Assembly (NCBI RefSeq): GCF_003003885.1
Contig: NZ_PVWN01000017.1
Span: 1-64,000, forward strand
Direction of reading: 5' to 3'
DNA from: Chlorogloea sp. CCALA 695
Lineage (GTDB): Bacteria; Cyanobacteriota; Cyanobacteriia; Cyanobacteriales; Chroococcidiopsidaceae
DNA length: 64,000 nt
Positions 1 to 64,000 of the stretch are shown piece after piece. The position numbers and the translations under genes were made by a program. Every line of letters begins with the position of its first letter. The first letter of the stretch is position 1. The notes under the pieces are model-generated. The model saw only the letters and a program-made list of their open reading frames with translations. It did no database searches and was not told the DNA's origin.

Positions 1-19
1 AGATGTGTATAAGAGACAG
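1..19. other. Sequencing adapter (Nextera/Tn5 mosaic end), not genomic
   Basis: The first 19 bases read AGATGTGTATAAGAGACAG, identical to the Tn5 mosaic-end part of Nextera adapters. Translated in the third frame they give the artefactual N-terminus MCIRDR fused to the following gene. Genomic sequence should be taken to start at about base 20. The window therefore begins at the untrimmed end of an assembled contig. Confidence 0.97.
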
Positions 20-1553
20 ACCTACAAGCCCAGAACCAATCCCTGGGGAAATTCCAGCAACTATTACAGTGGAAAGATTTGAGGTAGAAGGGAGTACCGT
101 TTTTAGCCCAGAAGAATTTGCTAAAGTTCTTGCCCCTTATACCAAAAAACCAATTTCCTTTGCCGAGCTTTTTCAAGCCCGTTCTGCGGTTACTCAGTTG
201 TATATAGAGCGGGGTTATATTACTTCTGGCGCATTAATTGCGCCACAAACCCTCGGAGGTGGGGTAGTAAAAATTCAAGTAGTGGAAGGTAGTTTAGAAG
301 CTATCAATATTACTGGAAATAAAAAGTTAGATCCAAGTTATATCCGCGATCGCATTGCCATCCGTACAGGCAAACCGCTCAACCAACAACAACTTCTCAG
401 AGCCTTGCAACTACTGCAACTCAATCCCCTTATTCAAAACCTCTCGGCGGAACTTGCCACAGGTTCTCGTCCTGGCACAAATATATTAGAAGTCAATGTA
501 ACTGAAGCGCAAACAGCCCATATTCAACTACTTACAGATAATGGGCGATCGCCTAGCGTAGGTAGTTTCCGCCGTCAAGTCCAGGCAAATGAAGCCAACT
601 TATTAGGACTAGGAGACAATCTAAGCGTAGCCTACAGCAATACCGACGGCAGCAATAGTTTGGATACTAGCTACACATTGCCGCTCAATCCCCGCGACGG
701 TACTCTCAGCTTTAGTTACGGAACCTCCGCCAGCGATGTAATTGAGCGTCCTTTTAATGAACTCGATATTAATGCTAGTTCTCGCTACTACGAACTAACT
801 TTGCGTCAACCAGTTATCCAAACGCCTAGCCAAGAATTTGCTCTTGGTTTAACAGCAGCACGTAGAGAAACCGATGCTTTATTTCTTGAAGGGCTGCAAA
901 TACCCTTCCCCTCCCCCGGCGCAGACGAGCGAGGACGCACCCGCGTGTCAGCGTTGCAATTTTTTCAAGAGTGGACTGCTCGAAACAGCAACCAAGCGAT
1001 CGCCGCGCGCTCCCAATTTAGTTTAGGGATTGGCGCTCTAAATTCGACAATCAATGCAACTGAACCAGATAGCCGCTTTTTCTCTTGGCGGGGACAAGCT
1101 CAATGGGTGAGGCTTTTGGCTGCTGATACTTTGCTTTTAGTCCGTACTGATGTGCAGTTGGCAGAACGAGCGCTTGTACCTTTGGAACAGTTTGGACTTG
1201 GCGGAATCAATAGCGTTAGAGGTTATCGTCAAGATGCTTTACTCACTGATAATGGCGCTTTCACATCAGTTGAATTACGTCTGCCAATCTATCGCCGCCA
1301 AAGGCAAAGATTACTCGTGCAACTAGCACCATTTGTCGATTTCGGTACTACGTGGAACAATTCTCGTAGAAATCAGGGCAATACTTCAGAATCTAATACT
1401 TTAGCTTCTCTAGGCGTTGGTTTGCGCTGTCAATTGGGCGATTATTTTACTGCTCGATTAGATTGGGGTATTCCTTTGATTGATATTCCTTCAGGAGATA
1501 GAACATGGCAAGAAAATGGCTTATATTTCTCGCTGATTTACAACCCATTTTGA
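20..1553 (+). CDS. ShlB/FhaC/HecB-family two-partner secretion translocator (TpsB), 5' partial
   Basis: This encodes an outer-membrane TpsB pore that would export a large TpsA exoprotein from the periplasm. The readable part (about 510 residues) has a POTRA-like region at the start (FEVEGSTVFSPEEF, then a second half with the GKPLNQQQLLRALQLLQ segment), followed by an aromatic-rich 16-strand-type barrel ending in YNPF. The conserved VRGY motif of the plug loop is present (GLGGINSVRGY, bases about 1203-1226). The true start, signal peptide and any upstream TpsA gene are lost, because bases 1-19 are adapter; the apparent ATG at base 3 is an artefact. The CHAT gene downstream overlaps its 3' end, so they are probably co-transcribed. 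The family call is secure, the exported substrate unknown. Confidence 0.9.
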
Positions 1554-4195
1554 TCAACTCTTTAGCTCAAAAGGATTTAGCCAAAAAATGGAAAATTACT
1601 ACCCGTAACTTGCTAAAAGTAAGTCTAGCAGTAGTAATAGTGTGTTTGGCTCCAGAACAATTATTAGCGATCGCGCAATCTACCGCTTCTAGATCAGAAC
1701 CTCAAATTCAAGCTATAAATAACCCGGAGCTAGTCCAAAAAGGCAGAAAATTATACGAAACAGAACAGTTTTCTGAAGCGATAAAAGTTTGGCAACAAAG
1801 CTTACAAGCATACCAAGGGCAAAACGATGTAGCTAATCAGGCTATGGTTTTGAGCAATCTTTCCTTGGCTTATCAGCAACTTGGGCAATGGGAAGCAGCA
1901 ACAAAGGCGATCGCATCCAGCCTCAAATTATTGCAAGCAACTAACAAGAATCTACCAATCTTAGCCCAAGCGCTCAACACTCAAGGCAGCCTTCAACTGG
2001 CTTTAGGGCAACCTCAGCAAGCTTTAACTACTTGGACTCAAGCAACGACGGCTTATACTCAAGCCAAAGATAAAATAGGAATTGCCCGCAGTTTAATCAA
2101 TCAATCCCAAGCTTTGCAAGCATTAGGGCTTTATCGCCGCGCTTTGACAAGCTTAAACGCTGTTAATCAAAAGCTCCAAAACCAACCAGACTCTCTAGTT
2201 AAAATCGCTGGATTACGCAATCTAGGAAATGCTTTACGGGTAGTGGGCGATTTGGAACAGTCGCAGCGAATATTACAGCAAAGCTTACTATTGGCTCAAA
2301 AATTAAACTCGATTCCAGATATTGGTGCAACTTTGTTTAGCCTCGGTAATACCGCCAGAGCGCAGCCTAATAGTAAAGCTGCATTGAATTACTACAAGCA
2401 ATCTACAACAGCATCTTCTGGAACTATTAAAACCCAAGCTCAATTAAATCAGCTTGGTTTATTAGTAGAAACAAATCAATCAATCTCTGCCCAAGCCTTA
2501 TTGCCGCAAATTAGGACAGAAATCGCTAGTCTACCTTTAAGTAGTAAAGCAATATACGCTCAAATTGATTTTGCCCAGAGTCTACAAGATTTGAGTAAGC
2601 GTACAGGACAAGGAACTATATCTTTATCAGAAATTGCTCAGTTGTTGGCTAAAGCTGTAAACCAAGCTCAAAGCTTGGGAGATAAACGAGCGGAAGCTTA
2701 TGCCCTAAGTAATTTAGGCGAATTATACGAACAAACTGAACAATGGGAAAATGCCCAACAATTGACAGAAAAGTCTTTACTAATTGCTCAAGCAATTAAT
2801 GCTCCAGAGATAGCCTATCGCTCCTCGTGGCAACTAGGTAGAGTATTTAAAGCTCAAGGAAATATATCTAGTGCGATCGCAGCTTACACAGAATCAGTTA
2901 GTTTACTTAAATCCTTACGCAATGATTTAGTTGCCATCAATCCAGATGTGCAGTTCTCTTTTCGTGAAGAAGTAGAACCTGTTTATCGCGGGTTGGTTGA
3001 TTTGTTATTGAGCAAAAATGACCCAAAAGTTAGTCAAGAAAACTTAATTCAAGCACGAGCGGTAATTGAATCTCTGCAACTAGCACAGTTAGATAACTTT
3101 TTTCGGGAAGCTTGCATTGAAGCAAATTCTTTAGTGTTAATTGATCGCCTAGCCGATAGAGAAGATCAAAGCGCGGCAATTATTTACCCAATTATTTTAG
3201 GCGATCGCACCGAAGTTATCCTCAAATTACCTAACGCGCCCCTGACTCACTACACCATTGCCAAGTCTCAACCCCAAATAGAAAAAACCTTAGAAACCTT
3301 ACGTACTAAGCTAACGGAACCTGATACAGTTAAAGAAGTTAAAGCTTTATCACAACAAGTATATAGCTGGTTAATCCAACCTGTAGAGGCGCAAATAGCT
3401 GAGAGTAAAGCTAAAACTTTAGTCTTTGTACTAGATGGGGCTTTCCAAAATATTCCGATGGCCGCCTTGTATGATGGCAAACAGTATTTAATTGAAAAAT
3501 ACGCTGTAGCTCTCAGCCCTGGCTTACAGCTATTAGCATCTGAGTCCTTGCCCCAAAAAGGTCTAAAAGCATTAACGGCGGGACTCAGCGCTGCTCCAGC
3601 TAACTCTCCTTACCCGCCTTTACCATCGGTCAAAGCAGAATTTAATTTAATCGAGCAAGCTGGGATAAAAACTAATCAACTGCTAGATGGTAAATTTACT
3701 AGCAAGTCTCTAGCGGCGGCGATGGAGTCATCAGGCTTTAATATTGTTCACATTGCTACTCATGGACAATTTAGTTCCGAAGCAAAAAATACATTTATTC
3801 TAGCCTCCGATGGAGAAATTAATGTTAAGCAACTAGATACTTTACTGCGCGATGCTAATGGGAGGCAGAATCAGCGAAACCGCAATTCACCCAATGGAAT
3901 CTCCTTATTAGTTTTAAGTGCCTGCGAAACCGCCGTAGGTGACAAGCGTGCTGCTTTAGGCATGGCAGGGGTTGCAATCCGGGCGGGGGCGCGCAGTACC
4001 TTAGCGTCTTTATGGCAAATAGATGATGAAGCCACAGCCCTATTTATTGGAGAATTTTATCGAGAGTTAGCTACGAGTAAAATTACTAAAGCCGAAGCTC
4101 TCCGCCGCGCTCAGGTAAGGTTTTTAAAAAAATATCCTAATTACAGCCGCCCTAGTTATTGGGGAGCCTATGTTTTAATTGGTAATTGGCTTTAA
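1505..4195 (+). CDS. TPR-repeat protein with C-terminal CHAT (caspase-like) domain
   Basis: An 896-residue protein. A hydrophobic stretch near residues 35-56 (NLLKVSLAVVIVCLAPEQLL) looks like a signal peptide, so it is probably periplasmic. TPR helices fill about residues 75-480 (LAYQQLGQWEAA, LGNTARAQPNSKAALNYY, LGELYEQTEQWENA). The CHAT domain covers about 600-896, with the putative catalytic dyad His753 (HIATHGQF) and Cys807 (LSACETAVG). The ATG used overlaps the tpsB gene by 49 bases; a TTG at 1550, sharing TTGA with the tpsB stop, would place the signal peptide nearer the N-terminus and is a plausible true start. Co-direction and overlap with tpsB suggest one operon. Whether the protease is active, and on what, cannot be read from sequence; processing of the TpsA exoprotein is a hypothesis. 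Confidence 0.88.
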   Translation: MARKWLIFLADLQPILINSLAQKDLAKKWKITTRNLLKVSLAVVIVCLAPEQLLAIAQSTASRSEPQIQAINNPELVQKGRKLYETEQFSEAIKVWQQSLQAYQGQNDVANQAMVLSNLSLAYQQLGQWEAATKAIASSLKLLQATNKNLPILAQALNTQGSLQLALGQPQQALTTWTQATTAYTQAKDKIGIARSLINQSQALQALGLYRRALTSLNAVNQKLQNQPDSLVKIAGLRNLGNALRVVGDLEQSQRILQQSLLLAQKLNSIPDIGATLFSLGNTARAQPNSKAALNYYKQSTTASSGTIKTQAQLNQLGLLVETNQSISAQALLPQIRTEIASLPLSSKAIYAQIDFAQSLQDLSKRTGQGTISLSEIAQLLAKAVNQAQSLGDKRAEAYALSNLGELYEQTEQWENAQQLTEKSLLIAQAINAPEIAYRSSWQLGRVFKAQGNISSAIAAYTESVSLLKSLRNDLVAINPDVQFSFREEVEPVYRGLVDLLLSKNDPKVSQENLIQARAVIESLQLAQLDNFFREACIEANSLVLIDRLADREDQSAAIIYPIILGDRTEVILKLPNAPLTHYTIAKSQPQIEKTLETLRTKLTEPDTVKEVKALSQQVYSWLIQPVEAQIAESKAKTLVFVLDGAFQNIPMAALYDGKQYLIEKYAVALSPGLQLLASESLPQKGLKALTAGLSAAPANSPYPPLPSVKAEFNLIEQAGIKTNQLLDGKFTSKSLAAAMESSGFNIVHIATHGQFSSEAKNTFILASDGEINVKQLDTLLRDANGRQNQRNRNSPNGISLLVLSACETAVGDKRAALGMAGVAIRAGARSTLASLWQIDDEATALFIGEFYRELATSKITKAEALRRAQVRFLKKYPNYSRPSYWGAYVLIGNWL

Positions 4196-4205
4196 AAAGT
4201 CAAAA

Positions 4206-5105
4206 TTAATCAGGGTTATACTCACTTATTAAAGATTTTCTGTCTTTGGTATCTGTCCCCTTAATTGATTCCGAGGCTAGAGTAGATAAATCTATTGTTT
4301 TTAGTATGTTTTGCCAATCTGCTGAAGATGCGGTATCTTCTAAGTTTTGCAAGCGTATTTGCGCTAAAGTTGCTACGGTATCGTACCAAATACCATTTTC
4401 TGCATACAAAACTACTTGTTCATGTAACGACGTTGTGTTAGCTAGGCGATCACCAATAGTAGCATTAAGATTAACTCGCTGTACCCAGCCTTCTACAAAT
4501 ACCGGGCTTGCCATATTTTGACTGCAACGAACTTTAAAGTACCAACGGTACATTTTATCGACAGCTAACGGTGCAGACTCAGGAGGTAATTGCAATCTGA
4601 TAATTCCTGGTTCTTTAGGGAGCGCAATTGGAGAGCGATAAATATCGTTATCTTCCGATTGCAATACAAATTCCCCCGTAGCAGGATAAGTATAGGGAAC
4701 ATAAAATAAAAAAGTTGGATATTTCTTAACTGTTAATCCCCACACATTTGTAGCAACGATCGCATTATTTCCGTTATCGACAGACGTTTTAATACTAGGT
4801 ACTACCGCCGTTAAAGGTATATTTACATTGTTTAAACAACTTCCACGCCCCGCCGCGCCTCTTTGCCGTCCGCTAGGCGCTCCATTGCTTGGCAATTTGG
4901 GTTGAATAAAGGTTATTCTCCCCGGTCGCTTCGGTGCTTGGTTGGGCGATCGCAGGGAGGTAGGAGCAGCAACTTTGTTGACATTAACATTTTGTGCGTT
5001 TCCTTGGGTAATATAGCTGGTACTCGCAAGCACCAATACAACTATACCGAGCGATCGCTTGGCAAAGGTACGAAATTGGGTCATGTTTTCCATCGCTAAT
5101 TTCAT
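4206..5105 (-). CDS. DUF928 domain-containing secreted protein
   Basis: A 299-residue protein with a signal peptide (KRSLGIVVLVLASTSYITQGNAQ), a basic proline-rich linker (about 45-90, with RPGRITF and GRQRGAAGRGS), and a DUF928 domain at about 90-230 recognised by NIPLTAVVP, WGLTVKKYPTFLFYVPY, EFVLQSEDND and YRWYFKVRC. The family is largely cyanobacterial and has no established function; the fold is predicted to be extracytoplasmic. Internal Met5 or Met8 are alternative starts. It lies 33 bases after the CHASE2 kinase on the same strand, and its end is 10 bases from the end of the convergent CHAT gene. DUF928, CHASE2 and CHAT-TPR genes recur near each other in cyanobacteria, which suggests a shared role. 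Confidence 0.88.
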   Translation of the reverse strand: MKLAMENMTQFRTFAKRSLGIVVLVLASTSYITQGNAQNVNVNKVAAPTSLRSPNQAPKRPGRITFIQPKLPSNGAPSGRQRGAAGRGSCLNNVNIPLTAVVPSIKTSVDNGNNAIVATNVWGLTVKKYPTFLFYVPYTYPATGEFVLQSEDNDIYRSPIALPKEPGIIRLQLPPESAPLAVDKMYRWYFKVRCSQNMASPVFVEGWVQRVNLNATIGDRLANTTSLHEQVVLYAENGIWYDTVATLAQIRLQNLEDTASSADWQNILKTIDLSTLASESIKGTDTKDRKSLISEYNPD

Positions 5106-5138
5106 TCCAGTGATAGTTTTTTCTTTAAAACAGTAATA

Positions 5139-7343
5139 CTATTTAGATTTATAATTTCGGTAAATTACTATAATTATGCTTGTAAATAATAATGATAAAG
5201 CTGGGGGTACTAAAGGAACTAAGCTACCTTGAAGTAAAAGCCCGAAACACGTACTACCCAAAATAAAAAGTGTAACAGATGCCGCTAATCCTAAATATAA
5301 TATTTGCTTAAAGTACCAAGCCAACAGACCACCGACTATTGACCAAAAAGCAACCCAAAGATTTTCTAGCCATAAGTTCCACACCGATAACACAGGTCTT
5401 TGATCCAAAACAGCACTTAAAATATGACTAACCATTTGTGCTTGGATGAACACTCCTGGTGACTGTTTTTCAAAGCGCCGTTGGTTACTACTATAAGGTG
5501 TAAACCAGTAATCATTAACACTGGTTGGCGCAGTAACTCCAATAAGAACGATTCGGTCTTGCAATTGTTTTTTTGTCGCTGGGGTGAGGCGATTTTTTAA
5601 AATATCATCGAGACTAACTTGGAAAGTAATATCGGTAACTGCACGGTAAGGGCGGTAATTGAGTAGCACTTGATAACCTCTCAAGTCAGCATTTTTATAA
5701 GCCCCGCTATTATTAGCATTTAGACGACTAAAAACCACTTCACCAAATTGTAAGTTACCTTGAGGCGTAACTTTTGGGACAATACCCTCGGTAGCCAAGT
5801 AATACAGCGCTAACTGAAGACTAAAAGCATATTCGGTAGTACAAGGAGAAGTAGAGGGGGGCGTTAGATGTAGTAGCTGACGGCGAACAGTGGTATCTTC
5901 GTCAGACATAATGTCACTAAAACCAATAAATTCTGGTGATAATTCTGGTGGTGGCGCAATCCCTGGGTTATTTGTACTTGGATCGCTAATTTTACACAGA
6001 CCAATAAAATTATCGCTCTTTTGCAGGTATTTAGTTAAGTTTGGATAGGCTACACCGACGGGAACATCACGATAAATATCTAAACCGATCGCTCTTGGTT
6101 GGTATTGTTCTAATACCATTAATAATTGCTCTAAAGTGCGATCGCTTAAACTTCCTTGTCTTGGGAATTGGGCTTGAATATCAGCTTCAGTAATTGTGAC
6201 AACTAGCAGGCGAGGATCTGCTCCTTCAAGGGGTCGCAAGCGTTGTAAGCTATCACTAGCGGCTAATTCCCACGTTTCCAACGCTCCTTGCTGACGCACA
6301 CCTACAACTACGCTAGTAACTACAATGCTAGTCAGGAGCATTCGTAAACCAGTACGCCAAATTTGACGAATAGAGCTTTGGCGCTGTTGAGTACGAGTTG
6401 TTTGATTAATTGTCGTCGTAATTTGCTTCGTAGCTAGAGGTAGCCTTGTCTCGTCGTAGATATTGCCTTTAACTAAGCACTCTAAAATACTTTGCGCGTT
6501 TTGTGGTCGATTTTGGGGAAGGGGAGCTAGTAATTCGTCAATTAAATATACCAACCACTCGGAAATTTGGGACGCTTGGTTTCGCCAGATTAACTGATTA
6601 GTTTGCGGATTTTTGGGTAATTCGGCTGGATAAATCCCTGTAAGTAAATGTATAAAGGTGCGTCCCAAAGCAAAAAAGTCTGATTCTTTAACTGCTTGAC
6701 CTTCCATTTGTTCTAGGGGCGTGTATCCGGGAGAATAAACTTGAGTAATATCGCTTTGACCTAGTTTATGAACGTAAGTATGAGTAATTTCTCTAACTGT
6801 GCCAAAGTCAATTAGTACCAGTTGCCCATCTGGACGCAGCATAATATTAGAAGGCTTGATGTCTCGATGCAAAAGTTGGGCTTGATGCACCTCGCTTAAA
6901 ATACTTGTAATTTGTTTGAGCCAATTAATCGCCCTTGCTTCAGAGATTGGTTCATTTTCTTCTAGCCACTGCTTGAGATTTTGTCCCTCAATTTTCTCCA
7001 TGACCAAGCAATGCAGTTTTTTTGATTCATTGTTTGGTAAAAAAGTAAAGTATTCATATACTTTAGGAACACCCAAATTTTGCAGTTTTTGCAATACTTT
7101 TGCTTCTTGCTGCAATAGTTCGATTAATTTAGAGCGATCGCTATTTAAGACTTTTAGCACTTTTCGCGTGCTGCGATCGTCTACTTCAAAGATTTCTGTT
7201 GTATGTACTCCCGATAATTCCCGTAACGGTTTTACAAGCAGGTAACGTCCGTTAATCAGCAAAGAAGTACCACAAAACGAACACTTTTCTAAATTGTCGG
7301 GATTTTGGCGGATTTGACACCTGGGGTTGATGCAGTGACTCAT
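5139..7343 (-). CDS. CHASE2-domain Ser/Thr protein kinase with N-terminal zinc ribbon
   Basis: A 734-residue membrane signalling protein. The N-terminus has a four-cysteine zinc ribbon (C4, C9, C21, C24). The kinase domain spans about 33-295: beta3 lysine K64, alpha-C glutamate E80, HRD 159-161 with KPSN following, DFG 179-181 and an APE-like TPLEQ segment. The glycine loop (residues about 40-47, LRELSGVH) lacks GxGxxG, so ATP binding may be atypical. A transmembrane helix near 330-350 leads to an extracytoplasmic CHASE2 sensor domain (about 355-640, with DPRLLVVTITEADI and PRAIGLDIYRD), then three C-terminal transmembrane segments. It sits 23 bases after bciB and 33 before DUF928, so the three are probably one transcript. 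The ligand is unknown. Confidence 0.9.
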   Translation of the reverse strand: MSHCINPRCQIRQNPDNLEKCSFCGTSLLINGRYLLVKPLRELSGVHTTEIFEVDDRSTRKVLKVLNSDRSKLIELLQQEAKVLQKLQNLGVPKVYEYFTFLPNNESKKLHCLVMEKIEGQNLKQWLEENEPISEARAINWLKQITSILSEVHQAQLLHRDIKPSNIMLRPDGQLVLIDFGTVREITHTYVHKLGQSDITQVYSPGYTPLEQMEGQAVKESDFFALGRTFIHLLTGIYPAELPKNPQTNQLIWRNQASQISEWLVYLIDELLAPLPQNRPQNAQSILECLVKGNIYDETRLPLATKQITTTINQTTRTQQRQSSIRQIWRTGLRMLLTSIVVTSVVVGVRQQGALETWELAASDSLQRLRPLEGADPRLLVVTITEADIQAQFPRQGSLSDRTLEQLLMVLEQYQPRAIGLDIYRDVPVGVAYPNLTKYLQKSDNFIGLCKISDPSTNNPGIAPPPELSPEFIGFSDIMSDEDTTVRRQLLHLTPPSTSPCTTEYAFSLQLALYYLATEGIVPKVTPQGNLQFGEVVFSRLNANNSGAYKNADLRGYQVLLNYRPYRAVTDITFQVSLDDILKNRLTPATKKQLQDRIVLIGVTAPTSVNDYWFTPYSSNQRRFEKQSPGVFIQAQMVSHILSAVLDQRPVLSVWNLWLENLWVAFWSIVGGLLAWYFKQILYLGLAASVTLFILGSTCFGLLLQGSLVPLVPPALSLLFTSIIIVIYRNYKSK

Positions 7344-7366
7344 TGAACAACTCCAAGCTTGGCTTG

Positions 7367-8572
7367 CTATTCCGGTAAACGGTATTGAGCAACTATTTTT
7401 TTAGCAAATTCTGGCACATGAGCGTTTAATTTGTCTGGGTACTGGCGCTTGACGTAAAGGTAGTTGCGGGTAAAGTGAGAATCAATAGAAAATCTGGCGT
7501 ATTCTAAACCTTTTGGCCCAATTTTTTCTATTACTATACCCATCATTTTTGCTGCCCACATTGGCAGTGTAACCCCTTTGTCGTAAGCCGGAATACTTTG
7601 TTGTACGGCAGAAGTGCGATCGCCAGAAGACATCACTGCTTGAACTTGCAACTGATCTTGCACCAAATCTAGCATTTCTTGCCCGGTATCGTTTCGGACT
7701 ACAATCCATTGCCAGCCAAAGGGTGCGCCCATATAGCCTACTACCAAATCTGCCAGAGAATTGACATAATCAAAACAACTCATGCAAGAAGGGGCAAATA
7801 CATCCTTAAGTTGGTTTGTTTTGAGTCCGAAAAAGGGTACAGTCTCTGTCGAGCCGTCTTCATGCTTAAAGTGAACTTTATAGTCTTGCATAAATTCGTA
7901 AGACACGACAGTTTCCGGAGACTTGCTAGTAGTATTTAAAAACTTTTGCAATCCAGCGCGAGTAACGTTGTCTACACAAGGTGTACCCAGTACATAGAGC
8001 TTTTCTAAACCCAGTTGCTTTTCCACGGCTCTTAATGCCTGAATTTGGCAACCTACGCCAATTACAAGTAGCCGCTTCATCCCAGATTGCTCAATTTGTT
8101 CTAATACTGAAAGATTCGGCGAAAGTGTAGGTTTATTTACCCTAGCTTTCAAAATATCTTCAGGAGTCCGGGCAATGATTGGCATTGGTTGAAAGCGATC
8201 TTCTTTGGTATTTTGGACGCAGACAACCCCCTCAACTAAGCCTTTAGTCAGCATTTCAATCGCAATACTACTAACAATTCCCGTCCATTGCGCTCCCTCA
8301 ATTGGCTCGGTTTTCCGCGCCGCCATCATCCCCTGATTAACACCAAAATACAGTTCGTCAGCATCATCTAAATTGCGGCTGCGAGTATGGGTTTGGGTTT
8401 CTAGCTCGGCTATCTGTTGATTAATAAAAGCGCAAGCATCCTTGACATAATGAACGTAATATGTATCACATAGTCCGCATTCGCTACAAAGTTCTTTAGC
8501 TGGGCGGCGACTAGAAGATTTTAAAGCTTTTGCTTTCTTGTGGGGGGCTGAATCAGGAGAAACTAAAGTCAT
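7367..8572 (-). CDS. bciB: Ferredoxin-dependent 3,8-divinyl (proto)chlorophyllide 8-vinyl reductase, BciB type
   Basis: A 401-residue protein of the F420 hydrogenase beta-subunit (FrhB) family, corresponding to the cyanobacterial Slr1923/BciB group. It reduces the 8-vinyl group of divinyl chlorophyll precursors using reduced ferredoxin. The iron-sulfur cysteines are visible at C29, C32, C35 (LCSECGLCDTYY) and in GTPCVDN and APSCMSCFDY, consistent with two 4Fe-4S clusters plus FAD. Length is normal for the cyanobacterial enzyme. The distinction from the related hydroxymethyl chlorophyll reductase and FrpB-like proteins rests on overall resemblance. It is the first gene of a minus-strand run with the CHASE2 kinase and DUF928, an unexpected pairing for a chlorophyll gene. 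Confidence 0.87.
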   Translation of the reverse strand: MTLVSPDSAPHKKAKALKSSSRRPAKELCSECGLCDTYYVHYVKDACAFINQQIAELETQTHTRSRNLDDADELYFGVNQGMMAARKTEPIEGAQWTGIVSSIAIEMLTKGLVEGVVCVQNTKEDRFQPMPIIARTPEDILKARVNKPTLSPNLSVLEQIEQSGMKRLLVIGVGCQIQALRAVEKQLGLEKLYVLGTPCVDNVTRAGLQKFLNTTSKSPETVVSYEFMQDYKVHFKHEDGSTETVPFFGLKTNQLKDVFAPSCMSCFDYVNSLADLVVGYMGAPFGWQWIVVRNDTGQEMLDLVQDQLQVQAVMSSGDRTSAVQQSIPAYDKGVTLPMWAAKMMGIVIEKIGPKGLEYARFSIDSHFTRNYLYVKRQYPDKLNAHVPEFAKKIVAQYRLPE

Positions 8573-8881
8573 TAACGTTACTTTGACGCAAAACTGTTTT
8601 TACCTAACGATACCTTAGAGTTCGTGCTAGGTGTGTTGAGACAAGTTAAATTTACTTAATAAGTAAGCTATTGATAATTGAAGCAAGCTGAATCTTAAAA
8701 GTATAATTTTCAATATTTTTAGTTTCCAGCATAAGATTTCATTCTCTTTCATTGCTAATTAGAGAGGGTTATTTCTTAACAACATCTTTTTTTCACGTCA
8801 GTGGAAATACGTACTAAAAAAGCAATAAGAGGTGTTAGTTTTGTATTGGTAAGTAAAGCTATGGAATAAGGCTAAAAAACA
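8573..8881. promoter_or_regulatory. Divergent promoter region between bciB and the glycine-zipper pair
   Basis: This 309-base AT-rich stretch separates the divergent starts of bciB and the 69-residue protein, so it must hold both promoters. I see no gene, strong hairpin or recognisable operator. The GGAATAAGG stretch just before 8882 may act as a ribosome binding site. Confidence 0.4.
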
Positions 8882-9091
8882 ATGGCTCGAAATCGCAAGG
8901 AAGATAAGTTTGTAGAAGCTGCTGGCTTTGCAGTTGGTGGCGCAGCAGCAGGTGCGGGAGTTGCTGCAACAGTTGGGGGTATGGGTTTAGCCGTAGGAGG
9001 AACTGCGATCGCTATTGGATCGGCTCCGGTTGTAGCGGCTGGTACATTGGTTGGACTTGCTGCTTATGGTTTGAAAAAACTTTTTGATTAA
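8882..9091 (+). CDS. Small glycine/alanine-zipper membrane protein (copy 1)
   Basis: A 69-residue protein I do not recognise. After a charged head (MARNRKEDKF) nearly everything is Gly, Ala, Val and Ile with repeated small-xxx-small spacing (AGFAVGGAAAGAG, GGMGLAVGG, TAIAIGSAPVVAAG), ending in a basic-aromatic tail (LKKLFD). This is typical of glycine-zipper segments that pack tightly in membranes. It could make one long or two short hairpin helices. A similar protein starts 30 bases later, so the two form an obvious pair. Small structural membrane proteins, two-peptide bacteriocins and phage-like pore proteins all show such composition; none can be chosen from sequence. There is no double-glycine leader or transporter nearby. 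Confidence 0.75.
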   Translation: MARNRKEDKFVEAAGFAVGGAAAGAGVAATVGGMGLAVGGTAIAIGSAPVVAAGTLVGLAAYGLKKLFD

Positions 9092-9120
9092 AAGAATTTG
9101 TATATTTAGGAGAAAACAAA

Positions 9121-9354
9121 ATGCAAGATGATGTTAAGGCGCTGGCTACGATTGTAAGTGCGGCTGTAGCTAATATTGGTTTAGGTTCAATAGTGGTAGC
9201 TGAAGTTGCTGCTCCAGCAGCCGGGATTTTAGGAGTTTTAGGGTTTACTACAACGACAGTCGTTGCACTTCCTGTCGCGGGAATTGTAGGGGTGGCTGGA
9301 TTAATTGGTTACGGTGTGTACAAAGGTGTAGAACTAGCTCAAGGAGAAAAATAG
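9121..9354 (+). CDS. Small glycine/alanine-zipper membrane protein (copy 2)
   Basis: A 77-residue protein with the same character as its upstream neighbour: a short acidic head (MQDDVKAL), then Ala/Gly/Val-rich hydrophobic segments (AAVANIGLGSIVVAEVAAPAAG and PVAGIVGVAGLIGYGVYKG) and a charged end. A good ribosome binding site (AGGAG, 8 bases before the ATG) supports it as a real gene. It is 29 bases downstream of the first protein and surely co-transcribed. The two sequences are not close copies but match in length, composition and glycine spacing, so they may act as partners. Function unknown. Confidence 0.75.
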   Translation: MQDDVKALATIVSAAVANIGLGSIVVAEVAAPAAGILGVLGFTTTTVVALPVAGIVGVAGLIGYGVYKGVELAQGEK

Positions 9355-9545
9355 TTATAAAAACTAGCCTAATATTGCTGGGGAACTTTGTAAAATCTAA
9401 TAAAAAGCTTATCTATCCAGCAATCCCTCTCTAGTAATCTCAGCCATACTTATCTTTTTGGCTTAAATTAGTTAAGTTTAATAATTGCCCTCAACCTAAT
9501 TAACTTTGTATTATCAACTTATTTAGTCTGTTACTCAGGGAATGT

Positions 9546-10103
9546 ATGGTAAGCATAAAAAACAAACTCACTTTACAAAAATTTCTTGATTTGCCTACAG
9601 GAGATATAAACTATGAGTTTGTCAATGGTTACGCAATACCTAAAGTGTCCCCTAAATACTTTCATTCGACTTTGCAATCAGCATTATTACTACTTATACA
9701 TACTTGGTGTAAAGGAAAAGGAAGGGTTGTTTCTGAGTGGGCAATTGTTTTAAAACGCCAAGGTGAAGATTGGATTCCTGTACCAGATTTAACTTATATT
9801 TCTTATCAACGTTTACCTAAAAGTTGGAAGCGTAACGAGGCGTGTCCCATTGCGCCAGAATTAGTAATTGAAATTATCTCCCCTGGTCAAACTTCTAGAC
9901 AATTTGCAGATAAAACTACGGATTACTTTAAAGCTGGTGTATCAAGGGTGTGGGTTGTAGATCCTGAAGCTCTAAGTATCGAAGTATTTTCTATTAATAG
10001 TACAAGTCAAATATATATAGATACTATGCCTATTATCGACACTTTTTTACCTAGTTTAGAATTAACAGTAAAAGAGGTTTTTGAGGAAGCAGGATTAATA
10101 TAA
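9546..10103 (+). CDS. Uma2-family (DUF820) putative restriction-endonuclease-fold protein
   Basis: A 185-residue member of the Uma2/DUF820 family, which has a PD-(D/E)xK nuclease fold and is strongly expanded in cyanobacteria. Visible family signatures are LTLQKFLDLP, YEFVNGYAIPKV (the INGxxxxM-like segment), VPDLTYIS, APELVIEIISPGQTSR (with the acidic E and the E-x-S/I pattern) and YFKAGVSRVWVVDP. No biological role has been firmly shown for these proteins. An AGGGA stretch lies just before the start codon. The next gene, on the opposite strand and 14 bases away, is a second Uma2 protein of a different subgroup. Confidence 0.85.
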   Translation: MVSIKNKLTLQKFLDLPTGDINYEFVNGYAIPKVSPKYFHSTLQSALLLLIHTWCKGKGRVVSEWAIVLKRQGEDWIPVPDLTYISYQRLPKSWKRNEACPIAPELVIEIISPGQTSRQFADKTTDYFKAGVSRVWVVDPEALSIEVFSINSTSQIYIDTMPIIDTFLPSLELTVKEVFEEAGLI

Positions 10104-10117
10104 GCTTGAATTAATTA

Positions 10118-10699
10118 CTAAAGCTCTTTAAAAACAGAACCTAAGTTTAGTACAAAGCCTGGTAAAATATCTTCCCCGAATAAAGTTGCAGGATTTTGGA
10201 TTATTTCTACTTGCTTTCCTGAACGGTAGATTTCTACTTTCTGAGTTTTGGGATCGATTAACCAGCCTAGCTTTGCACCATTATCTATATACTCAAGCAT
10301 CTTTAACTTTAGAGTTTTAATTGAGTCAGTTTCTGAGCGCAGTTCAATCACAAAATCGGGACATAAGGGCGGAAATTTACGCTTTTGTTCGGCATTTAGA
10401 CTATTCCAGCGATCGCATTTTATCCAACTTGCATCAGGCGCTCTTTCTGCACCATTGGGTAATTTAAAACCTGTAGAAGAATCAAAAGCAAGTCCTAAAT
10501 TGTTTTGACTACTCCAAGCTTCTAATTGAAAAGCTAATTTAATATTACGATGTCCTGTTTCTCCTCCTGCGGGGGGCATAATAATTATTTCTCCAGTAGC
10601 AGTGCGTTCTAATCTTAAGTCACGATTTGCTAAACATAGTTCGTAAAATTGATCATCAGTTAATTCTACAACTGGGTGTAAATTCAAAGTTACAGTCAT
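10118..10699 (-). CDS. Uma2-family (DUF820) putative restriction-endonuclease-fold protein
   Basis: A 193-residue Uma2 protein of the subgroup starting VELTDDQFYELCLANRDLRLERT. Family marks are GEIIIMPPAGGETGHRN, FKLPNGAERAPDASWI, CPDFVIELRSETDSI (the PD-(D/E)xK-like core) and YIDNGAKLGWLIDP. It converges with another Uma2 gene 14 bases away but the two are clearly different in sequence, so this is not a recent duplication. It ends close upstream of the ABC-F gene's stop-distal side, with only 19 bases to the next reading frame on the same strand. Function is unproven. Confidence 0.86.
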   Translation of the reverse strand: MTVTLNLHPVVELTDDQFYELCLANRDLRLERTATGEIIIMPPAGGETGHRNIKLAFQLEAWSSQNNLGLAFDSSTGFKLPNGAERAPDASWIKCDRWNSLNAEQKRKFPPLCPDFVIELRSETDSIKTLKLKMLEYIDNGAKLGWLIDPKTQKVEIYRSGKQVEIIQNPATLFGEDILPGFVLNLGSVFKEL

Positions 10700-10718
10700 A
10701 TCTTCTCACCTTAATAAA

Positions 10719-12635
10719 TTAAGACTCAATTTCTGCTAATTCTAGCCAGCGTTCTGTCGCCGCATCAATTGTTTTAGTTATATTTTCTACTTTTTCGTAG
10801 AGTTCTCGTACTTTAGTAGCCGCACCAGGAGAAACTGCATACAAAGCTTTTTCTACTTCGGTTTTTTCTACTTCTAATTGAGAAATCTTGCTTTCTAACA
10901 TTTCATATTCGCGCTTCTCTTTTGAAGATAGTTTACGCGATTTGTTATCATTGACTGGCTGCTTATAAGTTCTCTCAACCGGAGCTTTTTCCTTAACAAC
11001 CGTTGGGGTAACGGCTTCTTCCTCAGCTTTTTTGGAATCTAGATAAACTGAGTAGTTACCGGGATATTGGCGAATATTTCCACCGTCTTCTAAAGCAAAG
11101 ATTGTATCTACAGTACGATCTAAAAAGTAACGATCGTGAGAAACTGCGATCGCACATCCGCTAAAATCTTCTAAGTATTCTTCTAAAACTGCTAGTGTCT
11201 GTACATCTAAGTCATTTGTCGGTTCATCTAAAATTAGTACATTTGGCGCACCCATTAGCACCCTTAACAAAAATAAACGCCGCTTTTCTCCACCAGAAAG
11301 CATCTTAATCGGTGAGTATTGCTGATTTCCGGGAAACAAAAACCTTTCTAGCATTTGCGAAGCGCTGATTTGCGTACCATCAGCAATTTTAATAAATTCC
11401 CCTTCTTCTTTGATATAGTCAATTACGCGCTGATTTTCGTCTAAAGCTGCTAATAATTCCTCAGAATGCTGATCGAAATAGCCAATATGAATAGTAGTAC
11501 CAATTTCCACTTCTCCAGAATCCGGCTTAATTCTTCCAGTAATTATATCCATCAAAGTTGATTTACCCGCACCGTTACCGCCAATAATCCCAATCCGATC
11601 TTCGGGGCTAAATTCGTAGGTAAAATCTTTAATTAAAATCCGCTCTCCATAGCTTTTAGTAACCTTATTTAGGTCAATTACTTTTTTGCCAATTCTGCGA
11701 GTAACCGTAGAAATATCTACCTTTCCTTGAACTTCTTTAAACTCTGTTGCTTGCAATTGCCGAGCGCGATCTATCCGGGCTTTTTGTTTTGTACTCCGAG
11801 CTTTTGGCCCTTTTTTCAACCATTCCAACTCACGGCGCAGTAAGCCTTGATGTTTGCGTTGAGTGCTTACCGCCGAATCTTCTGCTAAAGCTTTCTTTTC
11901 TAGGTAATAAGAATAATTACCGCTATAACTATAAATATCACCGCGATCAATTTCAATAATGCGATTAGTAACGCGATCAAGAAAATAGCGATCGTGAGTA
12001 ATTAATAATATCGCTCCCCGATAGCGGTTCAAATAACTTTGTAACCATTCTACAGACAAAGCATCTAAATGGTTGGTTGGCTCATCCATTAACAATACAT
12101 CAGGTTCAGAAAGTAAGGCGGCGGCTAAAGCAATTCGCTTGCGATATCCCCCTGATAAAGTACCAATTTTTGCTTCAAAATCTGATATTCCTAACTTAGT
12201 AAGAATAATTTTGGCTTTAGTTTCAACTTCCCAAGCGTCGCTAGTTTCCATCTTCTGCATTACTGTAGATAAACGCGACATCAATTGATCGGTATCGTCA
12301 GGATAATGAGCCAATTTATCAGAGATTTCTTCGTACTCGCGCACTAAAGCCATTTGTTCGCCACTATCAGCAAATACTTGTTCTAAAACAGTATTGTTTT
12401 CATCTAAATCTGGTTGCTGAGATAAGTAAACAATTCTGACACCAGAATTAACTAAAATTTGTCCGCTATCGATAGATTCCAATCCAGCGATCGCCTTTAA
12501 TAGGGTAGACTTCCCCGAACCATTCGTACCAATCAATCCTACCTTGTCTGTACTATCGATACTAAAACTTGCTTCTTTAAGGATTTCTTTGATCCCAAAG
12601 TCTTTTTTAACAGCTTGCAGGGTAAAAATACTCAT
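10719..12635 (-). CDS. ABC-F family ATPase (Uup/EttA-like)
   Basis: A 638-residue soluble protein with two ABC ATPase domains and no membrane segments. Domain 1 has Walker A GTNGSGKST (about 36-44), signature LSGGYRKR and Walker B VLLMDEPTNHLD; domain 2 has GGNGAGKST, LSGGEKRR and VLILDEPTNDLD. The linker between them carries the basic ABC-F interdomain segment (KGPKARSTKQKARIDR). A C-terminal coiled coil (about 575-635, KLSSKEKREYEMLESKISQLEVEK) resembles Uup. ABC-F proteins act on the ribosome, easing stalls or antibiotic block, or in Uup's case affect DNA transposition. Which subfamily applies is not decidable by eye. The start codon is followed by a typical SIFTLQAVKKDFG opening. Confidence 0.9.
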   Translation of the reverse strand: MSIFTLQAVKKDFGIKEILKEASFSIDSTDKVGLIGTNGSGKSTLLKAIAGLESIDSGQILVNSGVRIVYLSQQPDLDENNTVLEQVFADSGEQMALVREYEEISDKLAHYPDDTDQLMSRLSTVMQKMETSDAWEVETKAKIILTKLGISDFEAKIGTLSGGYRKRIALAAALLSEPDVLLMDEPTNHLDALSVEWLQSYLNRYRGAILLITHDRYFLDRVTNRIIEIDRGDIYSYSGNYSYYLEKKALAEDSAVSTQRKHQGLLRRELEWLKKGPKARSTKQKARIDRARQLQATEFKEVQGKVDISTVTRRIGKKVIDLNKVTKSYGERILIKDFTYEFSPEDRIGIIGGNGAGKSTLMDIITGRIKPDSGEVEIGTTIHIGYFDQHSEELLAALDENQRVIDYIKEEGEFIKIADGTQISASQMLERFLFPGNQQYSPIKMLSGGEKRRLFLLRVLMGAPNVLILDEPTNDLDVQTLAVLEEYLEDFSGCAIAVSHDRYFLDRTVDTIFALEDGGNIRQYPGNYSVYLDSKKAEEEAVTPTVVKEKAPVERTYKQPVNDNKSRKLSSKEKREYEMLESKISQLEVEKTEVEKALYAVSPGAATKVRELYEKVENITKTIDAATERWLELAEIES

Positions 12636-12773
12636 AAAATATCATGCTCGCGCCTGTATAGCGCAAAAAAAAGTTGGCGGGAGACTTGCAAAATTAGATT
12701 AAACTTCGCGCATTCTCTACATTTTAAGCTATCAGTGAAAAGAGATGAGTTCGCCCCTTATTAACAAAATTAG

Positions 12774-13895
<1,122 letters not shown>

Positions 13896-13909
13896 TACCT
13901 AAAAACTCC

Positions 13910-14845
13910 TTATCTGTTTAGAACTAGCTGTTTTTCTTCTGATACTACTGTAAAATCTTTACCCATCCAGACTAAGGAAGCTTGAGTAACTACCCCGCCT
14001 TGCAAATAAACTAAAGAGAAGTTGCGTAACTTGTCCCCTTGAGGCGTTTGGACAATTCGGGGGACACGCGCCGCATTTAGGTACATCGTTCCTTCAGAAC
14101 TAATTACAAAAGTTTTTCTTAAATGCTGCTTTGTATACCTAAGATCATGGTGCATATGACCGAAGGTAACTAAAGGAATAGTTTTACCTAATTTACGAGT
14201 TAATGCGATCGCTTCTGTCAAATCGGGATCGCCATAATCGCCGCCCAAGGGTTGCCAATCTTTCCCGCAAGGATCGTCGGCGTTACTTCCTAAACCTACT
14301 GGGCCATTATGACCGAGAAATATTACCGTATCATAAGCTGAGGTTTCGGCGGCAGCTACTATTTTTGCTGTAGACTCTGCAAAACTTGTGACTCCAAATC
14401 TCTCTTTGTAAAATTCGGCATTTTTCCAAACATCTCCACCCCAACTAAACGGACGACTACCAACTACAGTAAGTTGTAGTTCAGGAAAATCAAGCTTGCT
14501 GTAGCCAACATGAGTTTCTTTTAATAAATCTATCTGGTCTTGAACCCAATCTTCTTTTTGGCGATCGTAGGGGCATTTTTGCTTACCCCAATCCGAGGCG
14601 CTGTACCATGCGTCATGATTGCCAAATACTGCGGCTTTAGGCAACTTTACCACCGCAATTTCTCGTACTACCTGTACTGATTCATTGCCAAAATCTCCCA
14701 CAAATAAGACTAAATCTACACCCAAATGCTGAAGGGCGATTTCGTCGGCGGCTTCCCAGCGATCGTGTACGTCTCCAACGATCGCAATTTTAATCAATTT
14801 ACTAGAGATATTATCCTCTTGTTCCTGCACACTCTGGCTGGTCAT
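13910..14845 (-). CDS. Calcineurin-like metallophosphoesterase (TIGR04168-like)
   Basis: A 311-residue metallophosphoesterase with all core metal-binding motifs: GDVHDRWEA near residue 24, VGDFGNE, GNHDAWYS, then LGHNGPVG and FGHMHHDLRY. The substrate is unknown. The overall form resembles a family conserved in cyanobacteria and plants (TIGR04168), which also keeps the WYSASDWG and PFSWGGDVW segments seen here. No signal peptide is apparent, so it should be cytoplasmic. It converges with frmA, 14 bases apart, and its start faces that of nadA across about 116 bases. Confidence 0.85.
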   Translation of the reverse strand: MTSQSVQEQEDNISSKLIKIAIVGDVHDRWEAADEIALQHLGVDLVLFVGDFGNESVQVVREIAVVKLPKAAVFGNHDAWYSASDWGKQKCPYDRQKEDWVQDQIDLLKETHVGYSKLDFPELQLTVVGSRPFSWGGDVWKNAEFYKERFGVTSFAESTAKIVAAAETSAYDTVIFLGHNGPVGLGSNADDPCGKDWQPLGGDYGDPDLTEAIALTRKLGKTIPLVTFGHMHHDLRYTKQHLRKTFVISSEGTMYLNAARVPRIVQTPQGDKLRNFSLVYLQGGVVTQASLVWMGKDFTVVSEEKQLVLNR

Positions 14846-14961
14846 CCGTTTTTCCTTACCTGTCTTTTCCTAAGATAAGAAACCTCAGTCTATTTTGACA
14901 GAAAAAAGCACCCCTGCTAGTTTTGGTAAAAACTACTATAATTATTAGTACCGATTAAGCT

Positions 14962-15942
14962 ATGTTAAAACCTGTGTTTGCAACTACACTTGCTCAAAAA
15001 AATCCTTATAACGAATTACCAGTAGATTTATTTGCAGCAATTTCTGAACTTAAACAAAACCTGAATGCTGTAATTTTGGCGCATTATTATCAAGAACCAG
15101 ATATTCAAGATGTAGCCGACTATATCGGCGATTCTCTAGGACTTTCAAGACAAGCCGCAAGTACAAACGCGGATGTGATTGTCTTTGCTGGCGTTCATTT
15201 CATGGCAGAAACAGCAAAAATTCTCAACCCAAATAAATTAGTATTATTACCAGATTTAGCCGCCGGGTGTTCGTTAGCTGATAGTTGTCCACCTCAAGAG
15301 TTTGCCGCCTTTAAAGCCGCTCACCCAGAACATTTAGTTATTTCTTACATCAACTGTACCGCCGAAATTAAGGCGATGAGCGATATTATTTGTACAAGTT
15401 CTAACGCTGTGCAGATTGTCCGCCAAATTCCCGAAACTCAGCCGATTATTTTTGCACCCGATCGCAATTTGGGGCGTTATGTGATGGAACAAACCGGGCG
15501 AGACTTGCTACTGTGGCAAGGTAGCTGCATTGTTCACGAAACTTTTTCTGAGAGAAAACTTGTTGAACTAAAAATTGCTCATCCTAACGCGGAAATAATT
15601 GCCCATCCCGAATGCGAGTCGGTGATACTGCGCCACGCCCATTACATTGGTTCGACTACAGCCTTACTCAACTACTGCACAAAATCCTCAGCAAATGCCT
15701 TTATAGTCGCCACCGAGCCGGGGATTATTCATCAAATGCAAAAAGACGCTCCTAGCAAGCATTTCATTCCTGCACCCCCGATAAATAACTGTGCTTGCAA
15801 TGAGTGTCCGTATATGCGGTTAAATACGCTCGAAAAGCTTTATTTAGCAATGAAAAACCGCACCCCAGAAATAACAATGTCGGAAGAAATTAGGTTAGCG
15901 GCGCTTAAACCCATGCAACGAATGCTAGAAATGAGCAAGTAG
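14962..15942 (+). CDS. nadA: Quinolinate synthase NadA
   Basis: A 326-residue enzyme that condenses iminoaspartate with dihydroxyacetone phosphate to quinolinate, the precursor of NAD. It carries the three cysteines expected to hold the 4Fe-4S cluster: C103 ([12 protein letters not shown]), one in WQGSCIVHE, and one in CACNECPYM. Also visible are [20 protein letters not shown] and IAHPECE. The start codon follows a short leader with no strong ribosome site. The last 50 or so coding bases and the downstream flank are repeated just after the gene with mainly silent changes (see the repeat at 15892-16086). nadB is not in this window. Confidence 0.95.
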
Positions 15943-16086
15943 ATTAAAAGAAACATAGAATCTATTTTATTTGCCTCAAATTGTCTGTGTTAAGGGAAAT
16001 GCGTTTAGCTGCGCTCAAACCTATGCAACGAATGCTAGAAATGAGCAAATTAAAACATAGAATCTATTTTATTTACCTCAAATTGT
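15892..16086 (+). repeat. Imperfect tandem repeat of the nadA 3' end and flank
   Basis: Copy 1 (15892-15984) covers the final 17 codons of nadA plus downstream DNA. Copy 2 (16002-16086) repeats it with about 8 bases missing after the coding part. In the coding part the differences are mostly synonymous (AGG to CGT, GCG to GCT, CTT to CTC, CCC to CCT, AAG to AAA). That pattern suggests copy 2 descends from another nadA allele that was under selection, rather than from simple local slippage. Confidence 0.85.
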
Positions 16087-16136
16087 ATATAATTGTAGAT
16101 TGTGTCCTTATTGCAGTCTGTATATGCCTAAACTAA
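15999..16136 (+). pseudogene. nadA C-terminal remnant read as a 45-codon leader frame
   Basis: Copy 2 of the nadA tail opens with an ATG at 15999 preceded by TAAGGGA. It reads [17 protein letters not shown], matching the NadA C-terminus, then runs on to a stop at 16134-16136, overlapping the start of rpmI by 13 bases. It is most simply a gene relic. If translated, it would act as a leader peptide for rpmI. Confidence 0.5.
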
Positions 16137-16321
16137 AAACCCGCAAAGCAGCATCAAAGCGCTTTCGCGCTACTGGTACTGGTAAAATTGTCCGCCGTAA
16201 AGCTGGCAAAAACCACTTGCTACAACACAAATCATCAGACAAAAAGCGTCGATTCTCCCAAATGGCAGTAGTAGACGAGCGCGACGCGCCAAACGTCCGC
16301 TTGATGTTGCCCTATTTGTAA
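16124..16321 (+). CDS. rpmI: 50S ribosomal protein bL35
   Basis: A 65-residue ribosomal protein recognised by [33 protein letters not shown] and the ending RLMLPYL (quoted in parts: [28 protein letters not shown]). It binds 23S rRNA in the large subunit. The start is set at the ATG at 16124, because all bL35 proteins begin with this MPKLKTRK sequence; a GTG 24 bases upstream would add an unrelated extension. It is followed after 21 bases by rplT, the usual gene order. No infC lies upstream here; instead there is the nadA relic. Confidence 0.96.
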
Positions 16322-16342
16322 ATTACTAAGGATAAATAAACT

Positions 16343-16696
16343 ATGACACGGGTAAAACGCGGTAATGTAGCCCGCAAACGCCGCAAGAAAATTCTTAAAC
16401 TAGCTAAAGGATTTCGCGGTTCTCACTCCACGCTGTTTAGAACAGCAAATCAACAGGTAATGAAAGCCTTGCGGAGTGCTTACCGCGATCGCAAAAAACG
16501 CAAGCGTGATTTCCGCCGTTTGTGGATTGTTCGCATTAATGCCGCCGCAAGACTACACGGTGTTAGCTATAGCCAACTAATGGGCAACCTGAAAAAAGCT
16601 AATGTTGGCATCAATCGTAAAATGCTGGCACAGATGGCAATATTAGATCCTACAGGTTTTAGCAAAGTTGCCGAAATGGCAAGCCAAGTTAAATAA
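16343..16696 (+). CDS. rplT: 50S ribosomal protein bL20
   Basis: A 117-residue large-subunit assembly protein with the typical basic start ([20 protein letters not shown]), the segment [21 protein letters not shown] and the C-terminal rRNA-binding domain ([21 protein letters not shown]). It is co-transcribed with rpmI. In other bacteria L20 represses its own operon by binding leader mRNA; I could not identify such a structure here. Its stop codon shares one base with the ATG of the next gene (TAATG), indicating translational coupling to an unrelated periplasmic protein. Confidence 0.97.
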
Positions 16697-17526
16697 TGCA
16701 GCTAAAAGGCAAGAGGATAATTATATTCTTTATTGCTTTTTGCTGCGGTTTTTTGAGTTTTTGCGGTGCAGGTAGCGCCGCCGAACTTAAAGAAATTCAA
16801 CGCCGGGGTTATCTAACGGTAGCTGTAAAAGACAATTTGCGTCCTTTAGGCTTTCGAGATAGTCAGGGGAATTTGCAAGGCTTAGAAATTGATTTAGCTA
16901 GGCGTTTGGCGCAAGACTTATTAGGCAAGCCGGATGCTGTAAAGTTGCAACCCGTCGAAAATAGTTTGCGCCTAGCAGCAGTATTAGAAGATAAGGTAGA
17001 TATTGCGATCGCAGATTTTACCGCTACAGAATCTCGCGCCCGATTGGTTAGCTTTAGTTTGCCTTACTATTTTGACGGTACGGCTTTAATTACCAAAGAT
17101 GCCACGATTCAAAAATTAGGCGATGTTGTGAGGAGCAAAATTGCAGTTATAAATGGTTCTAGCACCATTGCCAGCGTGCGTTACTTACTACCACAGGCGC
17201 AGTTGGTAGGAGTCGATAGTTATCAAGCTGGGCAATTACTTTTAGAAGCTAATGGGGCAATAGCTTTTGCAGGAGATGCCAGCGTCTTGACGGGCTGGAA
17301 GCAGCAAAACGAGCAATATAGACTTTTACCTAGTTTAATTGGTGCTGAACCCCTCGCTGTAGTCATGCCAAAAGGTTTGCAGTACGATGAGATGCGTAGA
17401 CAAATTAATTATGCGGTTTCTCGTTATGTATTCGATGGTTGGCTAGAAGCAAGAGTTAGTTATTGGGGTTTGCCTAATTCCATTTCTAGATTAAGAGGTG
17501 GCAAAATGGAACAAGATGTAAGCTAA
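16696..17526 (+). CDS. Periplasmic amino-acid-type substrate-binding protein (SBP family 3)
   Basis: A 276-residue secreted solute-binding protein. A signal peptide occupies about residues 1-28 (IIIFFIAFCCGFLSFCGAGSAAE), then a family 3 binding domain: ELKEIQRRGYLTVAVKDNLRPLGF, GLEIDLARRLAQDLLG, and VDIAIADFTATESRARLVSFSLPYY. No permease or ATPase is adjacent, so it is either an orphan receptor of a transporter encoded elsewhere or a sensor-type protein. It overlaps the rplT stop by one base (TAATG). ycf37 follows 15 bases later on the same strand. Confidence 0.85.
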   Translation: MQLKGKRIIIFFIAFCCGFLSFCGAGSAAELKEIQRRGYLTVAVKDNLRPLGFRDSQGNLQGLEIDLARRLAQDLLGKPDAVKLQPVENSLRLAAVLEDKVDIAIADFTATESRARLVSFSLPYYFDGTALITKDATIQKLGDVVRSKIAVINGSSTIASVRYLLPQAQLVGVDSYQAGQLLLEANGAIAFAGDASVLTGWKQQNEQYRLLPSLIGAEPLAVVMPKGLQYDEMRRQINYAVSRYVFDGWLEARVSYWGLPNSISRLRGGKMEQDVS

Positions 17527-17541
17527 AGCTATATTTTTAAA

Positions 17542-18066
17542 ATGGATAATTTACCAGTTGCATATCTTTCAATTTTACTAATTGTGCTATTTGGTAGTGG
17601 TGTATTTGTTTTTCGCCAGGTGTTAAAAACCCGCAAAACTGAAAATGCTTTAGGTAGACTGCAAAAAAAACTCAGTAAAGATAAGGGAACTGTTCAAGAG
17701 TATTACGAGTTGGGCAGTATATATCTAGAGAAGAAATTGTACTCCCAGGCGATCGGATTATTTCAAAAAGCAATCAAAGCCGCCGAACAAGAAACCGAGG
17801 AAAATATCTCCCCTATTTATAACGGTTTAGGCTATGCTGCTTTTTCTCAAGAACAGTATGACTTAGCAATTCGTCATTACAAGGACGCTTTAAAGCAAAA
17901 CCCTAATTATGTTTTTGCTCTCAATAATTTAGGTCATGCTTACGAAAAGAAAAATTTAATTACTCCAGCTTTGGAAACTTACGAGCAAGTATTAAAATCT
18001 GAGCCAAACAATACTACCGCCAAGCGCCGCGCTGAATCTATCCGCAAACGGCTAGTTGTTTCTTAA
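17542..18066 (+). CDS. ycf37: Ycf37-type TPR protein (photosystem I assembly factor)
   Basis: A 174-residue protein with one N-terminal membrane helix (VAYLSILLIVLFGSGVFVF, about 6-25) and three TPR repeats at about 55-165 (YYELGSIYLEKKLYSQAIGLFQKA, NGLGYAAFSQEQYDLAIRHY, NNLGHAYEKKNLITPALETY). Length and layout match Ycf37, which stays at the thylakoid membrane and helps assembly or stability of photosystem I. The name rests on this resemblance, since TPR proteins are easily confused. It is the last gene in the rpmI run; a perfect 29-base palindrome lies 28 bases after its stop. Confidence 0.8.
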   Translation: MDNLPVAYLSILLIVLFGSGVFVFRQVLKTRKTENALGRLQKKLSKDKGTVQEYYELGSIYLEKKLYSQAIGLFQKAIKAAEQETEENISPIYNGLGYAAFSQEQYDLAIRHYKDALKQNPNYVFALNNLGHAYEKKNLITPALETYEQVLKSEPNNTTAKRRAESIRKRLVVS

Positions 18067-18094
18067 GTTGCTGGATTCAGCGTAAAATCCTTTT

Positions 18095-18123
18095 GTAGAG
18101 ACGTTGCATTGCAACGTCTCTAC
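18095..18123. repeat. Perfect 29-base palindrome, GTAGAGACGT repeat family
   Basis: The 14-base arms GTAGAGACGTTGCA and TGCAACGTCTCTAC flank a single T. It lies between the convergent ycf37 and psbY genes, where it could also act as a hairpin at both transcript ends. Related elements occur at 28079, 41097 and 41813. Confidence 0.9.
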
Positions 18124-18132
18124 CTAAATAAC

Positions 18133-18252
18133 TTATTTCTCTAAAAAGCCTTGAATTTGTTTAATAGCTGCGGGAGCAATATTAAAAATTGCCCAACTCG
18201 CGGCGGCAATTAGTGGTAGTAAAACTATAGCTATGCGATAATCGATGTCCAT
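18133..18252 (-). CDS. psbY: Photosystem II protein PsbY
   Basis: A 39-residue single-helix membrane protein, too short for usual gene-length cut-offs. The translation begins MDIDYRIAIVLLPLI, continues AAASWAIFNIAPAA and ends IKQIQGFLEK, matching the PsbY pattern of a short head, one transmembrane helix with a W-x-x-xNI/G-x-AA core and an IxQIQxFL tail. PsbY is a peripheral low-mass subunit next to cytochrome b559 of photosystem II. An AGAGGA ribosome site lies 10-15 bases upstream of the ATG. It is transcribed toward the 29-base palindrome and away from the gamma carbonic anhydrase-like gene. Confidence 0.93.
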   Translation of the reverse strand: MDIDYRIAIVLLPLIAAASWAIFNIAPAAIKQIQGFLEK

Positions 18253-18366
18253 CTTATTGTCATCCTCTCTTATTCAGAGATTAAAGTTTTTTAGAGTAGT
18301 TCTCATTTTTTATTTTTAGCTGAAACAGGCAAATAAGCTAGACCTTTTGCCTATAAATGTTTTTAA

Positions 18367-18891
18367 TTAATCTTTCGTCACCTCAAATCCCATATCTGTA
18401 CCTTTGCCAGCGTGAACTAAAGCTAACTTTTTGTAACGCTCGGCGTGTTCTATAAGTTCGGCGACGGCGGCAGGAGAGTTTTCTTTAATCCGCTTTCCCG
18501 GTACGCCTACAACTAACGAAAAAGGCGGTACATCCCTGTTTACAACCGATCCCGCGCCAATAATACTACCTGTACCTACCCGCACCCCATCCAAAATTAT
18601 CGCCCCAATTCCGATTAAACTACCTCGTTCAATGTAAGCGCCATGAATTACCGCCCGATGTCCAACAGTGACGAAATCCTCTAAAACCGTTGGTCTACCA
18701 GGATCTCCATGCAAAACTGCCCCATCTTGAATGTTGGTACATTCACCGATTCCGATGCGCTCTATATCGCCGCGAATTACCGCACCGTACCAAATACTAG
18801 CTCCTGTAGCTACTTTGACTCGACCAATAACTACAGCATTAGCCGCCACAAAAACAGCTTGAGAGAGGTCAGGAGTGGGGAAGTAAGACAT
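18367..18891 (-). CDS. Gamma carbonic anhydrase family protein (left-handed beta-helix)
   Basis: A 174-residue hexapeptide-repeat protein of the YrdA/PaaY/gamma carbonic anhydrase group. The repeats run over about 15-140 ([51 protein letters not shown]). The three histidines that hold the metal between subunits are visible in VLHGDPG and VGHRAVIHG. The catalytic glutamates of true gamma carbonic anhydrases are not confidently placed, so enzyme activity is uncertain. The start is set at the second Met ([11 protein letters not shown]), where family members begin; an upstream ATG would add six residues. It lacks the RbcS-like repeats of CcmM. Confidence 0.87.
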
Positions 18892-19068
18892 AATAGACAA
18901 CAGAAACAAATAGATTTCCGGGAAAATAGTTGTAAATGCTCAAACTGATGCAGCGCTTTAAGCACGATATCATAGTGCTAACCTATTAGTAGGTAAAGGG
19001 GTGCAGAGGCAGCAACGACACAAAACCAGTGATGCTAGTGAAGACATAAATATGCCGATAAGCACTTC

Positions 19069-19572
19069 ATGATCAACTCAAGCTTACAATATCCAATTTT
19101 TGGTCCAGAGATTCAGTGTCCCCATTGTCGCCAAACTGTCCCGGCGCTGACACTTACAGATACTTATCTATGCACTCGTCATGGCGCTTTTGAAGCTGAC
19201 CCCAAAACGGGAGAATTAGTACATCTCCAATCTGGTCGTCATTGGAAACAATGGGGCGATGAATGGTATAGGCAACATACCCACGCTGACGGGATTAGAT
19301 TTGAAATTCACGAAGCTTTGGATAGACTTTATACTCAAGGCTTCCGTGCTACAAGAGTAATTATTGCTGAGCGTTATCAAGAACTAATTAGCGGCTATTT
19401 AGAACGTAGCACTCCTTGGCGCGGACAATCGGAATCTCCCAAGCTTTACGGCTTACCTGTCGATTTCAGTCCTAATTCTCAAGAAGATTCACGCTGGGAA
19501 GTAATCAATTTTGACCTTGAAAAAGAGCCAGGGGTTCCGGTACGTTATCCTTATTTTCGCTTGTTTGAATAA
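19069..19572 (+). CDS. TIGR02652-like conserved cyanobacterial protein with zinc finger
   Basis: A 167-residue cytoplasmic protein. The N-terminal part has a zinc-binding pattern (CPHCRQTVPAL, then YLCTRHGAFE) followed by LVHLQSGRHWKQWGDEWYRQHTHADGIRFEIHEALDRLY (shown in pieces by position, about 62-100) and ends RYPYFRLFE. This resembles a family found throughout cyanobacteria without known function. Its stop overlaps the start of the VOC protein by one base (TAATG), so the two are translationally coupled and may work together. Confidence 0.8.
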   Translation: MINSSLQYPIFGPEIQCPHCRQTVPALTLTDTYLCTRHGAFEADPKTGELVHLQSGRHWKQWGDEWYRQHTHADGIRFEIHEALDRLYTQGFRATRVIIAERYQELISGYLERSTPWRGQSESPKLYGLPVDFSPNSQEDSRWEVINFDLEKEPGVPVRYPYFRLFE

Positions 19573-20009
19573 TGCACCATGTTTCAATTCGTACAGGTAA
19601 TATTCATAAAGCGATCGCCTTTTACGAACTTTTGGGCTTTAATGTATGCGATCGCTTTACTACAGGCTACACCTTAGCTTGCTGGATGGAAGGCTTACAA
19701 GGACGCATTGAACTAATCCAAATTCCTCAACCTCACCCCGCTCCTGATGCTTTTAACGATGAGCATTATGTTGGTTATTATCATTTGTCTTTCGACTTAA
19801 CTGAGGCTGTCCCAGATTTAACTGATTGGTTGGCGGATTTAAAGCAACGTTTTGACAAGGCACACCAAGAGCAGCCAGAGCAATATCAACTATTAAAGAT
19901 ATTGTTACAGCCAGAACAACAGCAAATTGGAGATCGCATTTATGAAGTTGCCTTTATTGCCGATATTGATAATTTGCCCTTAGAGTTCCTTAGAGTTTTA
20001 GCTAATTAG
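19572..20009 (+). CDS. VOC-family (glyoxalase/dioxygenase fold) protein
   Basis: A 145-residue protein with the vicinal-oxygen-chelate fold signatures MHHVSIRTGNIHKAIAFYELLGF at the start, RIELIQIPQP in the middle and YHLSFDLTEAVPDL. Possible metal ligands are the N-terminal His and the mid-chain Glu, but the substrate cannot be told. It is coupled to the preceding TIGR02652-like gene by a one-base overlap. Its 3' end overlaps the end of the convergent ABC permease gene by four bases. Confidence 0.85.
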   Translation: MHHVSIRTGNIHKAIAFYELLGFNVCDRFTTGYTLACWMEGLQGRIELIQIPQPHPAPDAFNDEHYVGYYHLSFDLTEAVPDLTDWLADLKQRFDKAHQEQPEQYQLLKILLQPEQQQIGDRIYEVAFIADIDNLPLEFLRVLAN

Positions 20010-20845
20010 TGCAGGGAAGGCAGGTGACGTTTTTTACGGAATTTAATCCTTGTCCCCAAAAGTACGCAGCCAAACACGGCAGTTGAAAGTAAAACAACAC
20101 TAGCTCCAGACGCAATATCAAAGTGGTAGCTTAGATATATTCCGAAAAAAGATATCACTGCGCCAATTACTCCAGAAATTATCATCATGTGTCCAAAGCG
20201 ATCGCTTAATAATCTGGCAATAGAGGCGGGAATAACTACGGCGGAAATAATTAGCGTCACACCCAAGACATTAAGAGTTGCCACTAGTAGAGTAGCCAAC
20301 ATCAAAGCAAACAGTGTATCCATCGCCAATATAGGTACACCATGAACTTTAGCTACATCGCGGTCAAAACACCAAAATAGTAAAGGTCGATAAAAGATTA
20401 CAACTAGGCTTAATAAGACAATAGTGACTCCAGTCACAACCCATAAATCTTCTGGAGTAACACCTAAGACATTGCCAAACAAAGCAGCTTCAAAGTTTTG
20501 GCTAAACTTGCGATAAGTACTGATAACTGCCACTCCCAGAGCAAAGCTAGCAGTAGTTACAATCCCAATTGCTGCATCTGAATATACTTTGCGCCCAGTT
20601 AAGTGTTGAATGATAAGAGCCGCAGCAAAGCCCCAAATTCCCGAACCAATATAAAAATTGAGATTCAATACATAGCTTAAAACCGCTCCACCTAAAATGG
20701 CGTGAGACAAACCATGAGCGATATAACTCATCCGCCGGGTGGTGATATAAACTCCCATCACGCCACACAATAAACCTGCCATTACCCCCACAATTACAGC
20801 GCGACTAAAAAATTCGTAGCGAAAAGGTGCAATCAGAAAATCCAT
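20006..20845 (-). CDS. Metal ABC transporter permease (ZnuB/TroC/MntB family)
   Basis: A 279-residue inner-membrane permease with about eight hydrophobic helices. Family marks are ARRMSYIAHGLSHAILGGAVLSY (read here as TTRRMSYIAHGLSHA), NVLGVTPEDLWV and LNVLGVTLIISAVVIPASIARLLSDRF. It would move zinc or manganese across the inner membrane with the ATPase and binding protein encoded just upstream. It is the last gene of this three-gene operon, 49 bases after the ATPase gene. Confidence 0.9.
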   Translation of the reverse strand: MDFLIAPFRYEFFSRAVIVGVMAGLLCGVMGVYITTRRMSYIAHGLSHAILGGAVLSYVLNLNFYIGSGIWGFAAALIIQHLTGRKVYSDAAIGIVTTASFALGVAVISTYRKFSQNFEAALFGNVLGVTPEDLWVVTGVTIVLLSLVVIFYRPLLFWCFDRDVAKVHGVPILAMDTLFALMLATLLVATLNVLGVTLIISAVVIPASIARLLSDRFGHMMIISGVIGAVISFFGIYLSYHFDIASGASVVLLSTAVFGCVLLGTRIKFRKKRHLPSLH

Positions 20846-20894
20846 AGTAAGTAGTCTTTAAGTTCTGCTCTGAAAATATGTCTTTAACTCAAAA

Positions 20895-21722
20895 CTACAG
20901 TATGCGCTCTTGACGTAAAATCTGAGGTAAATTATTTTGCATTTGGTGGCGTAAAGAAGTACCGCCACTAGCAATTAAAATCCGGTCTTCATGGTGAAAA
21001 ACTACCATTTCTGCGCCAAATGTCTGCTCAAGAATTGCTGGAGTAAAAACTTGCTCTGGTTGACCTTGAGCAATTAAGCCGTGATTGAAACATACCACCC
21101 AAGGTAAATGGGTAGCTACAGAATTTAGATCATGAGTAGAAAGTAAAATTGTTAAGCCTTGTTGATTGAGGTCGGCGAGTAAATGCAACAGTTCGTGCTG
21201 GACGTGCAAATCTGAACTGCTAGTAGGTTCATCTAACAAAACAATGTCTGGCTTACCAACAAGAGCGCGCGCTAAAAATACCCGTTGTTGTTGACCGCCA
21301 GACAAATCGCCGATTGGTTTGTGGGCAATATGCTCGATCCCAACTCGGTGGAGGAATTCTCGCGCTGCTAGGCGATCGCGTTTTTGAGGAAAAGATAATA
21401 TTTTATGTTTTTGGTAGCACCCCATCATCACTACTTCTTCGGCGGTGACAGGAAAGCTCCAATCTACTGTTTCTACTTGTGGGACGTAGCCAACCTTTGG
21501 CGGCGAGGTTCCAGGTTTTAGGCGCTTACCTCGAAAACGAACTTCTCCAGCCCAAGGCTGAATCAATCCTAAAATTGCCTTGATAAGCGTGCTTTTTCCA
21601 CAACCAGAAGGCCCTACTAAGCCCGTGAGTTGACCAGGGTAAATAGATAAATTTACTTGCTGAAAAACTGGACTAGTTTGATAGCCGCAGACCAAGTTTC
21701 GCACTTCTAATATTGGTTCCAT
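20895..21722 (-). CDS. Metal ABC transporter ATP-binding protein
   Basis: A 275-residue ABC ATPase of the zinc/manganese importer type. Visible motifs are Walker A GPSGCGKST (about 36-44), the signature LSGGQQQRVFLARAL, Walker B IVLLDEPTSSSD and the switch histidine in LLSTHDLN. It powers the permease encoded downstream and lies 17 bases after the binding-protein gene, so the order on this strand is binding protein, ATPase, permease. The pattern is close to ZnuC, MntA and TroB alike, so no symbol is given. Confidence 0.92.
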   Translation of the reverse strand: MEPILEVRNLVCGYQTSPVFQQVNLSIYPGQLTGLVGPSGCGKSTLIKAILGLIQPWAGEVRFRGKRLKPGTSPPKVGYVPQVETVDWSFPVTAEEVVMMGCYQKHKILSFPQKRDRLAAREFLHRVGIEHIAHKPIGDLSGGQQQRVFLARALVGKPDIVLLDEPTSSSDLHVQHELLHLLADLNQQGLTILLSTHDLNSVATHLPWVVCFNHGLIAQGQPEQVFTPAILEQTFGAEMVVFHHEDRILIASGGTSLRHQMQNNLPQILRQERIL

Positions 21723-21739
21723 TAAATTCTTATGCGTTG

Positions 21740-22804
21740 CTACTTGGTATTGGTACTGGCACTCGCTGTTGGCCCAACAACATTAGCAGGATTGAGTTTA
21801 TTTACTAAATTGGAATCACCCCCCAAGTTACTCGCTAGGATACGTAAGTTATCTGCCATCATGCCGATGTAAGTATGTTGGGGGTTGGTATTTTCTAAGG
21901 CATTTGCTGAACCGTCTCCTGGCAAGTCATCATCAGAGGTATTAGCAGTTTTTACCTTAGCTTCGCGGGCAAGTTGTTCTGCAACTTTATTAGGGTAGAC
22001 TTCCGAACCAAATACCGCCGGAACTTTGGTTTGCCGGATTTGATCGATTAATTTAGTAATATCTTGGGCTGATGGTTCATTAAAATCTGAAGGTTGAATT
22101 GCGCCAATTACTTCAAAACCGTATTCTCTTGCCCAGTATGCCCAAGAGTCATGATAAGTTAGAAGCTTGCGATTTTGGGCGGGGATGCTGGCTACAACTT
22201 CACGAGTCACTTTATCTAGTTCATTTAGGCGTTGCAAATAGTTTTTGAGATTATTAGCATAATACTCTTTGCCTTCAGGGTCTAACTCTGTAAGATGTTG
22301 AGCGGCAAGTTTAGCATAAGCTTCAGCATATTTGGGATTGACCCAGAGGTGGGGGTTTGGTTCGCCTTTTTCTTTGGGAAAGCTAAAGTCAAAAAGCCAC
22401 TGAGCCTCGGTAATAGTTTGATCACCTAGCTGATAGACTTTGGTGTCTTGCTGCTTAGAAGAACTTGCCAATTTTTGAGTTGGTGCTTCTAAGCTTAAAC
22501 CGTTGACAAGAATTAGATTTGCTTTACTTAATAAATCTGCATCGGAAGGGCGAGGTTCAAAGGTGTGCGAATCTGTGCCTTCCGGGATGATGCCTCGCAC
22601 TTGGACGCGATCGCCAGCAATATTACTAACAATATTTGTTAAAGGAGCTACGGTAGTAACAACCAAAAGTTTATTTTGAGCTTGATTATTGCTAGTAGAT
22701 GTACTGGCAACTTCCGACGGACTCGGAGATACAGCTACATTTTGATTATTGCAAGCGATCGCTGTAAAGCTCAATGCCATTAATAAGGCATATACCTTCT
22801 TCAT
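21740..22804 (-). CDS. Metal ABC transporter substrate-binding lipoprotein (zinc/manganese type)
   Basis: A 354-residue periplasmic lipoprotein with a lipobox ending FTAIAC at residue 18. It belongs to the cluster A-I metal-binding family. Likely ligands are the His in TDSHTFEP, the His in NPHLWVNP, the His in LTYHDSWAYWA and an Asp in TSDDDLPGDG. A His-His-His-Asp set fits TroA/zinc-type proteins better than Mn-type ones, which usually have Glu in the third place. The His/Asp-rich loop common in ZnuA is absent, so specificity remains open. It is the first gene of the operon. I see no clear Zur-type inverted repeat upstream. Confidence 0.88.
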   Translation of the reverse strand: MKKVYALLMALSFTAIACNNQNVAVSPSPSEVASTSTSNNQAQNKLLVVTTVAPLTNIVSNIAGDRVQVRGIIPEGTDSHTFEPRPSDADLLSKANLILVNGLSLEAPTQKLASSSKQQDTKVYQLGDQTITEAQWLFDFSFPKEKGEPNPHLWVNPKYAEAYAKLAAQHLTELDPEGKEYYANNLKNYLQRLNELDKVTREVVASIPAQNRKLLTYHDSWAYWAREYGFEVIGAIQPSDFNEPSAQDITKLIDQIRQTKVPAVFGSEVYPNKVAEQLAREAKVKTANTSDDDLPGDGSANALENTNPQHTYIGMMADNLRILASNLGGDSNLVNKLNPANVVGPTASASTNTK

Positions 22805-23142
22805 TAATGATTTATTGTCCTAAATTAAATATATAGATTATCAGTAGAGCTTTTCATGGCTCCTAGATGCAATGCCATGAGGGGGCATTTTTAGCTAATT
22901 TTGAGATGATTTTTAGATTTTTTTTGATAAAATCCCCCTTAGTACATATTTTTTAGCTATTAGCTCGACTTTAATACTACTGCGCCTCAAATAGTGGAAG
23001 GGGTAAACAGGGATGACAATTAATTACGACAACATAGGTCTGCGATCGCGCCCTAACTTCTTACTGGTTCAACCAGTCATGCAAAGCGTATCACTGGCGG
23101 GAATGTATGCCTTCGTATCGCTACAAGCCCTTATTAAGTAGC
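22805..23142. other. Intergenic stretch with degenerate repeat, no confident gene
   Basis: This 338-base region holds the promoter of the metal importer at its left end. It also contains a short inverted repeat (CATGGC at 22855 with GCCATG at 22874) and, at 23041-23063, the first of several copies of a GCGATCGCGC...TAACTTCTTA motif that recurs through the toxin-antitoxin patch. A 42-codon open frame (23013-23141, plus) runs through that motif and has no supporting evidence as a gene. Confidence 0.4.
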
Positions 23143-23472
23143 TTACTCGGCAAACATCTCAGCTAAGGTATCAAGAACCACTCTTTGCTCATCAAGACCA
23201 ATCTGTCCGAGCTTTTCGATTAGTCGCGTTTTATCTATCGTGCGGATTTGATCTAGAACAATCTGCCCATCCTTACCCTGAAACTGACAAATAACACGAG
23301 TAGGGTAGGTCTTCCCTTTTGTAGTCATTGGAGCAATTATAACCGTCGCAATATAACGGTTCATCTCGTCTGGTGATATAACAACACAGGGGCGTGTCTT
23401 CTGAATTTCACTTCCAACAGTGGGGTCAAGATTAACCAGAAAAACATCGAAACGGTTGACTACCACTCCCAT
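23143..23472 (-). CDS. PemK/MazF-family endoribonuclease toxin
   Basis: A 109-residue type II toxin. The family start is clear (NRFDVFLVNLDPTVGSEIQKTRPCVVISPDEMN), with the conserved basic-proline loop KTRPCVV, then TVIIAPMTT and the DQIRTIDKTRLIEKLG segment. MazF toxins cut mRNA at short sequences. Its start overlaps the end of the antitoxin gene by 13 bases in a different frame, the usual arrangement of mazEF modules. The pair would be co-regulated by the antitoxin binding its own promoter. Confidence 0.92.
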   Translation of the reverse strand: MGVVVNRFDVFLVNLDPTVGSEIQKTRPCVVISPDEMNRYIATVIIAPMTTKGKTYPTRVICQFQGKDGQIVLDQIRTIDKTRLIEKLGQIGLDEQRVVLDTLAEMFAE

Positions 23473-23720
23473 TCAACTCGATCCCAATCGGTAGTATTAA
23501 CTTCATCATGAAGAACATCATCGTGTTGAGTTGCCATTGCAGCAAAGGCTTCCTCCCATCCACTTCGTGAACGCGAGGCTGTGCGAATAGTTAAGACTTC
23601 CCCCTGCACCTCAATTTCCACTTCTGCATGAATACCGCTTTGTTCCAAGAGGAGCTTAGGGATACGAACCCCTTGAGAGTTGCCAATTTTAACAATTCGG
23701 GTTCTAATAGCTGCGCCCAT
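23460..23720 (-). CDS. AbrB/MazE-family antitoxin
   Basis: An 86-residue antitoxin with the swapped-hairpin SpoVT-AbrB DNA-binding fold at the N-terminus (TRIVKIGNSQGVRIPKLLLEQSGI, then VEIEVQGEVLTIR) and an acidic C-terminal tail (HDDVLHDEVNTTDWDRVEWEW) of the sort that wraps around and neutralises MazF. It precedes and overlaps its toxin gene, so the pair makes a complete module. Confidence 0.92.
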   Translation of the reverse strand: MGAAIRTRIVKIGNSQGVRIPKLLLEQSGIHAEVEIEVQGEVLTIRTASRSRSGWEEAFAAMATQHDDVLHDEVNTTDWDRVEWEW

Positions 23721-23793
23721 ATTTAGATGATTTCAAGAATAAAATGTAATTACATTGTAGCTACTGAAGAAAGATTTTTCAATGGTTTTGGGA

Positions 23794-23852
23794 GGCGATC
23801 GCGCGTTAACTTCTTAAGACTCAATACAGTGCGATCGCGCGATAACTTAACT
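23794..23852. repeat. Two copies of a GCGATCGCGC/TAACTTCTTA motif
   Basis: Copies at 23794-23816 and 23830-23849 share the HIP1-containing core GCGATCGCGC followed by an A/T-rich TAACTT stretch. Related copies are at 23041-23063 and, decayed, at 24489-24506. All lie in the space around the two toxin-antitoxin modules, and may be remains of a small mobile or recombination-prone element. Confidence 0.5.
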
Positions 23853-23891
23853 ACAGAAATATCTCAATCCGTTGCGTTGCAAACTCTTGTG

Positions 23892-24152
23892 TTATCCCCC
23901 TCTAAGTAATTGGTCATACTCTGAATGCGTCCCAATCCAAAACCATGCCATGTCATCACTATCTTCTACTACTAATGCACGATAATGAAGCCCTATTCGC
24001 ACCGACCAAAACGAACCTACTTTCTTGAAATGAAGCGATGGATATCGAGAATCTTGCTTAAGTAGCTCATAACATCGATTGGCAAGTATCTGAATATCGC
24101 CTAGCAATTGCCTGTAGTGATACCAGAAGTCAGGAGTTGCACGGTATCTCAC
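23892..24152 (-). CDS. RelE/ParE-family toxin
   Basis: An 86-residue toxin-like protein: MRYRATPDFWYHYRQLL, then SLHFKKVGSFWSVRIGLHYRALVV and FWIGTHSEYDQLL. The KKV-x-x-x-WSVRIGLHYRAL strand and the C-terminal HSEYD match RelE/ParE superfamily toxins of the small HigB/YafQ-like kind. The target (mRNA on the ribosome or gyrase) cannot be told. Its ATG overlaps the stop of the upstream gene by four bases, as in toxin-antitoxin pairs. Confidence 0.85.
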   Translation of the reverse strand: MRYRATPDFWYHYRQLLGDIQILANRCYELLKQDSRYPSLHFKKVGSFWSVRIGLHYRALVVEDSDDMAWFWIGTHSEYDQLLRGG

Positions 24153-24349
24153 AGGTCAGTACAATGCCCTTCCCGTAAATGTCTTAGTGCCTTTTCAGCT
24201 AACTTATCAAGACGACCTGCGGCGACATCTTCCTCAAATTGCCGATCCCAAACCTCTGCATCAAAATCAGCAAACCAGGATCGAAAAGCAGCAAGCTCCT
24301 CTGAGGACAATTGTTTGATAGCCTGCTTAACATCTTTCAAGTTATTCAT
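24149..24349 (-). CDS. Putative antitoxin of the RelE/ParE-type pair
   Basis: A 66-residue mostly helical, acidic protein (VKQAIKQLSSEELAAFRSWFADFDAEVWDRQFEEDVAAGRLDKLAEKAL, positions about 7-55). Similar small proteins regularly stand before RelE-like toxins in cyanobacteria. No clear DNA-binding domain is visible. The call rests on this pattern and on the four-base ATGA overlap with the toxin gene. Confidence 0.75.
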   Translation of the reverse strand: MNNLKDVKQAIKQLSSEELAAFRSWFADFDAEVWDRQFEEDVAAGRLDKLAEKALRHLREGHCTDL

Positions 24350-24713
24350 ACATATAAAAGAATCTTAGGCGCTATAGATTTATTCCATTTTACCGAAGGG
24401 CGCATTAGTTATTGCATCAGTTATTGATTTGTACCCGAAGCCTTAACTATTGCTTTGGTAGGCGATGCTCTGCGAGCGCGCTTGCGCTATCGCGCTAATT
24501 TCTTAGGACTCTGGCGACGCGGCCGAACATCTTTGCTTGCCTCATCTCGGATGACGCGGGCGGAAACGGCAAACAAAAACACAGACTTTACCATACAACA
24601 TCATAACAAAGTCGTTATTTGAGTCTCACGTCCATTGAATTGTTGTGTTGCGCGCTTGCTTTCAGCAGCCAATGTTTAATAAAGAGCGATTGCTGGAACT
24701 GATAACCGAAACA
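24350..24713. other. Decayed intergenic DNA with a 35-codon minus-strand frame
   Basis: This 364-base stretch carries no confident gene. It has low-complexity GCG/CGC runs (24470-24500) and a decayed copy of the local repeat. On the minus strand, 24594-24487 reads an ATG-initiated 35-residue frame with a basic end (RVIRDEASKDVRPRRQ, then SPKKLAR) that looks like the tail of a once-longer gene. No ribosome site precedes it. Confidence 0.4.
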
Positions 24714-25118
24714 TCATTGTTCTTTAGAAGTTTTGGTTTTTTGAATCATCTCTTGGATTGTTTCAGTTTCGCCGATTTCATAAAGACTGATTAATCCATC
24801 CTCAATGGTAAAGATTTGCTGAACTGTTGCATCCGCGAGCAAATTGCCTTGCAAATCTTTGATGATTTGATGAACGGTAACGACGTTCCGATTGTTTTCG
24901 TCTGTCTCAAATTTTAATGTCTCAAGCTCAGCTTGAATATCCTTAAATTGATTAGTCCAATATTCGCGCACTGCGTCGCGTCCATAAACGAAACCGCCTT
25001 CCAATCCGTTCGCCCATTTCACGTTCGGGCGCATCAATGAGATGATTGTTTCGATCTCGCGTTTGTTAAAAGCATCGTATAAATTTTGCAGAAACTCTTG
25101 ATTTGTAATCATAGTCAT
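24714..25118 (-). CDS. NTF2-like/SnoaL-family protein
   Basis: A 134-residue protein with the cone-shaped NTF2-like fold: NQEFLQNLYDAFNKREIETIISLMRPNVKWANG at the start, YGRDAVREYWTNQF and VVTVHQIIKDLQGNLLADATVQQIFTIEDG. Such proteins bind small hydrophobic ligands or act as isomerases; no substrate can be named. Met3 is an alternative start. It stands alone at the edge of the accessory patch, with no partner gene. Confidence 0.82.
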   Translation of the reverse strand: MTMITNQEFLQNLYDAFNKREIETIISLMRPNVKWANGLEGGFVYGRDAVREYWTNQFKDIQAELETLKFETDENNRNVVTVHQIIKDLQGNLLADATVQQIFTIEDGLISLYEIGETETIQEMIQKTKTSKEQ

Positions 25119-25300
25119 TCACTCGTACAATACGAGCGTCGTTAAAACAAGAAAGCAGGCTAACTATTTATTGTACGGAATAGGGAAACTTTCGGTTATT
25201 TAAAAGGATTCGTTGCTGCTCTAAGTTGAAACTCCCTGCTTATCGCTAAGATCGGCTTAACCCAACTGCTAAAGTACCGGAATTTAAAAAGCATTAGTGT

Positions 25301-28057
25301 ATGTTCTTTCTATCCAGGCGACATCGTTTGTTATTTATCCTGTTTAGCGTCTGCTTGAGTGCAACGCTATTGTTTAATAACTCTTTTGCTATCTCTGCAC
25401 CATTAACTACTAAAAAACCAATGTCGCTTTCTGTAACTGAAAATGTCCGCAAAACTGTCTTAGAAAATGGGCTTACTGTTTTAACTAAACAGGTTAAAAC
25501 TGCTCCCGTTGTTAGCGTCCAAGTATGGTATCAAATTGGTTCGCGCGATGAAGCTCCCGGTGTAAACGGCATTGCTCATCAATTAGAACATATGTTGTTT
25601 AAAGGTACGACTAGCCGCCCGATTCAGTTTGGACGCTTGTTTAGTGCTTTGGGTAGCGATTCTAATGCTTTTACAAGCTACGATCAGACGGCTTACTTTG
25701 GTACTGTCGAGCGCGGCTTAATGGAAAGTCTTTTAGAGCTAGAGGCTGACAGAATGCAAAATGCTCTAATTAATGCCGAACAATTGACCAGCGAAAAGCG
25801 GGTAGTAATTTCTGAGTTGCAAGGATACGAAAATAGCCCCGACTACCGTTTGGGTAGAGAGGTAATGCGTGCTGCCTTGCCAAACAGTCCCTATGGATTG
25901 ACTATCGGCGGCAGTAAGGCAGATGTAGCTAAGTTTACGGTTGAACAAGTCAAAAGTTATTACCGCAACTATTACAGCCCCAAGAATGCCACTTTGATAA
26001 TTGTGGGAGATTTTGAACCCGATGCTACTTTGGCAAAGGTTAAAGAGATTTTTGGCAAAGTTCTTAATGCCCAAGAAAAGATTGTTAAACCCCAAACAAC
26101 AGCAACTAAGCCCGAAACTGGGACAAAACAGCCGATTGTTTTAAAAGAGCCGGGTGCAGCTTCATTGTTGCAAACTGTCTATCCGTTAGTAGATATCAAT
26201 CATCCCGATGCCCCTATTTTGGATGTACTGAATAGCATTTTGACCGAAGGACGCAACTCTAGACTTTATCAAGCTTTGATTGAGTCGGGACTCGCTAGTA
26301 ACATGAATGGTTACGCGGCTACTTTGGCTGGTGGTGGCTGGTACAACTTGGAAATAACCGCCGCACCCGGACAAGAATTAGCAAAAATCGATACTGTTTT
26401 GTTGGATGCGATCGCACTTTTATCTGAAAAAGGCGTAACTGATGACGAACTAAACCGCGCTAAAACTCAACTAAAAGCTTCTGTATTGCTCAACAACCGC
26501 GATATTGCTTCCCAAGCAATGCAAATTGGCTACGACCAAACAACCGCCGGAGATTATCGTTTTACCGATCGCTATTTAGCCGCCATTGATAAAGTCAGTC
26601 TCAAAGACGTACAGCGCGTAGCCGCAAATTACTTAGCACCAGATAAACGGACGGTAGGCTTATTTGAACCAACCAAGCAAAACGGCGAAGCAAGCCCTGG
26701 GGGAAATCCTACTCAAATGACGGAAAACTTTAGCCCTGGAGCGCCTGTAGACCCCGCCGAAGTAGCAAAGTATTTACCAAAAGTAGATCCCGCCATACCA
26801 ACTCCCAAAGCTTTACCAGAGCAATTTACTCTAACTAATGGTGTAAAAGTGTTATTGCTACCAGATGATAGTACGCCAACGGTAACTTTAAGCGGTTTTA
26901 TCAAAGCTGGCGCAGAATTTGACACGCAACCCAAAGCTGGACTCGCGGCTTTGACGGCGGAAAACTTGCTAAGTGGAACAAAAACTAAAGACGATCTCGC
27001 GCTTGCTAAAGCTTTAGAAGATCGTGGTGCAAGTTTGAATTTTAGGGCGTTGCGTGAAGGTGTAGACATTAACGGCTATAGCTTGAAGACAGATTTGCCC
27101 GTTGTCCTAGAAACTTTGGCTGATGTAGTCCAAAATTCCACCTTTCCTAGCGATGAAATCGAACTTAGTCGCCAAAGAGCTTTAACTAGCCTCGACTTGG
27201 AATTAGACGATCCTGCACGTGTGGCGCGACGGGTATTTCAACAAACAATTTATCCTACCAATCATCCTTTCCATACTTTCCCCACCCAAGAAAGCCTAAA
27301 AAGCCTTAGTCGTGAAGACGTTGTTAGTTTTTACCAAAAACAATATCGTCCCGATCAAATGGTATTAACTTTAGTGGGCGACTTTGAGTCAAAACAAGTG
27401 CGGAGTCTATTGGAAAAAGCCCTAAATGACTGGAAAGCTGAAGGAAAAACCCCAGTTGCTAATTATCCTGATGTCCCTGACTCTAAAAAAGTAGTCCAGC
27501 TTAACCCCTCTTTACCCGGAAAGACTCAATCTGTTACCTATATAGGCGATCGCGGTATTAGTCGCAAAGACCCCCGTTTTTATGCTGCTTTGGTACTAAA
27601 TCAGATTGTAGGCGGTGATACTTTATCTAGTCGCTTGGGTACAGAGTTGCGCGATCGCCAAGGTTTGACTTACGGCATTTATAGCTACTTTAGCGCCGGA
27701 AGACAAGCAGGGCCCTTTGTCGTCTCTATGCAAACCGACTCAGAAGACGCTAACAAAGCTATTTCTAGCGTCCGCGCTCTCCTAGCTCAAATTCACGACA
27801 AAGGTGTCAATAAAGAGGAAGTAGCCGCAGCTATTCGCTCTTTAACTCGCGGTTACAATGTTGGTTTGGCAAATCCTGACGAATTAGCTAACACAATTAG
27901 ACTTAATGAAGTTTATGGATTAGGCAAGGACGAATTAAGCTCTTTTTCTGCCAAAATTGAAGCTGTAACGCTAGAAGACGTGAATAAAGCCGCTAAAGAA
28001 TTACTCCAAAGTGATAAATTTGCGATCGTTACGGCGGGAGGAAATACCGCTAAATAA
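25301..28057 (+). CDS. M16-family zinc peptidase, two-unit fusion
   Basis: A 918-residue secreted peptidase with a signal peptide (LLFILFSVCLSATLLFNNSFA). Two M16 units are fused. The N-terminal one (about 45-480) has the inverted zinc motif H93-x-x-E96-H97 and the distal Glu at about 172 (ISELQG). The C-terminal unit (about 505-915) lacks HxxEH (IKAGAEFDTQPKAGLAALTAENLL) and keeps the substrate-holding region with LGTELRDRQGLTYGIYSYFS. This active/inactive pairing is like mitochondrial processing peptidase and PqqL-type proteins. It probably degrades peptides in the periplasm. It stands alone, with a GTAGAGACGT palindrome just downstream. Confidence 0.92.
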   Translation: MFFLSRRHRLLFILFSVCLSATLLFNNSFAISAPLTTKKPMSLSVTENVRKTVLENGLTVLTKQVKTAPVVSVQVWYQIGSRDEAPGVNGIAHQLEHMLFKGTTSRPIQFGRLFSALGSDSNAFTSYDQTAYFGTVERGLMESLLELEADRMQNALINAEQLTSEKRVVISELQGYENSPDYRLGREVMRAALPNSPYGLTIGGSKADVAKFTVEQVKSYYRNYYSPKNATLIIVGDFEPDATLAKVKEIFGKVLNAQEKIVKPQTTATKPETGTKQPIVLKEPGAASLLQTVYPLVDINHPDAPILDVLNSILTEGRNSRLYQALIESGLASNMNGYAATLAGGGWYNLEITAAPGQELAKIDTVLLDAIALLSEKGVTDDELNRAKTQLKASVLLNNRDIASQAMQIGYDQTTAGDYRFTDRYLAAIDKVSLKDVQRVAANYLAPDKRTVGLFEPTKQNGEASPGGNPTQMTENFSPGAPVDPAEVAKYLPKVDPAIPTPKALPEQFTLTNGVKVLLLPDDSTPTVTLSGFIKAGAEFDTQPKAGLAALTAENLLSGTKTKDDLALAKALEDRGASLNFRALREGVDINGYSLKTDLPVVLETLADVVQNSTFPSDEIELSRQRALTSLDLELDDPARVARRVFQQTIYPTNHPFHTFPTQESLKSLSREDVVSFYQKQYRPDQMVLTLVGDFESKQVRSLLEKALNDWKAEGKTPVANYPDVPDSKKVVQLNPSLPGKTQSVTYIGDRGISRKDPRFYAALVLNQIVGGDTLSSRLGTELRDRQGLTYGIYSYFSAGRQAGPFVVSMQTDSEDANKAISSVRALLAQIHDKGVNKEEVAAAIRSLTRGYNVGLANPDELANTIRLNEVYGLGKDELSSFSAKIEAVTLEDVNKAAKELLQSDKFAIVTAGGNTAK

Positions 28058-28078
28058 CAGTAGGATTTAAAAACCAAT

Positions 28079-28104
28079 GTAGAGACGTTGCAATGCAACG
28101 TCTC
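28079..28104. repeat. Palindrome, GTAGAGACGT repeat family
   Basis: A 26-base element beginning GTAGAGACGTTGCA and ending TGCAACGTCTC, lacking the last three bases of the 18095 copy. It lies 22 bases after the M16 peptidase stop and can form a strong hairpin. Confidence 0.88.
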
Positions 28105-28246
28105 ATTGCCAAAATTTATACAGCTTTAGCAACACTAGGGTAATCCTAAGCGATCGCCTTCCTGAAAAGGTTTCGGTGAGGCAAAGCTTTATTAAAGCTC
28201 AATTGATAAGTACGATATATTTACGTGCTTTTCCATTAGTTAATCC

Positions 28247-29074
28247 ATGAATATTTTTAGCAGCCTATTTTCCCAACCCGTTCAAACTCCTCGTTCTAAT
28301 AAACAATCTAAAGGAATTGAAATTAAATCCGAGCAGCAAATTGAAATTATGCGCCAGTCAGCAAAGATTGTCGCCACTGTATTAAAAGAAATATCCCAAC
28401 TGGTAAAACCGGGGATGACTACCCTAGACTTAGACTCTCATGCCGAAAAGCGCATCCGAGAAATGGGCGCAACTCCTAGCTTTAAAGGCTATCACGGCTT
28501 TCCCGGTTCTATTTGTGCCAGTATTAATAACGAAGTAGTACACGGCATTCCTAACCCTAAAAAAGTTATCCGCGCTGGTGATGTCTTAAAGGTAGATACA
28601 GGAGCATTTTATCAAGGCTTTCATGGCGACTCTTGCATTACTATTGCTGTGGGCGCAGTAACTCCCGAAGCTGCGAGATTAATAAAAGTAGCTGAAGAAG
28701 CCCTTTATAAAGGTATCGAGCAAGTAAAAGCCGGAAACTACCTAATGGATATAGCCGGAGCAATTCAAGATCACGTTGAAGCAAATAAGTTTAAAATAGT
28801 TGAAGACTTTACTGGGCATGGTGTCGGGCGCAATTTACACGAAGAACCCTCTGTATTTAACTATCGCACTCGTCAATTGCCGAATGTCAAGTTAAAAAAA
28901 GGCATGACTTTAGCTATTGAACCAATTTTAAACTCTGGTTCTAAACTAACACGTGTATTATCTGATCGCTGGACAGCCGTTACTGTTGATAATTCTTTGT
29001 CAGCGCAGTTTGAGCATACAGTTTTAGTTACTGATGATGGCTATGAGATTTTAACTTGTCGCACTTTAGTGTAG
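28247..29074 (+). CDS. map: Type I methionine aminopeptidase
   Basis: A 275-residue enzyme that removes the initiator methionine from new proteins. Metal ligands are visible in order: the two Asp of [18 protein letters not shown], the His of [13 protein letters not shown], the Glu of LAIEPIL and the Glu of [10 protein letters not shown] short extra N-terminal region (about 1-25, [12 protein letters not shown]) precedes the catalytic start [15 protein letters not shown], and contains no SH3-like or zinc-finger extension. It has its own upstream region of about 140 bases. Cyanobacteria usually carry several map genes, so this may be one of a set. Confidence 0.95.
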
Positions 29075-29192
29075 CTCGATAAAATATCACAATAACTTGT
29101 TAGTTAATAAACCTACGGTGAAATAGGTTTTGAGAGGCTGAAAAGCTCTATTACTGAGCAATAAATAAGTCAATAACGCCTATATTTTGGGA

Positions 29193-29744
29193 TTAATTAA
29201 CAAGAACTTTGCCGTCTTTTTCAATTCTAATCGCGCTTTGTTGTTCGTTTAAAGCTGGCGCTTCACTCAAAGAAACTTCTAGCAATCCTGAATTAGCAAT
29301 AGAAGTAGCAGCAATTTGGATAAACCCATTATCGGGACGAACTAAAGTAATAGTTACAGGAGCAGGTAAGTCTTTGAGTACAACTTCTGTCTTTGCTGCT
29401 AAAGTTCGCCGCTCGGTGTATTTGATCGCCTCGTAAGTAATTGCAGTATTGGTGGTATTTTTTAATTTGACACTTACTTTACCGTTGATAGGCGTTACAG
29501 TGGCGATCGCATTACTACTTTCTTCAGGTAAAGGCGGGACTAATGGAGCGCTTGGTTTTGTAGGATTAATGGGTGAGCGATAGCGCCTATAAAGCTGTTC
29601 GTTAAATATACTTGGTTTAGGATTAAGCACTCCACCTGTTGTAGGCGAAGAAGTATGAGCTAAAGAGTTTAGCGGAATAGCGACAAATAGCAAGCTACCG
29701 CAGATTACAACTAATTTATTTTTGCTTCTATTGAGTTTACGCAT
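29193..29744 (-). CDS. Secreted protein of unknown function
   Basis: A 183-residue protein I do not recognise. It has a basic head and signal peptide (LVVICGSLLFVAIPLNSLAH, about 11-30), a proline-rich low-complexity segment (YRSPINPTKPSAPLVPPLP) and a compact domain from about 82 (ATVTPINGKVSVKLKNTTNTAITYEAI) rich in beta-strand patterns that looks like an immunoglobulin-type sandwich. It probably resides in the periplasm. It is separate from the DUF202 gene upstream (71 bases) and shows no partner. Confidence 0.7.
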   Translation of the reverse strand: MRKLNRSKNKLVVICGSLLFVAIPLNSLAHTSSPTTGGVLNPKPSIFNEQLYRRYRSPINPTKPSAPLVPPLPEESSNAIATVTPINGKVSVKLKNTTNTAITYEAIKYTERRTLAAKTEVVLKDLPAPVTITLVRPDNGFIQIAATSIANSGLLEVSLSEAPALNEQQSAIRIEKDGKVLVN

Positions 29745-29814
29745 ATTGCCTAAATTGTTTTTACGATAAAGTATTAAGATTATCCCCTATCTTCATCTAA
29801 TAATAGCTATAAAA

Positions 29815-30276
29815 TTACTTAAATAGATTAGAAAGCGCATGGCGGCGAGGCTTTAAGGGCAAATTACTATCGTCTATAGGTGGAGAAATAGAGGAGGAGT
29901 CTCGCCACAAGACTAAAGGAATACTTAAAGATCCCAAAATTGTTACAACTCCCGCCATCATCCAAACTAATAAGCGATTGGGGCGATAATTTCCCCGTTC
30001 TATTTGCCAAAAAACTTGATTGTATCGCCAAGCTGCTAAACAAATAACAATAATCCCAAAAATTACTAACGTAACTCCCAGGTTTTCTGATGTAAAAAAA
30101 GAGTTAATCGCTACAGGTTTTTGAGTAACTGCTACTTGAATTTGACGCAAAAATAAGCCAAATCTGGCGATCGCAAAACCAAAGCCAATTAAAGCAATAG
30201 AAGTTCGCAGCCAAGCCAAAAACGTCCGCTCGTTGGCTTGATGTTCCCGTTGGCGATCAATCACAGGTTTTACCAT
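29815..30276 (-). CDS. DUF202 (YidH-family) inner-membrane protein
   Basis: A 153-residue membrane protein. The family start is clear (DRQREHQANERTFLAWLRTSIALIGFGFAIARFG, about 5-38), with three membrane helices in all (that one, VTLVIFGIIVICLAAW, and LLVWMMAGVVTILGSLSIPLVLW). Function unknown. The start is taken at the ATG at 30276, whose first base is shared with the stop of the upstream hydrolase gene (TAATG); an upstream ATG would overlap that gene by 43 bases. This coupling means both proteins are made from one transcript. Confidence 0.86.
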   Translation of the reverse strand: MVKPVIDRQREHQANERTFLAWLRTSIALIGFGFAIARFGLFLRQIQVAVTQKPVAINSFFTSENLGVTLVIFGIIVICLAAWRYNQVFWQIERGNYRPNRLLVWMMAGVVTILGSLSIPLVLWRDSSSISPPIDDSNLPLKPRRHALSNLFK

Positions 30277-31319
30277 TACTTGTCGCACCAGTCCAAAATT
30301 CGATTCCATGCCCACCAAGGATCAGGATCAAAGGCAAGTTGTTGACCTTCTTGGCTATTTATATACCCCACATGACCGCCATAATCAGTTAAGACTAAGT
30401 CAATATGCGGATTAGCTCTACAAGAGGCTTGCAAATCGGGAATGATTGCCGGATCGAACATGGGATCGTCAGCAGCATAAATAATTAAAGTGGGCTTTTT
30501 TAAGTGAGGTAATATATGCAAGCCGCTACTAGCCTCGTAATAAGCCTCTACCGTAGGAAAACCCAAGCGCTCAATAACTAGCTCTTGGTCAAAACCCCAG
30601 ATGCTAGTCGCCCTCTCAATAGCCGCTAAATCAATTTCTCCAGGGTGAGCATGATAAATTTTTAGAGCTAGTTTTTTTAGTTCTTTAGCGATCGCTCCCT
30701 CCAAATACTTACCCCAAGGATCTTTAACCAAATAATTGAGACTTCGCACCGAATCTAAGCTGGGACAAATTACCGCCGCGCCGCCAATTTCGGCAATATC
30801 TAGCTCTATTTCCTGATTGCTCGTCAATTCTTGTGCCGCTTTTACCGCCCACAATGTTAATTGTCCACCCAGAGAAAAACCTGTAAACCAAAAATTGGCA
30901 GGACATCCCAGGGCTTTAGATTGGGCAGCAATGCGAACAAAGTCTTCTCCTTCAAACAAACCATCAGAAGTCAATGTTGGCGATAACAAAGCGGTTTTAC
31001 CGTGCGCTCTCCAATCAAACAGCACGACTGCGTAGCCTTGGGCAAAAGCTTTGCGTCCCAATAATCTTAAAAACCACTGATTATCTAACGATCCGGTAAT
31101 TCCATAGGTTCCAATAATCGTACCGCGCGGATTGTTGGGAATGGCAAAAATGCCAAAAATTGGTACGCCTTTAGCCCCAGTAAAAACTTTTTCTTGGTAA
31201 GGTGGCTCTGGATGTACCGTTGTCTTTTCCCATTGCTGACTAGCAAATAGGGCTGTATAAACAGTCATTAACGAGCCATTTTTTAGCCACCAAGGGGGAA
31301 TATAGGCAAAATTTGACAT
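30276..31319 (-). CDS. Alpha/beta-fold hydrolase, YheT-like
   Basis: A 347-residue hydrolase of the YheT/COG0429 type. The nucleophile elbow is GFSLGG, with the oxyanion region GTYGITGSLDNQWFLRLLG near residue 92 and the acid in YAADDPMFDP; the catalytic His is in DYGGHVGYI. The opening (PPWWLKNGSLMTVYTAL) matches YheT-type proteins. Substrates are unknown, possibly short acyl esters or lipids. It is translationally coupled to the DUF202 gene. Confidence 0.88.
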   Translation of the reverse strand: MSNFAYIPPWWLKNGSLMTVYTALFASQQWEKTTVHPEPPYQEKVFTGAKGVPIFGIFAIPNNPRGTIIGTYGITGSLDNQWFLRLLGRKAFAQGYAVVLFDWRAHGKTALLSPTLTSDGLFEGEDFVRIAAQSKALGCPANFWFTGFSLGGQLTLWAVKAAQELTSNQEIELDIAEIGGAAVICPSLDSVRSLNYLVKDPWGKYLEGAIAKELKKLALKIYHAHPGEIDLAAIERATSIWGFDQELVIERLGFPTVEAYYEASSGLHILPHLKKPTLIIYAADDPMFDPAIIPDLQASCRANPHIDLVLTDYGGHVGYINSQEGQQLAFDPDPWWAWNRILDWCDK

Positions 31320-31516
31320 AGTAAGTTCTGATTAGATGCCAATTACCATGTTATTTCGGTTTACTGCCGAATAATTTTATTTTCATACTCGATTGAATAA
31401 TACATTTAGTGAAATCTTTAGATTATATTTAGAATGCTCTGTATAATAGTTACAGCAATCTTTGTATCCTCCAAAGGTGCTTATTTATCCTCAATATCTC
31501 CAAAGATTTTTTAATA

Positions 31517-32263
31517 ATGCCTCGGATACTTGTTATCGATGACGATCCAGCGATCTCAGAACTCGTAGCAGTCAATCTAGAAATGGCTGGGTATGAAGTT
31601 ACACAAGCAGAAGATGGGATTAAAGGTCAAGCTTTGGCAATGCAAATATTGCCTGACTTAATCATGCTCGACTTAATGTTGCCTAGAGTTGATGGGTTTA
31701 CAGTTTGTCAACGCTTGCGCCGTGATGAACGGACGGCAGAAATTCCCGTACTAATGTTAACAGCTTTAAATCAGACTCAAAACAAGGTAGACGGGTTTAA
31801 TGCAGGAGCAGATGATTACTTAACTAAACCCTTTGAAGTAGAGGAATTGCTGGCTAGAGTTCGGGCTTTATTGCGCCGTAGCGATCGCCTTCCCCACGCA
31901 GCCAAGCATAGCGAAATTCTTAACTATAGTTCATTAACTTTAGTACCCGAACGTTTTGAGGCAATTTGGTTTACAAAAACTATTAAGCTAACTCACCTAG
32001 AATTTGAGCTACTGCACTGCTTGCTACAACGTCATGGGCAAACGGTATCTCCTAGCGAGATTTTGAAAGAAGTTTGGGGCTACGATCCCAATGATGATAT
32101 TGAAACTATCCGTGTTCACATTCGGCATTTGAGAACAAAACTAGAACCCGATCCTCGTCATCCTCTCTACATTACGACGGTTTATGGTGCGGGTTACTGT
32201 TTAGAATTACCCAACGTTGACTCCTCAATCCAGCCTAATAACTTGCCTGTAAGCGCTAATTAA
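31517..32263 (+). CDS. rpaA: OmpR/PhoB-type response regulator, RpaA-like
   Basis: A 248-residue two-domain regulator. The receiver has the acidic pocket DDD (8-10), phospho-acceptor D52 ([10 protein letters not shown]), Thr near 81 and the Lys of [11 protein letters not shown]. The DNA-binding winged helix spans about 140-235 ([37 protein letters not shown]). The near-complete agreement with RpaA over the receiver and linker ([30 protein letters not shown]) supports the name. RpaA is the main output of the circadian clock, phosphorylated by SasA and controlled by CikA, and affects phycobilisome energy transfer. A partner kinase is not in this window. A paralog is possible. Confidence 0.82.
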
Positions 32264-32281
32264 AAAAGTTAAAATTAACTC

Positions 32282-32310
32282 AAAAAAAAGCCCCCCAAAG
32301 CTTGGGAGGC
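32282..32310 (-). terminator. Rho-independent terminator of the 1040-residue membrane protein gene
   Basis: Read on the minus strand, GCCTCCCAAGCTTTGGGGGGC (imperfect GC-rich stem) is followed by eight Ts. It lies 23-51 bases past the stop of the gene at 32333. Confidence 0.85.
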
Positions 32311-32332
32311 AAAGTCAAAATTAACAGACGAT

Positions 32333-35300
32333 CTAACCAGCTACAGCTAAAGCTCCAGCGATCGCCGAACAAATGGCAGAAACAACTGCTGTACCAGCTA
32401 ACCATTGAGCAGCCGTTGCGGCGGCTTTACGGGTTTCTTCCGCTTGCTTTTGGGCTTGATGCTTAACATCTTCCAAACGTCGTTGGGCTTCGTGCTGGAT
32501 GCGCTCGGCTCGTTGTAAGACACTATTGCGCGCCCCTTCAATTTGGTCAATAATTCGGTTTGCATCAGCCTCGCTAATATCTTCCCGAGAACTCATTACA
32601 GCAACTAGAGTATCGCGGTTAAACGAACCTAGGCGATCGCGAATTGAGTCAAAACCCGCTTGGGGATCATCAAACAACTGACGGACATCGCGTTTGATGC
32701 CATCATAGTTAAGTTCGGGACGATCAAGAGCATTAAGGTAATTACGAATTTGACCAAATACACCATCAAGCGTATCTTGAATGCGGCGTTGTACCGCCCT
32801 TACTTGCTCAACAAATTGTTCGCGTACAGCTAAAACTTGATCGACAATCCGCGCCGCTTCTTCCTCCGACATATCGCCCCGCGCTTGCAGCAAAGTAACT
32901 ACTGTATCGCGGTCAAAATGAGCTAATCTGTCGCTAAAACTTTCTACCCCGGCTCTTGGATCGTGGATTAATAGCTGCAAATCGCGCTTAATACTTTCAG
33001 GATTAAGTTCATCTTTACCCGTATTTCGCAAGTAATCTTCAACATTGGCTTGGAAAGTTTGAACTCTTTGCCCAGTTCTAGCGGCTAAACGTCTGGGACT
33101 CTTTATAATGTTACGAATCGAACCTTGCACTCCGTCAATGACTTGATTTACCTGATCTTCGCTCAAATCTCGGCGTTGACTGAGCAATTGCACTAGAGTA
33201 TCTCGATCTACTTGAGACAAGCGGCGGCGTAAAGCCAAAGCCCCCTGTTGAGGATTTTCAAAGAGTTTAGAGAAATCGCGGGCAATTCCTTCAGGGTTCA
33301 ATTCATCTTTACCAGTATTTCGCAAGTAATCCGATAAAGTTGTTGTCACTGAATCGTACTGATCTTTAGCTAAAGCCGTAACGTTTTGCGGTGCGTGGCG
33401 GAGGTTTCCCCAGACTGATTCTACTTGATTGATAGTCTGATTGATTTGGTCTTCATTTAAGTCTTGACGCTGATTGAGCAACTGTACCAAAGTGTCGCGG
33501 TCAAAACGAGATACTCGGCTTGCGATCGCACTCATTCCGGCTTGGGGATCGTTTAACAGGGTTTTAAGTTCACTTGCGATCGCATTAGGGTTAAGTTCAT
33601 CTTTGCCAGTATTCCGCAAATAAGATTCTAAATTCAACCATAACGACTCTGCTTGAGCTTTCCCTTGGTCTACCAAGTTTTGTGATTCAAACAATACGCG
33701 ATCGCGCTGTGCTTCTAATAGTCCAACAATTTCCCCCGCTTCAGCTTCGGAAACATCGTTGCGCTGAAGCAATACTTCGCGCATGGACTCTCGATCTAAA
33801 GAAGCTAGACGAATACTCAAAGTTTCATGATTTGCCTCCGAATCTTGCAGTAGCGGCTTAAAGCTGCGTTCAATTCCTTCGGTAGTCAACTCTGACTTAC
33901 TTGTAACTAGCAAATAGCTTTCTACGGCTCTTTGCAAGTCTTGGGCAGCCTCTTTCTCCTCTTGTCCTCTAGAAATAGTCAGAACTTCAGTACGGATGCT
34001 TTCTAGGCGATCAGCAATCGAGGCAATTTGCGTTTGGGTAAGAATCCCGCGCTGTTGCAACAGTTGCACAAAATCGTTACGAGAAAGTTGTTCTAATTGA
34101 CGGCGTACTGCTCCAGGGTCGGCGGCTGGATCGTACAATACATCATGGAATTCTTGGGCAATTTTTTCAGAACTCATTTGCCAAGCATAAGTATTGAGCA
34201 AATAGTTTTCCACATCGGCGCGGATGGTACTGTAAGGCAAATTAGGGGTTTTTATTCCTGTTTGCGTCGCAATCTTATCTGCTTGCTCGGTTACTTTGTC
34301 TTTGGCGCTAGTAAGAGAGCCGATAATCTTTTCTACATCAAAGTCTGAAAGATCCGTGCGTCCCATTACTAACCCGATGAGAGTATTCATGCCTGTTTGC
34401 AGAATACCCGGCGCATTGTCTGAAGGTGCTTTTTTGTCAGCATCTTTTGTTTGACGCATTTGGGCCATCAAGCGATCAATCTTGCTATCTAGTTCGTCAG
34501 TTTTTGTTTGTCCTGGTGCAACGCCTTTAAGATACTCTACCAATTCGCCCATGTGGTCAGTTTGGGGTTCGTGGCGATCAACTACTTGCTTCCATACCCC
34601 TTCTAATTGCTCGACAATCCGGTTGCGATCTTTCTTAGATAAGTCCGTGCGGCTGCTGACCAATTCGACAAACTTCTCTCTGTCTATATTGCGTAAATCG
34701 CTACTTCCGGCTACAGCTTTTAGCTGCGGATCGTTGAGCAATTTTTCAAATTCGCCCTTAATTTTGCTTAAGTCCAATTCGGGAGGACGCAGCATTTGTA
34801 AGTAGTCTTCGACATTTTCCCGAATACTCATTGGATCCATACCCGACCCTAACTCGCGACGGATTGCTGAAGCGGCGGCTTCGGCAGTAGCGACGACTTG
34901 ATTATTTACAGCTTTTGCGCCCAAGGCGGCGGCGGCAGTTCCCATCAAAGCCTGCATTCCAGACGTTGCGGTATTGATTAAAGAGCCAACGAGCGATCCT
35001 ACACTACTTGAACCTACCCACACTAAGAGCAAGAAGTAAGCTGCCCAAATTACTAAACCAATGATCGCGCCAAGTCCTGAACTTTGAATCAAACTTAGTT
35101 TTACTGCCAAAAAACAAGCGATCGCTAAGGAAACACTGACACTAATTAAGGTTCCTAACCCCAAAGCCGTGCCAATTTTTCGCATAGTACCGCCAAAGCT
35201 TGTCGTTTCGTTGTCTGTGTCACTTTCGTTCTCATGCGACGAACTGCGCCCTAAAAGAAAGGCTACACCAACGTTAGTTAGTAATAGCTGTATGGCAAAA

Positions 35301-35455
35301 GCCAGCACTACCCCGGCAATTAAAGCCACAAAAAACTTGGGGCCTGAAAACAAAAGCGCCGTATCTTCTGGAGTTTGCACTCCTTCTGTGACTGGAATTT
35401 GTGCTAACCACAGCATTTTGTCCAGTCCCAGTGTCATCCCAATATGTTCAAACAT
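32333..35455 (-). CDS. Large membrane protein with seven to eight internal repeats, unknown function
   Basis: A 1040-residue protein I do not recognise. The N-terminal 190 residues contain about four membrane helices (FFVALIAGVVLAFAIQLLL, TLISVSVSLAIACFLAV, GLGAIIGLVIWAAYFLLLVWV) and a soluble Ser/Glu loop. From about 212 on, a unit of roughly 90-105 residues repeats: YL-x-x-[NT]-x-K-x-EL-x-x-x-x-I-x-x-[DE]-x-x-x-LL-x-DP, then DRDTLVQLLxQRxDLSExxxxxIIDQ. Copies begin near 212, 413, 510, 610, 715, 815 and 910, with a partial one near 355. The last three are nearly identical in YLRNTGKDELNP. The tail is a basic coiled coil (ERIQHEAQRRLEDVKHQAQKQAEETRKA, residues about 990-1020) and a final hydrophobic helix. 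The repeats suggest a long cytoplasmic or thylakoid-surface scaffold. Confidence 0.85.
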   Translation of the reverse strand: MFEHIGMTLGLDKMLWLAQIPVTEGVQTPEDTALLFSGPKFFVALIAGVVLAFAIQLLLTNVGVAFLLGRSSSHENESDTDNETTSFGGTMRKIGTALGLGTLISVSVSLAIACFLAVKLSLIQSSGLGAIIGLVIWAAYFLLLVWVGSSSVGSLVGSLINTATSGMQALMGTAAAALGAKAVNNQVVATAEAAASAIRRELGSGMDPMSIRENVEDYLQMLRPPELDLSKIKGEFEKLLNDPQLKAVAGSSDLRNIDREKFVELVSSRTDLSKKDRNRIVEQLEGVWKQVVDRHEPQTDHMGELVEYLKGVAPGQTKTDELDSKIDRLMAQMRQTKDADKKAPSDNAPGILQTGMNTLIGLVMGRTDLSDFDVEKIIGSLTSAKDKVTEQADKIATQTGIKTPNLPYSTIRADVENYLLNTYAWQMSSEKIAQEFHDVLYDPAADPGAVRRQLEQLSRNDFVQLLQQRGILTQTQIASIADRLESIRTEVLTISRGQEEKEAAQDLQRAVESYLLVTSKSELTTEGIERSFKPLLQDSEANHETLSIRLASLDRESMREVLLQRNDVSEAEAGEIVGLLEAQRDRVLFESQNLVDQGKAQAESLWLNLESYLRNTGKDELNPNAIASELKTLLNDPQAGMSAIASRVSRFDRDTLVQLLNQRQDLNEDQINQTINQVESVWGNLRHAPQNVTALAKDQYDSVTTTLSDYLRNTGKDELNPEGIARDFSKLFENPQQGALALRRRLSQVDRDTLVQLLSQRRDLSEDQVNQVIDGVQGSIRNIIKSPRRLAARTGQRVQTFQANVEDYLRNTGKDELNPESIKRDLQLLIHDPRAGVESFSDRLAHFDRDTVVTLLQARGDMSEEEAARIVDQVLAVREQFVEQVRAVQRRIQDTLDGVFGQIRNYLNALDRPELNYDGIKRDVRQLFDDPQAGFDSIRDRLGSFNRDTLVAVMSSREDISEADANRIIDQIEGARNSVLQRAERIQHEAQRRLEDVKHQAQKQAEETRKAAATAAQWLAGTAVVSAICSAIAGALAVAG

Positions 35456-35862
35456 GGTATACCTTTCGTCAAACCTTAACTAGGCGTTGATTTATAAATT
35501 GTGTGAGGTGAAAACAGTGTATCTCTTACAGTACCCAACATTGATGTCAGTGGCAGTTTATAACATCCCCCCTTAGTCTGAAAAGTATATCTTTAGCAGG
35601 ATGAACCAAGGCAAGCAAACTAGCAACCAACCTAAGTAATTTGAGTAATCAAGTATAATTTAAGTTGTTAAACCATTAAATTGAGTAACTTACATTGCAA
35701 AATGTAAATTTTAGTCTAACTATTGATAGAAATCTTTACAAAAAGCTTGATGCAAATCAACCTTTAGAGTTGGTTAAAGTCTGTACCTAGAGACAGAAAG
35801 CAGGATTTAGATAGTTAGGTAAAGTGGAGACAGAAAACACAATTATTTACAAAGTTAAGAAA
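35456..35862. promoter_or_regulatory. Long upstream region of the Hlip gene with HLR1-like half-sites
   Basis: This AT-rich region of about 400 bases separates divergent promoters. A perfect 7-base inverted repeat (TTACATT at 35690, AATGTAA at 35701) and a TTTACAAA at 35735-35742 match the half-site of the HLR1 element bound by RpaB at high-light genes, KTTACAWW. A canonical direct pair with 2-base spacing is not clear, so this is suggestive only. Confidence 0.4.
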
Positions 35863-36060
35863 ATGGAAACCAAAAGCACTAACTTACCACCCGTCGCTAC
35901 AGCTTACAACGGCAAAGATCGTAATGCGTTCTTATTTGGTTTTAATCCTCAAGCAGAGCTATGGAACGGACGCTTGGCGATGATTGGATTTTTGGCTTAC
36001 TTACTTTGGGATCTAGCGGGTTATAGCGTAGTGCGCAATGTGCTGCATTTAGTTGGTTAA
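35863..36060 (+). CDS. High-light-inducible protein (Hlip/Scp), single-helix chlorophyll-binding
   Basis: A 65-residue thylakoid protein. The single membrane helix carries the chlorophyll-binding motif in FNPQAELWNGRLAMIGFLAYLLWDLAG, with the ExxNGRxAMxGF core. Hlips protect photosystem II assembly and chlorophyll synthesis in high light by quenching. The start is set at ATG 35863 (METKSTNLPPVATAYNG), where related Hlips begin; a GTG at 35824 would add 13 residues. It is a single-gene unit with a strong terminator 26 bases after its stop. Which Hli subtype (A-D) is not assigned. Confidence 0.9.
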   Translation: METKSTNLPPVATAYNGKDRNAFLFGFNPQAELWNGRLAMIGFLAYLLWDLAGYSVVRNVLHLVG

Positions 36061-36085
36061 TTAGCTGATAACTACATAGTCTGAG

Positions 36086-36116
36086 AAAGAGGTTTGCGAT
36101 CGCAAACCTCTTTTTT
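36086..36116 (+). terminator. Rho-independent terminator with a HIP1 core
   Basis: A perfect 28-base palindrome (arms AAAGAGGTTTGCGA and TCGCAAACCTCTTT) is followed by a run of Ts. Its centre is the HIP1 octamer GCGATCGC. It ends the Hlip transcript. Confidence 0.9.
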
Positions 36117-36183
36117 ATTTGCCTATGCGATCAAGTGCAACTATAGTTTTAAAAATCGTTAAATTTTAATAGTTTGTTAAATA

Positions 36184-37374
36184 ATGATTAAATTGCGCCG
36201 TCGCCAGCTATTTGCTTTATTGCTGGCTTTAAGTTTAGTTATAGGGTTGATACTGCAACAACCAGCTTTAACCCAAGCCAAAACCGAGCTAAGAGGAGTA
36301 TGGCTAACAAATATTGATAGTGACGTTTTATTTAAACGCGATCGCCTCACTAACGCCTTAAAAACTTTAAAACAACTTAACTTCAATACAATTTATCCTA
36401 CGGTGTGGAATTGGGGCTATACATTGTATCCAAGTTCTGTAGCGCAAAAAGTCATTGGGCAGAGTCTTGATCCCGAACCCGGACTTCAAGGGCGCGATCT
36501 GCTCACAGAACTCACTACCCAGGGACACCGAAACGGTCTAGCGGTCATTCCTTGGTTTGAATTTGGCTTTATGGCTCCATCCGATTCAAGTTTAGCTAAA
36601 CGTCATCCTGACTGGCTGACAAGCCGCAGAGATGGCAGCAAAATTTGGCTTGAAGGCAAACATGATCGCGTCTGGCTTAATCCCTTCCACCCAGAAGTCC
36701 AAAACTTTATTCAAAATTTAATTGTCGAAATCGTCAGCAAATACGATGTTGATGGCATTCAATTTGACGATCATTTCGGTTTACCCGCCGAGTTAGGCTA
36801 CGATGCTTACACAACGAAGCTTTACAAACAAGAACATCTTGGTAAAAATCCCCCTGCCAATCCGCAAGATCCCGAATGGGTGCGTTGGCGAGCAAATAAA
36901 ATTACTCAATATCTGCAAAAGGTATTTAAAGCCGTCAAAACTCGTAAACCCAAATGTATTATTTCCGTTGCTCCCAATCCACAGCGCGTCTCCTACAAAT
37001 TGTTTTTAGCTGATTGGGAAAAGTGGGAACGTCAGGGGTTAATAGAAGAATTAGTTTTGCAAGTGTATCGCAACGACTTAAAAGTTTTTATTCAAGAATT
37101 AAACTATCCCGAAGTCAAAACTGCTAAAAAACATATTCCTGTCAGCATTGGCATTTTATCAGGATTAAAAGATCGTTCTGTAGCTTCGGCGCAAATTCAA
37201 AGTCAGGTAGAAGTCAGCCGGGAGCAAGGCTTTGCTGGAGTATCATTCTTCTTTTACGAAACTTTGTGGAATCTTAGTCAAGAAAAACCCCCAACTCGCC
37301 AATCAGCTTTTAAGAGTTTGTTTGTACAACCAAAGCCGCGTCCCAATTTATTAGCGGGTTGGAAACCACAGTAA
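36184..37374 (+). CDS. GHL10-type glycosyl-hydrolase-like lipoprotein/secreted protein (YngK-like)
   Basis: A 396-residue protein with a signal peptide (LLLALSLVIGLILQQPALTQA) and a TIM-barrel domain of the family formerly called DUF187 (GHL10). Marks are ELRGVWLTNIDSDVLF, LNFNTIYPTVWNWGYTLYPS, VIPWFEFGFM, VDGIQFDDHFGLP (likely catalytic acid region) and VSFFFYETLW. The substrate is unproven; members are thought to act on cell-wall glycans. A short C-terminal tail (QPKPRPNLLAGWKPQ) follows. It has no linked partner. Confidence 0.87.
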   Translation: MIKLRRRQLFALLLALSLVIGLILQQPALTQAKTELRGVWLTNIDSDVLFKRDRLTNALKTLKQLNFNTIYPTVWNWGYTLYPSSVAQKVIGQSLDPEPGLQGRDLLTELTTQGHRNGLAVIPWFEFGFMAPSDSSLAKRHPDWLTSRRDGSKIWLEGKHDRVWLNPFHPEVQNFIQNLIVEIVSKYDVDGIQFDDHFGLPAELGYDAYTTKLYKQEHLGKNPPANPQDPEWVRWRANKITQYLQKVFKAVKTRKPKCIISVAPNPQRVSYKLFLADWEKWERQGLIEELVLQVYRNDLKVFIQELNYPEVKTAKKHIPVSIGILSGLKDRSVASAQIQSQVEVSREQGFAGVSFFFYETLWNLSQEKPPTRQSAFKSLFVQPKPRPNLLAGWKPQ

Positions 37375-37447
37375 AGCAGTGCTAAGTCTTTTAGGCATTA
37401 CTTATTTTTGGATCTAAGTAGTCTAAAAATAAACAACATAAATACAA

Positions 37448-37474
37448 GCGTGTCAAAAACAAGTTTTGACACGC
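37448..37474. terminator. Hairpin between convergent genes, probable bidirectional terminator
   Basis: Eleven-base arms GCGTGTCAAAA and TTTTGACACGC flank a five-base loop. It lies midway between the ends of the glycosidase-like and carotenoid oxygenase genes. There is no long U tract on the plus side, so efficiency is uncertain. Confidence 0.65.
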
Positions 37475-37515
37475 CTCAGTAATATTACAGAAACTTTGTT
37501 ATCTTTAGCTACATT

Positions 37516-39006
37516 CTAAGTTTGTGGAACAAAAGCTGTAGGGGCAAAGCTGCCATGTAAGCCGTAGGGGATATGATGTTTGAGGTGTAAACGCGCGATC
37601 GCACCTTTATGTAAATCAAGGGCATCAAGGATAACGACATCTGAACGATGATGAGCAGCATCATAGACTACTGTAAGCAGCCAGCCATCATCTTCACGAG
37701 TACCATCAGGACGGGCTACAAAAATTGGTTCGCTAACATAGCCACGAGGGGCAACACTCCACAATTGCCGCTCTTTTGACTCTAAATCAATTTTTAAAAT
37801 AGCTTGCAAAGGAGCGTTACCTGCTTCGCCATCGGCTGCACCCATATACAAATAGCGGTAAGGATGACCGACGTTTTGGGGATGGACACTAGGAAACTCA
37901 CAGCAACGGCTTTCTATCAACTTGCTTGAGACGGTTTTGTCGCTCAAATTAAGATGAAACCGCCACAATTGTCCAGGTTTGAGCGCATCAAAATCAACTT
38001 GACGAAAATCGCTTTGGGGTTCTACTTCTGGAAACGCTGAGTAGCAAATAGAATCAATGTAAATATTTTCATCTTGCTCAAAAGCATTCGCGTGGTGGAA
38101 AACAAACCCGGAATGAGTTTCGAGAACTTGTACAGATTTTTTGCTGTCGCGAGGAATAACAATTATCCGTGTCGGTTGGTTAGGTTGAAACTTGATACAC
38201 TCTGCCGCGCCGCGCATTCCCAAAACAAAAGGAATAGGGTTAAAAGCAACGGGATTTTGAAAAAATATACAGTAATTAGGGGTAATTGCAAAATCGTGGA
38301 TAAAAGCAAAACCAGGGACGCTATGAGCGTGCTTTCGGATAACTTCTCCGGCGGGATTTAGCTCAAAAATAGTGATAGTTGTGGATAATCCTGGCTTAAT
38401 CGAAAAGTTGACTAAGCAAGGTTCGCCATTGTCGGTATTACAACTAGGATCGAAGCGAGGATGAGCGGCAAAAGCTTCACCATCAGCCAAAATACCGTTA
38501 AAAGACTCTTTACCTAAGGTTTCTAAAGTGTAAGGATCGAGGCGATGAGGATCGGCGGCTTCCCACAATGCTAAGAGTTTGTCACCCCAGTAAATAACAT
38601 TGGTATTGGCAATGTTTTTCAGGCGCAAGTCAAAGGCATTTGCCAACCACCCACCGGGTTTTTGAGTGCCAAATACGCCGCGATACAGGATTTTTTGGGC
38701 TTTTTGTTCTTCAACGTAGGCTGTTGTGCGAATAAAGCGGTTGCGGAAATAAGCGCGACCGTTGGAAAAGGCGATCGCACTAATCATTCCGTCGCCATCA
38801 AAAGGATGGTGAATGTGATGACCGTCAACGTCTAGTAAGCCAGGCCCGTTGCGAAATAAAGTACCGTTAAGTTCTGGGGGAATCTCCCCTTCAATATCAT
38901 CAACCCAGTAATCTAGTTCTTGTTTGACCGATTCGTAACCTTTTTGCCAGTCTTGGCGATCGTAAGAGTTGAGGGGAACTGTAGAAGCTCTTTCGTGGAG
39001 TTGCAT
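37516..39006 (-). CDS. Carotenoid cleavage oxygenase family protein
   Basis: A 496-residue nonheme-iron enzyme of the carotenoid/apocarotenoid oxygenase family with a seven-bladed propeller. The four iron-binding histidines are expected in AHPRFDP, HDFAITPNYCIFF, HHANAFEQDENIYID and the C-terminal HGSFAP. Opening motifs are IEGEIPPELNGTLFRNGPGLLDV and HPFDGDGMI. Cyanobacterial members include apocarotenal 15,15'-oxygenase (Diox1-type) and NosCCD; I cannot say which. No signal peptide. It lies 21 bases downstream of the BT1-type transporter on the same strand, so they are probably co-transcribed. Confidence 0.93.
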   Translation of the reverse strand: MQLHERASTVPLNSYDRQDWQKGYESVKQELDYWVDDIEGEIPPELNGTLFRNGPGLLDVDGHHIHHPFDGDGMISAIAFSNGRAYFRNRFIRTTAYVEEQKAQKILYRGVFGTQKPGGWLANAFDLRLKNIANTNVIYWGDKLLALWEAADPHRLDPYTLETLGKESFNGILADGEAFAAHPRFDPSCNTDNGEPCLVNFSIKPGLSTTITIFELNPAGEVIRKHAHSVPGFAFIHDFAITPNYCIFFQNPVAFNPIPFVLGMRGAAECIKFQPNQPTRIIVIPRDSKKSVQVLETHSGFVFHHANAFEQDENIYIDSICYSAFPEVEPQSDFRQVDFDALKPGQLWRFHLNLSDKTVSSKLIESRCCEFPSVHPQNVGHPYRYLYMGAADGEAGNAPLQAILKIDLESKERQLWSVAPRGYVSEPIFVARPDGTREDDGWLLTVVYDAAHHRSDVVILDALDLHKGAIARLHLKHHIPYGLHGSFAPTAFVPQT

Positions 39007-39027
39007 AGTTTTTGAGGTAAAAATGAG

Positions 39028-40440
39028 CTAATCAATAGATTCTTTGGCTGGTTGAACTAAGGCTTGGGGTGCAAATTCTGGCATCCATTCAGGAATAATG
39101 CCTTTGTCGCTGGCTAAGGGTTGCGGGGTTTCTTTGTCGGGTAGCCAGTGGAGGAAAGGTAAAGGTAAGAGAGTTGAGAGATTAGCAATAATTACCAATA
39201 TCCACAGATTGTCAAAGTTGTTTTGAGCTATACCCAGCAAGTGCATTAATCCCGCTCCTAATTGGTAGGAAACCATCGAGGCGAGGTTAGAGACAGACAT
39301 TAGCAAAGCAAATAAAGTTGCTTCCACTCCTGGAGGACATAAACGCGCGGCTAAAACTAAGACAGGCATATAGGCAATTTGTCCCATTACCGTCAGCACT
39401 AAGCTATCGCCCAAACTAAACCAGCGATCGCCTATACCTAAACTGCGGTTAGCATGAGTGACAAGTAGCAGCATAGTCATCCCCAAAACTGCCGATAACA
39501 AGGTACTCCAGCCAAAAATCACTCGAAAAGGTACGGTTTTGAGATAACGCTGAAATATCCAAATTCCAACTATAGAGGCAATGCTTGTCACTAAACGCAC
39601 TCTGCCTAAAAATTCGGGTTGAAATCCTAATTCGTTGGTGGTGAAGAAGAAAAACGCCGCATCCGCCGTAGGGGTAGCTTGCCAAATAAATACAAAGGCG
39701 GTAGGTAACCAAATAGATTTTTGGGTAATGGCTTGGCGCAGTTGCTTAATTTGATCTTTGACCGTTAGCCAGTTGTGGTTTACATCTGTGGCTTTTTGCA
39801 CTGGCACTTCTGAGATAAACCAAGCGGCGGCGGAGACAATTAAGGGAAATAAGGCAGTAATTTCAAAAACAGTGCGTGTTGTGAAATGTTCTAAAAGTAA
39901 GCCGCTAAAGTAAGCAGTAATTAAGCTTCCCACCGCCGTAGTACCCCAGCAAAGCGCTTGCAAAGATCCGGCTTCAGCTTGAGATTCTACTCTAGCTCGT
40001 TCTACTACTAAAGAGTCAACAATTACATCGCTAATGGCAACGGAGAGAGAGCCAAGAGCGATCGCACAAGTAGCGGCAATGGGAGAGTGTACCACCGTTG
40101 CTAGAGCAATCCAGGACACTGTACCAATGATTCCTGACAATACTAAGTATGGTCGTCGCCTGTAACCAAATATCGGCAACCCGTCCGACATAAAGCCAAA
40201 TAGCGGTTTGATAATCCAAGGTAAAGCAACAATTCCAAACAAGGCGGATACGTTAGCAGGACTTAAGCCTAGTTCGTCTTTAAGAAAGAAGCTAACGGCT
40301 AACCGCGCTAATCCTAAAATACCCTGAACAAAATATACAGTAAGAATGGCGATTAACTCGGTACTTGGTTCTTGACCGAAGAAAATTTTTTCTTTTACTG
40401 AGTCTTTGACCTTGGACAAGCCAGAGGAGGAAATCAGCAT
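39028..40440 (-). CDS. BT1-family (folate/biopterin-type) MFS transporter
   Basis: A 470-residue, 12-helix transporter of the BT1 family. Family marks are VQGILGLARLAVSFFLKDELGLSPA, WIIKPLFGFMSDGLPIFGYRRRPYL, SDVIVDSLVVERAR and FFFTTNELGFQPEFLGRVRL. Characterised members carry folate or pterins; specificity here is inferred from the family. It precedes the carotenoid oxygenase gene by 21 bases. Whether the two share a biological purpose is unknown. Confidence 0.9.
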   Translation of the reverse strand: MLISSSGLSKVKDSVKEKIFFGQEPSTELIAILTVYFVQGILGLARLAVSFFLKDELGLSPANVSALFGIVALPWIIKPLFGFMSDGLPIFGYRRRPYLVLSGIIGTVSWIALATVVHSPIAATCAIALGSLSVAISDVIVDSLVVERARVESQAEAGSLQALCWGTTAVGSLITAYFSGLLLEHFTTRTVFEITALFPLIVSAAAWFISEVPVQKATDVNHNWLTVKDQIKQLRQAITQKSIWLPTAFVFIWQATPTADAAFFFFTTNELGFQPEFLGRVRLVTSIASIVGIWIFQRYLKTVPFRVIFGWSTLLSAVLGMTMLLLVTHANRSLGIGDRWFSLGDSLVLTVMGQIAYMPVLVLAARLCPPGVEATLFALLMSVSNLASMVSYQLGAGLMHLLGIAQNNFDNLWILVIIANLSTLLPLPFLHWLPDKETPQPLASDKGIIPEWMPEFAPQALVQPAKESID

Positions 40441-40525
40441 TGCTTAATATTTTTTAATAATTATCAACTTTTATATCATATCTAACCTATGTGAAAACTA
40501 CTGCCAAAAGAGCGATATCTATCGT

Positions 40526-41083
40526 CTACGCCATTTTGAGCCAAGCAAATACTTGATCTGTAGTGAGATGAAGCGGAATATCTTTAGGTACAGGGATGCG
40601 ATCGCTCTTTGTACACATTACGGGCGCTTGGTGGGGGAGAAAAACTAAAATCGAGCGATCGTTAGGAGCTATCAGCCAGCCGAGTTGACAACCATGCTGG
40701 AGGCAGTGCAGAATGTTTCCTGTGACGCGGTTTGAGCTTTGTTCTGGTGATAAGATTTCAATTGTCCAATCAGGGGCAATTTTTACATAATCTATTGGTT
40801 CGCCATCAGGCTCAAACTCAATACTTTGCCATAATAAAACTGCAACATCAGGCACAATTGAACGTCCGCCAAAGGTACAACGCAACTCTGCAAAGGCGTA
40901 AGCAATCTTTTCTTTCTCCGTTACATCATTGATAGCAGTACAAGCCTTTATCTGTAATCGGCTGTGTCTGCTTTTGGGCATGGGTTTTTGAAAAACTTGA
41001 CCATTAATATACTCACTAGCAGGTTTTGTCTCTGGTAGATGCAAAAATTCCTCAAGCGTAAGGGGTTGAGTTGTAGTAGTCAT
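40526..41083 (-). CDS. Uma2-family (DUF820) putative restriction-endonuclease-fold protein
   Basis: A 185-residue Uma2 protein. Marks are LTLEEFLHLPETKPASEYINGQVFQKPMPKSRHSRLQ, RSIVPDVAVLLW, APDWTIEILSPEQSSNRV and CLQHGCQLGWLIAP. It is the third Uma2 gene in the window and distinct from the other two. It lies upstream in transcription of nothing else on its strand; a GTAGAGACGT-family palindrome lies between it and hisB. Confidence 0.87.
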   Translation of the reverse strand: MTTTTQPLTLEEFLHLPETKPASEYINGQVFQKPMPKSRHSRLQIKACTAINDVTEKEKIAYAFAELRCTFGGRSIVPDVAVLLWQSIEFEPDGEPIDYVKIAPDWTIEILSPEQSSNRVTGNILHCLQHGCQLGWLIAPNDRSILVFLPHQAPVMCTKSDRIPVPKDIPLHLTTDQVFAWLKMA

Positions 41084-41096
41084 AATAGTTTCGTTT

Positions 41097-41121
41097 GTAG
41101 AGACGTAGCGCTGCTACGTCT
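41097..41121. repeat. GTAGAGACGT-family palindrome, plus orientation (right of Uma2, 3' of hisB)
   Basis: A 25-base element starting GTAGAGACGTAGC and ending GCTACGTCT. It is the exact reverse complement of the element at 41814-41838, so hisB lies between inverted copies. The loop side differs (AGC/GCT instead of TGCA) from the 18095 and 28079 copies. Confidence 0.88.
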
Positions 41122-41135
41122 TGACTTGCCAGAAG

Positions 41136-41771
41136 TTACAAAACGCCTTTAGAACTAGGAATTGCCCCATTACGCCGGGGATCGATTTCCATTGCTAGGC
41201 GCAAGCTACGAGCAAAAGCTTTAAATGTTGCTTCAATAATATGGTGAGAATTAATGCCGTCGAGTTGACGGATATGCAAAGTCATTTGACTGTGATTGAC
41301 GATCGCTACAAAAAATTCTCGCACTAACTGAGTATCGTAAGTTCCTACTCTTTGGGTGGGAATTTGCAAGCCGTAGCTGAGATGGGGTCGTCCTGAAAAA
41401 TCTAAAGCAACTTGGATTAAAGCCTCGTCTAAGGGCGCAAGAAAGTTCCCAAAACGGACAATTCCTTGGCGATCGCCCAAAGCTTTCCCGAATGCTTGTC
41501 CTAACGTAATCCCAACATCTTCATTAGTATGGTGATCGTCTATTTCTAGATCCCCTGTTGCTTGCACGTCTAAATCAATTAATCCGTGATTTGCTATTTG
41601 GTGCAGCATATGATCTAAAAAAGGTACGCCTGTTGCTGCATTGCATTTACCCGTACCGTCTAAATTAACGCTAACTTCTATATCGGTTTCTTTTGTAGTA
41701 CGACGAATAGAAGCCGTGCGCGTAGGTATGGTAGGAAGAGAAGATAAAATTTGGGGGTTTCTTGTCTGCAT
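41136..41771 (-). CDS. hisB: Imidazoleglycerol-phosphate dehydratase HisB
   Basis: A 211-residue enzyme of histidine synthesis that dehydrates imidazoleglycerol phosphate. The manganese-binding motifs are [10 protein letters not shown] and [13 protein letters not shown], with [13 protein letters not shown]. It is the single-function form, lacking the phosphatase domain found in enteric HisB. No other histidine genes are near. It is followed by fabI upstream on the same strand, 63 bases away, and the gene is bracketed by inverted copies of the GTAGAGACGT palindrome. Confidence 0.96.
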
Positions 41772-41812
41772 AAAACTAACTTAAAACTATTTATAATTCA
41801 ATTTTGCCGGAA

Positions 41813-41838
41813 TAGACGTAGCAGCGCTACGTCTCTAC
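41813..41838. repeat. GTAGAGACGT-family palindrome, minus orientation (between fabI and hisB)
   Basis: A 26-base element (TAGACGTAGCAGCGCTACG then TCTCTAC) that is the reverse complement of the 41097 copy. Its last bases contain the fabI stop codon (CTA at 41835-41837 on the plus strand is TAG on the minus strand), so the repeat sits exactly at the end of the fabI frame. Confidence 0.88.
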
Positions 41839-42611
41839 ATTCCCATAATTTCGTAGCCTGCATCTACATACAAAATTTGCCCAGTAATACCACTTGCTAA
41901 ATCGCTGCACAAAAACGCGGCGGCGTTTCCTACTTCTAGCGGTGTTACTGTGCGACGTAAAGGTGCAACTTCTTCTACATGATGAATCATATCTAAAATT
42001 CCCCCGACGGCAGAAGAAGCCAAAGTCCGAATTGGCCCGGCGGAAATAGCATTGACTCGAATATTTTGCGCTCCCAATTCGGCGGCTAAGTAACGCACAC
42101 TCATTTCTAACCCCGCCTTAGCTACACCCATAACGTTGTAGTTGGGAATTGCTCGTACTCCACCTAAATAAGTCAGCGTGACAATACTACCGCCTTGGGT
42201 CATTAAAGGTTTTGCCGCACCGCTTAACTGTGCTAATGAATAGGTGCTAATTTCTAGGGCTTGATTAAATCCTGCTCTAGAGGTATCGCTAAAGCCGCCA
42301 GTGAGGTCTTCTTTATTTGCAAAAGCTAAACAATGAATGAGAATATCTAACTTGCCCCACTTATCTGAAATCGCCGCAAACATTTCCTTAATCTGCTCGT
42401 CATTTTGCACATTGCAAGGTACAAATAAGCTGGGATTGAGGGGTTCTACAAGTTCTGCTACTTTCTTTTCCATTTTGCCACGCTCGTCTGGCAAATAGCT
42501 AATGCCGATATTTGCTCCGGCTTTGTGGAGTTGTTGAGTAATACCCCAAGCGATCGAGCGATTGTTAGCAATACCAGTTACTAAGGCATTTTTTCCAGTT
42601 AGATCGATCAT
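41835..42611 (-). CDS. fabI: Enoyl-[acyl-carrier-protein] reductase (NADH), FabI
   Basis: A 258-residue short-chain dehydrogenase that performs the last reduction of each fatty-acid elongation cycle. The start is typical (MIDLTGKNALVTGIANNRSIAWGI), with the FabI-type loop and the Y-x6-K catalytic pair in NYNVMGVAKAGLEMSVRYLA. The C-terminal SGITGQILYVDAGYEIMGM is characteristic. The TAG stop lies inside a GTAGAGACGT repeat. Its promoter region lies opposite that of ntcA, 231 bases apart. Confidence 0.95.
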   Translation of the reverse strand: MIDLTGKNALVTGIANNRSIAWGITQQLHKAGANIGISYLPDERGKMEKKVAELVEPLNPSLFVPCNVQNDEQIKEMFAAISDKWGKLDILIHCLAFANKEDLTGGFSDTSRAGFNQALEISTYSLAQLSGAAKPLMTQGGSIVTLTYLGGVRAIPNYNVMGVAKAGLEMSVRYLAAELGAQNIRVNAISAGPIRTLASSAVGGILDMIHHVEEVAPLRRTVTPLEVGNAAAFLCSDLASGITGQILYVDAGYEIMGM

Positions 42612-42736
42612 AAATTAGTAAGTAGTAGTAAGTCTTTAAAATATTCTCAATTAGGAGCATACCCGAATTTGGTCATCTGACAAAAAACGCGAAGTCCTCA
42701 CGATTTTTTATAAACATTCTTTGCTCGAAAAATTAT

Positions 42737-42750
42737 GTAGCCACGAATAC
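42737..42750 (+). promoter_or_regulatory. NtcA-binding site GTA-N8-TAC upstream of ntcA
   Basis: The sequence GTAGCCACGAATAC is a perfect GTA-N8-TAC palindrome, the consensus of NtcA. A TAATGT that fits a TAN3T -10 box starts at 42774, 23 bases after the site, the usual spacing of NtcA-activated promoters. This is the expected self-activation of ntcA; it could also influence divergent fabI. Confidence 0.85.
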
Positions 42751-42842
42751 AATAATCCCGTTTAAAGTCAGATTAATGTGATGTAGTGATACAAAACTGT
42801 GGAGTTTTGGAGAAATTTTAGGATATTGGTTAGGGCAGAAAC

Positions 42843-43514
42843 ATGATCGCAATGCAAGATAGACCGTTAGCGGCGGTATTCCGTCAAATAGGAACAGGAT
42901 CGTTTCCCCCAGTAGTTGAAATGTTTGAACGGGGTAAAACAATATTTTTTCCCGGCGATCCAGCAGAACGGGTATACTTTCTGCTCAAGGGCGCAGTTAA
43001 ACTATCTAGAGTTTACGAAGCTGGGGAAGAAATAACCGTAGCACTGCTAAGAGAAAATAGCGTGTTTGGCGTGCTGTCGTTGCTGACAGGACAGCGCTCA
43101 GATAGATTTTATCATGCGGTAGCCTTTACAGCCGTAGAGCTACTTTCCGCACCCATTGAACAAGTAGAGCAATCGCTAAAAAGTAATCCTGAATTGTCAA
43201 TGTTGATGCTTAAAGGCTTATCATCGCGGATTTTGCAAACTGAAATGATGATTGAAACTTTGGCTCATCGTGATATGGGTTCGAGGTTAGTTAGCTTTTT
43301 ACTAATTTTGTGCCGAGATTTTGGCGTGCCAACATCGGAAGGAATTACAATTGATCTCAAGCTATCTCATCAAGCGATCGCTGAAGCAATAGGTTCTACC
43401 CGTGTGACTGTAACTCGACTACTCGGAGATTTGCGGGCTGACGAAATGATTTCGATTCACAAAAAAAAGATTACTCTCCATAATCCTGTAGCTTTGAGCC
43501 AGCAGTTTACCTAA
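42843..43514 (+). CDS. ntcA: Global nitrogen regulator NtcA
   Basis: A 223-residue CRP-family activator that senses 2-oxoglutarate and turns on nitrogen assimilation genes. The effector domain includes [38 protein letters not shown] (about 40-78); the helix-turn-helix is [24 protein letters not shown] (about 180-203). The dimer helix [22 protein letters not shown] region matches NtcA closely, and length is normal. The start MIAMQDR fits known NtcA beginnings. A DUF3084 gene follows 91 bases later. The upstream consensus site indicates positive autoregulation. Confidence 0.97.
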
Positions 43515-43605
43515 CTAAGTCGCTCCTGTGTATAAAGTCTAGTAAATCGCCAAAAGCTAGGCGGTTGAAGTAGGCTGTATTTGTGTGGGAAGTGGACGGC
43601 GGAAG

Positions 43606-45165
43606 ATGACTACAGGAATAATCCTGATTGCAGCAATTTTAATTTTGGGAGGTGTAATCGCAACTGTAGGCGATCGCATAGGCACGCGGGTAGGAAAAGC
43701 TAGACTAAGTTTGTTTAAACTCCGTCCGCGCAAAACTGCTGTTTTAGTAACGATTGTCACCGGGAGTGCGATCGCGGCATCAACGTTAGGAATTTTATTT
43801 GCAGCCGACAAAAGTTTGCGAACAGGAGTATTTCAACTAGAGAAAATTCAAGCAGACCTCAAAACTAAGCGTCAACAGGTAGAATCTACAACCAAAGAGC
43901 TAGAAGCTACAAGGATACAAAAAAGCAATGTAGAAAAGGACTTACAACAAGCGAGAATTGAACAAAAAGCCGCAGAGCAAAGGCAATTACAAGCGCAAAG
44001 ACGTTTGCAATCGACAAATAGATCGTTGCAGGCTGTAATTACTAAACAAGGCCAAACTCAAGCTCAATTAAGCCGCACTCAAGCTAAACAAAGCCAAACT
44101 CAAGCTCAATTAAGCCGCAACCAAACCCAACTAAGTCAAATTACAACGAGATTTCTTGATGCTAGAGCCTTACTACAAAGAGTCTCTCAGCAAGCGAAGA
44201 CATTACGCACAGATATTCAAAAACTCCAGATCGAACGCCAGCAAATTAGCAAACAGTTAGCAGAAGTTACAAGCCAAATTAACGATCGCGATAACTCGAT
44301 TGCCAACCTTGACCGAGAAATTGCCAACCGCGATCGCATTCTTGCAGGTAGAGAAACGCGCTTAAAACAACTAGAGGGTCAACGGGAATATCTCGAACAA
44401 GAAGTAGCAAAACTTGAAGGGTATTATCAGGATTATCAAGTTCTGCGTCAGGGAAATGTAGCCTTAGAGAGCGGTAGAGTTTTGGCGGCGGGTGTAGTTC
44501 GCATTGGGCAACCAAAAGCGGCGCGTCAAGCTATCGAACAACTATTGCGCGAGGCTAATCGCGTAGCAATCGAGTTCACGCAGCCCGGTACAAATCCTGA
44601 AGAAAAACTAGCCGTACAGATATCTAAAGCCCAAGTTGAAAAGGTAATTGCCCGAATTGATGATGGGAAAGATTATGTAGTACGAGTTATTTCGGCGGGA
44701 AACTACTTACTAGGGGAAAGAAATGTTCAAGCCGAGATTGATGTAGCTGTAAATACAGTGATTTTTTCTAAAGGTGACGTGTTAGCGGCGATTCCTACTA
44801 ATCCCTCCCCAGGTCAAGAAATCCGCCAGAAGGTAGCACTATTGCTAAGTGCGGCAAAGTTTCGCGCCCGTAGTGCAGGAGTATTAGGCGATGCGATTGA
44901 AATTGGCGATGGTCGCTTAGAGACTTTAGTTAGCTTTATTGAACAAGTAAGACAGTACAATCAGCCTGTGGAAATTAAAGTAATCGCTACCGAAGATATA
45001 TATACGGCTGGCCCTTCACAAGTGCAGTTAGTAGCCGTTAAAGGTGGACAAGTGGTTTTTGGAACGAGAAGGCTAATTGGTAATCAATTAAGAGATGCTC
45101 TTAAGCCAACAGAATCAGCTACTCCTACGGGGAAAGTAGATCGTAAACTAAGAGACAAATCATGA
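43606..45165 (+). CDS. DUF3084 membrane-anchored coiled-coil protein
   Basis: A 519-residue cyanobacterial protein. Two membrane helices at the start (GIILIAAILILGGVIATVG and VLVTIVTGSAIAASTLGILFA) precede a long coiled coil (about 75-300) rich in Q, E and R, with a 14-residue repeat TQAQLSR. A conserved C-terminal domain (about 300-519) has LESGRVLAAGVVRIGQPKAARQAIEQLLREA and PVEIKVIATEDIYTAGPSQ. The function is unknown. The start is set at ATG 43606 (MTTGIILIAA); a GTG further upstream would add seven residues. Its stop overlaps the next gene (ATGA), suggesting co-translation with the YqgF-like nuclease. Confidence 0.9.
   Translation: MTTGIILIAAILILGGVIATVGDRIGTRVGKARLSLFKLRPRKTAVLVTIVTGSAIAASTLGILFAADKSLRTGVFQLEKIQADLKTKRQQVESTTKELEATRIQKSNVEKDLQQARIEQKAAEQRQLQAQRRLQSTNRSLQAVITKQGQTQAQLSRTQAKQSQTQAQLSRNQTQLSQITTRFLDARALLQRVSQQAKTLRTDIQKLQIERQQISKQLAEVTSQINDRDNSIANLDREIANRDRILAGRETRLKQLEGQREYLEQEVAKLEGYYQDYQVLRQGNVALESGRVLAAGVVRIGQPKAARQAIEQLLREANRVAIEFTQPGTNPEEKLAVQISKAQVEKVIARIDDGKDYVVRVISAGNYLLGERNVQAEIDVAVNTVIFSKGDVLAAIPTNPSPGQEIRQKVALLLSAAKFRARSAGVLGDAIEIGDGRLETLVSFIEQVRQYNQPVEIKVIATEDIYTAGPSQVQLVAVKGGQVVFGTRRLIGNQLRDALKPTESATPTGKVDRKLRDKS
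44051..44119 (+). repeat. 42-base direct repeat inside the DUF3084 coiled coil
   Basis: A 27-base sequence beginning GCCAAACTCAAGC occurs at 44051-44077 and again at 44093-44119, 42 bases apart. It encodes a 14-residue period in the coiled coil (QTQAQLSR), so it keeps the heptad frame. Its near identity points to recent duplication or slippage. Confidence 0.85.
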
Positions 45166-45572
45166 TTTTAGGCTTCGATCCCGGTCGAGATAAGTGCGGA
45201 TTGGCAGTGATGGGATCGGACTTACAGTTACACGATCATCAAGTTGTCGTGGCGACTGAGGCGATCGCATCTATCCTATCTCTACTACAAAAGTTCCCCA
45301 TAGCTACATTGGTAATGGGCGATCGCACTACGTCTAAACAATGGCAAAAACAACTTAAAGAAGTATTACCTGCAAGTATCCCAATTTTCACGGTAGACGA
45401 ACACAATAGCACCCTAGAAGCGCGCGATTTATACTGGCAAATGTACCCACCCAAAGGTTTAACAAAGCTTCTTCCCCAAGGCTTAAGAGAACCGCCAAGA
45501 CCGATAGATGACTTAGTTGCCATCTTGTTGATTAAAAGACACTTAAAAGCTACAAATCGGCGCGAATCGTAA
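45162..45572 (+). CDS. YqgF/RuvX-like RNase H-fold nuclease
   Basis: A 136-residue protein of the Holliday-junction-resolvase-like/YqgF superfamily. It begins MILGFDPGRDKCGLAVMG (first catalytic Asp), with VMGDRTTSKQWQKQL in the middle, VDEHNSTLEARDLYW and DDLVAILLIKRHL near the end. YqgF proteins process the 5' end of 16S rRNA; this divergent short form may do the same or something else. Its ATG overlaps the DUF3084 stop by four bases. Its 3' end overlaps the end of the convergent DUF3146 gene by 23 bases. Confidence 0.83.
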   Translation: MILGFDPGRDKCGLAVMGSDLQLHDHQVVVATEAIASILSLLQKFPIATLVMGDRTTSKQWQKQLKEVLPASIPIFTVDEHNSTLEARDLYWQMYPPKGLTKLLPQGLREPPRPIDDLVAILLIKRHLKATNRRES

Positions 45573-45813
45573 AGTCATAATCGCCCCCAGCTTCTAGCTG
45601 ATAGTCTCGTTGTTCTAAAAAACGCCCCAAGGGTTCTTTAATTAAAGCCCGACCAGAAGAAGGTTTTACAGACAATTCCCCTCGGCGAAAACACCATTGA
45701 AACTGCCACTCAAATTCTCCCGCTTTAACATCTCCTTCAAGCAAGCCTTTTTGCCAAGATTGGCGTGTAATCCTGACATAGGCGGTTGTTTCTGGCAAAT
45801 ATTTCCCACTCAC
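45550..45813 (-). CDS. DUF3146-family protein
   Basis: An 87-residue cyanobacterial protein (LPETTAYVRITRQSWQKGLLEGDVKAGEFEWQFQW, then RALIKEPLGRFLEQRDYQLEAGGDY). The family is conserved and uncharacterised, all beta-looking. It overlaps the end of the YqgF-like gene by 23 bases on the opposite strand. No ribosome site or partner is evident. Confidence 0.82.
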   Translation of the reverse strand: MSGKYLPETTAYVRITRQSWQKGLLEGDVKAGEFEWQFQWCFRRGELSVKPSSGRALIKEPLGRFLEQRDYQLEAGGDYDFTIRADL

Positions 45814-46005
45814 GATAAATAATGATGGCGCTGAGGCTAACTAATTTCTTCATTATTACTAGAAGTTGCTGTTTGAGACAAAAGCACAAAGGTAGAATGC
45901 GATCGCACCTATAGACCTATCTTAAGAGCGACTTATTAACTATTTTGCTCTAATAAATCGCTAGGATCGAAAAACAAACCAAAACCTATTTTTAGGAGCT
46001 ACCCC

Positions 46006-47463
46006 TTGCCTGAATCTAACCTTCCTACGCCGGATTCTGCCATTAATACAGATTTAGATGATGTAATTTGGAGTTTTGGCGATATTCAGGCACAGTTAAA
46101 TTACAAACAAGCTCAAACAGCTTTACAAGAATTGATTGATAAGCTTGATTTGACACCCCAAGAGCGTCGCCCCTTAGAAGCAGAAATTGCACAATTAGAG
46201 ACGATGCTAGACAATTTAGAGCGTCAAGTAGTGCAAATTGCCGCCTTTGGCATGGTAGGAAGGGGTAAGTCTTCTTTGCTGAATGCTTTATTGGGGCAAA
46301 AAGTATTTGAAACCGGGGCTTTGCATGGTGTGACTCGTACCGCAGAAAAAGCCGCTTGGAAAATTGACGAGCAACTAATTGGTGATAGTGAATCTCGTAC
46401 AGTTATGGTTACTTTACCAGGGGCTAGTAATTCTCAAGTTGAACTCATCGATACTCCAGGTTTGGATGAAGTAGATGGCGAAACTCGTGCTTTGCTGGCT
46501 AAAGATATTGCTCAAAAAACCGATTTAATTTTGTTTGTCATTGCTGGAGATATGACGAAGGTAGAGCATGAAGCCTTATCGCAATTGCGAAATGCTGGTA
46601 AGCCGATTTTGCTGGTATTCAACAAAATCGATCAGTATCCTCAAGCCGATCGCCTAGCAATTTATCACAAAATCCGCGATGAACGAGTAAAAGAATTACT
46701 TTCACCCGATGAAATTGTTATGGCGGCGAGTTCACCCTTAGTTGCTAAAGCCATTGTGCGTCCTGATGGTAGCCGTTTTGTCCAACGCAGCTTGGGAATA
46801 CCGCAAATTGAGGAGATGAAGCTAAAAATTTTAGAAATACTGCATAAAGAAGGTAAAGCTTTAGTTGCTCTCAATACGATGCTTTACGCTGACGATGTAA
46901 ACGATCGCCTAGTAGTGCGAAAACTAGAAATCCGAGAACTTAGCGCTAATAAGTTAATTTGGCGAGGAGTTATGACTAAATCATTAGCGGTTTCTCTTAA
47001 CCCCGTTACCGTCGTCGATCTCTTTAGTGGCGCAGTTATTGACGTAACTTTAATATTGACTTTATCTAAGTTGTATGGAATTGAGATGACAAAAACCGGG
47101 GCGATCGCGTTGCTACAAAAAATCGCCCTCAGTATGGGCGGAATTAGTGCCAGCGAACTATTAACAAATTTGGGTTTAAGTTCTCTAAAAAGCTTGCTGG
47201 GGTTGTCTACAACTGCTACTGGAGGCATTACTTTAGGCGCTTATATGTCTGTAGCAGTAACGCAAGCAGCGGTAGCTGGGGTTTCTACTTATGGCATTGG
47301 ACAAGTAGCTAAAGTTTATTTAGCCAAGGGCGCATCTTGGGGGACAGAAAGCCCGAAAGCTGTAGTTAGCCGGATTTTAGAATCTTTAGATGAAGCTTCT
47401 ATTATGAATCGCATCAAAGGCGAAATAGCAGCTAAGTTGGGAATTGCTGAAATAAAAGGGTAA
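46006..47463 (+). CDS. Era-like GTPase with DUF697-type C-terminal membrane domain
   Basis: A 485-residue GTPase. Motifs: G1 GMVGRGKSS (about 83-91), the switch Thr in GVTRTAEK, G3 DTPGLDE, G4 NKID and G5 AASSP. The C-terminal half has hydrophobic segments (VTVVDLFSGAVIDVTLILTLS, MGGISASELLTNLG, GGITLGAYMSVAVTQAAVAGVS) resembling DUF697/YcjF-type proteins. It is probably attached to a membrane. The start is TTG at 46006, supported by an AGGAG eight bases upstream and no nearby in-frame ATG. Function unknown. Confidence 0.86.
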   Translation: MPESNLPTPDSAINTDLDDVIWSFGDIQAQLNYKQAQTALQELIDKLDLTPQERRPLEAEIAQLETMLDNLERQVVQIAAFGMVGRGKSSLLNALLGQKVFETGALHGVTRTAEKAAWKIDEQLIGDSESRTVMVTLPGASNSQVELIDTPGLDEVDGETRALLAKDIAQKTDLILFVIAGDMTKVEHEALSQLRNAGKPILLVFNKIDQYPQADRLAIYHKIRDERVKELLSPDEIVMAASSPLVAKAIVRPDGSRFVQRSLGIPQIEEMKLKILEILHKEGKALVALNTMLYADDVNDRLVVRKLEIRELSANKLIWRGVMTKSLAVSLNPVTVVDLFSGAVIDVTLILTLSKLYGIEMTKTGAIALLQKIALSMGGISASELLTNLGLSSLKSLLGLSTTATGGITLGAYMSVAVTQAAVAGVSTYGIGQVAKVYLAKGASWGTESPKAVVSRILESLDEASIMNRIKGEIAAKLGIAEIKG

Positions 47464-47480
47464 AAGTTGCCACAGTTGGA

Positions 47481-47590
47481 GATCCCCCCTAACCCACGTC
47501 AACAAAGCGGTCAGGTTAAGCTACACCGCTTTTTGACTCCCCTTAAAAAAGGGGGGAAATATGGATATTTTTTAAAAAAAGGGGGATTTC
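47481..47590. repeat. GATCCCCC/CCCTTAAAAAGGGGG-type dispersed repeat remnant
   Basis: The stretch contains GATCCCCCCTAACCC, ACTCCCCTTAAAAAAGGGGGG and AAAAAAAGGGGGATTT. Such C/G-run palindromes occur as dispersed repeats in many cyanobacteria. A similar fragment, AAATCCCCCTTAG, occurs at 22931. This copy is degenerate. Confidence 0.5.
47504..47534 (+). terminator. Terminator-like hairpin after the GTPase gene
   Basis: Arms AAAGCGGT and ACCGCTTT flank a 13-base loop and are followed by Ts (47530-47534). It lies 41 bases after the GTPase stop. Confidence 0.55.
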
Positions 47591-47609
47591 ATTGTTTGCA
47601 ACTAATATT

Positions 47610-49352
47610 TTAGGTTCGTGGTGGTTGGTTGCGTTGTTGCTTGAAGGAGTCTAATAACTCCTTAGTTTGCTCTTTGGCAATATCGCGCCCACCTAAACCA
47701 AAAGCCAGCGCCAGTGCCACTGCTAAAGCACCAAGTAGCAAACCAAAGGCAAGATTAACAATATCGCTGGCAATCCCGATTTGATTTAGTGCTAAAGCTG
47801 ATACAAAAGCAATAATGGCAATTCGGGCAACTTGAGCTAGTATTTGAGCTTGGCGATCGCCAGAGCTTGTAATAATGTTGAACACCAAATTCGCCAAAAA
47901 TAAACCAACGCCAAATACTACCAATCCTGAAAGTATTTTCCCTAGGATCAACACTAATCCGCCTACTAAAGCTGTTAATGCGGGAATATTTAAAATATTC
48001 ACGGCTGCAAGCGTCGCAAATAGCATAATACCTACTAAGGTAATAATGCCTACAAGCTCTGATGGTGTTCTAGTTGCCAACTGCTGGGCTGCGTTAGTAG
48101 AATCTGGCTGAAGAACGGTTTGAGATCCTGTTGTTGGTGGTGGGATTACAATTGGAGGTGATACAGTCCTTTGCCTAGTAGGTGATGGCAAGCCTAGCGC
48201 TGAGAAAATGCTATTGAATCCTAGGCTAGTAAGGATGCTTGTAACTAAGTCTGATAAGAAATGCCCGATAAAGTAAGCAACAATCAAAATCAATGCGGCG
48301 GTAAAAATTCCTGGTAAAGCATTGAGGATTTGTTGCAACATTGCAATCGCGGGAACAGAAATCGCATCAATTTGTAAAGCATTGAGCGCTGCGATCGCTA
48401 CTGGAATCAAAATTAACACATAAATAATTGTGCCAATAATTCCTGACAGGGTTTGTCCTCCTGCCGTCCGCCGCAAGCCAAATCTTTCTCCAGCACCATC
48501 GATTCCAGTAGTAGCAAGTAAGTTTGTAACAATCCGGCGTACTACTTGCGCCAATAACCAACCTACACCCGCAATTAGCACCGCAGCTAAAATATTGGGC
48601 AAAATTGATAAAATTTCACCAACTAGGTTTTGCACAGGCTGTAATGCTTGCTGCAAACCTAAAGTATCCAAAATTGGAATCAGAAATAGTAAAAAGATGA
48701 ACCAGTATAGGGCATTGCCAATCGTATCGCTAAGAGATAACTGATTTGGCTGCGGAGTTGTCCCCGCAGGTTGTTGATTTACGCGCTCATCTAATCTTGC
48801 TGCCTGCAATCCCCGTGTAGTTATCAGCTTAACTACTGTTGCTACTAACCAAGCAACACCTAGAAATATTAACGCCCCTAATAATTTTGGTAAAAATCCG
48901 GTTACTTGATTAAGGAAATTACCAAGAGGTCTTGAGACTACTTCTAGCTGTAGTGTTTGTAAAACTGCTACTACTGTAAATAGGATAACAATCCAAAAAA
49001 CAATACTGCCAATTAATTCTTCGACTTTGGGCAAATCACCGCGATCGCTACGACCCATTACACTAGCGGCAATGCGATTATCAATGCTAGTACGATTAAG
49101 AAGTCCCTTAATTATTGCTTTCGCAACAAAGGCAACAATTAAGCCAATTAGCAAAATTGCTACGGCTGCAAGCAAGTTAGGAATAAAAGCTATTAGCTGT
49201 TGAAGAATATTTTGGGCGTAATTAACACTATTTTCTACTGCTTCCCTTGGTTGCGTTACATCTATTCCTGGCGTTTGCGCTAACAATTGCTGAGTCTTTA
49301 TTGATACATTTATACCCATAATAGGTATGATTTCCGCCAAATTTATATTCAT
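47610..49352 (-). CDS. Mechanosensitive-channel-like membrane protein with repeated TM helices
   Basis: A 580-residue integral membrane protein. About ten to twelve hydrophobic helices appear, several in a repeated pattern: FIPNLLAAVAILLIGLIVAFVAKAII, FLPKLLGALIFLGVAWLVATVV, ILPNILAAVLIAGVGWLLAQVV, ALPGIFTAALILIVAYFIGHFL and a later copy (NILNIPALTALVGGLVLILGKIL). These repeat the 'conserved TM helix' motif found in MscS-related proteins. The final pore helix FGLLLGALAVALALAFGLGGRD is like MscS TM3. There is no clear cytoplasmic MscS beta domain, so function is by analogy. Confidence 0.82.
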   Translation of the reverse strand: MNINLAEIIPIMGINVSIKTQQLLAQTPGIDVTQPREAVENSVNYAQNILQQLIAFIPNLLAAVAILLIGLIVAFVAKAIIKGLLNRTSIDNRIAASVMGRSDRGDLPKVEELIGSIVFWIVILFTVVAVLQTLQLEVVSRPLGNFLNQVTGFLPKLLGALIFLGVAWLVATVVKLITTRGLQAARLDERVNQQPAGTTPQPNQLSLSDTIGNALYWFIFLLFLIPILDTLGLQQALQPVQNLVGEILSILPNILAAVLIAGVGWLLAQVVRRIVTNLLATTGIDGAGERFGLRRTAGGQTLSGIIGTIIYVLILIPVAIAALNALQIDAISVPAIAMLQQILNALPGIFTAALILIVAYFIGHFLSDLVTSILTSLGFNSIFSALGLPSPTRQRTVSPPIVIPPPTTGSQTVLQPDSTNAAQQLATRTPSELVGIITLVGIMLFATLAAVNILNIPALTALVGGLVLILGKILSGLVVFGVGLFLANLVFNIITSSGDRQAQILAQVARIAIIAFVSALALNQIGIASDIVNLAFGLLLGALAVALALAFGLGGRDIAKEQTKELLDSFKQQRNQPPRT

Positions 49353-49612
49353 GAGTTTTTTAAGTTAAGATTGCACACCACTAGAAAAAATACTTTCATT
49401 GTTTTTACAAATAACTCCTGACGTTGACCAGTAATACAGCACAATATCTCTCTATACAGAGTTATAATGGAAAAGATGATTACACATCTATCTTTGTAGA
49501 TAATTACAGTCAAAAACTAAGTCATTTAATAATTTTTGGTAATTGGGAATACTTAGTAGAAAACCTTTCTAACATTTATTACTAAAAATCTAAGTAATTT
49601 TATTAAGCGGCT

Positions 49613-50056
49613 ATGTCATCTCAGCAATTTGTTCAATCAATAGAAATTAATGCAAGTCCCCAGGTAGTTGAGGATTGTATAAGAAGTCGAATACTAATGC
49701 ACAAATGGTTAAATCCAGTATTAAAATGCGAACCTGTGGGCGAATGGAGTACCGAAGTAGGCAGTCGCAGCAAGTTTATAATTAAGATTCCCATAATTAA
49801 ACCAACTCTCGAAGCGGTAGTTAAAGAACAAAAACCTGGCTTAATTGTGTGGGAATTTACAGGGTTTTTTCAAGGGAGCGATTTTTGGGAATACAAACCA
49901 ACAGCACAAGGGACGCTGTTAGTCAATACTTTTAAGTTTGAAATTCCTAACCCTATGATTCGCTGGGGTTTTAATGTATTTGCGGCTTCTTTAACAAAAA
50001 TGGATATGCAAAGTCAATTGCAACGGCTTAAACGTGTCGCCGAAACCAGAGTTTAG
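49613..50056 (+). CDS. SRPBCC (polyketide cyclase/START-like) family protein
   Basis: A 147-residue protein with the helix-grip fold: FVQSIEINASPQVVEDCIRSRILMHKWLNP, then IIKPTLEAVVKEQKPGLIVWEF and GSDFWEYKPTAQGTLLVNTFKFEI. It would bind hydrophobic ligands or lipids; none can be named. It converges with the Pnkp gene, overlapping it by four bases at the 3' end, and has its own upstream region of about 260 bases. Confidence 0.84.
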   Translation: MSSQQFVQSIEINASPQVVEDCIRSRILMHKWLNPVLKCEPVGEWSTEVGSRSKFIIKIPIIKPTLEAVVKEQKPGLIVWEFTGFFQGSDFWEYKPTAQGTLLVNTFKFEIPNPMIRWGFNVFAASLTKMDMQSQLQRLKRVAETRV

Positions 50057-52599
50057 AGACGCGGATCTACAGGTTCGCTTTCTAATGCCAACACTCCAAA
50101 AACGCATTCATGGACGCGGCGCAAAGGTTCTTTTCTTGTAAAACGTTCTAGGGATTCCATCCCTAGCGCAAACTCTCGCAGTGCTAAAGAGCGCTTTCTA
50201 GATAAACCACGCGATCGCAATCTTTCCAAATTCTCTGGTAATGTGTATTCCGCACCGTAGATAATCCGCAAGTATTCCTTACCTCTACATTTAACGGCAG
50301 GTTGTGCCAAACCGCGATCGCCTTTAAAAACAAAATCCAACGGTTTAACAACAATTCCCTCTCCACCAATGCTAGTAAGTTCTTCCCACCAAGCAACCCC
50401 AGTAGCAGTGTCATTAACATCTACTAGTTTATAAGCCGTTGCTAGTAATAATTCTGGTTCGGCTTTACATAGTTGCGCCAGAGTTTCCATGTGCCAAACA
50501 TGAGTTTTATTGTTATGAACTTCTCCTTCTGTTGCCAAAATGTGAAATGGTGCAAGTTTCAAGTCAGCTAACGATTCAACTTGCCAACAATAACGCCGAT
50601 AAGCCTCGACATACTGCGCCGCCATCTCTGCACGGTTTTGATAATGAGTTAAAAATGTCTCCACTCCATTTATGCGTTTAGCTGCCATTTCTAGGGCTGA
50701 AACCGCCTGATTAAGCGAAGAGTTGGCTGCTGCTCCTACCGCCGCGTATTGACGCTGCAACAGTTCTTGAGCCTTGGCTGACCAAGGCATCAATTCGCAG
50801 TCCAAAGCTACCCAACTTGTATTGAATTGTTCCCAAAAACCAGATACTTCTAAAGCATTTTGCACCTTTGCTAGCATTTGGCTTTCAAGTTCAGCATCGC
50901 TAAAAAAGCGCCTTCCGGTGCGGGTGTAGCAAATTCCTATACCTTCATCGATTACCCCAAAACGGTCTCTTGCGGCTTCCTCATCGCGGCAAATAATTAC
51001 TACCGCACGAGAACCCATATGTTTTTCTTCGCAAATAACTTGAGAAACACCTTGGTTTTGGTAATAGGTAAATGCTTGAGATGGATGTTCAAGTAACCCT
51101 TGCTGCTTGGAGGTTTCACAGGGTGACATTGTAGGGGGAAGATAGATTAGCCATTTGGGATTAGCCGCAAAACGACTCATAACTTCAATTGCTGCGATCG
51201 CATTTTCTGCCCTAATACTAATTCTGCCATGAGTGCGAGTCTCAATAACTCGCTTACCCAACACATCGTCTATATCTAAAACATCGTCTAACTGCTGTTG
51301 AGTAGTTAGCGATATTTCTTCTGTAGGTAAAAATGGCTTAGTTGATTCGCAATAAACCTGTTGTGCTGCAACCGATACTAACTCTTTTTCTGGGTAACGT
51401 AAGGCAGTTAATTTGCCCCCATAGACACAACCTGTATCAATATCAATCGTACCGTTAAGCCATTGCGCCTCTATTACTGGAGTATGCCCATAAACAACGA
51501 TCGCTTTTCCTCTATATTCTGCTGCCCAATCGTAGCGTACAGGTAGCCCAAAATCATCTGTTTCCCCGGTAGTTTCGCCATACAATGCAAAATCTCGTAC
51601 TCTACCCGAACCCCGTCCTTGCAAGGCTTCTTTCATCCCTGCATGAGCTACAACTAAATTACCATCATCTAAAACGTAGTGACTAATTAAAGAATCAAGA
51701 AATTTAACTGTTTCTTGAGAAAAGAGTTCGCGCTTATCATCGGGTAAAGCATCGATTTCGGCAAGAGTTTTATCTAAACCGTGCGTAATTTTGACATTTT
51801 TGCCTTGCAATTTCCTCATCAATTTCATGTCATGATTGCCGGGAACGCATAAAGCCGTACCTGCTACAACCATATTTTGCACTAGCGCCAAAGTATCCAA
51901 AATCCGGTTTCCTCTATCTACCAAATCGCCCAAAAATAGCGCTTTTCTACCTTGAGGATGAAAATAATTTTGTTCGGGGGATATTTCGTAGCCTAGCTTT
52001 TGTAATAGTGCTTCTAATTCGTCACAACAGCCGTGAATATCCCCAATAATATCAAAGGGGCCATGTTCGGTTTTGCGGTTATTCCACAATGGTTGACGAT
52101 AAATGCTAACTTCTTCAATATCTTCAACAGAGTTGAGAATATAGGAATAGCGGAAACCTTCACGTTTGAGGTGTTTCAAGCTTTGGCGCATCGATTCTCG
52201 TTGTCTTCGCACCACATGAACGCCAAAATTACGGTTCGGGCGCTGCTGGTTGCGATCGTGACATAATTGTTCTGGTAAATTGAGTGCGATCGCAACTGGC
52301 AAACAATGATACTCTTTCGCTAGTTCTAGTAAGTGTTTTCGGTCTTCTTTTTGCACATTAGTTGCATCAATTACCGTCAACTTTCCAGCCGCTAATCTTT
52401 TAGCAGCGATGTAGTGGACAACAGCAAAAGCATCTTTACTAACAGCTTGATTGTTTTCATCATCGCAAATCAATCCTCGGCAAAAGTCCGACGATATAAC
52501 TTCTGTTGATTTGAAATGCTTTTTAGCAAAGCTAGACTTTCCAGCACCAGAAGCACCCATGAGGACAACTAAAGATAGTTCGGGTATAGTAATTTTCAT
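50053..52599 (-). CDS. pnkp: Polynucleotide kinase-phosphatase-ligase Pnkp (RNA repair)
   Basis: An 848-residue three-part RNA end-healing and sealing enzyme. The kinase comes first (P-loop GASGAGKS 15-22, with K21, S22, D38 and R41 in expected places). A calcineurin-type 2',3'-phosphatase follows (D187 and H189 in GDIHGC, D225 in GDLVDRG, GNHD about 254-257, later GHTP). Last is a nucleotidyltransferase/ligase domain from about 450 with the adenylation Lys526 in EEKHMGSRAV. Alone, this enzyme can only adenylate; sealing requires partner Hen1, which is encoded 199 bases upstream on the same strand. It repairs tRNA or other RNA cut by ribotoxins and makes the junction proof against a second cut. 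Confidence 0.94.
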   Translation of the reverse strand: MKITIPELSLVVLMGASGAGKSSFAKKHFKSTEVISSDFCRGLICDDENNQAVSKDAFAVVHYIAAKRLAAGKLTVIDATNVQKEDRKHLLELAKEYHCLPVAIALNLPEQLCHDRNQQRPNRNFGVHVVRRQRESMRQSLKHLKREGFRYSYILNSVEDIEEVSIYRQPLWNNRKTEHGPFDIIGDIHGCCDELEALLQKLGYEISPEQNYFHPQGRKALFLGDLVDRGNRILDTLALVQNMVVAGTALCVPGNHDMKLMRKLQGKNVKITHGLDKTLAEIDALPDDKRELFSQETVKFLDSLISHYVLDDGNLVVAHAGMKEALQGRGSGRVRDFALYGETTGETDDFGLPVRYDWAAEYRGKAIVVYGHTPVIEAQWLNGTIDIDTGCVYGGKLTALRYPEKELVSVAAQQVYCESTKPFLPTEEISLTTQQQLDDVLDIDDVLGKRVIETRTHGRISIRAENAIAAIEVMSRFAANPKWLIYLPPTMSPCETSKQQGLLEHPSQAFTYYQNQGVSQVICEEKHMGSRAVVIICRDEEAARDRFGVIDEGIGICYTRTGRRFFSDAELESQMLAKVQNALEVSGFWEQFNTSWVALDCELMPWSAKAQELLQRQYAAVGAAANSSLNQAVSALEMAAKRINGVETFLTHYQNRAEMAAQYVEAYRRYCWQVESLADLKLAPFHILATEGEVHNNKTHVWHMETLAQLCKAEPELLLATAYKLVDVNDTATGVAWWEELTSIGGEGIVVKPLDFVFKGDRGLAQPAVKCRGKEYLRIIYGAEYTLPENLERLRSRGLSRKRSLALREFALGMESLERFTRKEPLRRVHECVFGVLALESEPVDPRL

Positions 52600-52649
52600 G
52601 TATTGTTATTTAAAATTTGTAATTATTATTCTTTAAATAAACTGCAATC

Positions 52650-52805
52650 TTATTCCAATGAGTAATTATTTAACTTATCCTTACAACTAGGTATTTCTGG
52701 TAAGTTTCTACTAGGACTAGCTTCTCTTAATTCATTACATAAACACTCGTATTCTTGCTGATTAAATATTATGTCGATGTTTAGTAATACTGCTTTTTCT
52801 AGTTT
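52650..52805 (-). pseudogene. Short open frame between pnkp and hen1, no start codon (possible relic)
   Basis: The minus-strand frame 52805-52650 is open for 51 codons and looks protein-like (LEKAVLLNIDIIFNQQ, then YECLCNELREASPSRN), ending NNYSLE before TAA. It overlaps the hen1 stop in a shifted frame and has no ATG, GTG or useful TTG. It may be a decayed gene, or a former extension of Hen1 separated by a frameshift. Confidence 0.35.
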
Positions 52806-54166
52806 CTACTGCGAAATACTGCCATTTGTGTAGGCGCTCCCACTTCCAAATCTTCATCACCTATCGGCAAAAACTGTACTGAATAATCAAAGTTTCCCGC
52901 TACTTTATTCGCCCATTGTTGAAATTCTAAGCGCGTCCATTCAAATCTATGATCTTTATGACGCAACTTCCCCGCAGGTAAAGTCTCAAACTTGGCGTTG
53001 TACTCTACATTTGGCGTTGTCACAACTACAGTATTCGGTTTAGCAAATTCAAAAAGTACGCGCTCAAAAGCCGCCAAACGCGCCATATCTAAATGCTCAA
53101 TTACTTCTATTACCGTCGCTGCATCGTACCCAGACAGGCGCTTGTCGCGGTAAGTAAGCGATCCTTGTAGTAGTTTAATGCGATCGCGTTGCATACTGGG
53201 CATACGCTCTAGATGCAGCCTTTCACTCGCAATTTCTAAAGCGCGAGAAGATACATCTACTCCGATAATTTCCTTAAAACTCTGGTCTAGTAATAACTCT
53301 TTTAACAGCTTCCCTTCACCACACCCCAAATCAATCACTTTAGCCGCTCCGCACTGCTTTAGTACGGCTAAAACCGCCGCTAAACGCTGTTGATTAAGGC
53401 TAAGGCGTTCCTCAACTATCTCCTCTTGTTCGGTAGTATCGATATTGTCTTCTACTAATTGTGTCAAAGCCGAACGCACCAAGGGACCAAAACGTTTTAA
53501 ATAACGTTTAGCAATCAAATTTTGTTCGGGATGCTTGGCTAACCACCCCTCGCCATGACGCAGCAATTTATCAACCTCATCTTCACCTACCCAGTAGTGT
53601 TTGTCATCGTCCAACACGGGGATCAAAACGTAAAGATGAGATAAAAGCTCTTGCAACGGGATAGTATGATGCAGTTCAACATTGTAGTAGTAACTTTCCC
53701 CCCACTGGGGAAACTTATCATCTAAAGTAGTGCGATCGCACTTTATCGTATAACCTAAAGGTGCAAACAAGCTCTGCAATAACGCTTCACCGCCACGAGA
53801 GGGAACAGTAGTAAGCTTTGCTATTAGCGGTATAGGTGTTTGCGTAAGTTCGGGTTTATCTTTGCAACGTCCAGCCAAAGCACTCCCAAATACTTGAGCA
53901 ATCGCCACACTCAAAAATGATGATGCTACATAAGGGCGATCATTTACATATTGTTCTAAACCTTGACTACCCTTCTTTCTCACCAATCCTACCGGATCTA
54001 TATCTAGAAGCAAAGCGGCGATACAACTTTCTACACTTGCTTCGGGGTAAAATACGTGGGCTTGACCAAAAGATAAACTAAAAGACTGTAGTTTATCAGG
54101 GTGTTTGTGCAACAAGTAGCCTAAATCGGTTGCAGGTTTATGAGTAGTAGCGATCGTTAGCAGCAT
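52799..54166 (-). CDS. hen1: 3'-terminal RNA ribose 2'-O-methyltransferase Hen1
   Basis: A 455-residue RNA-repair protein. The N-terminal domain (about 1-240, starting MLLTIATTHKPATDLGYLLHKHPDK) is the bacterial Hen1-N module that binds and activates the Pnkp ligase. The C-terminal methyltransferase (about 260-455) has the SAM motif VIDLGCGEGKL and the metal-binding EVIEHL segment typical of Hen1, with TTPNVEYN and the basic HRFEWTR. It methylates the 2'-OH at the broken 3' end before ligation. The start is at ATG 54166, because family members begin MLLTI; an upstream ATG at 54238 would add 24 unrelated residues. It is divergent from egtC. Confidence 0.94.
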   Translation of the reverse strand: MLLTIATTHKPATDLGYLLHKHPDKLQSFSLSFGQAHVFYPEASVESCIAALLLDIDPVGLVRKKGSQGLEQYVNDRPYVASSFLSVAIAQVFGSALAGRCKDKPELTQTPIPLIAKLTTVPSRGGEALLQSLFAPLGYTIKCDRTTLDDKFPQWGESYYYNVELHHTIPLQELLSHLYVLIPVLDDDKHYWVGEDEVDKLLRHGEGWLAKHPEQNLIAKRYLKRFGPLVRSALTQLVEDNIDTTEQEEIVEERLSLNQQRLAAVLAVLKQCGAAKVIDLGCGEGKLLKELLLDQSFKEIIGVDVSSRALEIASERLHLERMPSMQRDRIKLLQGSLTYRDKRLSGYDAATVIEVIEHLDMARLAAFERVLFEFAKPNTVVVTTPNVEYNAKFETLPAGKLRHKDHRFEWTRLEFQQWANKVAGNFDYSVQFLPIGDEDLEVGAPTQMAVFRSRN

Positions 54167-54349
54167 TGGTTGCAAAAATAATACTTTAACCTCAGTATCT
54201 AGCGTAACATAGGTACTACATAAGTAATACACAAACAAATTATTTTAATGTCTTCATACCTAAGAGAGAATTTGAGACAACACTTCAACCTAGTTAAACA
54301 AATACAATAGAAACGACTATTAGGAACGCTGGGTGCGATCGCGCTAATT

Positions 54350-55147
54350 ATGTGTAGATTATTAGGCTATATCGGCTCATCAATTCCCTTGGACTATATT
54401 TTGTCCAAACCAGAACACTCTTTGATCGTCCAAAGCTATCAACCGCTCGAAATGAACTCAGGAGTAGTTAACGCCGATGGTTTTGGCATTGGGTGGTATC
54501 ACCCCGAAAAAGATACTGAGCCTTTCATTTACAAAAATGTGATTCCGATTTGGAATGATGTAAATTTATCTAGCTTGGGAAGGTATGTAGAATCAAGCTG
54601 TATTCTAGGATACGTCCGCAGTGCAACCACCGGACAAGCGGTGGATATGAGCAATTGTCAGCCGTTTAAGTTTGAACAACTGTTATTTATTCATAATGGT
54701 AAGATTGACAACTTTAAACAAACTCTCATGCGTCCAATCAGCGAGACTCTGAGTGATGTTGCATACAAATCTATCAAAGGTAGCACCGATTCAGAACACT
54801 TTTTTGCTTTATTTCTTGATGAATATCTCAAAAACCCCGATGGTACCTTAGAACAAGCTTTGCAAAGCGCCTTACTCAAATTAGCTGAATTAGCCAAGTC
54901 TCATCAAGTCTCCGCTTCAGTTAACATCATTATTAGCGATGGTAAGCGACTAATTGCGGCTCGATTTGCAAGCGGTATAGAGTGTCCTTCCTTATACTGG
55001 ACTAGGGACGACCTAAACTATCCAAAATCGGTAATTATTGCCTCTGAACCTATATTTAAAGGGGATTGGCACCGTTTTTCCGAACAGAGTATTCTTAGTG
55101 TGGGACAAGACCTTGAGATCGAAATCTATCAAGTATCAACAAACTAG
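54350..55147 (+). CDS. egtC: Class II glutamine amidotransferase-like EgtC (ergothioneine)
   Basis: A 265-residue Ntn-type hydrolase. The nucleophile Cys2 (MCRLLGYIG) becomes N-terminal after Met removal. The gamma-glutamyl-binding signatures follow: NADGFGIGWY, YVRSATTG and IHNGKIDNF. In mycobacteria EgtC removes the gamma-glutamyl group from the sulfoxide intermediate of ergothioneine synthesis. It is the first gene of an egtC-egtB-egtD set on the plus strand, with hen1 starting in the opposite direction 183 bases away. The assignment rests on this context as well as the sequence. Confidence 0.9.
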   Translation: MCRLLGYIGSSIPLDYILSKPEHSLIVQSYQPLEMNSGVVNADGFGIGWYHPEKDTEPFIYKNVIPIWNDVNLSSLGRYVESSCILGYVRSATTGQAVDMSNCQPFKFEQLLFIHNGKIDNFKQTLMRPISETLSDVAYKSIKGSTDSEHFFALFLDEYLKNPDGTLEQALQSALLKLAELAKSHQVSASVNIIISDGKRLIAARFASGIECPSLYWTRDDLNYPKSVIIASEPIFKGDWHRFSEQSILSVGQDLEIEIYQVSTN

Positions 55148-56429
55148 CGGTTCGCCCTTAATTGTTGACCGAAGACAACAATTAAAAGAGTGGTTGCATC
55201 AGTGTCGGGCGGGAACTTTAGAACTATTTGAATCTATCGACGAGACAACATTTTGCGTTCAAGCACACTCCGAATTTAGCCCTGTTGGTTGGCATTTAGG
55301 ACACATTGGCTATACTGAGTCATTGTGGTTGCTCGAACGCCCAACTGGTATAAAACCCGAATATTCTGCCTATCGCCGTTTGTTTGTCGCTGATGGCTTA
55401 CCCAAGTCTGAGCGCGTCAAGTTGCCACCAATAGAAGAGATTAAAAGCTATCTTGAAGCAATTAGAAACAAAGTTCTTTTGCGTCTAGAAACTATTGATT
55501 TAGAAAAAGAAGAACGTCTCTGGCGTTGGCTACTGCAACACGAAAGTCAGCATACCGAAACCATCGCTTTTATTATGCAACTTGGGCGTTGGCACGATCG
55601 CGCTCCAGTGGGCGCAAGTTGGCAAAACCTTACTACTCAAAATAATTTTACTGTGCATCCTGCTCCTAATTCTTCTTTAATTCAAACAAATACTCTAACT
55701 TCAGAAATGGTTTCCATTGAATCGGGTTCATTCATTCAAGGAAACGACTCTATAGACGCTTTAGATAATGAGCGCACCGCTCATCAAGTCAAGCTTGAAA
55801 CCTATTCTATTGACCGCTACCCAGTTACTTGCGGACAATATCGAACTTTTATTGAAACTGGTGGCTATGAAAATTCTATTTGGTGGTCAGAAGCGGGGTG
55901 GCGATGGGTGCAATCTGAGCAAGTAACCAAGCCTTTATACTGGTCTGACGACCTGCGCTGGGAAAATCACCCAGTTTGTGGCGTGAGTTGGTACGAAGCC
56001 GATGCTTACGCCCGATTTGTCGGTAAAAGGCTACCTAGCGAAGCTGAGTGGGAAAAAGCTGCCGGGGGTAATAATACCTATCCTTGGGGAGGAGAATCGC
56101 CAACAGAAAAACATTGCAATCACAACAATGCAGTTAGTCAAACAACGCCCGTAAATGCTTACCCCGCCGGACAAAGTGTTTATGGCTGTTACGATATGCT
56201 GGGCAATGTCTGGGAATGGACATCAACAGTATTTGAAGGTTATGAAGGTTTTGCTGGCTATCCTTATCCTGGCTATTCTCAGGTATATTTTGATGGCGAG
56301 CATTGGGTGCTAAAAGGTGGTAGTTGGGCGACTCGTCCTTGGGCGCTACGTTCGAGTTTTCGCAACTGGTATCATCCCGGCGTTAGACAAATTTTAGCAG
56401 GGTTTCGTTGTGCCAGTGACAAAGAGTAA
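55098..56429 (+). CDS. egtB: Ergothioneine sulfoxide synthase EgtB
   Basis: A 443-residue (from GTG 55098) nonheme-iron enzyme that joins a thiol to hercynine with oxygen. The N-terminal DinB-like domain supplies the iron ligands, including one in GWHLGHIGYTE and the H-x3-H-x-E motif QHESQHTE. The C-terminal FGE-sulfatase/SUMF1 domain starts at MVSIESGSF and has SYDMLGNVWEWT-type segments (YDMLGNVWEW, LKGGSWATRPW, SSFRNWYHPG). The start is unclear: no ATG is in frame nearby; GTG 55098 and TTG 55113 both overlap egtC by up to 50 bases, and a TTG at 55038 would overlap by 110. Whether it uses gamma-glutamylcysteine or cysteine is not evident. Confidence 0.92.
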   Translation: MWDKTLRSKSIKYQQTSGSPLIVDRRQQLKEWLHQCRAGTLELFESIDETTFCVQAHSEFSPVGWHLGHIGYTESLWLLERPTGIKPEYSAYRRLFVADGLPKSERVKLPPIEEIKSYLEAIRNKVLLRLETIDLEKEERLWRWLLQHESQHTETIAFIMQLGRWHDRAPVGASWQNLTTQNNFTVHPAPNSSLIQTNTLTSEMVSIESGSFIQGNDSIDALDNERTAHQVKLETYSIDRYPVTCGQYRTFIETGGYENSIWWSEAGWRWVQSEQVTKPLYWSDDLRWENHPVCGVSWYEADAYARFVGKRLPSEAEWEKAAGGNNTYPWGGESPTEKHCNHNNAVSQTTPVNAYPAGQSVYGCYDMLGNVWEWTSTVFEGYEGFAGYPYPGYSQVYFDGEHWVLKGGSWATRPWALRSSFRNWYHPGVRQILAGFRCASDKE

Positions 56430-56497
56430 TTGCGATCGCATTACAAATAGTTTTATATTCCATTCCCTAACAGTTTGTTTCCTAAGTAGGAGGAACA

Positions 56498-57532
56498 ATG
56501 TCAATGTCTAATACTGCAAGCGGTAATACTTCCCCAAATCTAGAAAATCGCTTGCAAATCGAGCAGTTATTAAATGCTGCAACTTTATCCGCTTCAGCGC
56601 TTACAGAAAAAAGCGATGTGATTTCAGGATTAACTCAAAAACCTAAATCTGTTCAAGCTCGTTACTTTTATGATGACGATGGTTCGCAACTATTCGAGCA
56701 AATTTGTGACTTGCCTGAATACTATCTTACGCGCACGGAAACAGCTATTTTACAAGAATGTGCAAAATCGATTGCTCAAATTACCGGGGCTTGCGAATTA
56801 GTAGAATTAGGTAGCGGTAGCTCAACCAAAACCCGCATTTTGCTAGATGCTTACAATCAATTAAACTTGCCCCTACACTATGTGTCAATTGATGTCAGCG
56901 CAGGTATCTTAGAAAGCAGTGCCAAAGCGCTCTTAGCTAATTACCCTTCTTTACAAGTTCATGCTCTTGTTAGTACCTACGAACTAGCTTTAAAACAATT
57001 AAAACCTGCTTCTTTACCTAACCGATTAATTTGCTTTATTGGTAGTTCTTTAGGCAATCTTAACCCCCAAGAATGTCAAGTATTTTTCTCGCAAATTACA
57101 AAAGCTCTCCAAAAGGGCGAATACTTTTTATTAGGTATAGATTTACATAAATCTAAAGATATATTAGAACCTGCTTATAACGACAGTCAAGGAGTTACCG
57201 CAGCTTTTAATCTCAATATGCTCAATCACTTAAATCAACGCTTTGATGGCAACTTCGATTTAACCCAATTTGAACACTTAGCTTTTTACAATGAAACTGA
57301 GCGCCAGATTGAAATGTACTTGCGAAGTTTACGCGCTCAAACGGTGACATTAAACGCTTTAGACTTGACAATTGAAATAGCATCTGATGAAACCATCCTT
57401 ACAGAAATTTCCCGCAAATTTGACTTAAATAGTATTCAGCAAGAATTGCAAGCGCAAGGATTAAAACCAATGCAAGTATGGACAGATGCTAATCAACATT
57501 TTGGCGTACTACTTTGTCGATTGCTCAACTAA
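56498..57532 (+). CDS. egtD: L-histidine N-alpha-methyltransferase EgtD
   Basis: A 344-residue SAM-dependent enzyme that makes hercynine by adding three methyl groups to histidine, the first step in ergothioneine synthesis. The SAM site is LVELGSGSSTKTRILLDAY; VSIDVSAGILESSA and CFIGSSLGNLNPQE follow, and the histidine pocket region LGIDLHKSKDILEPAYNDSQGVTAAFNLNML matches the family (quoted by parts). A perfect AGGAGG ribosome site precedes the ATG by a few bases. It lies 68 bases after egtB, and its 3' end overlaps the end of the convergent thioredoxin-fold gene by 24 bases. Confidence 0.95.
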   Translation: MSMSNTASGNTSPNLENRLQIEQLLNAATLSASALTEKSDVISGLTQKPKSVQARYFYDDDGSQLFEQICDLPEYYLTRTETAILQECAKSIAQITGACELVELGSGSSTKTRILLDAYNQLNLPLHYVSIDVSAGILESSAKALLANYPSLQVHALVSTYELALKQLKPASLPNRLICFIGSSLGNLNPQECQVFFSQITKALQKGEYFLLGIDLHKSKDILEPAYNDSQGVTAAFNLNMLNHLNQRFDGNFDLTQFEHLAFYNETERQIEMYLRSLRAQTVTLNALDLTIEIASDETILTEISRKFDLNSIQQELQAQGLKPMQVWTDANQHFGVLLCRLLN

Positions 57533-58096
57533 CTCGTTATTAAATTCGTTGACTGGACGCAACTTCAATTCTTTAGACTCCTCGCGCGGTAGCAGGTTAA
57601 ATACTTGGCGCAACTTATCATCTACCTGCTCGTAGGGTACTTGTCCTTGACGATCAAATACTACCTTACCTGATTTATCTAATATCACCACTTGAGGCAC
57701 GATATCTTTGTAATAGTAACCTGCCTCTGTAGGCTTATAGCTGCTTTGTACGGGAATTGCATCCACATTTACAGGGATGATATCGGCGACCCGTCCGTAA
57801 AAAGCTTGCATATTAGAAACAGTGATCGCATACAGCTTACAATCGCTACTGTCATCAACATAATAAACTAATATTGTCGGTCTTGCTCCAGCTATAGACT
57901 CCGCTAAGGTGACTTTAGACGGCACTAACGAGCCATTACCCGCATACAACACAAATATATTACCTTCAAAACGATCTGTATCGATCTCTGCATTGGCTGT
58001 TGGCATTCCTAGTAGTAGCAAGCACATCACTAACATCAGCGTGAAAGTTAGATATTGCTTAAGAAAAGTCAACTTTATTTTTAGAAAATTCATCAA
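57509..58096 (-). CDS. Thioredoxin-fold thylakoid protein (PSI accumulation factor-like)
   Basis: A 195-residue secreted or thylakoid-lumen-facing protein. A signal/anchor helix (LTFTLMLVMCLLLLGMPTANA, about 16-36) precedes a thioredoxin-like domain: NIFVLYAGNGSLVPSKVTLAE, PTILVYYVDDSSDCKLYAITVSN, QVVILDKSGKVVFDRQG. No CxxC is present (a lone Cys in DDSSDCK), so it is unlikely to be a redox thioredoxin. It resembles a cyanobacterial family annotated as a thylakoid factor for photosystem I accumulation; I give this as likely but unproven. Its end overlaps egtD by 24 bases. Confidence 0.75.
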   Translation of the reverse strand: MMNFLKIKLTFLKQYLTFTLMLVMCLLLLGMPTANAEIDTDRFEGNIFVLYAGNGSLVPSKVTLAESIAGARPTILVYYVDDSSDCKLYAITVSNMQAFYGRVADIIPVNVDAIPVQSSYKPTEAGYYYKDIVPQVVILDKSGKVVFDRQGQVPYEQVDDKLRQVFNLLPREESKELKLRPVNEFNNELVEQSTK

Positions 58097-58364
58097 AAAA
58101 TCAGCCTGTTTAGTAAAATTTGATGCAATTAATAGCAGTAAAAGTAGTTACATTAGCCTTTTACATAAATGCAATTTATATTCTACACCTCTAGCTAATC
58201 CAAAATCGAATTTTATAACTTATTTTTTTCCTTAGTGTGATTTAATACTTTGATTAATAGTCTATACTTAACCATTTGTGTAATTAATTATTCAGCTTTA
58301 GATAGATTTATTTAGTATTAATAAGTTGCTACAATAAGTAATATATAGCTGGAAATAAAAAGCA

Positions 58365-58661
58365 GTGAAAAAATTATTTGTAGTCTGTTTATCCGTTGCT
58401 TTAAGTCTAGTAGTAGTAGATACAGCTTTTAGCAACCCTCCGTCTCAACAACCCGAACCTGCGGCATTAGTACAAGCCGAGGTAGAGACCCCATTATGTT
58501 ATTTACAAACTCCTGATGGAAAAACGTGGGATCTTAACGGCTTATGTGAACAAGCACCCCAAGAGGCAAATTCTTCAAAGTCAAATGTAGCGTTCGTTAA
58601 TCCTTATAATAGTGACGCTATCAAAAAATTTGATGATGATTTGTATGGAGATAGCAATTAA
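58365..58661 (+). CDS. Small secreted protein of unknown function
   Basis: A 98-residue protein with GTG start at 58365. A signal peptide (KKLFVVCLSVALSLVVVDTAFS, about 2-23) leads to a short acidic domain with two Cys (LCYLQTPDGKTWDLNGLCEQ) that could form a disulfide. The pattern CYLxTPDGxxxDLxxLC is like a family of tiny cyanobacterial extracytoplasmic proteins. Function unknown. Confidence 0.7.
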   Translation: MKKLFVVCLSVALSLVVVDTAFSNPPSQQPEPAALVQAEVETPLCYLQTPDGKTWDLNGLCEQAPQEANSSKSNVAFVNPYNSDAIKKFDDDLYGDSN

Positions 58662-58705
58662 ACTTTTATTTAAGGAATAATTTAATTAGAGTTCTCACAA
58701 AAAAT

Positions 58706-58740
58706 AATTGCGCCCCAAGCAATATATCTGGAGCGCAATT
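58706..58740 (-). terminator. Hairpin terminator of the TPR gene (probably bidirectional)
   Basis: Arms AATTGCGC (58706-58713) and GCGCAATT (58733-58740) enclose a further CCA/TGG pairing. On the minus strand it is followed by TATTTTTTG, a U-rich tract. It lies 19 bases after the TPR gene stop. Confidence 0.75.
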
Positions 58741-58758
58741 AAAATAAGTATTAACAAG

Positions 58759-59499
58759 CTACTTAGAAGCTGGAGTATTTAGCTGTTGCTGCGACTTAGC
58801 CAGATTAGTAGCTTTGATATAACCGGGTTGATTAGACTGAGCTAAAAAAAGTTTGGCGGCTTGTTGATAATCAGCGATCGCACTAGGAGTATTTTTTAAC
58901 TTAGCATGAACTTCGCCGCGAATGGTGTAAGCTTGTGCGTCTTTTTCATTACGACCAATCGCACTATCTAAGTCTTCCATAGCTTTTTCATTTTCCCCAA
59001 TCTGGTAATAAGCCGCTCCTCTATGACGATAGCTTGCACCTTCTTCAGGATAAATACTAATAGCCTGGGTATGATCTTCAATAGCTTGCTTGTAGTCACC
59101 TAAAGCCGCGTAGGCGACACCTCGACCATTGCGGACATGGGAATGAGCGGGATTAAGTTTAATAGCTTTGGTGTAATCGTCAACCGCCTCTTGGTAGTTT
59201 TTTAGCAAGAGTTGAACATCGGCTCGATAGGTATATGCTAGATGATGATTAGGCTGAATTGCGATCGCTTTACCAAACCTTTCCACCGCCCCTTTGTAGT
59301 CTTTTTGATGTAGCTTAGTTAGCCCATCATTAACATGACTTTCGGTAACACTATCGCTTTTAATACTTTCTGGAGTCGCAGTTGGACTATGTGAGGAATG
59401 CCCTCCGCCATGAACTTGAGCAATCCCAGGTTTATTGCCAACTATTAAACTTATCCCAATTACTACTGTTAAAGCGATCGCCTGACTTGACTTATACAT
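58759..59499 (-). CDS. Secreted TPR-repeat protein
   Basis: A 246-residue protein with a signal peptide (AIALTVVIGISLIVGNKPGIAQ), a His/Ser-rich linker (VHGGGHSSHSPTATP) and five TPR units at about 55-225 (LTKLHQKDYKGAVERFGKAI, AYTYRADVQLLLKNYQEAVDDY, VRNGRGVAYAALGDYKQAIEDH, SYRHRGAAYYQIGENEKAMEDL, AYTIRGEVHAKLKNTPSAIADY). It is likely a periplasmic scaffold. The linker could bind metal. It lies 38 bases downstream of the GspE-like gene on the same strand. Confidence 0.88.
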   Translation of the reverse strand: MYKSSQAIALTVVIGISLIVGNKPGIAQVHGGGHSSHSPTATPESIKSDSVTESHVNDGLTKLHQKDYKGAVERFGKAIAIQPNHHLAYTYRADVQLLLKNYQEAVDDYTKAIKLNPAHSHVRNGRGVAYAALGDYKQAIEDHTQAISIYPEEGASYRHRGAAYYQIGENEKAMEDLDSAIGRNEKDAQAYTIRGEVHAKLKNTPSAIADYQQAAKLFLAQSNQPGYIKATNLAKSQQQLNTPASK

Positions 59500-59537
59500 A
59501 AATTCTCTCTGACAAAATATCTAAAATAAAAGCTCTT

Positions 59538-61229
59538 CTAATTGACATTTAGTAGCGCTCTATGATGCTCTAAGTCACTAATATTTACAGGTTTAGAGTA
59601 CAAAGAACTATGAGGCAATACGCGCAAAACTTCTTGTACGGTAGTTACACCACTGGTTACTTTCTTGATTGCCGCAACGCGAAAAGAATCGAAGTTAGCT
59701 TCATTAACATAGTGTTGCAACTGAGTCATTGTACCTTCGTAAATTAGCCGCCGCACATTACTATCTATATTTAATAATTCTACCAGTGCTTCTCGTCCTA
59801 AGTATCCAGAACTAAAACATTTTGCACAGCCTTTCCCACACCTCCAATTGTCTGATTTTGCCTGCTCCCTATCTAAACCTAAAGCTTTTAAATCTGCATC
59901 GGTTGGAGTATACTTGTCTGCACAATGAGGACAAATTTTGCGGACTAAACGTTGAGCTACAACACCTAAAAGCGCATCGCTAATAAACCCCGCATCTGGG
60001 CAGAGGTCTTTCAAACGGGGAATTGCGCTAATAGCATCATTAGTATGTAAAGTTGTAAGTACCAAGTGTCCTGTTAAAGCTGCCCTAATCGCCGTTTCTG
60101 CCGTCTCACTATCACGAATTTCGCCAATCATGATAATGTCTGGATCTTGACGCAAAATTGCGCGCAAACCTGCCGCAAAAGTCATACCCGCAGGCTCATG
60201 GACTTGAGTTTGAGTAATACCCGGTAACACGTATTCTACAGGGTTTTCTACTGTTACCAAATTGACGTGTTCTTTAGCCAACCTTTGCAAACTGGTGTAA
60301 AGAGTGCTGGTTTTACCCGAACCTGTAGGCCCTGTAAAAATAATCATTCCTTGGGGCTGTTGTAACCAATGCTTGTAAGTTGCTAAAGTGCGATCGCTAA
60401 AACCTAATTCCTCAATACTAGAAAAATTATTTTCCCTAGGTAAAAGTCGAATTACAGCTTTTTCACCACCAATACAAGGCAAAGTGCTGACACGCATATC
60501 TAAGCTTTGTTCGCCATCTTGTTCGGACATATATTTATCCCCAATCCTGGCATCTTGAGGTCGGCGACTTTCCGATATATCCATGTCAGACATAACTTTG
60601 AGGGCAATGATTGCTTTGCGGCTAACTTCCAACGGCAAAGTTGTGATGTTTCGCAGAATGCCATCAATACGATAGCGTACTCTCAACCCGTTAGGCATTG
60701 GCTCTAAGTGAATATCACTAGCTCGACTCCGTAAAGCGCTAGATATAATTGCTTTAATTCTACTAATTTGATCGGCGGCTTTTGACAGAGAAAACTCTGT
60801 AGATTCGCTGATATCTTCTTCTTTTACGTGTTCTTTTTCTAGTTCGCCAGTTAAAGGATTTACCAAAGGAGCCGAGCTAAGACGGTTGTTGTCAACTTGA
60901 TTGTGACTGTGAACCCAAGCGCGGTAACTTTTGTGTTGGATGGGAATAAACTTTATATCGGTGAGAGTCTGTTGGCTTAATTTTTTAATTGCATCAGGGG
61001 TAAGCGGTATAGAACTACCTAGAAAATAGCAATTACGCCATAGTAATAAAGGAATTAGCGACGGTAAAGTTTTGCGATCAGGAAACTCGCGCAGAAATCT
61101 TTGGCTCACTTCAGGGTCGAGCAAATCTAAATTTACAACTCCCTGTTCGTCTACCAAAATTTTTAATGCTTCATCACAATTTATTTCTCGATTTTTTAGC
61201 CGTTGCCAAATTGAGCGATGGTGTTGCAT
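59538..61229 (-). CDS. GspE/PilB-like secretion ATPase, orphan
   Basis: A 563-residue hexameric ATPase of the type II secretion/type IV pilus family. Motifs are Walker A GPTGSGKTST (about residue 293), the Asp box ILRQDPDIIMIGEIRDSET and the His box GHLVLTTLHTND. A tetracysteine zinc module follows (CPHC, then CGKGCAKC). The N-terminal N2 domain is shorter than in usual cyanobacterial PilB. No PilC, PilT or pilin gene is near, so it may be a second, specialised pilus motor. A TPR protein lies downstream in the same direction. Confidence 0.88.
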   Translation of the reverse strand: MQHHRSIWQRLKNREINCDEALKILVDEQGVVNLDLLDPEVSQRFLREFPDRKTLPSLIPLLLWRNCYFLGSSIPLTPDAIKKLSQQTLTDIKFIPIQHKSYRAWVHSHNQVDNNRLSSAPLVNPLTGELEKEHVKEEDISESTEFSLSKAADQISRIKAIISSALRSRASDIHLEPMPNGLRVRYRIDGILRNITTLPLEVSRKAIIALKVMSDMDISESRRPQDARIGDKYMSEQDGEQSLDMRVSTLPCIGGEKAVIRLLPRENNFSSIEELGFSDRTLATYKHWLQQPQGMIIFTGPTGSGKTSTLYTSLQRLAKEHVNLVTVENPVEYVLPGITQTQVHEPAGMTFAAGLRAILRQDPDIIMIGEIRDSETAETAIRAALTGHLVLTTLHTNDAISAIPRLKDLCPDAGFISDALLGVVAQRLVRKICPHCADKYTPTDADLKALGLDREQAKSDNWRCGKGCAKCFSSGYLGREALVELLNIDSNVRRLIYEGTMTQLQHYVNEANFDSFRVAAIKKVTSGVTTVQEVLRVLPHSSLYSKPVNISDLEHHRALLNVN

Positions 61230-61317
61230 TCCTAAAGATGATTGTTGCTAATATTGAGTCATTTGCGCTTAAATTAGCAGCGCTACTGCCCCATTGTGAT
61301 AATTGAGTTAAATAGGT

Positions 61318-61344
61318 AATCCTGTAGCGCGGGGCTACAGGATT
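61318..61344. repeat. Hairpin repeat (AATCCTGTAGC arms)
   Basis: Eleven-base arms AATCCTGTAGC and GCTACAGGATT flank a five-base GCGGG loop. It lies between the multicopper oxidase and GspE-like genes and looks like a dispersed palindrome, possibly acting as an end-of-transcript hairpin for the oxidase gene. Confidence 0.75.
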
Positions 61345-61376
61345 AACCTTTGCTCTACTCAAATTATGGCACTTGC

Positions 61377-62879
61377 CTATAGGGCTGGTGCGGGTAGAGA
61401 CTTAGCCGGAGCTTTGGCAGCAAGGTTTACACTAGCTGCCCCTACTTTAAATTGATTCATCATGTCATGGTCTTCGTGGACTGTATTATGACAGTGGGTC
61501 ATATAAGTACCAGTATTTGGTCCAAACTTACCAATGACTCTGACTGACTCGTTTGCACCTACATAAAACACATCCTTCCAACCTTTTTCGTAAGCAAAGG
61601 GAGCATTCCCATTACGGTCAAGGATTTGCATATCTATCAGGTGGATGTGGATGGGGTGGAACCAACCGCCAGCGTTGTTGTATATTTTCCAAATTTCTAC
61701 ATCACCTAGCTGGGGGCTAGCATCAAAGCGTTGATTGTCCCAAGTTTTCCCATTAATTACCCATAAACCATTAGAACGTTCGTATCTAAATTCACGAGTG
61801 CGGACTGCGGACGATGCAGCGATAGGCTGAACTAAACGCAGCTTGCTAGGAATAGAACTAGGATCGCTTTCACTCCGTATCACCTCAAACTGCATGACAT
61901 TTTCTGTGCCATCGTAATTGTCATTGTTATCTGGCTGGAGGTTTTTGAGAGTAATTTTGGTTCCAACTTTGTATTTAGAAAAGTCGATAACTGCCTCATA
62001 ACGTTCTGCCATTCCAATCCGAAAACTTTTAACTGGTGCTGGCGCACTCATCAAACCAGCATCGGTACCAATTACAATCAGTGGTTCACCAGTGCTAAGA
62101 GCCAATTCGTAAGAGCGCGAAACCGAACCATTTAAAATCCGGAAACGGTACTTACGATTTGCTACCTGCATTTTTGGCCAAGGTACACCGTTAACTAAAA
62201 TAACGTCGCCGAATTGACTGTCTTCGCCTTGGTCATCAAATATCAGATTACCACTTGCGCCAAACTGCTTGTCTTGAATAACTATCGGTACATCGTAATC
62301 ACCTTTAGGCAAAGGCAAGTTGAGTTCTTCTTGGTCTTGAACTAAATACATACCTGCTAGTCCCATGTAGACATTGCGGGCGGTCTTATGAATAGCGTGA
62401 TCGTGATACCACAACGTTGCAGCGCGGTTGTTAGGATAAATATAATCTTTATATTGACCTGGATTAGTTAGGTCTTCAGCATAGCCATCGTATTCTGGCA
62501 GCGATGCCATACCGTGTAAGTGTACTGAAGTGGGCGTACCTACACTATTGTTTATAAATCTAACTACCGATCGCCGATCTTTGTTCTGTTTGATCGTCGG
62601 GCCAGGAGTAATGCCATTGTAAGCCCAAACTTCAGTCTTCAGCTTCGGGAGAATTTCTACAGAAGCTTTCTTCATTGTAATTTCGTAGTAGTCGGTAGTG
62701 CTATCGCTACGCACGGGCTTGAGTACGGGCGGGACACGAAATGGAAGTGTGAAGGGAGTTACTTTTGGGCTTCCAGCATCTCCCGCATAGCTACGACCTT
62801 GAAAGGCAATCGGTAATATTAGCGAACCACCTGCAAGCATTCCTAGCTTGAGTGCTTGTCGTCTGGTTATAGGTGTCAT
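61377..62879 (-). CDS. Multicopper oxidase, CotA/bilirubin-oxidase-like, Tat-exported
   Basis: A 500-residue three-domain copper oxidase. The twin-arginine signal TRRQALK is followed by LGMLAGGSLILPIAF, so the folded protein is exported by Tat. Copper motifs in order: VHLHGMAS, LWYHDHAIH, HPIHIHLIDMQ and THCHNTVHEDHDMM. The last holds the type 1 copper with an axial Met, as in CotA-type laccases. Substrates may be metals, bilins or phenolics. It has a very long upstream region (670 bases) and no linked copper gene. Confidence 0.92.
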   Translation of the reverse strand: MTPITRRQALKLGMLAGGSLILPIAFQGRSYAGDAGSPKVTPFTLPFRVPPVLKPVRSDSTTDYYEITMKKASVEILPKLKTEVWAYNGITPGPTIKQNKDRRSVVRFINNSVGTPTSVHLHGMASLPEYDGYAEDLTNPGQYKDYIYPNNRAATLWYHDHAIHKTARNVYMGLAGMYLVQDQEELNLPLPKGDYDVPIVIQDKQFGASGNLIFDDQGEDSQFGDVILVNGVPWPKMQVANRKYRFRILNGSVSRSYELALSTGEPLIVIGTDAGLMSAPAPVKSFRIGMAERYEAVIDFSKYKVGTKITLKNLQPDNNDNYDGTENVMQFEVIRSESDPSSIPSKLRLVQPIAASSAVRTREFRYERSNGLWVINGKTWDNQRFDASPQLGDVEIWKIYNNAGGWFHPIHIHLIDMQILDRNGNAPFAYEKGWKDVFYVGANESVRVIGKFGPNTGTYMTHCHNTVHEDHDMMNQFKVGAASVNLAAKAPAKSLPAPAL

Positions 62880-63549
62880 ACTCTCTGTGTTCTCTCTTGA
62901 CGGATGGCAGTCTGGGCTTCTTTGGCTAGGACAAGTTAAGTAAAGATTTATTAACCCCTCCTTATCTAGGATGACAACTTAATCGTCATGCAGTGGTTAG
63001 GTTATGTCTAACTTATGTGTAAAGTTTGATTAATTTATAAACTTTTTATTTATACAGTCAAAGTAATTACCGATACCCACAGGGTTAGCATAAATACTCA
63101 ACTGTTGGCTCTAAGATCGCTCTAAATAATTACTCAACTTTAATGAATACGCATATAGCTAGGGTGAATAAATTGTAATTATCTGTGGTATGATTTAACG
63201 CCTTAGTAAATAAACAGCAATTTTTTGTCTTAGATTAGAGTAGAACGGCTAAAGTTGCCGAAAAGAGTGATCGCCAAGAAGTTTATTCTTTACCTATCAC
63301 TAGAAATAGGTAATATCAGCAGGGAAAATTATCTAGTATTGTCTGACAAGCGGTTTCAATATAGCTAAAGATTGTAAACTTGTAGTATGTTTGACTAAAA
63401 AACAAGATGAACGCAGAGAATAAAATAAGCAATTACTGCGGTTTAGGAAAGAGAGTAAGAGATGTAATCATTTTTTATCACGCCCCGATTAAATTTTTTT
63501 ACTACGAAAAACAACTGGTTTAATTACTTAAGTAGGCAAAATCTAAAAT
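62880..63549. other. 670-base intergenic region with divergent promoters
   Basis: AT-rich DNA separating the multicopper oxidase and SirB1-family starts. I see no confident gene or known operator. One 38-codon plus-strand frame (63407-63523) lacks a ribosome site. The size suggests regulatory sequence or an RNA I could not recognise. Confidence 0.4.
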
Positions 63550-64000
63550 ATGAGTGATTTGCGATCGCGACAATACTTTCAGCAAGAAATTAGTCAACCA
63601 GACGACCAAATCGATTTAGCACTATCTGCACTATATATTGCTCAAGAAGAATATCCCCGCTTAGATGTAATTAAGCATTTTAATACTTTAGATACTATGG
63701 CATCGGAAGTAATACAACGCTTACCAACGCAGAATTATCCTTTAAAAATTATTCAAGCTATTAACAGTTACTTGTACGATGAGTTGGGTTTTAGGGCTAA
63801 TGTTGCTGACTATTACGATCCGCGTAATAGTTTTTTAAACGATGCTCTCGACCGACGACTAGGGATTCCAATTACTCTATCGCTAATCTACTTAGAAATC
63901 GCCAAACGAATTAAATTTCCTATGGTAGGAGTAGGGATGCCAGGACATTTTGTAATTCGTCCCCAAATTGCTGAAATGGATATATTTGTCGATCCTTTTA
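63550..64000 (+). CDS. SirB1/transglutaminase-like family protein, 3' partial
   Basis: The first 150 residues of a protein that continues beyond the window. It starts MSDLRSRQYFQQEISQPDDQ and contains IDLALSALYIAQEEYPRLDV and the diagnostic GIPITLSLIYLEIAKRIKFPMVGVGMPGHFVIRP, characteristic of the SirB1 N-terminal transglutaminase-like domain. Family members often carry TPR repeats at the C-terminus, not visible here. The exact role is unknown. No ribosome site is strong near the ATG. Confidence 0.9.
   Translation, partial: MSDLRSRQYFQQEISQPDDQIDLALSALYIAQEEYPRLDVIKHFNTLDTMASEVIQRLPTQNYPLKIIQAINSYLYDELGFRANVADYYDPRNSFLNDALDRRLGIPITLSLIYLEIAKRIKFPMVGVGMPGHFVIRPQIAEMDIFVDPF

Follow-up and report, generated by a model that had tools for sequence, protein, structure and literature searches.

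What joint task, if any, is served by a two-partner secretion (TPS) translocator, a TPR-CHAT protein, a DUF928 protein and a CHASE2 kinase that lie side by side in a cyanobacterial genome? The window analysed here spans the opening 64 kb of an 81.7-kb contig from a genome of 5.23 Mb, position 1 of the window being position 1 of the contig. The original prediction placed the four genes in one locus, and Pfam matches found every one of them where it had put them (Table 1). Their adjacency was borne out, but a single operon was not: tpsB and chat on the plus strand face the kinase and duf928 genes on the minus strand as two convergent pairs, which makes a shared promoter impossible. Since the contig opens with adapter bases, from which the apparent TpsB start MCIRDR derives, the N terminus of TpsB is missing and its upstream neighbour lies off the contig.

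Table 1. Features of the locus, in window coordinates.
Feature	Position	Strand	Evidence
Nextera transposase adapter (mosaic end), non-genomic	1..19	+	exact AGATGTGTATAAGAGACAG match, 0 expected
TpsB (ShlB/FhaC-type translocator), 5' end missing	20..1553	+	Pfam ShlB 6.1e-29, POTRA_2 6.8e-26
TpsB, POTRA_2	about 66-290	+	Pfam
TpsB, barrel	477-1427	+	Pfam
TPR-CHAT protein, 896 aa	1505..4195	+	Pfam CHAT 1.9e-57, TPR_12 4.4e-30
CHAT domain	3344..4186	+	His753 codon 3761-3763 (CAT), Cys807 codon 3923-3925 (TGC)
DUF928 protein, 299 aa, predicted secreted	4206..5105	-	Pfam DUF928 2.3e-57
Membrane receptor: four-Cys prefix, Ser/Thr kinase, TM, CHASE2, C-terminal TMs	5139..7343	-	Pfam and TM segments
CHASE2 domain, between TM 331-349 and C-terminal TMs	5325..6317	-	Pfam 2e-61
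Ser/Thr kinase domain, cytoplasmic output, residues 62-286	6486..7160	-	Pfam Pkinase 5.5e-30

POTRA_2 and ShlB matches above cut-off identify the truncated TpsB as a type Vb translocator, 66-71% identical to the TpsB of syntenic relatives. The contig ends inside tpsB and the window encodes no TPS-domain partner (TpsA). The order tpsA-tpsB-chat facing duf928-chase2 is found in Gloeocapsopsis crepidinum (L281; it is identical with stretch L196 of genome G036, which belongs to the family of the window genome). This arrangement recurs in L167, L170 and L201, with tpsA and tpsB fused in the last two; these regions were chosen because they are linked, and served to establish anatomy, not rates. Judging by the position of tpsA in all these loci, the missing gene directly upstream of the window tpsB would be tpsA. 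Rejoining tpsB to a tpsA on another contig through the adapter was attempted, and the adapter occurred in none of the other loci fetched.

The chat gene overlaps tpsB by 49 bp, with aggag a few bases before its ATG. The same 49-bp overlap was observed in L167, L170, L196, L268, L276, L281, L294, L301, L343 and L350. We dropped it as evidence, as the chat ATG falls within conserved Thr-Trp codons and the starts were set by a first-start rule.

The chat product belongs to the CHAT family (clan CD cysteine protease-like), with a domain above cut-off and a His/Cys dyad. The dyad had been predicted to be intact: His753 and Cys807 are exact in the window and both are invariant in 25 relatives. The AF2 model of the protein (pLDDT 80) shows a long TPR solenoid ahead of CHAT and matches Craspase TPR-CHAT/Csx29 and separase (structural matches, E about 1e-11); together, the dyad and the modelled fold are compatible with protease activity. 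A non-proteolytic role, in which TPR-CHAT would be a scaffold or chaperone keeping TpsA secretion-competent in the periplasm, seems very improbable to us. It would account for the solenoid, the N terminus of signal-peptide type and the CHAT-TpsA fusions described below, but a pure scaffold has no need of an invariant dyad, and proteases (separase and Csx29) are among the close folds. The periplasmic location originally proposed is only a prediction from N-terminal hydrophobic segments, the one in the window protein being signal-peptide-like in hydropathy.

Gene fusions are standard evidence for functional coupling. In 13 finished genomes, TPS and CHAT share an open frame in 18 of the 45 TPS-domain proteins; CHAT-CHASE2 fusions were found in seven proteins and a TPS-ShlB fusion in one, with a further TPS-ShlB fusion in L170. 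The TPS-CHAT fusions support a link between CHAT and TpsA, which may consist in CHAT processing or guarding TpsA, as originally proposed.

Co-occurrence across cyanobacterial genomes had been named as the check on the original prediction, and it revealed clear linkage above chance. Complete family lists were compiled in 13 finished or near-finished genomes and each pair was compared with 200 circular shifts, genome sizes being rounded. Within 10 kb of the 53 DUF928 genes, CHASE2 was found in 21 cases (1.5 expected, shift maximum 6), CHAT in 18 (3.0 expected, shift maximum 9), TPS in 11 (1.0 expected) and ShlB in 9 (0.6 expected). CHAT lay equally close to 30 of 45 TPS genes (2.6 expected, shift maximum 7) and to 10 of 27 ShlB genes (1.5 expected, shift maximum 5). 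All four partner families came within 10 kb in the case of only 7 of the 53 DUF928 genes. In a second sample, 65 DUF928 genes taken by score order and not by neighbourhood, one or more partners lay within 8 kb of 43 genes (CHASE2 35, CHAT 20, TPS 16, ShlB 10), and 22 had none. Many genes for CHASE2 and CHAT likewise stand unlinked, and no module gene is exclusive to the module.

Linkage was also analysed from the TpsB side, using 80 named loci of one TpsB clade, 51 of which had 8 kb or more on either side. Among these 51, 11 of 17 loci with CHAT contained DUF928 versus 0 of 34 without, and for CHASE2 the figures were 12 of 17 versus 0 of 34; a Fisher test on them overstates independence, given the relatedness of the 51 loci and the resemblance of many of the 34 to one orthologous Nostoc locus. 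TPS occurred in this clade only where CHAT was present.

The DUF928 protein (PF06051) scored 194 bits against a curated cut-off of 26. Its AF2 model (pLDDT 75.5) is a beta-sandwich with C-terminal helices, and model and hydropathy both indicate an N-terminal helix of signal-peptide type. Solved structures yielded no sequence match, and Foldseek returned nothing at E <0.001, the best matches being the MtxA C-terminal domain and carbohydrate-binding or FN3-like sandwiches; given their weakness, we adopted no function for DUF928 from them. Its pairing with CHASE2 was more informative. Over 77 adjacent pairs, the DUF928 and CHASE2 distance matrices correlated with r = 0.717, above the maximum of 0.698 reached in 2000 shuffles of partners within genomes (p = 0.0005), so the pairing is specific beyond the shared ancestry of the genomes. 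We infer from this family-wide pattern that DUF928 is the cognate periplasmic partner of CHASE2, in direct contact with it. Co-variation between DUF928 and CHAT was weak (r = 0.217, p = 0.10) and not above within-genome shuffles, while CHASE2-CHAT distances co-varied above most of them (p = 0.023).

These data bear on whether the locus is one device or two. A TPS exoprotein system that has CHAT for its maturation protease could be the independent neighbour of a DUF928-CHASE2 sensor, the two exchanging no signal and clustering through a common cell-surface role or through joint travel. The convergent pairs of the window fit such an arrangement, as do the weak DUF928-CHAT co-variation and the DUF928-CHASE2 pairs that, in the sample of 65, often stand without TPS or CHAT. 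We nevertheless consider it rather unlikely, in view of the single-strand sets that hold all parts (L267, L352, L278, L302 and L308), the restriction of DUF928, CHASE2 and TPS to CHAT-containing loci in one TpsB clade, and the co-variation between CHASE2 and CHAT.

The fourth gene encodes a CHASE2 receptor, with CHASE2 flanked by TM segments and a cytoplasmic output domain. The cysteines of its prefix are Cys4, Cys9, Cys21 and Cys24. Hanks-type catalytic motifs are present (HRD159 and DFG179), and a motif search of the receptor detected no GxGxxG glycine-rich loop, which leaves kinase activity uncertain. A Pfam scan of 30 CHASE2 proteins, most of them beside DUF928, identified as outputs an adenylate/guanylate cyclase (8), a cytosolic CHAT domain (7), a histidine kinase with receiver (3), AAA_35 (2), GGDEF (1) and a Ser/Thr kinase (1), the other eight being unrecognised. 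The window CHASE2 most resembles that of a CHAT-CHASE2 receptor, Gloeocapsa L268 (56%), and the next eight matches listed are all CHAT-CHASE2 receptors too. As the nearest syntenic relatives carry a cytosolic CHAT domain in the place of the window kinase, the kinase form has the appearance of an exchanged output within an otherwise syntenic locus. It is a stable form: of the congeners, the four whose flanks sufficed (70-95% identical, 1.5-kb flanks read) keep kinase-CHASE2, DUF928 and convergent CHAT, and so do two more distant genomes (43-44%) from two other families. Domain calls in the syntenic, congener and some of the output loci came from profiles built on Pfam-identified seeds, the GGDEF profile consisting of one sequence. 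The proposal that the CHASE2 kinase reports on the envelope needs to be changed: what is conserved is the pairing of CHASE2 with DUF928, whereas the kinase is only one among six or more interchangeable outputs.

What the window kinase replaces is explained by a branch that lies outside the window. Clustering of the genes around DUF928-CHASE2 pairs uncovered two further recurrent partners, DUF1822 (Pfam E down to 1.7e-79) and a sigma-like protein, whose likeness to sigma-70 region 4 is weak (best E 1.4e-4, below cut-off, 4 of 18 members) and whose best PDB matches are ECF sigma factors (E 0.02-0.03). In a mixture of picked and unpicked loci, modules with CHAT-CHASE2 output contained the sigma-like gene in 20 of 25 cases and DUF1822 in 23 of 25; either gene occurred in 0 of 32 modules with another identified output and in 1 of 19 with no output identified. 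After clustering at 60% identity, the figures were 12/16 clusters for the sigma-like gene and 14/16 for DUF1822, versus 1/46 for the others. In each of the 20 complete cases, a single strand carries sigma-DUF1822-CHAT/CHASE2-DUF928 in this order, with spacings mostly below about 30 bp, and the FNSCDG motif of the cytosolic CHAT is invariant (25/25). This order suggests a protease-controlled sigma pathway, in which the cytosolic CHAT would cleave DUF1822 and thereby free the sigma-like protein.

Modules in one-strand or convergent form are also carried by plasmids (L267, L350 and L352). The plasmid hosts are Nostoc (L267, predicted conjugative), Planktothrix agardhii (L350), Calothrix (L351) and Pseudanabaena (L352), and on the Calothrix plasmid a CHAT-TIR gene adjoins CHASE2-DUF928. 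Plasmid carriage, this CHAT-TIR neighbour, the exchangeable effectors and the Craspase-like TPR-CHAT fold would all be at home in a conflict or cell-death system, with CHAT and effectors (CHAT, TIR, cyclase, kinase, AAA) triggered by disturbance of the surface complex, be it from a neighbour, a phage or a toxin. That reading appears improbable, because the outputs are mostly ordinary second-messenger or phosphorelay domains, several modules per genome sit on chromosomes, and PADLOC matches are confined to generic TPR, BovA and kinase models. The model of the anti-phage kinase PD-T4-6 strongly matched receptor residues 1-329 only, the four-Cys kinase part with CHASE2 outside, which is common to many kinases of the relatives. 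Identity as an anti-phage system was rejected, there being no specific PADLOC match.

Taken together, our results incline us, by a modest margin of confidence, to regard the four genes as belonging to a trans-envelope signalling module that recurs in cyanobacteria and works broadly as proposed. The full module would comprise TpsA, TpsB, TPR-CHAT, DUF928 and a CHASE2 receptor. With protein localisation, protease substrate and direction of signalling as we infer them, TpsB would export the TpsA exoprotein encoded directly upstream, off the contig, and the exported TPR-CHAT caspase-like protease would act on TpsA (or DUF928) according to the state of the surface. Secreted DUF928 would partner CHASE2 and relay the signal across the inner membrane to the output, a Ser/Thr kinase in the window and, elsewhere, a cytosolic CHAT with the sigma-like protein and DUF1822, an adenylate/guanylate cyclase, GGDEF, a histidine kinase or an AAA ATPase. 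This is probably a surface-to-cytoplasm signalling system, undescribed so far, with an output swapped from species to species. More tentatively, and with some doubt on our side, it may be a phylum-wide, partly plasmid-borne family in which a DUF928-CHASE2 receptor with exchangeable output reads a TPS exoprotein and an exported caspase-like protease. In one frequent branch, a second, cytosolic caspase-like protease would free a sigma factor from DUF1822, its putative anti-sigma. If true, this full form would be a bacterial two-protease relay from the cell surface to transcription. Cyanobacterial genomes encode many CHAT, DUF928 and CHASE2 proteins each, mostly without assigned function; linkage, fusions and co-evolution give them a shared context, with DUF928 as candidate ligand of CHASE2 and TpsA as candidate substrate of the exported CHAT.

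Our search of the open-access literature found no work joining CHAT and two-partner secretion in cyanobacteria (an earlier description is possible in subscription literature, outside the search), none joining DUF928 with CHAT or PF12770 with PF05860, and no experiments on module members. The ligand of CHASE2 is stated to be unknown (PMC10581220). A WD40 survey, the single article with DUF928 that the search returned, noted CHASE2 sensor and DUF928 genes closely arrayed in Nostoc punctiforme, and cites the acid-stress response of the DUF928 gene sll1891 of Synechocystis (PMC5587647). That pair is one species-specific cluster with WD40 genes, with no link to CHAT, TPS, output swap or sigma/DUF1822.

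The best mechanistic analogy for the module is CdrA/CdrB with LapG/LapD in Pseudomonas, where a periplasmic protease sets the release of a TPS exoprotein under cytoplasmic second-messenger control (PMC5422565). LapG, however, is not a CHAT protein: in place of a LapG-family protease and LapD, the locus has CHAT as its protease-like gene and a CHASE2 receptor, so the analogy is one of working only. According to the same TPS review, genes for putative maturation proteases appear to lie outside TPS operons (PMC5422565), whereas in the cyanobacterial loci chat is fused to tpsA, overlaps tpsB or comes directly after it, with the CHASE2 receptor and DUF928 linked.

The CHAT-CHASE2 receptors of cyanobacterial modules resemble HetF, a putative protease of the CHAT type that has a single TM segment and loses its function on active-site mutation (PMC8406250), and the metacaspase-CHASE2 protein noted in Trichodesmium (PMC3501461; the searched text of that article mentions neither CHAT nor hemagglutinin-type TPS proteins). 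Both are precedents for caspase-like signalling proteins. In the window, by contrast, the receptor carries a kinase and CHAT is a separate, predicted exported TPR protein. In this protein, as in Craspase Csx29 and separase, a caspase-like domain comes after a TPR or helical solenoid; those two are cytoplasmic or nuclear, whereas for the window TPR-CHAT a signal sequence is predicted and the gene context is TPS.

Among loci fetched from other cyanobacterial genomes (L-numbers), a gene for a sigma-like protein, with weak, below-cut-off similarity to sigma-70 region 4, is followed by DUF1822, cytosolic CHAT/CHASE2 and DUF928 in an order that was constant in all 20 complete cases (20/20; L167, L170, L196, L201, L267, L268, L278, L280, L292, L302, L308, L327, L330 and others). 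The sigma-like–DUF1822 arrangement was not found where a kinase, cyclase, histidine kinase, AAA or GGDEF domain serves as the CHASE2 output, the exchangeable cytosolic part of the receptor. This fixed order, and its absence with these other outputs, suggest an anti-sigma role for DUF1822, which CHAT would cleave.

A CHAT-TIR protein and two TpsA-TpsB fusions are listed below. The CHAT-TIR protein has as neighbours a CHASE2 protein and DUF928, together with a CHAT gene of 1415 aa. Separately, TpsB proteins of the clade that also has CHAT-linked members occur without CHAT and are followed by a conserved 878-885-aa protein (L269, L283-L286, L288, L289, L291 and other Nostoc-type loci), whose putative GGDEF assignment comes from a match to a profile made with one sequence.

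Coordinates of proteins in other loci and of window features
Feature	Location	Strand	Content
CHAT-TIR protein	L351:9345-10448		mobilizable Calothrix plasmid
TpsA-TpsB single-protein fusion	L170:7797-12122		TPS domain, ShlB barrel
TpsA-TpsB single-protein fusion	L201:4933-9324		TPS domain, ShlB barrel
Pnkp-type RNA repair protein	window 50056-52599	-	kinase (AAA_33), phosphatase (Metallophos), PNKP ligase domains
1040-aa ORF	window 32336-35455	-	no Pfam match at E 1e-10

PADLOC PD-T4-6 models gave a strong match (E 1.6e-112) to residues 1-329 of the window receptor (5139-7343), its four-Cys Ser/Thr kinase portion. Since such kinases are numerous in relatives, PD-T4-6 looks like an over-broad defence model. 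Window positions 1-19 are a Nextera adapter remnant at the contig end, and the MCIRDR protein start of TpsB is therefore spurious. The HIP1 motif GCGATCGC occurs at 75 sites in the window versus 0.57 expected; its overrepresentation is known for many cyanobacteria.
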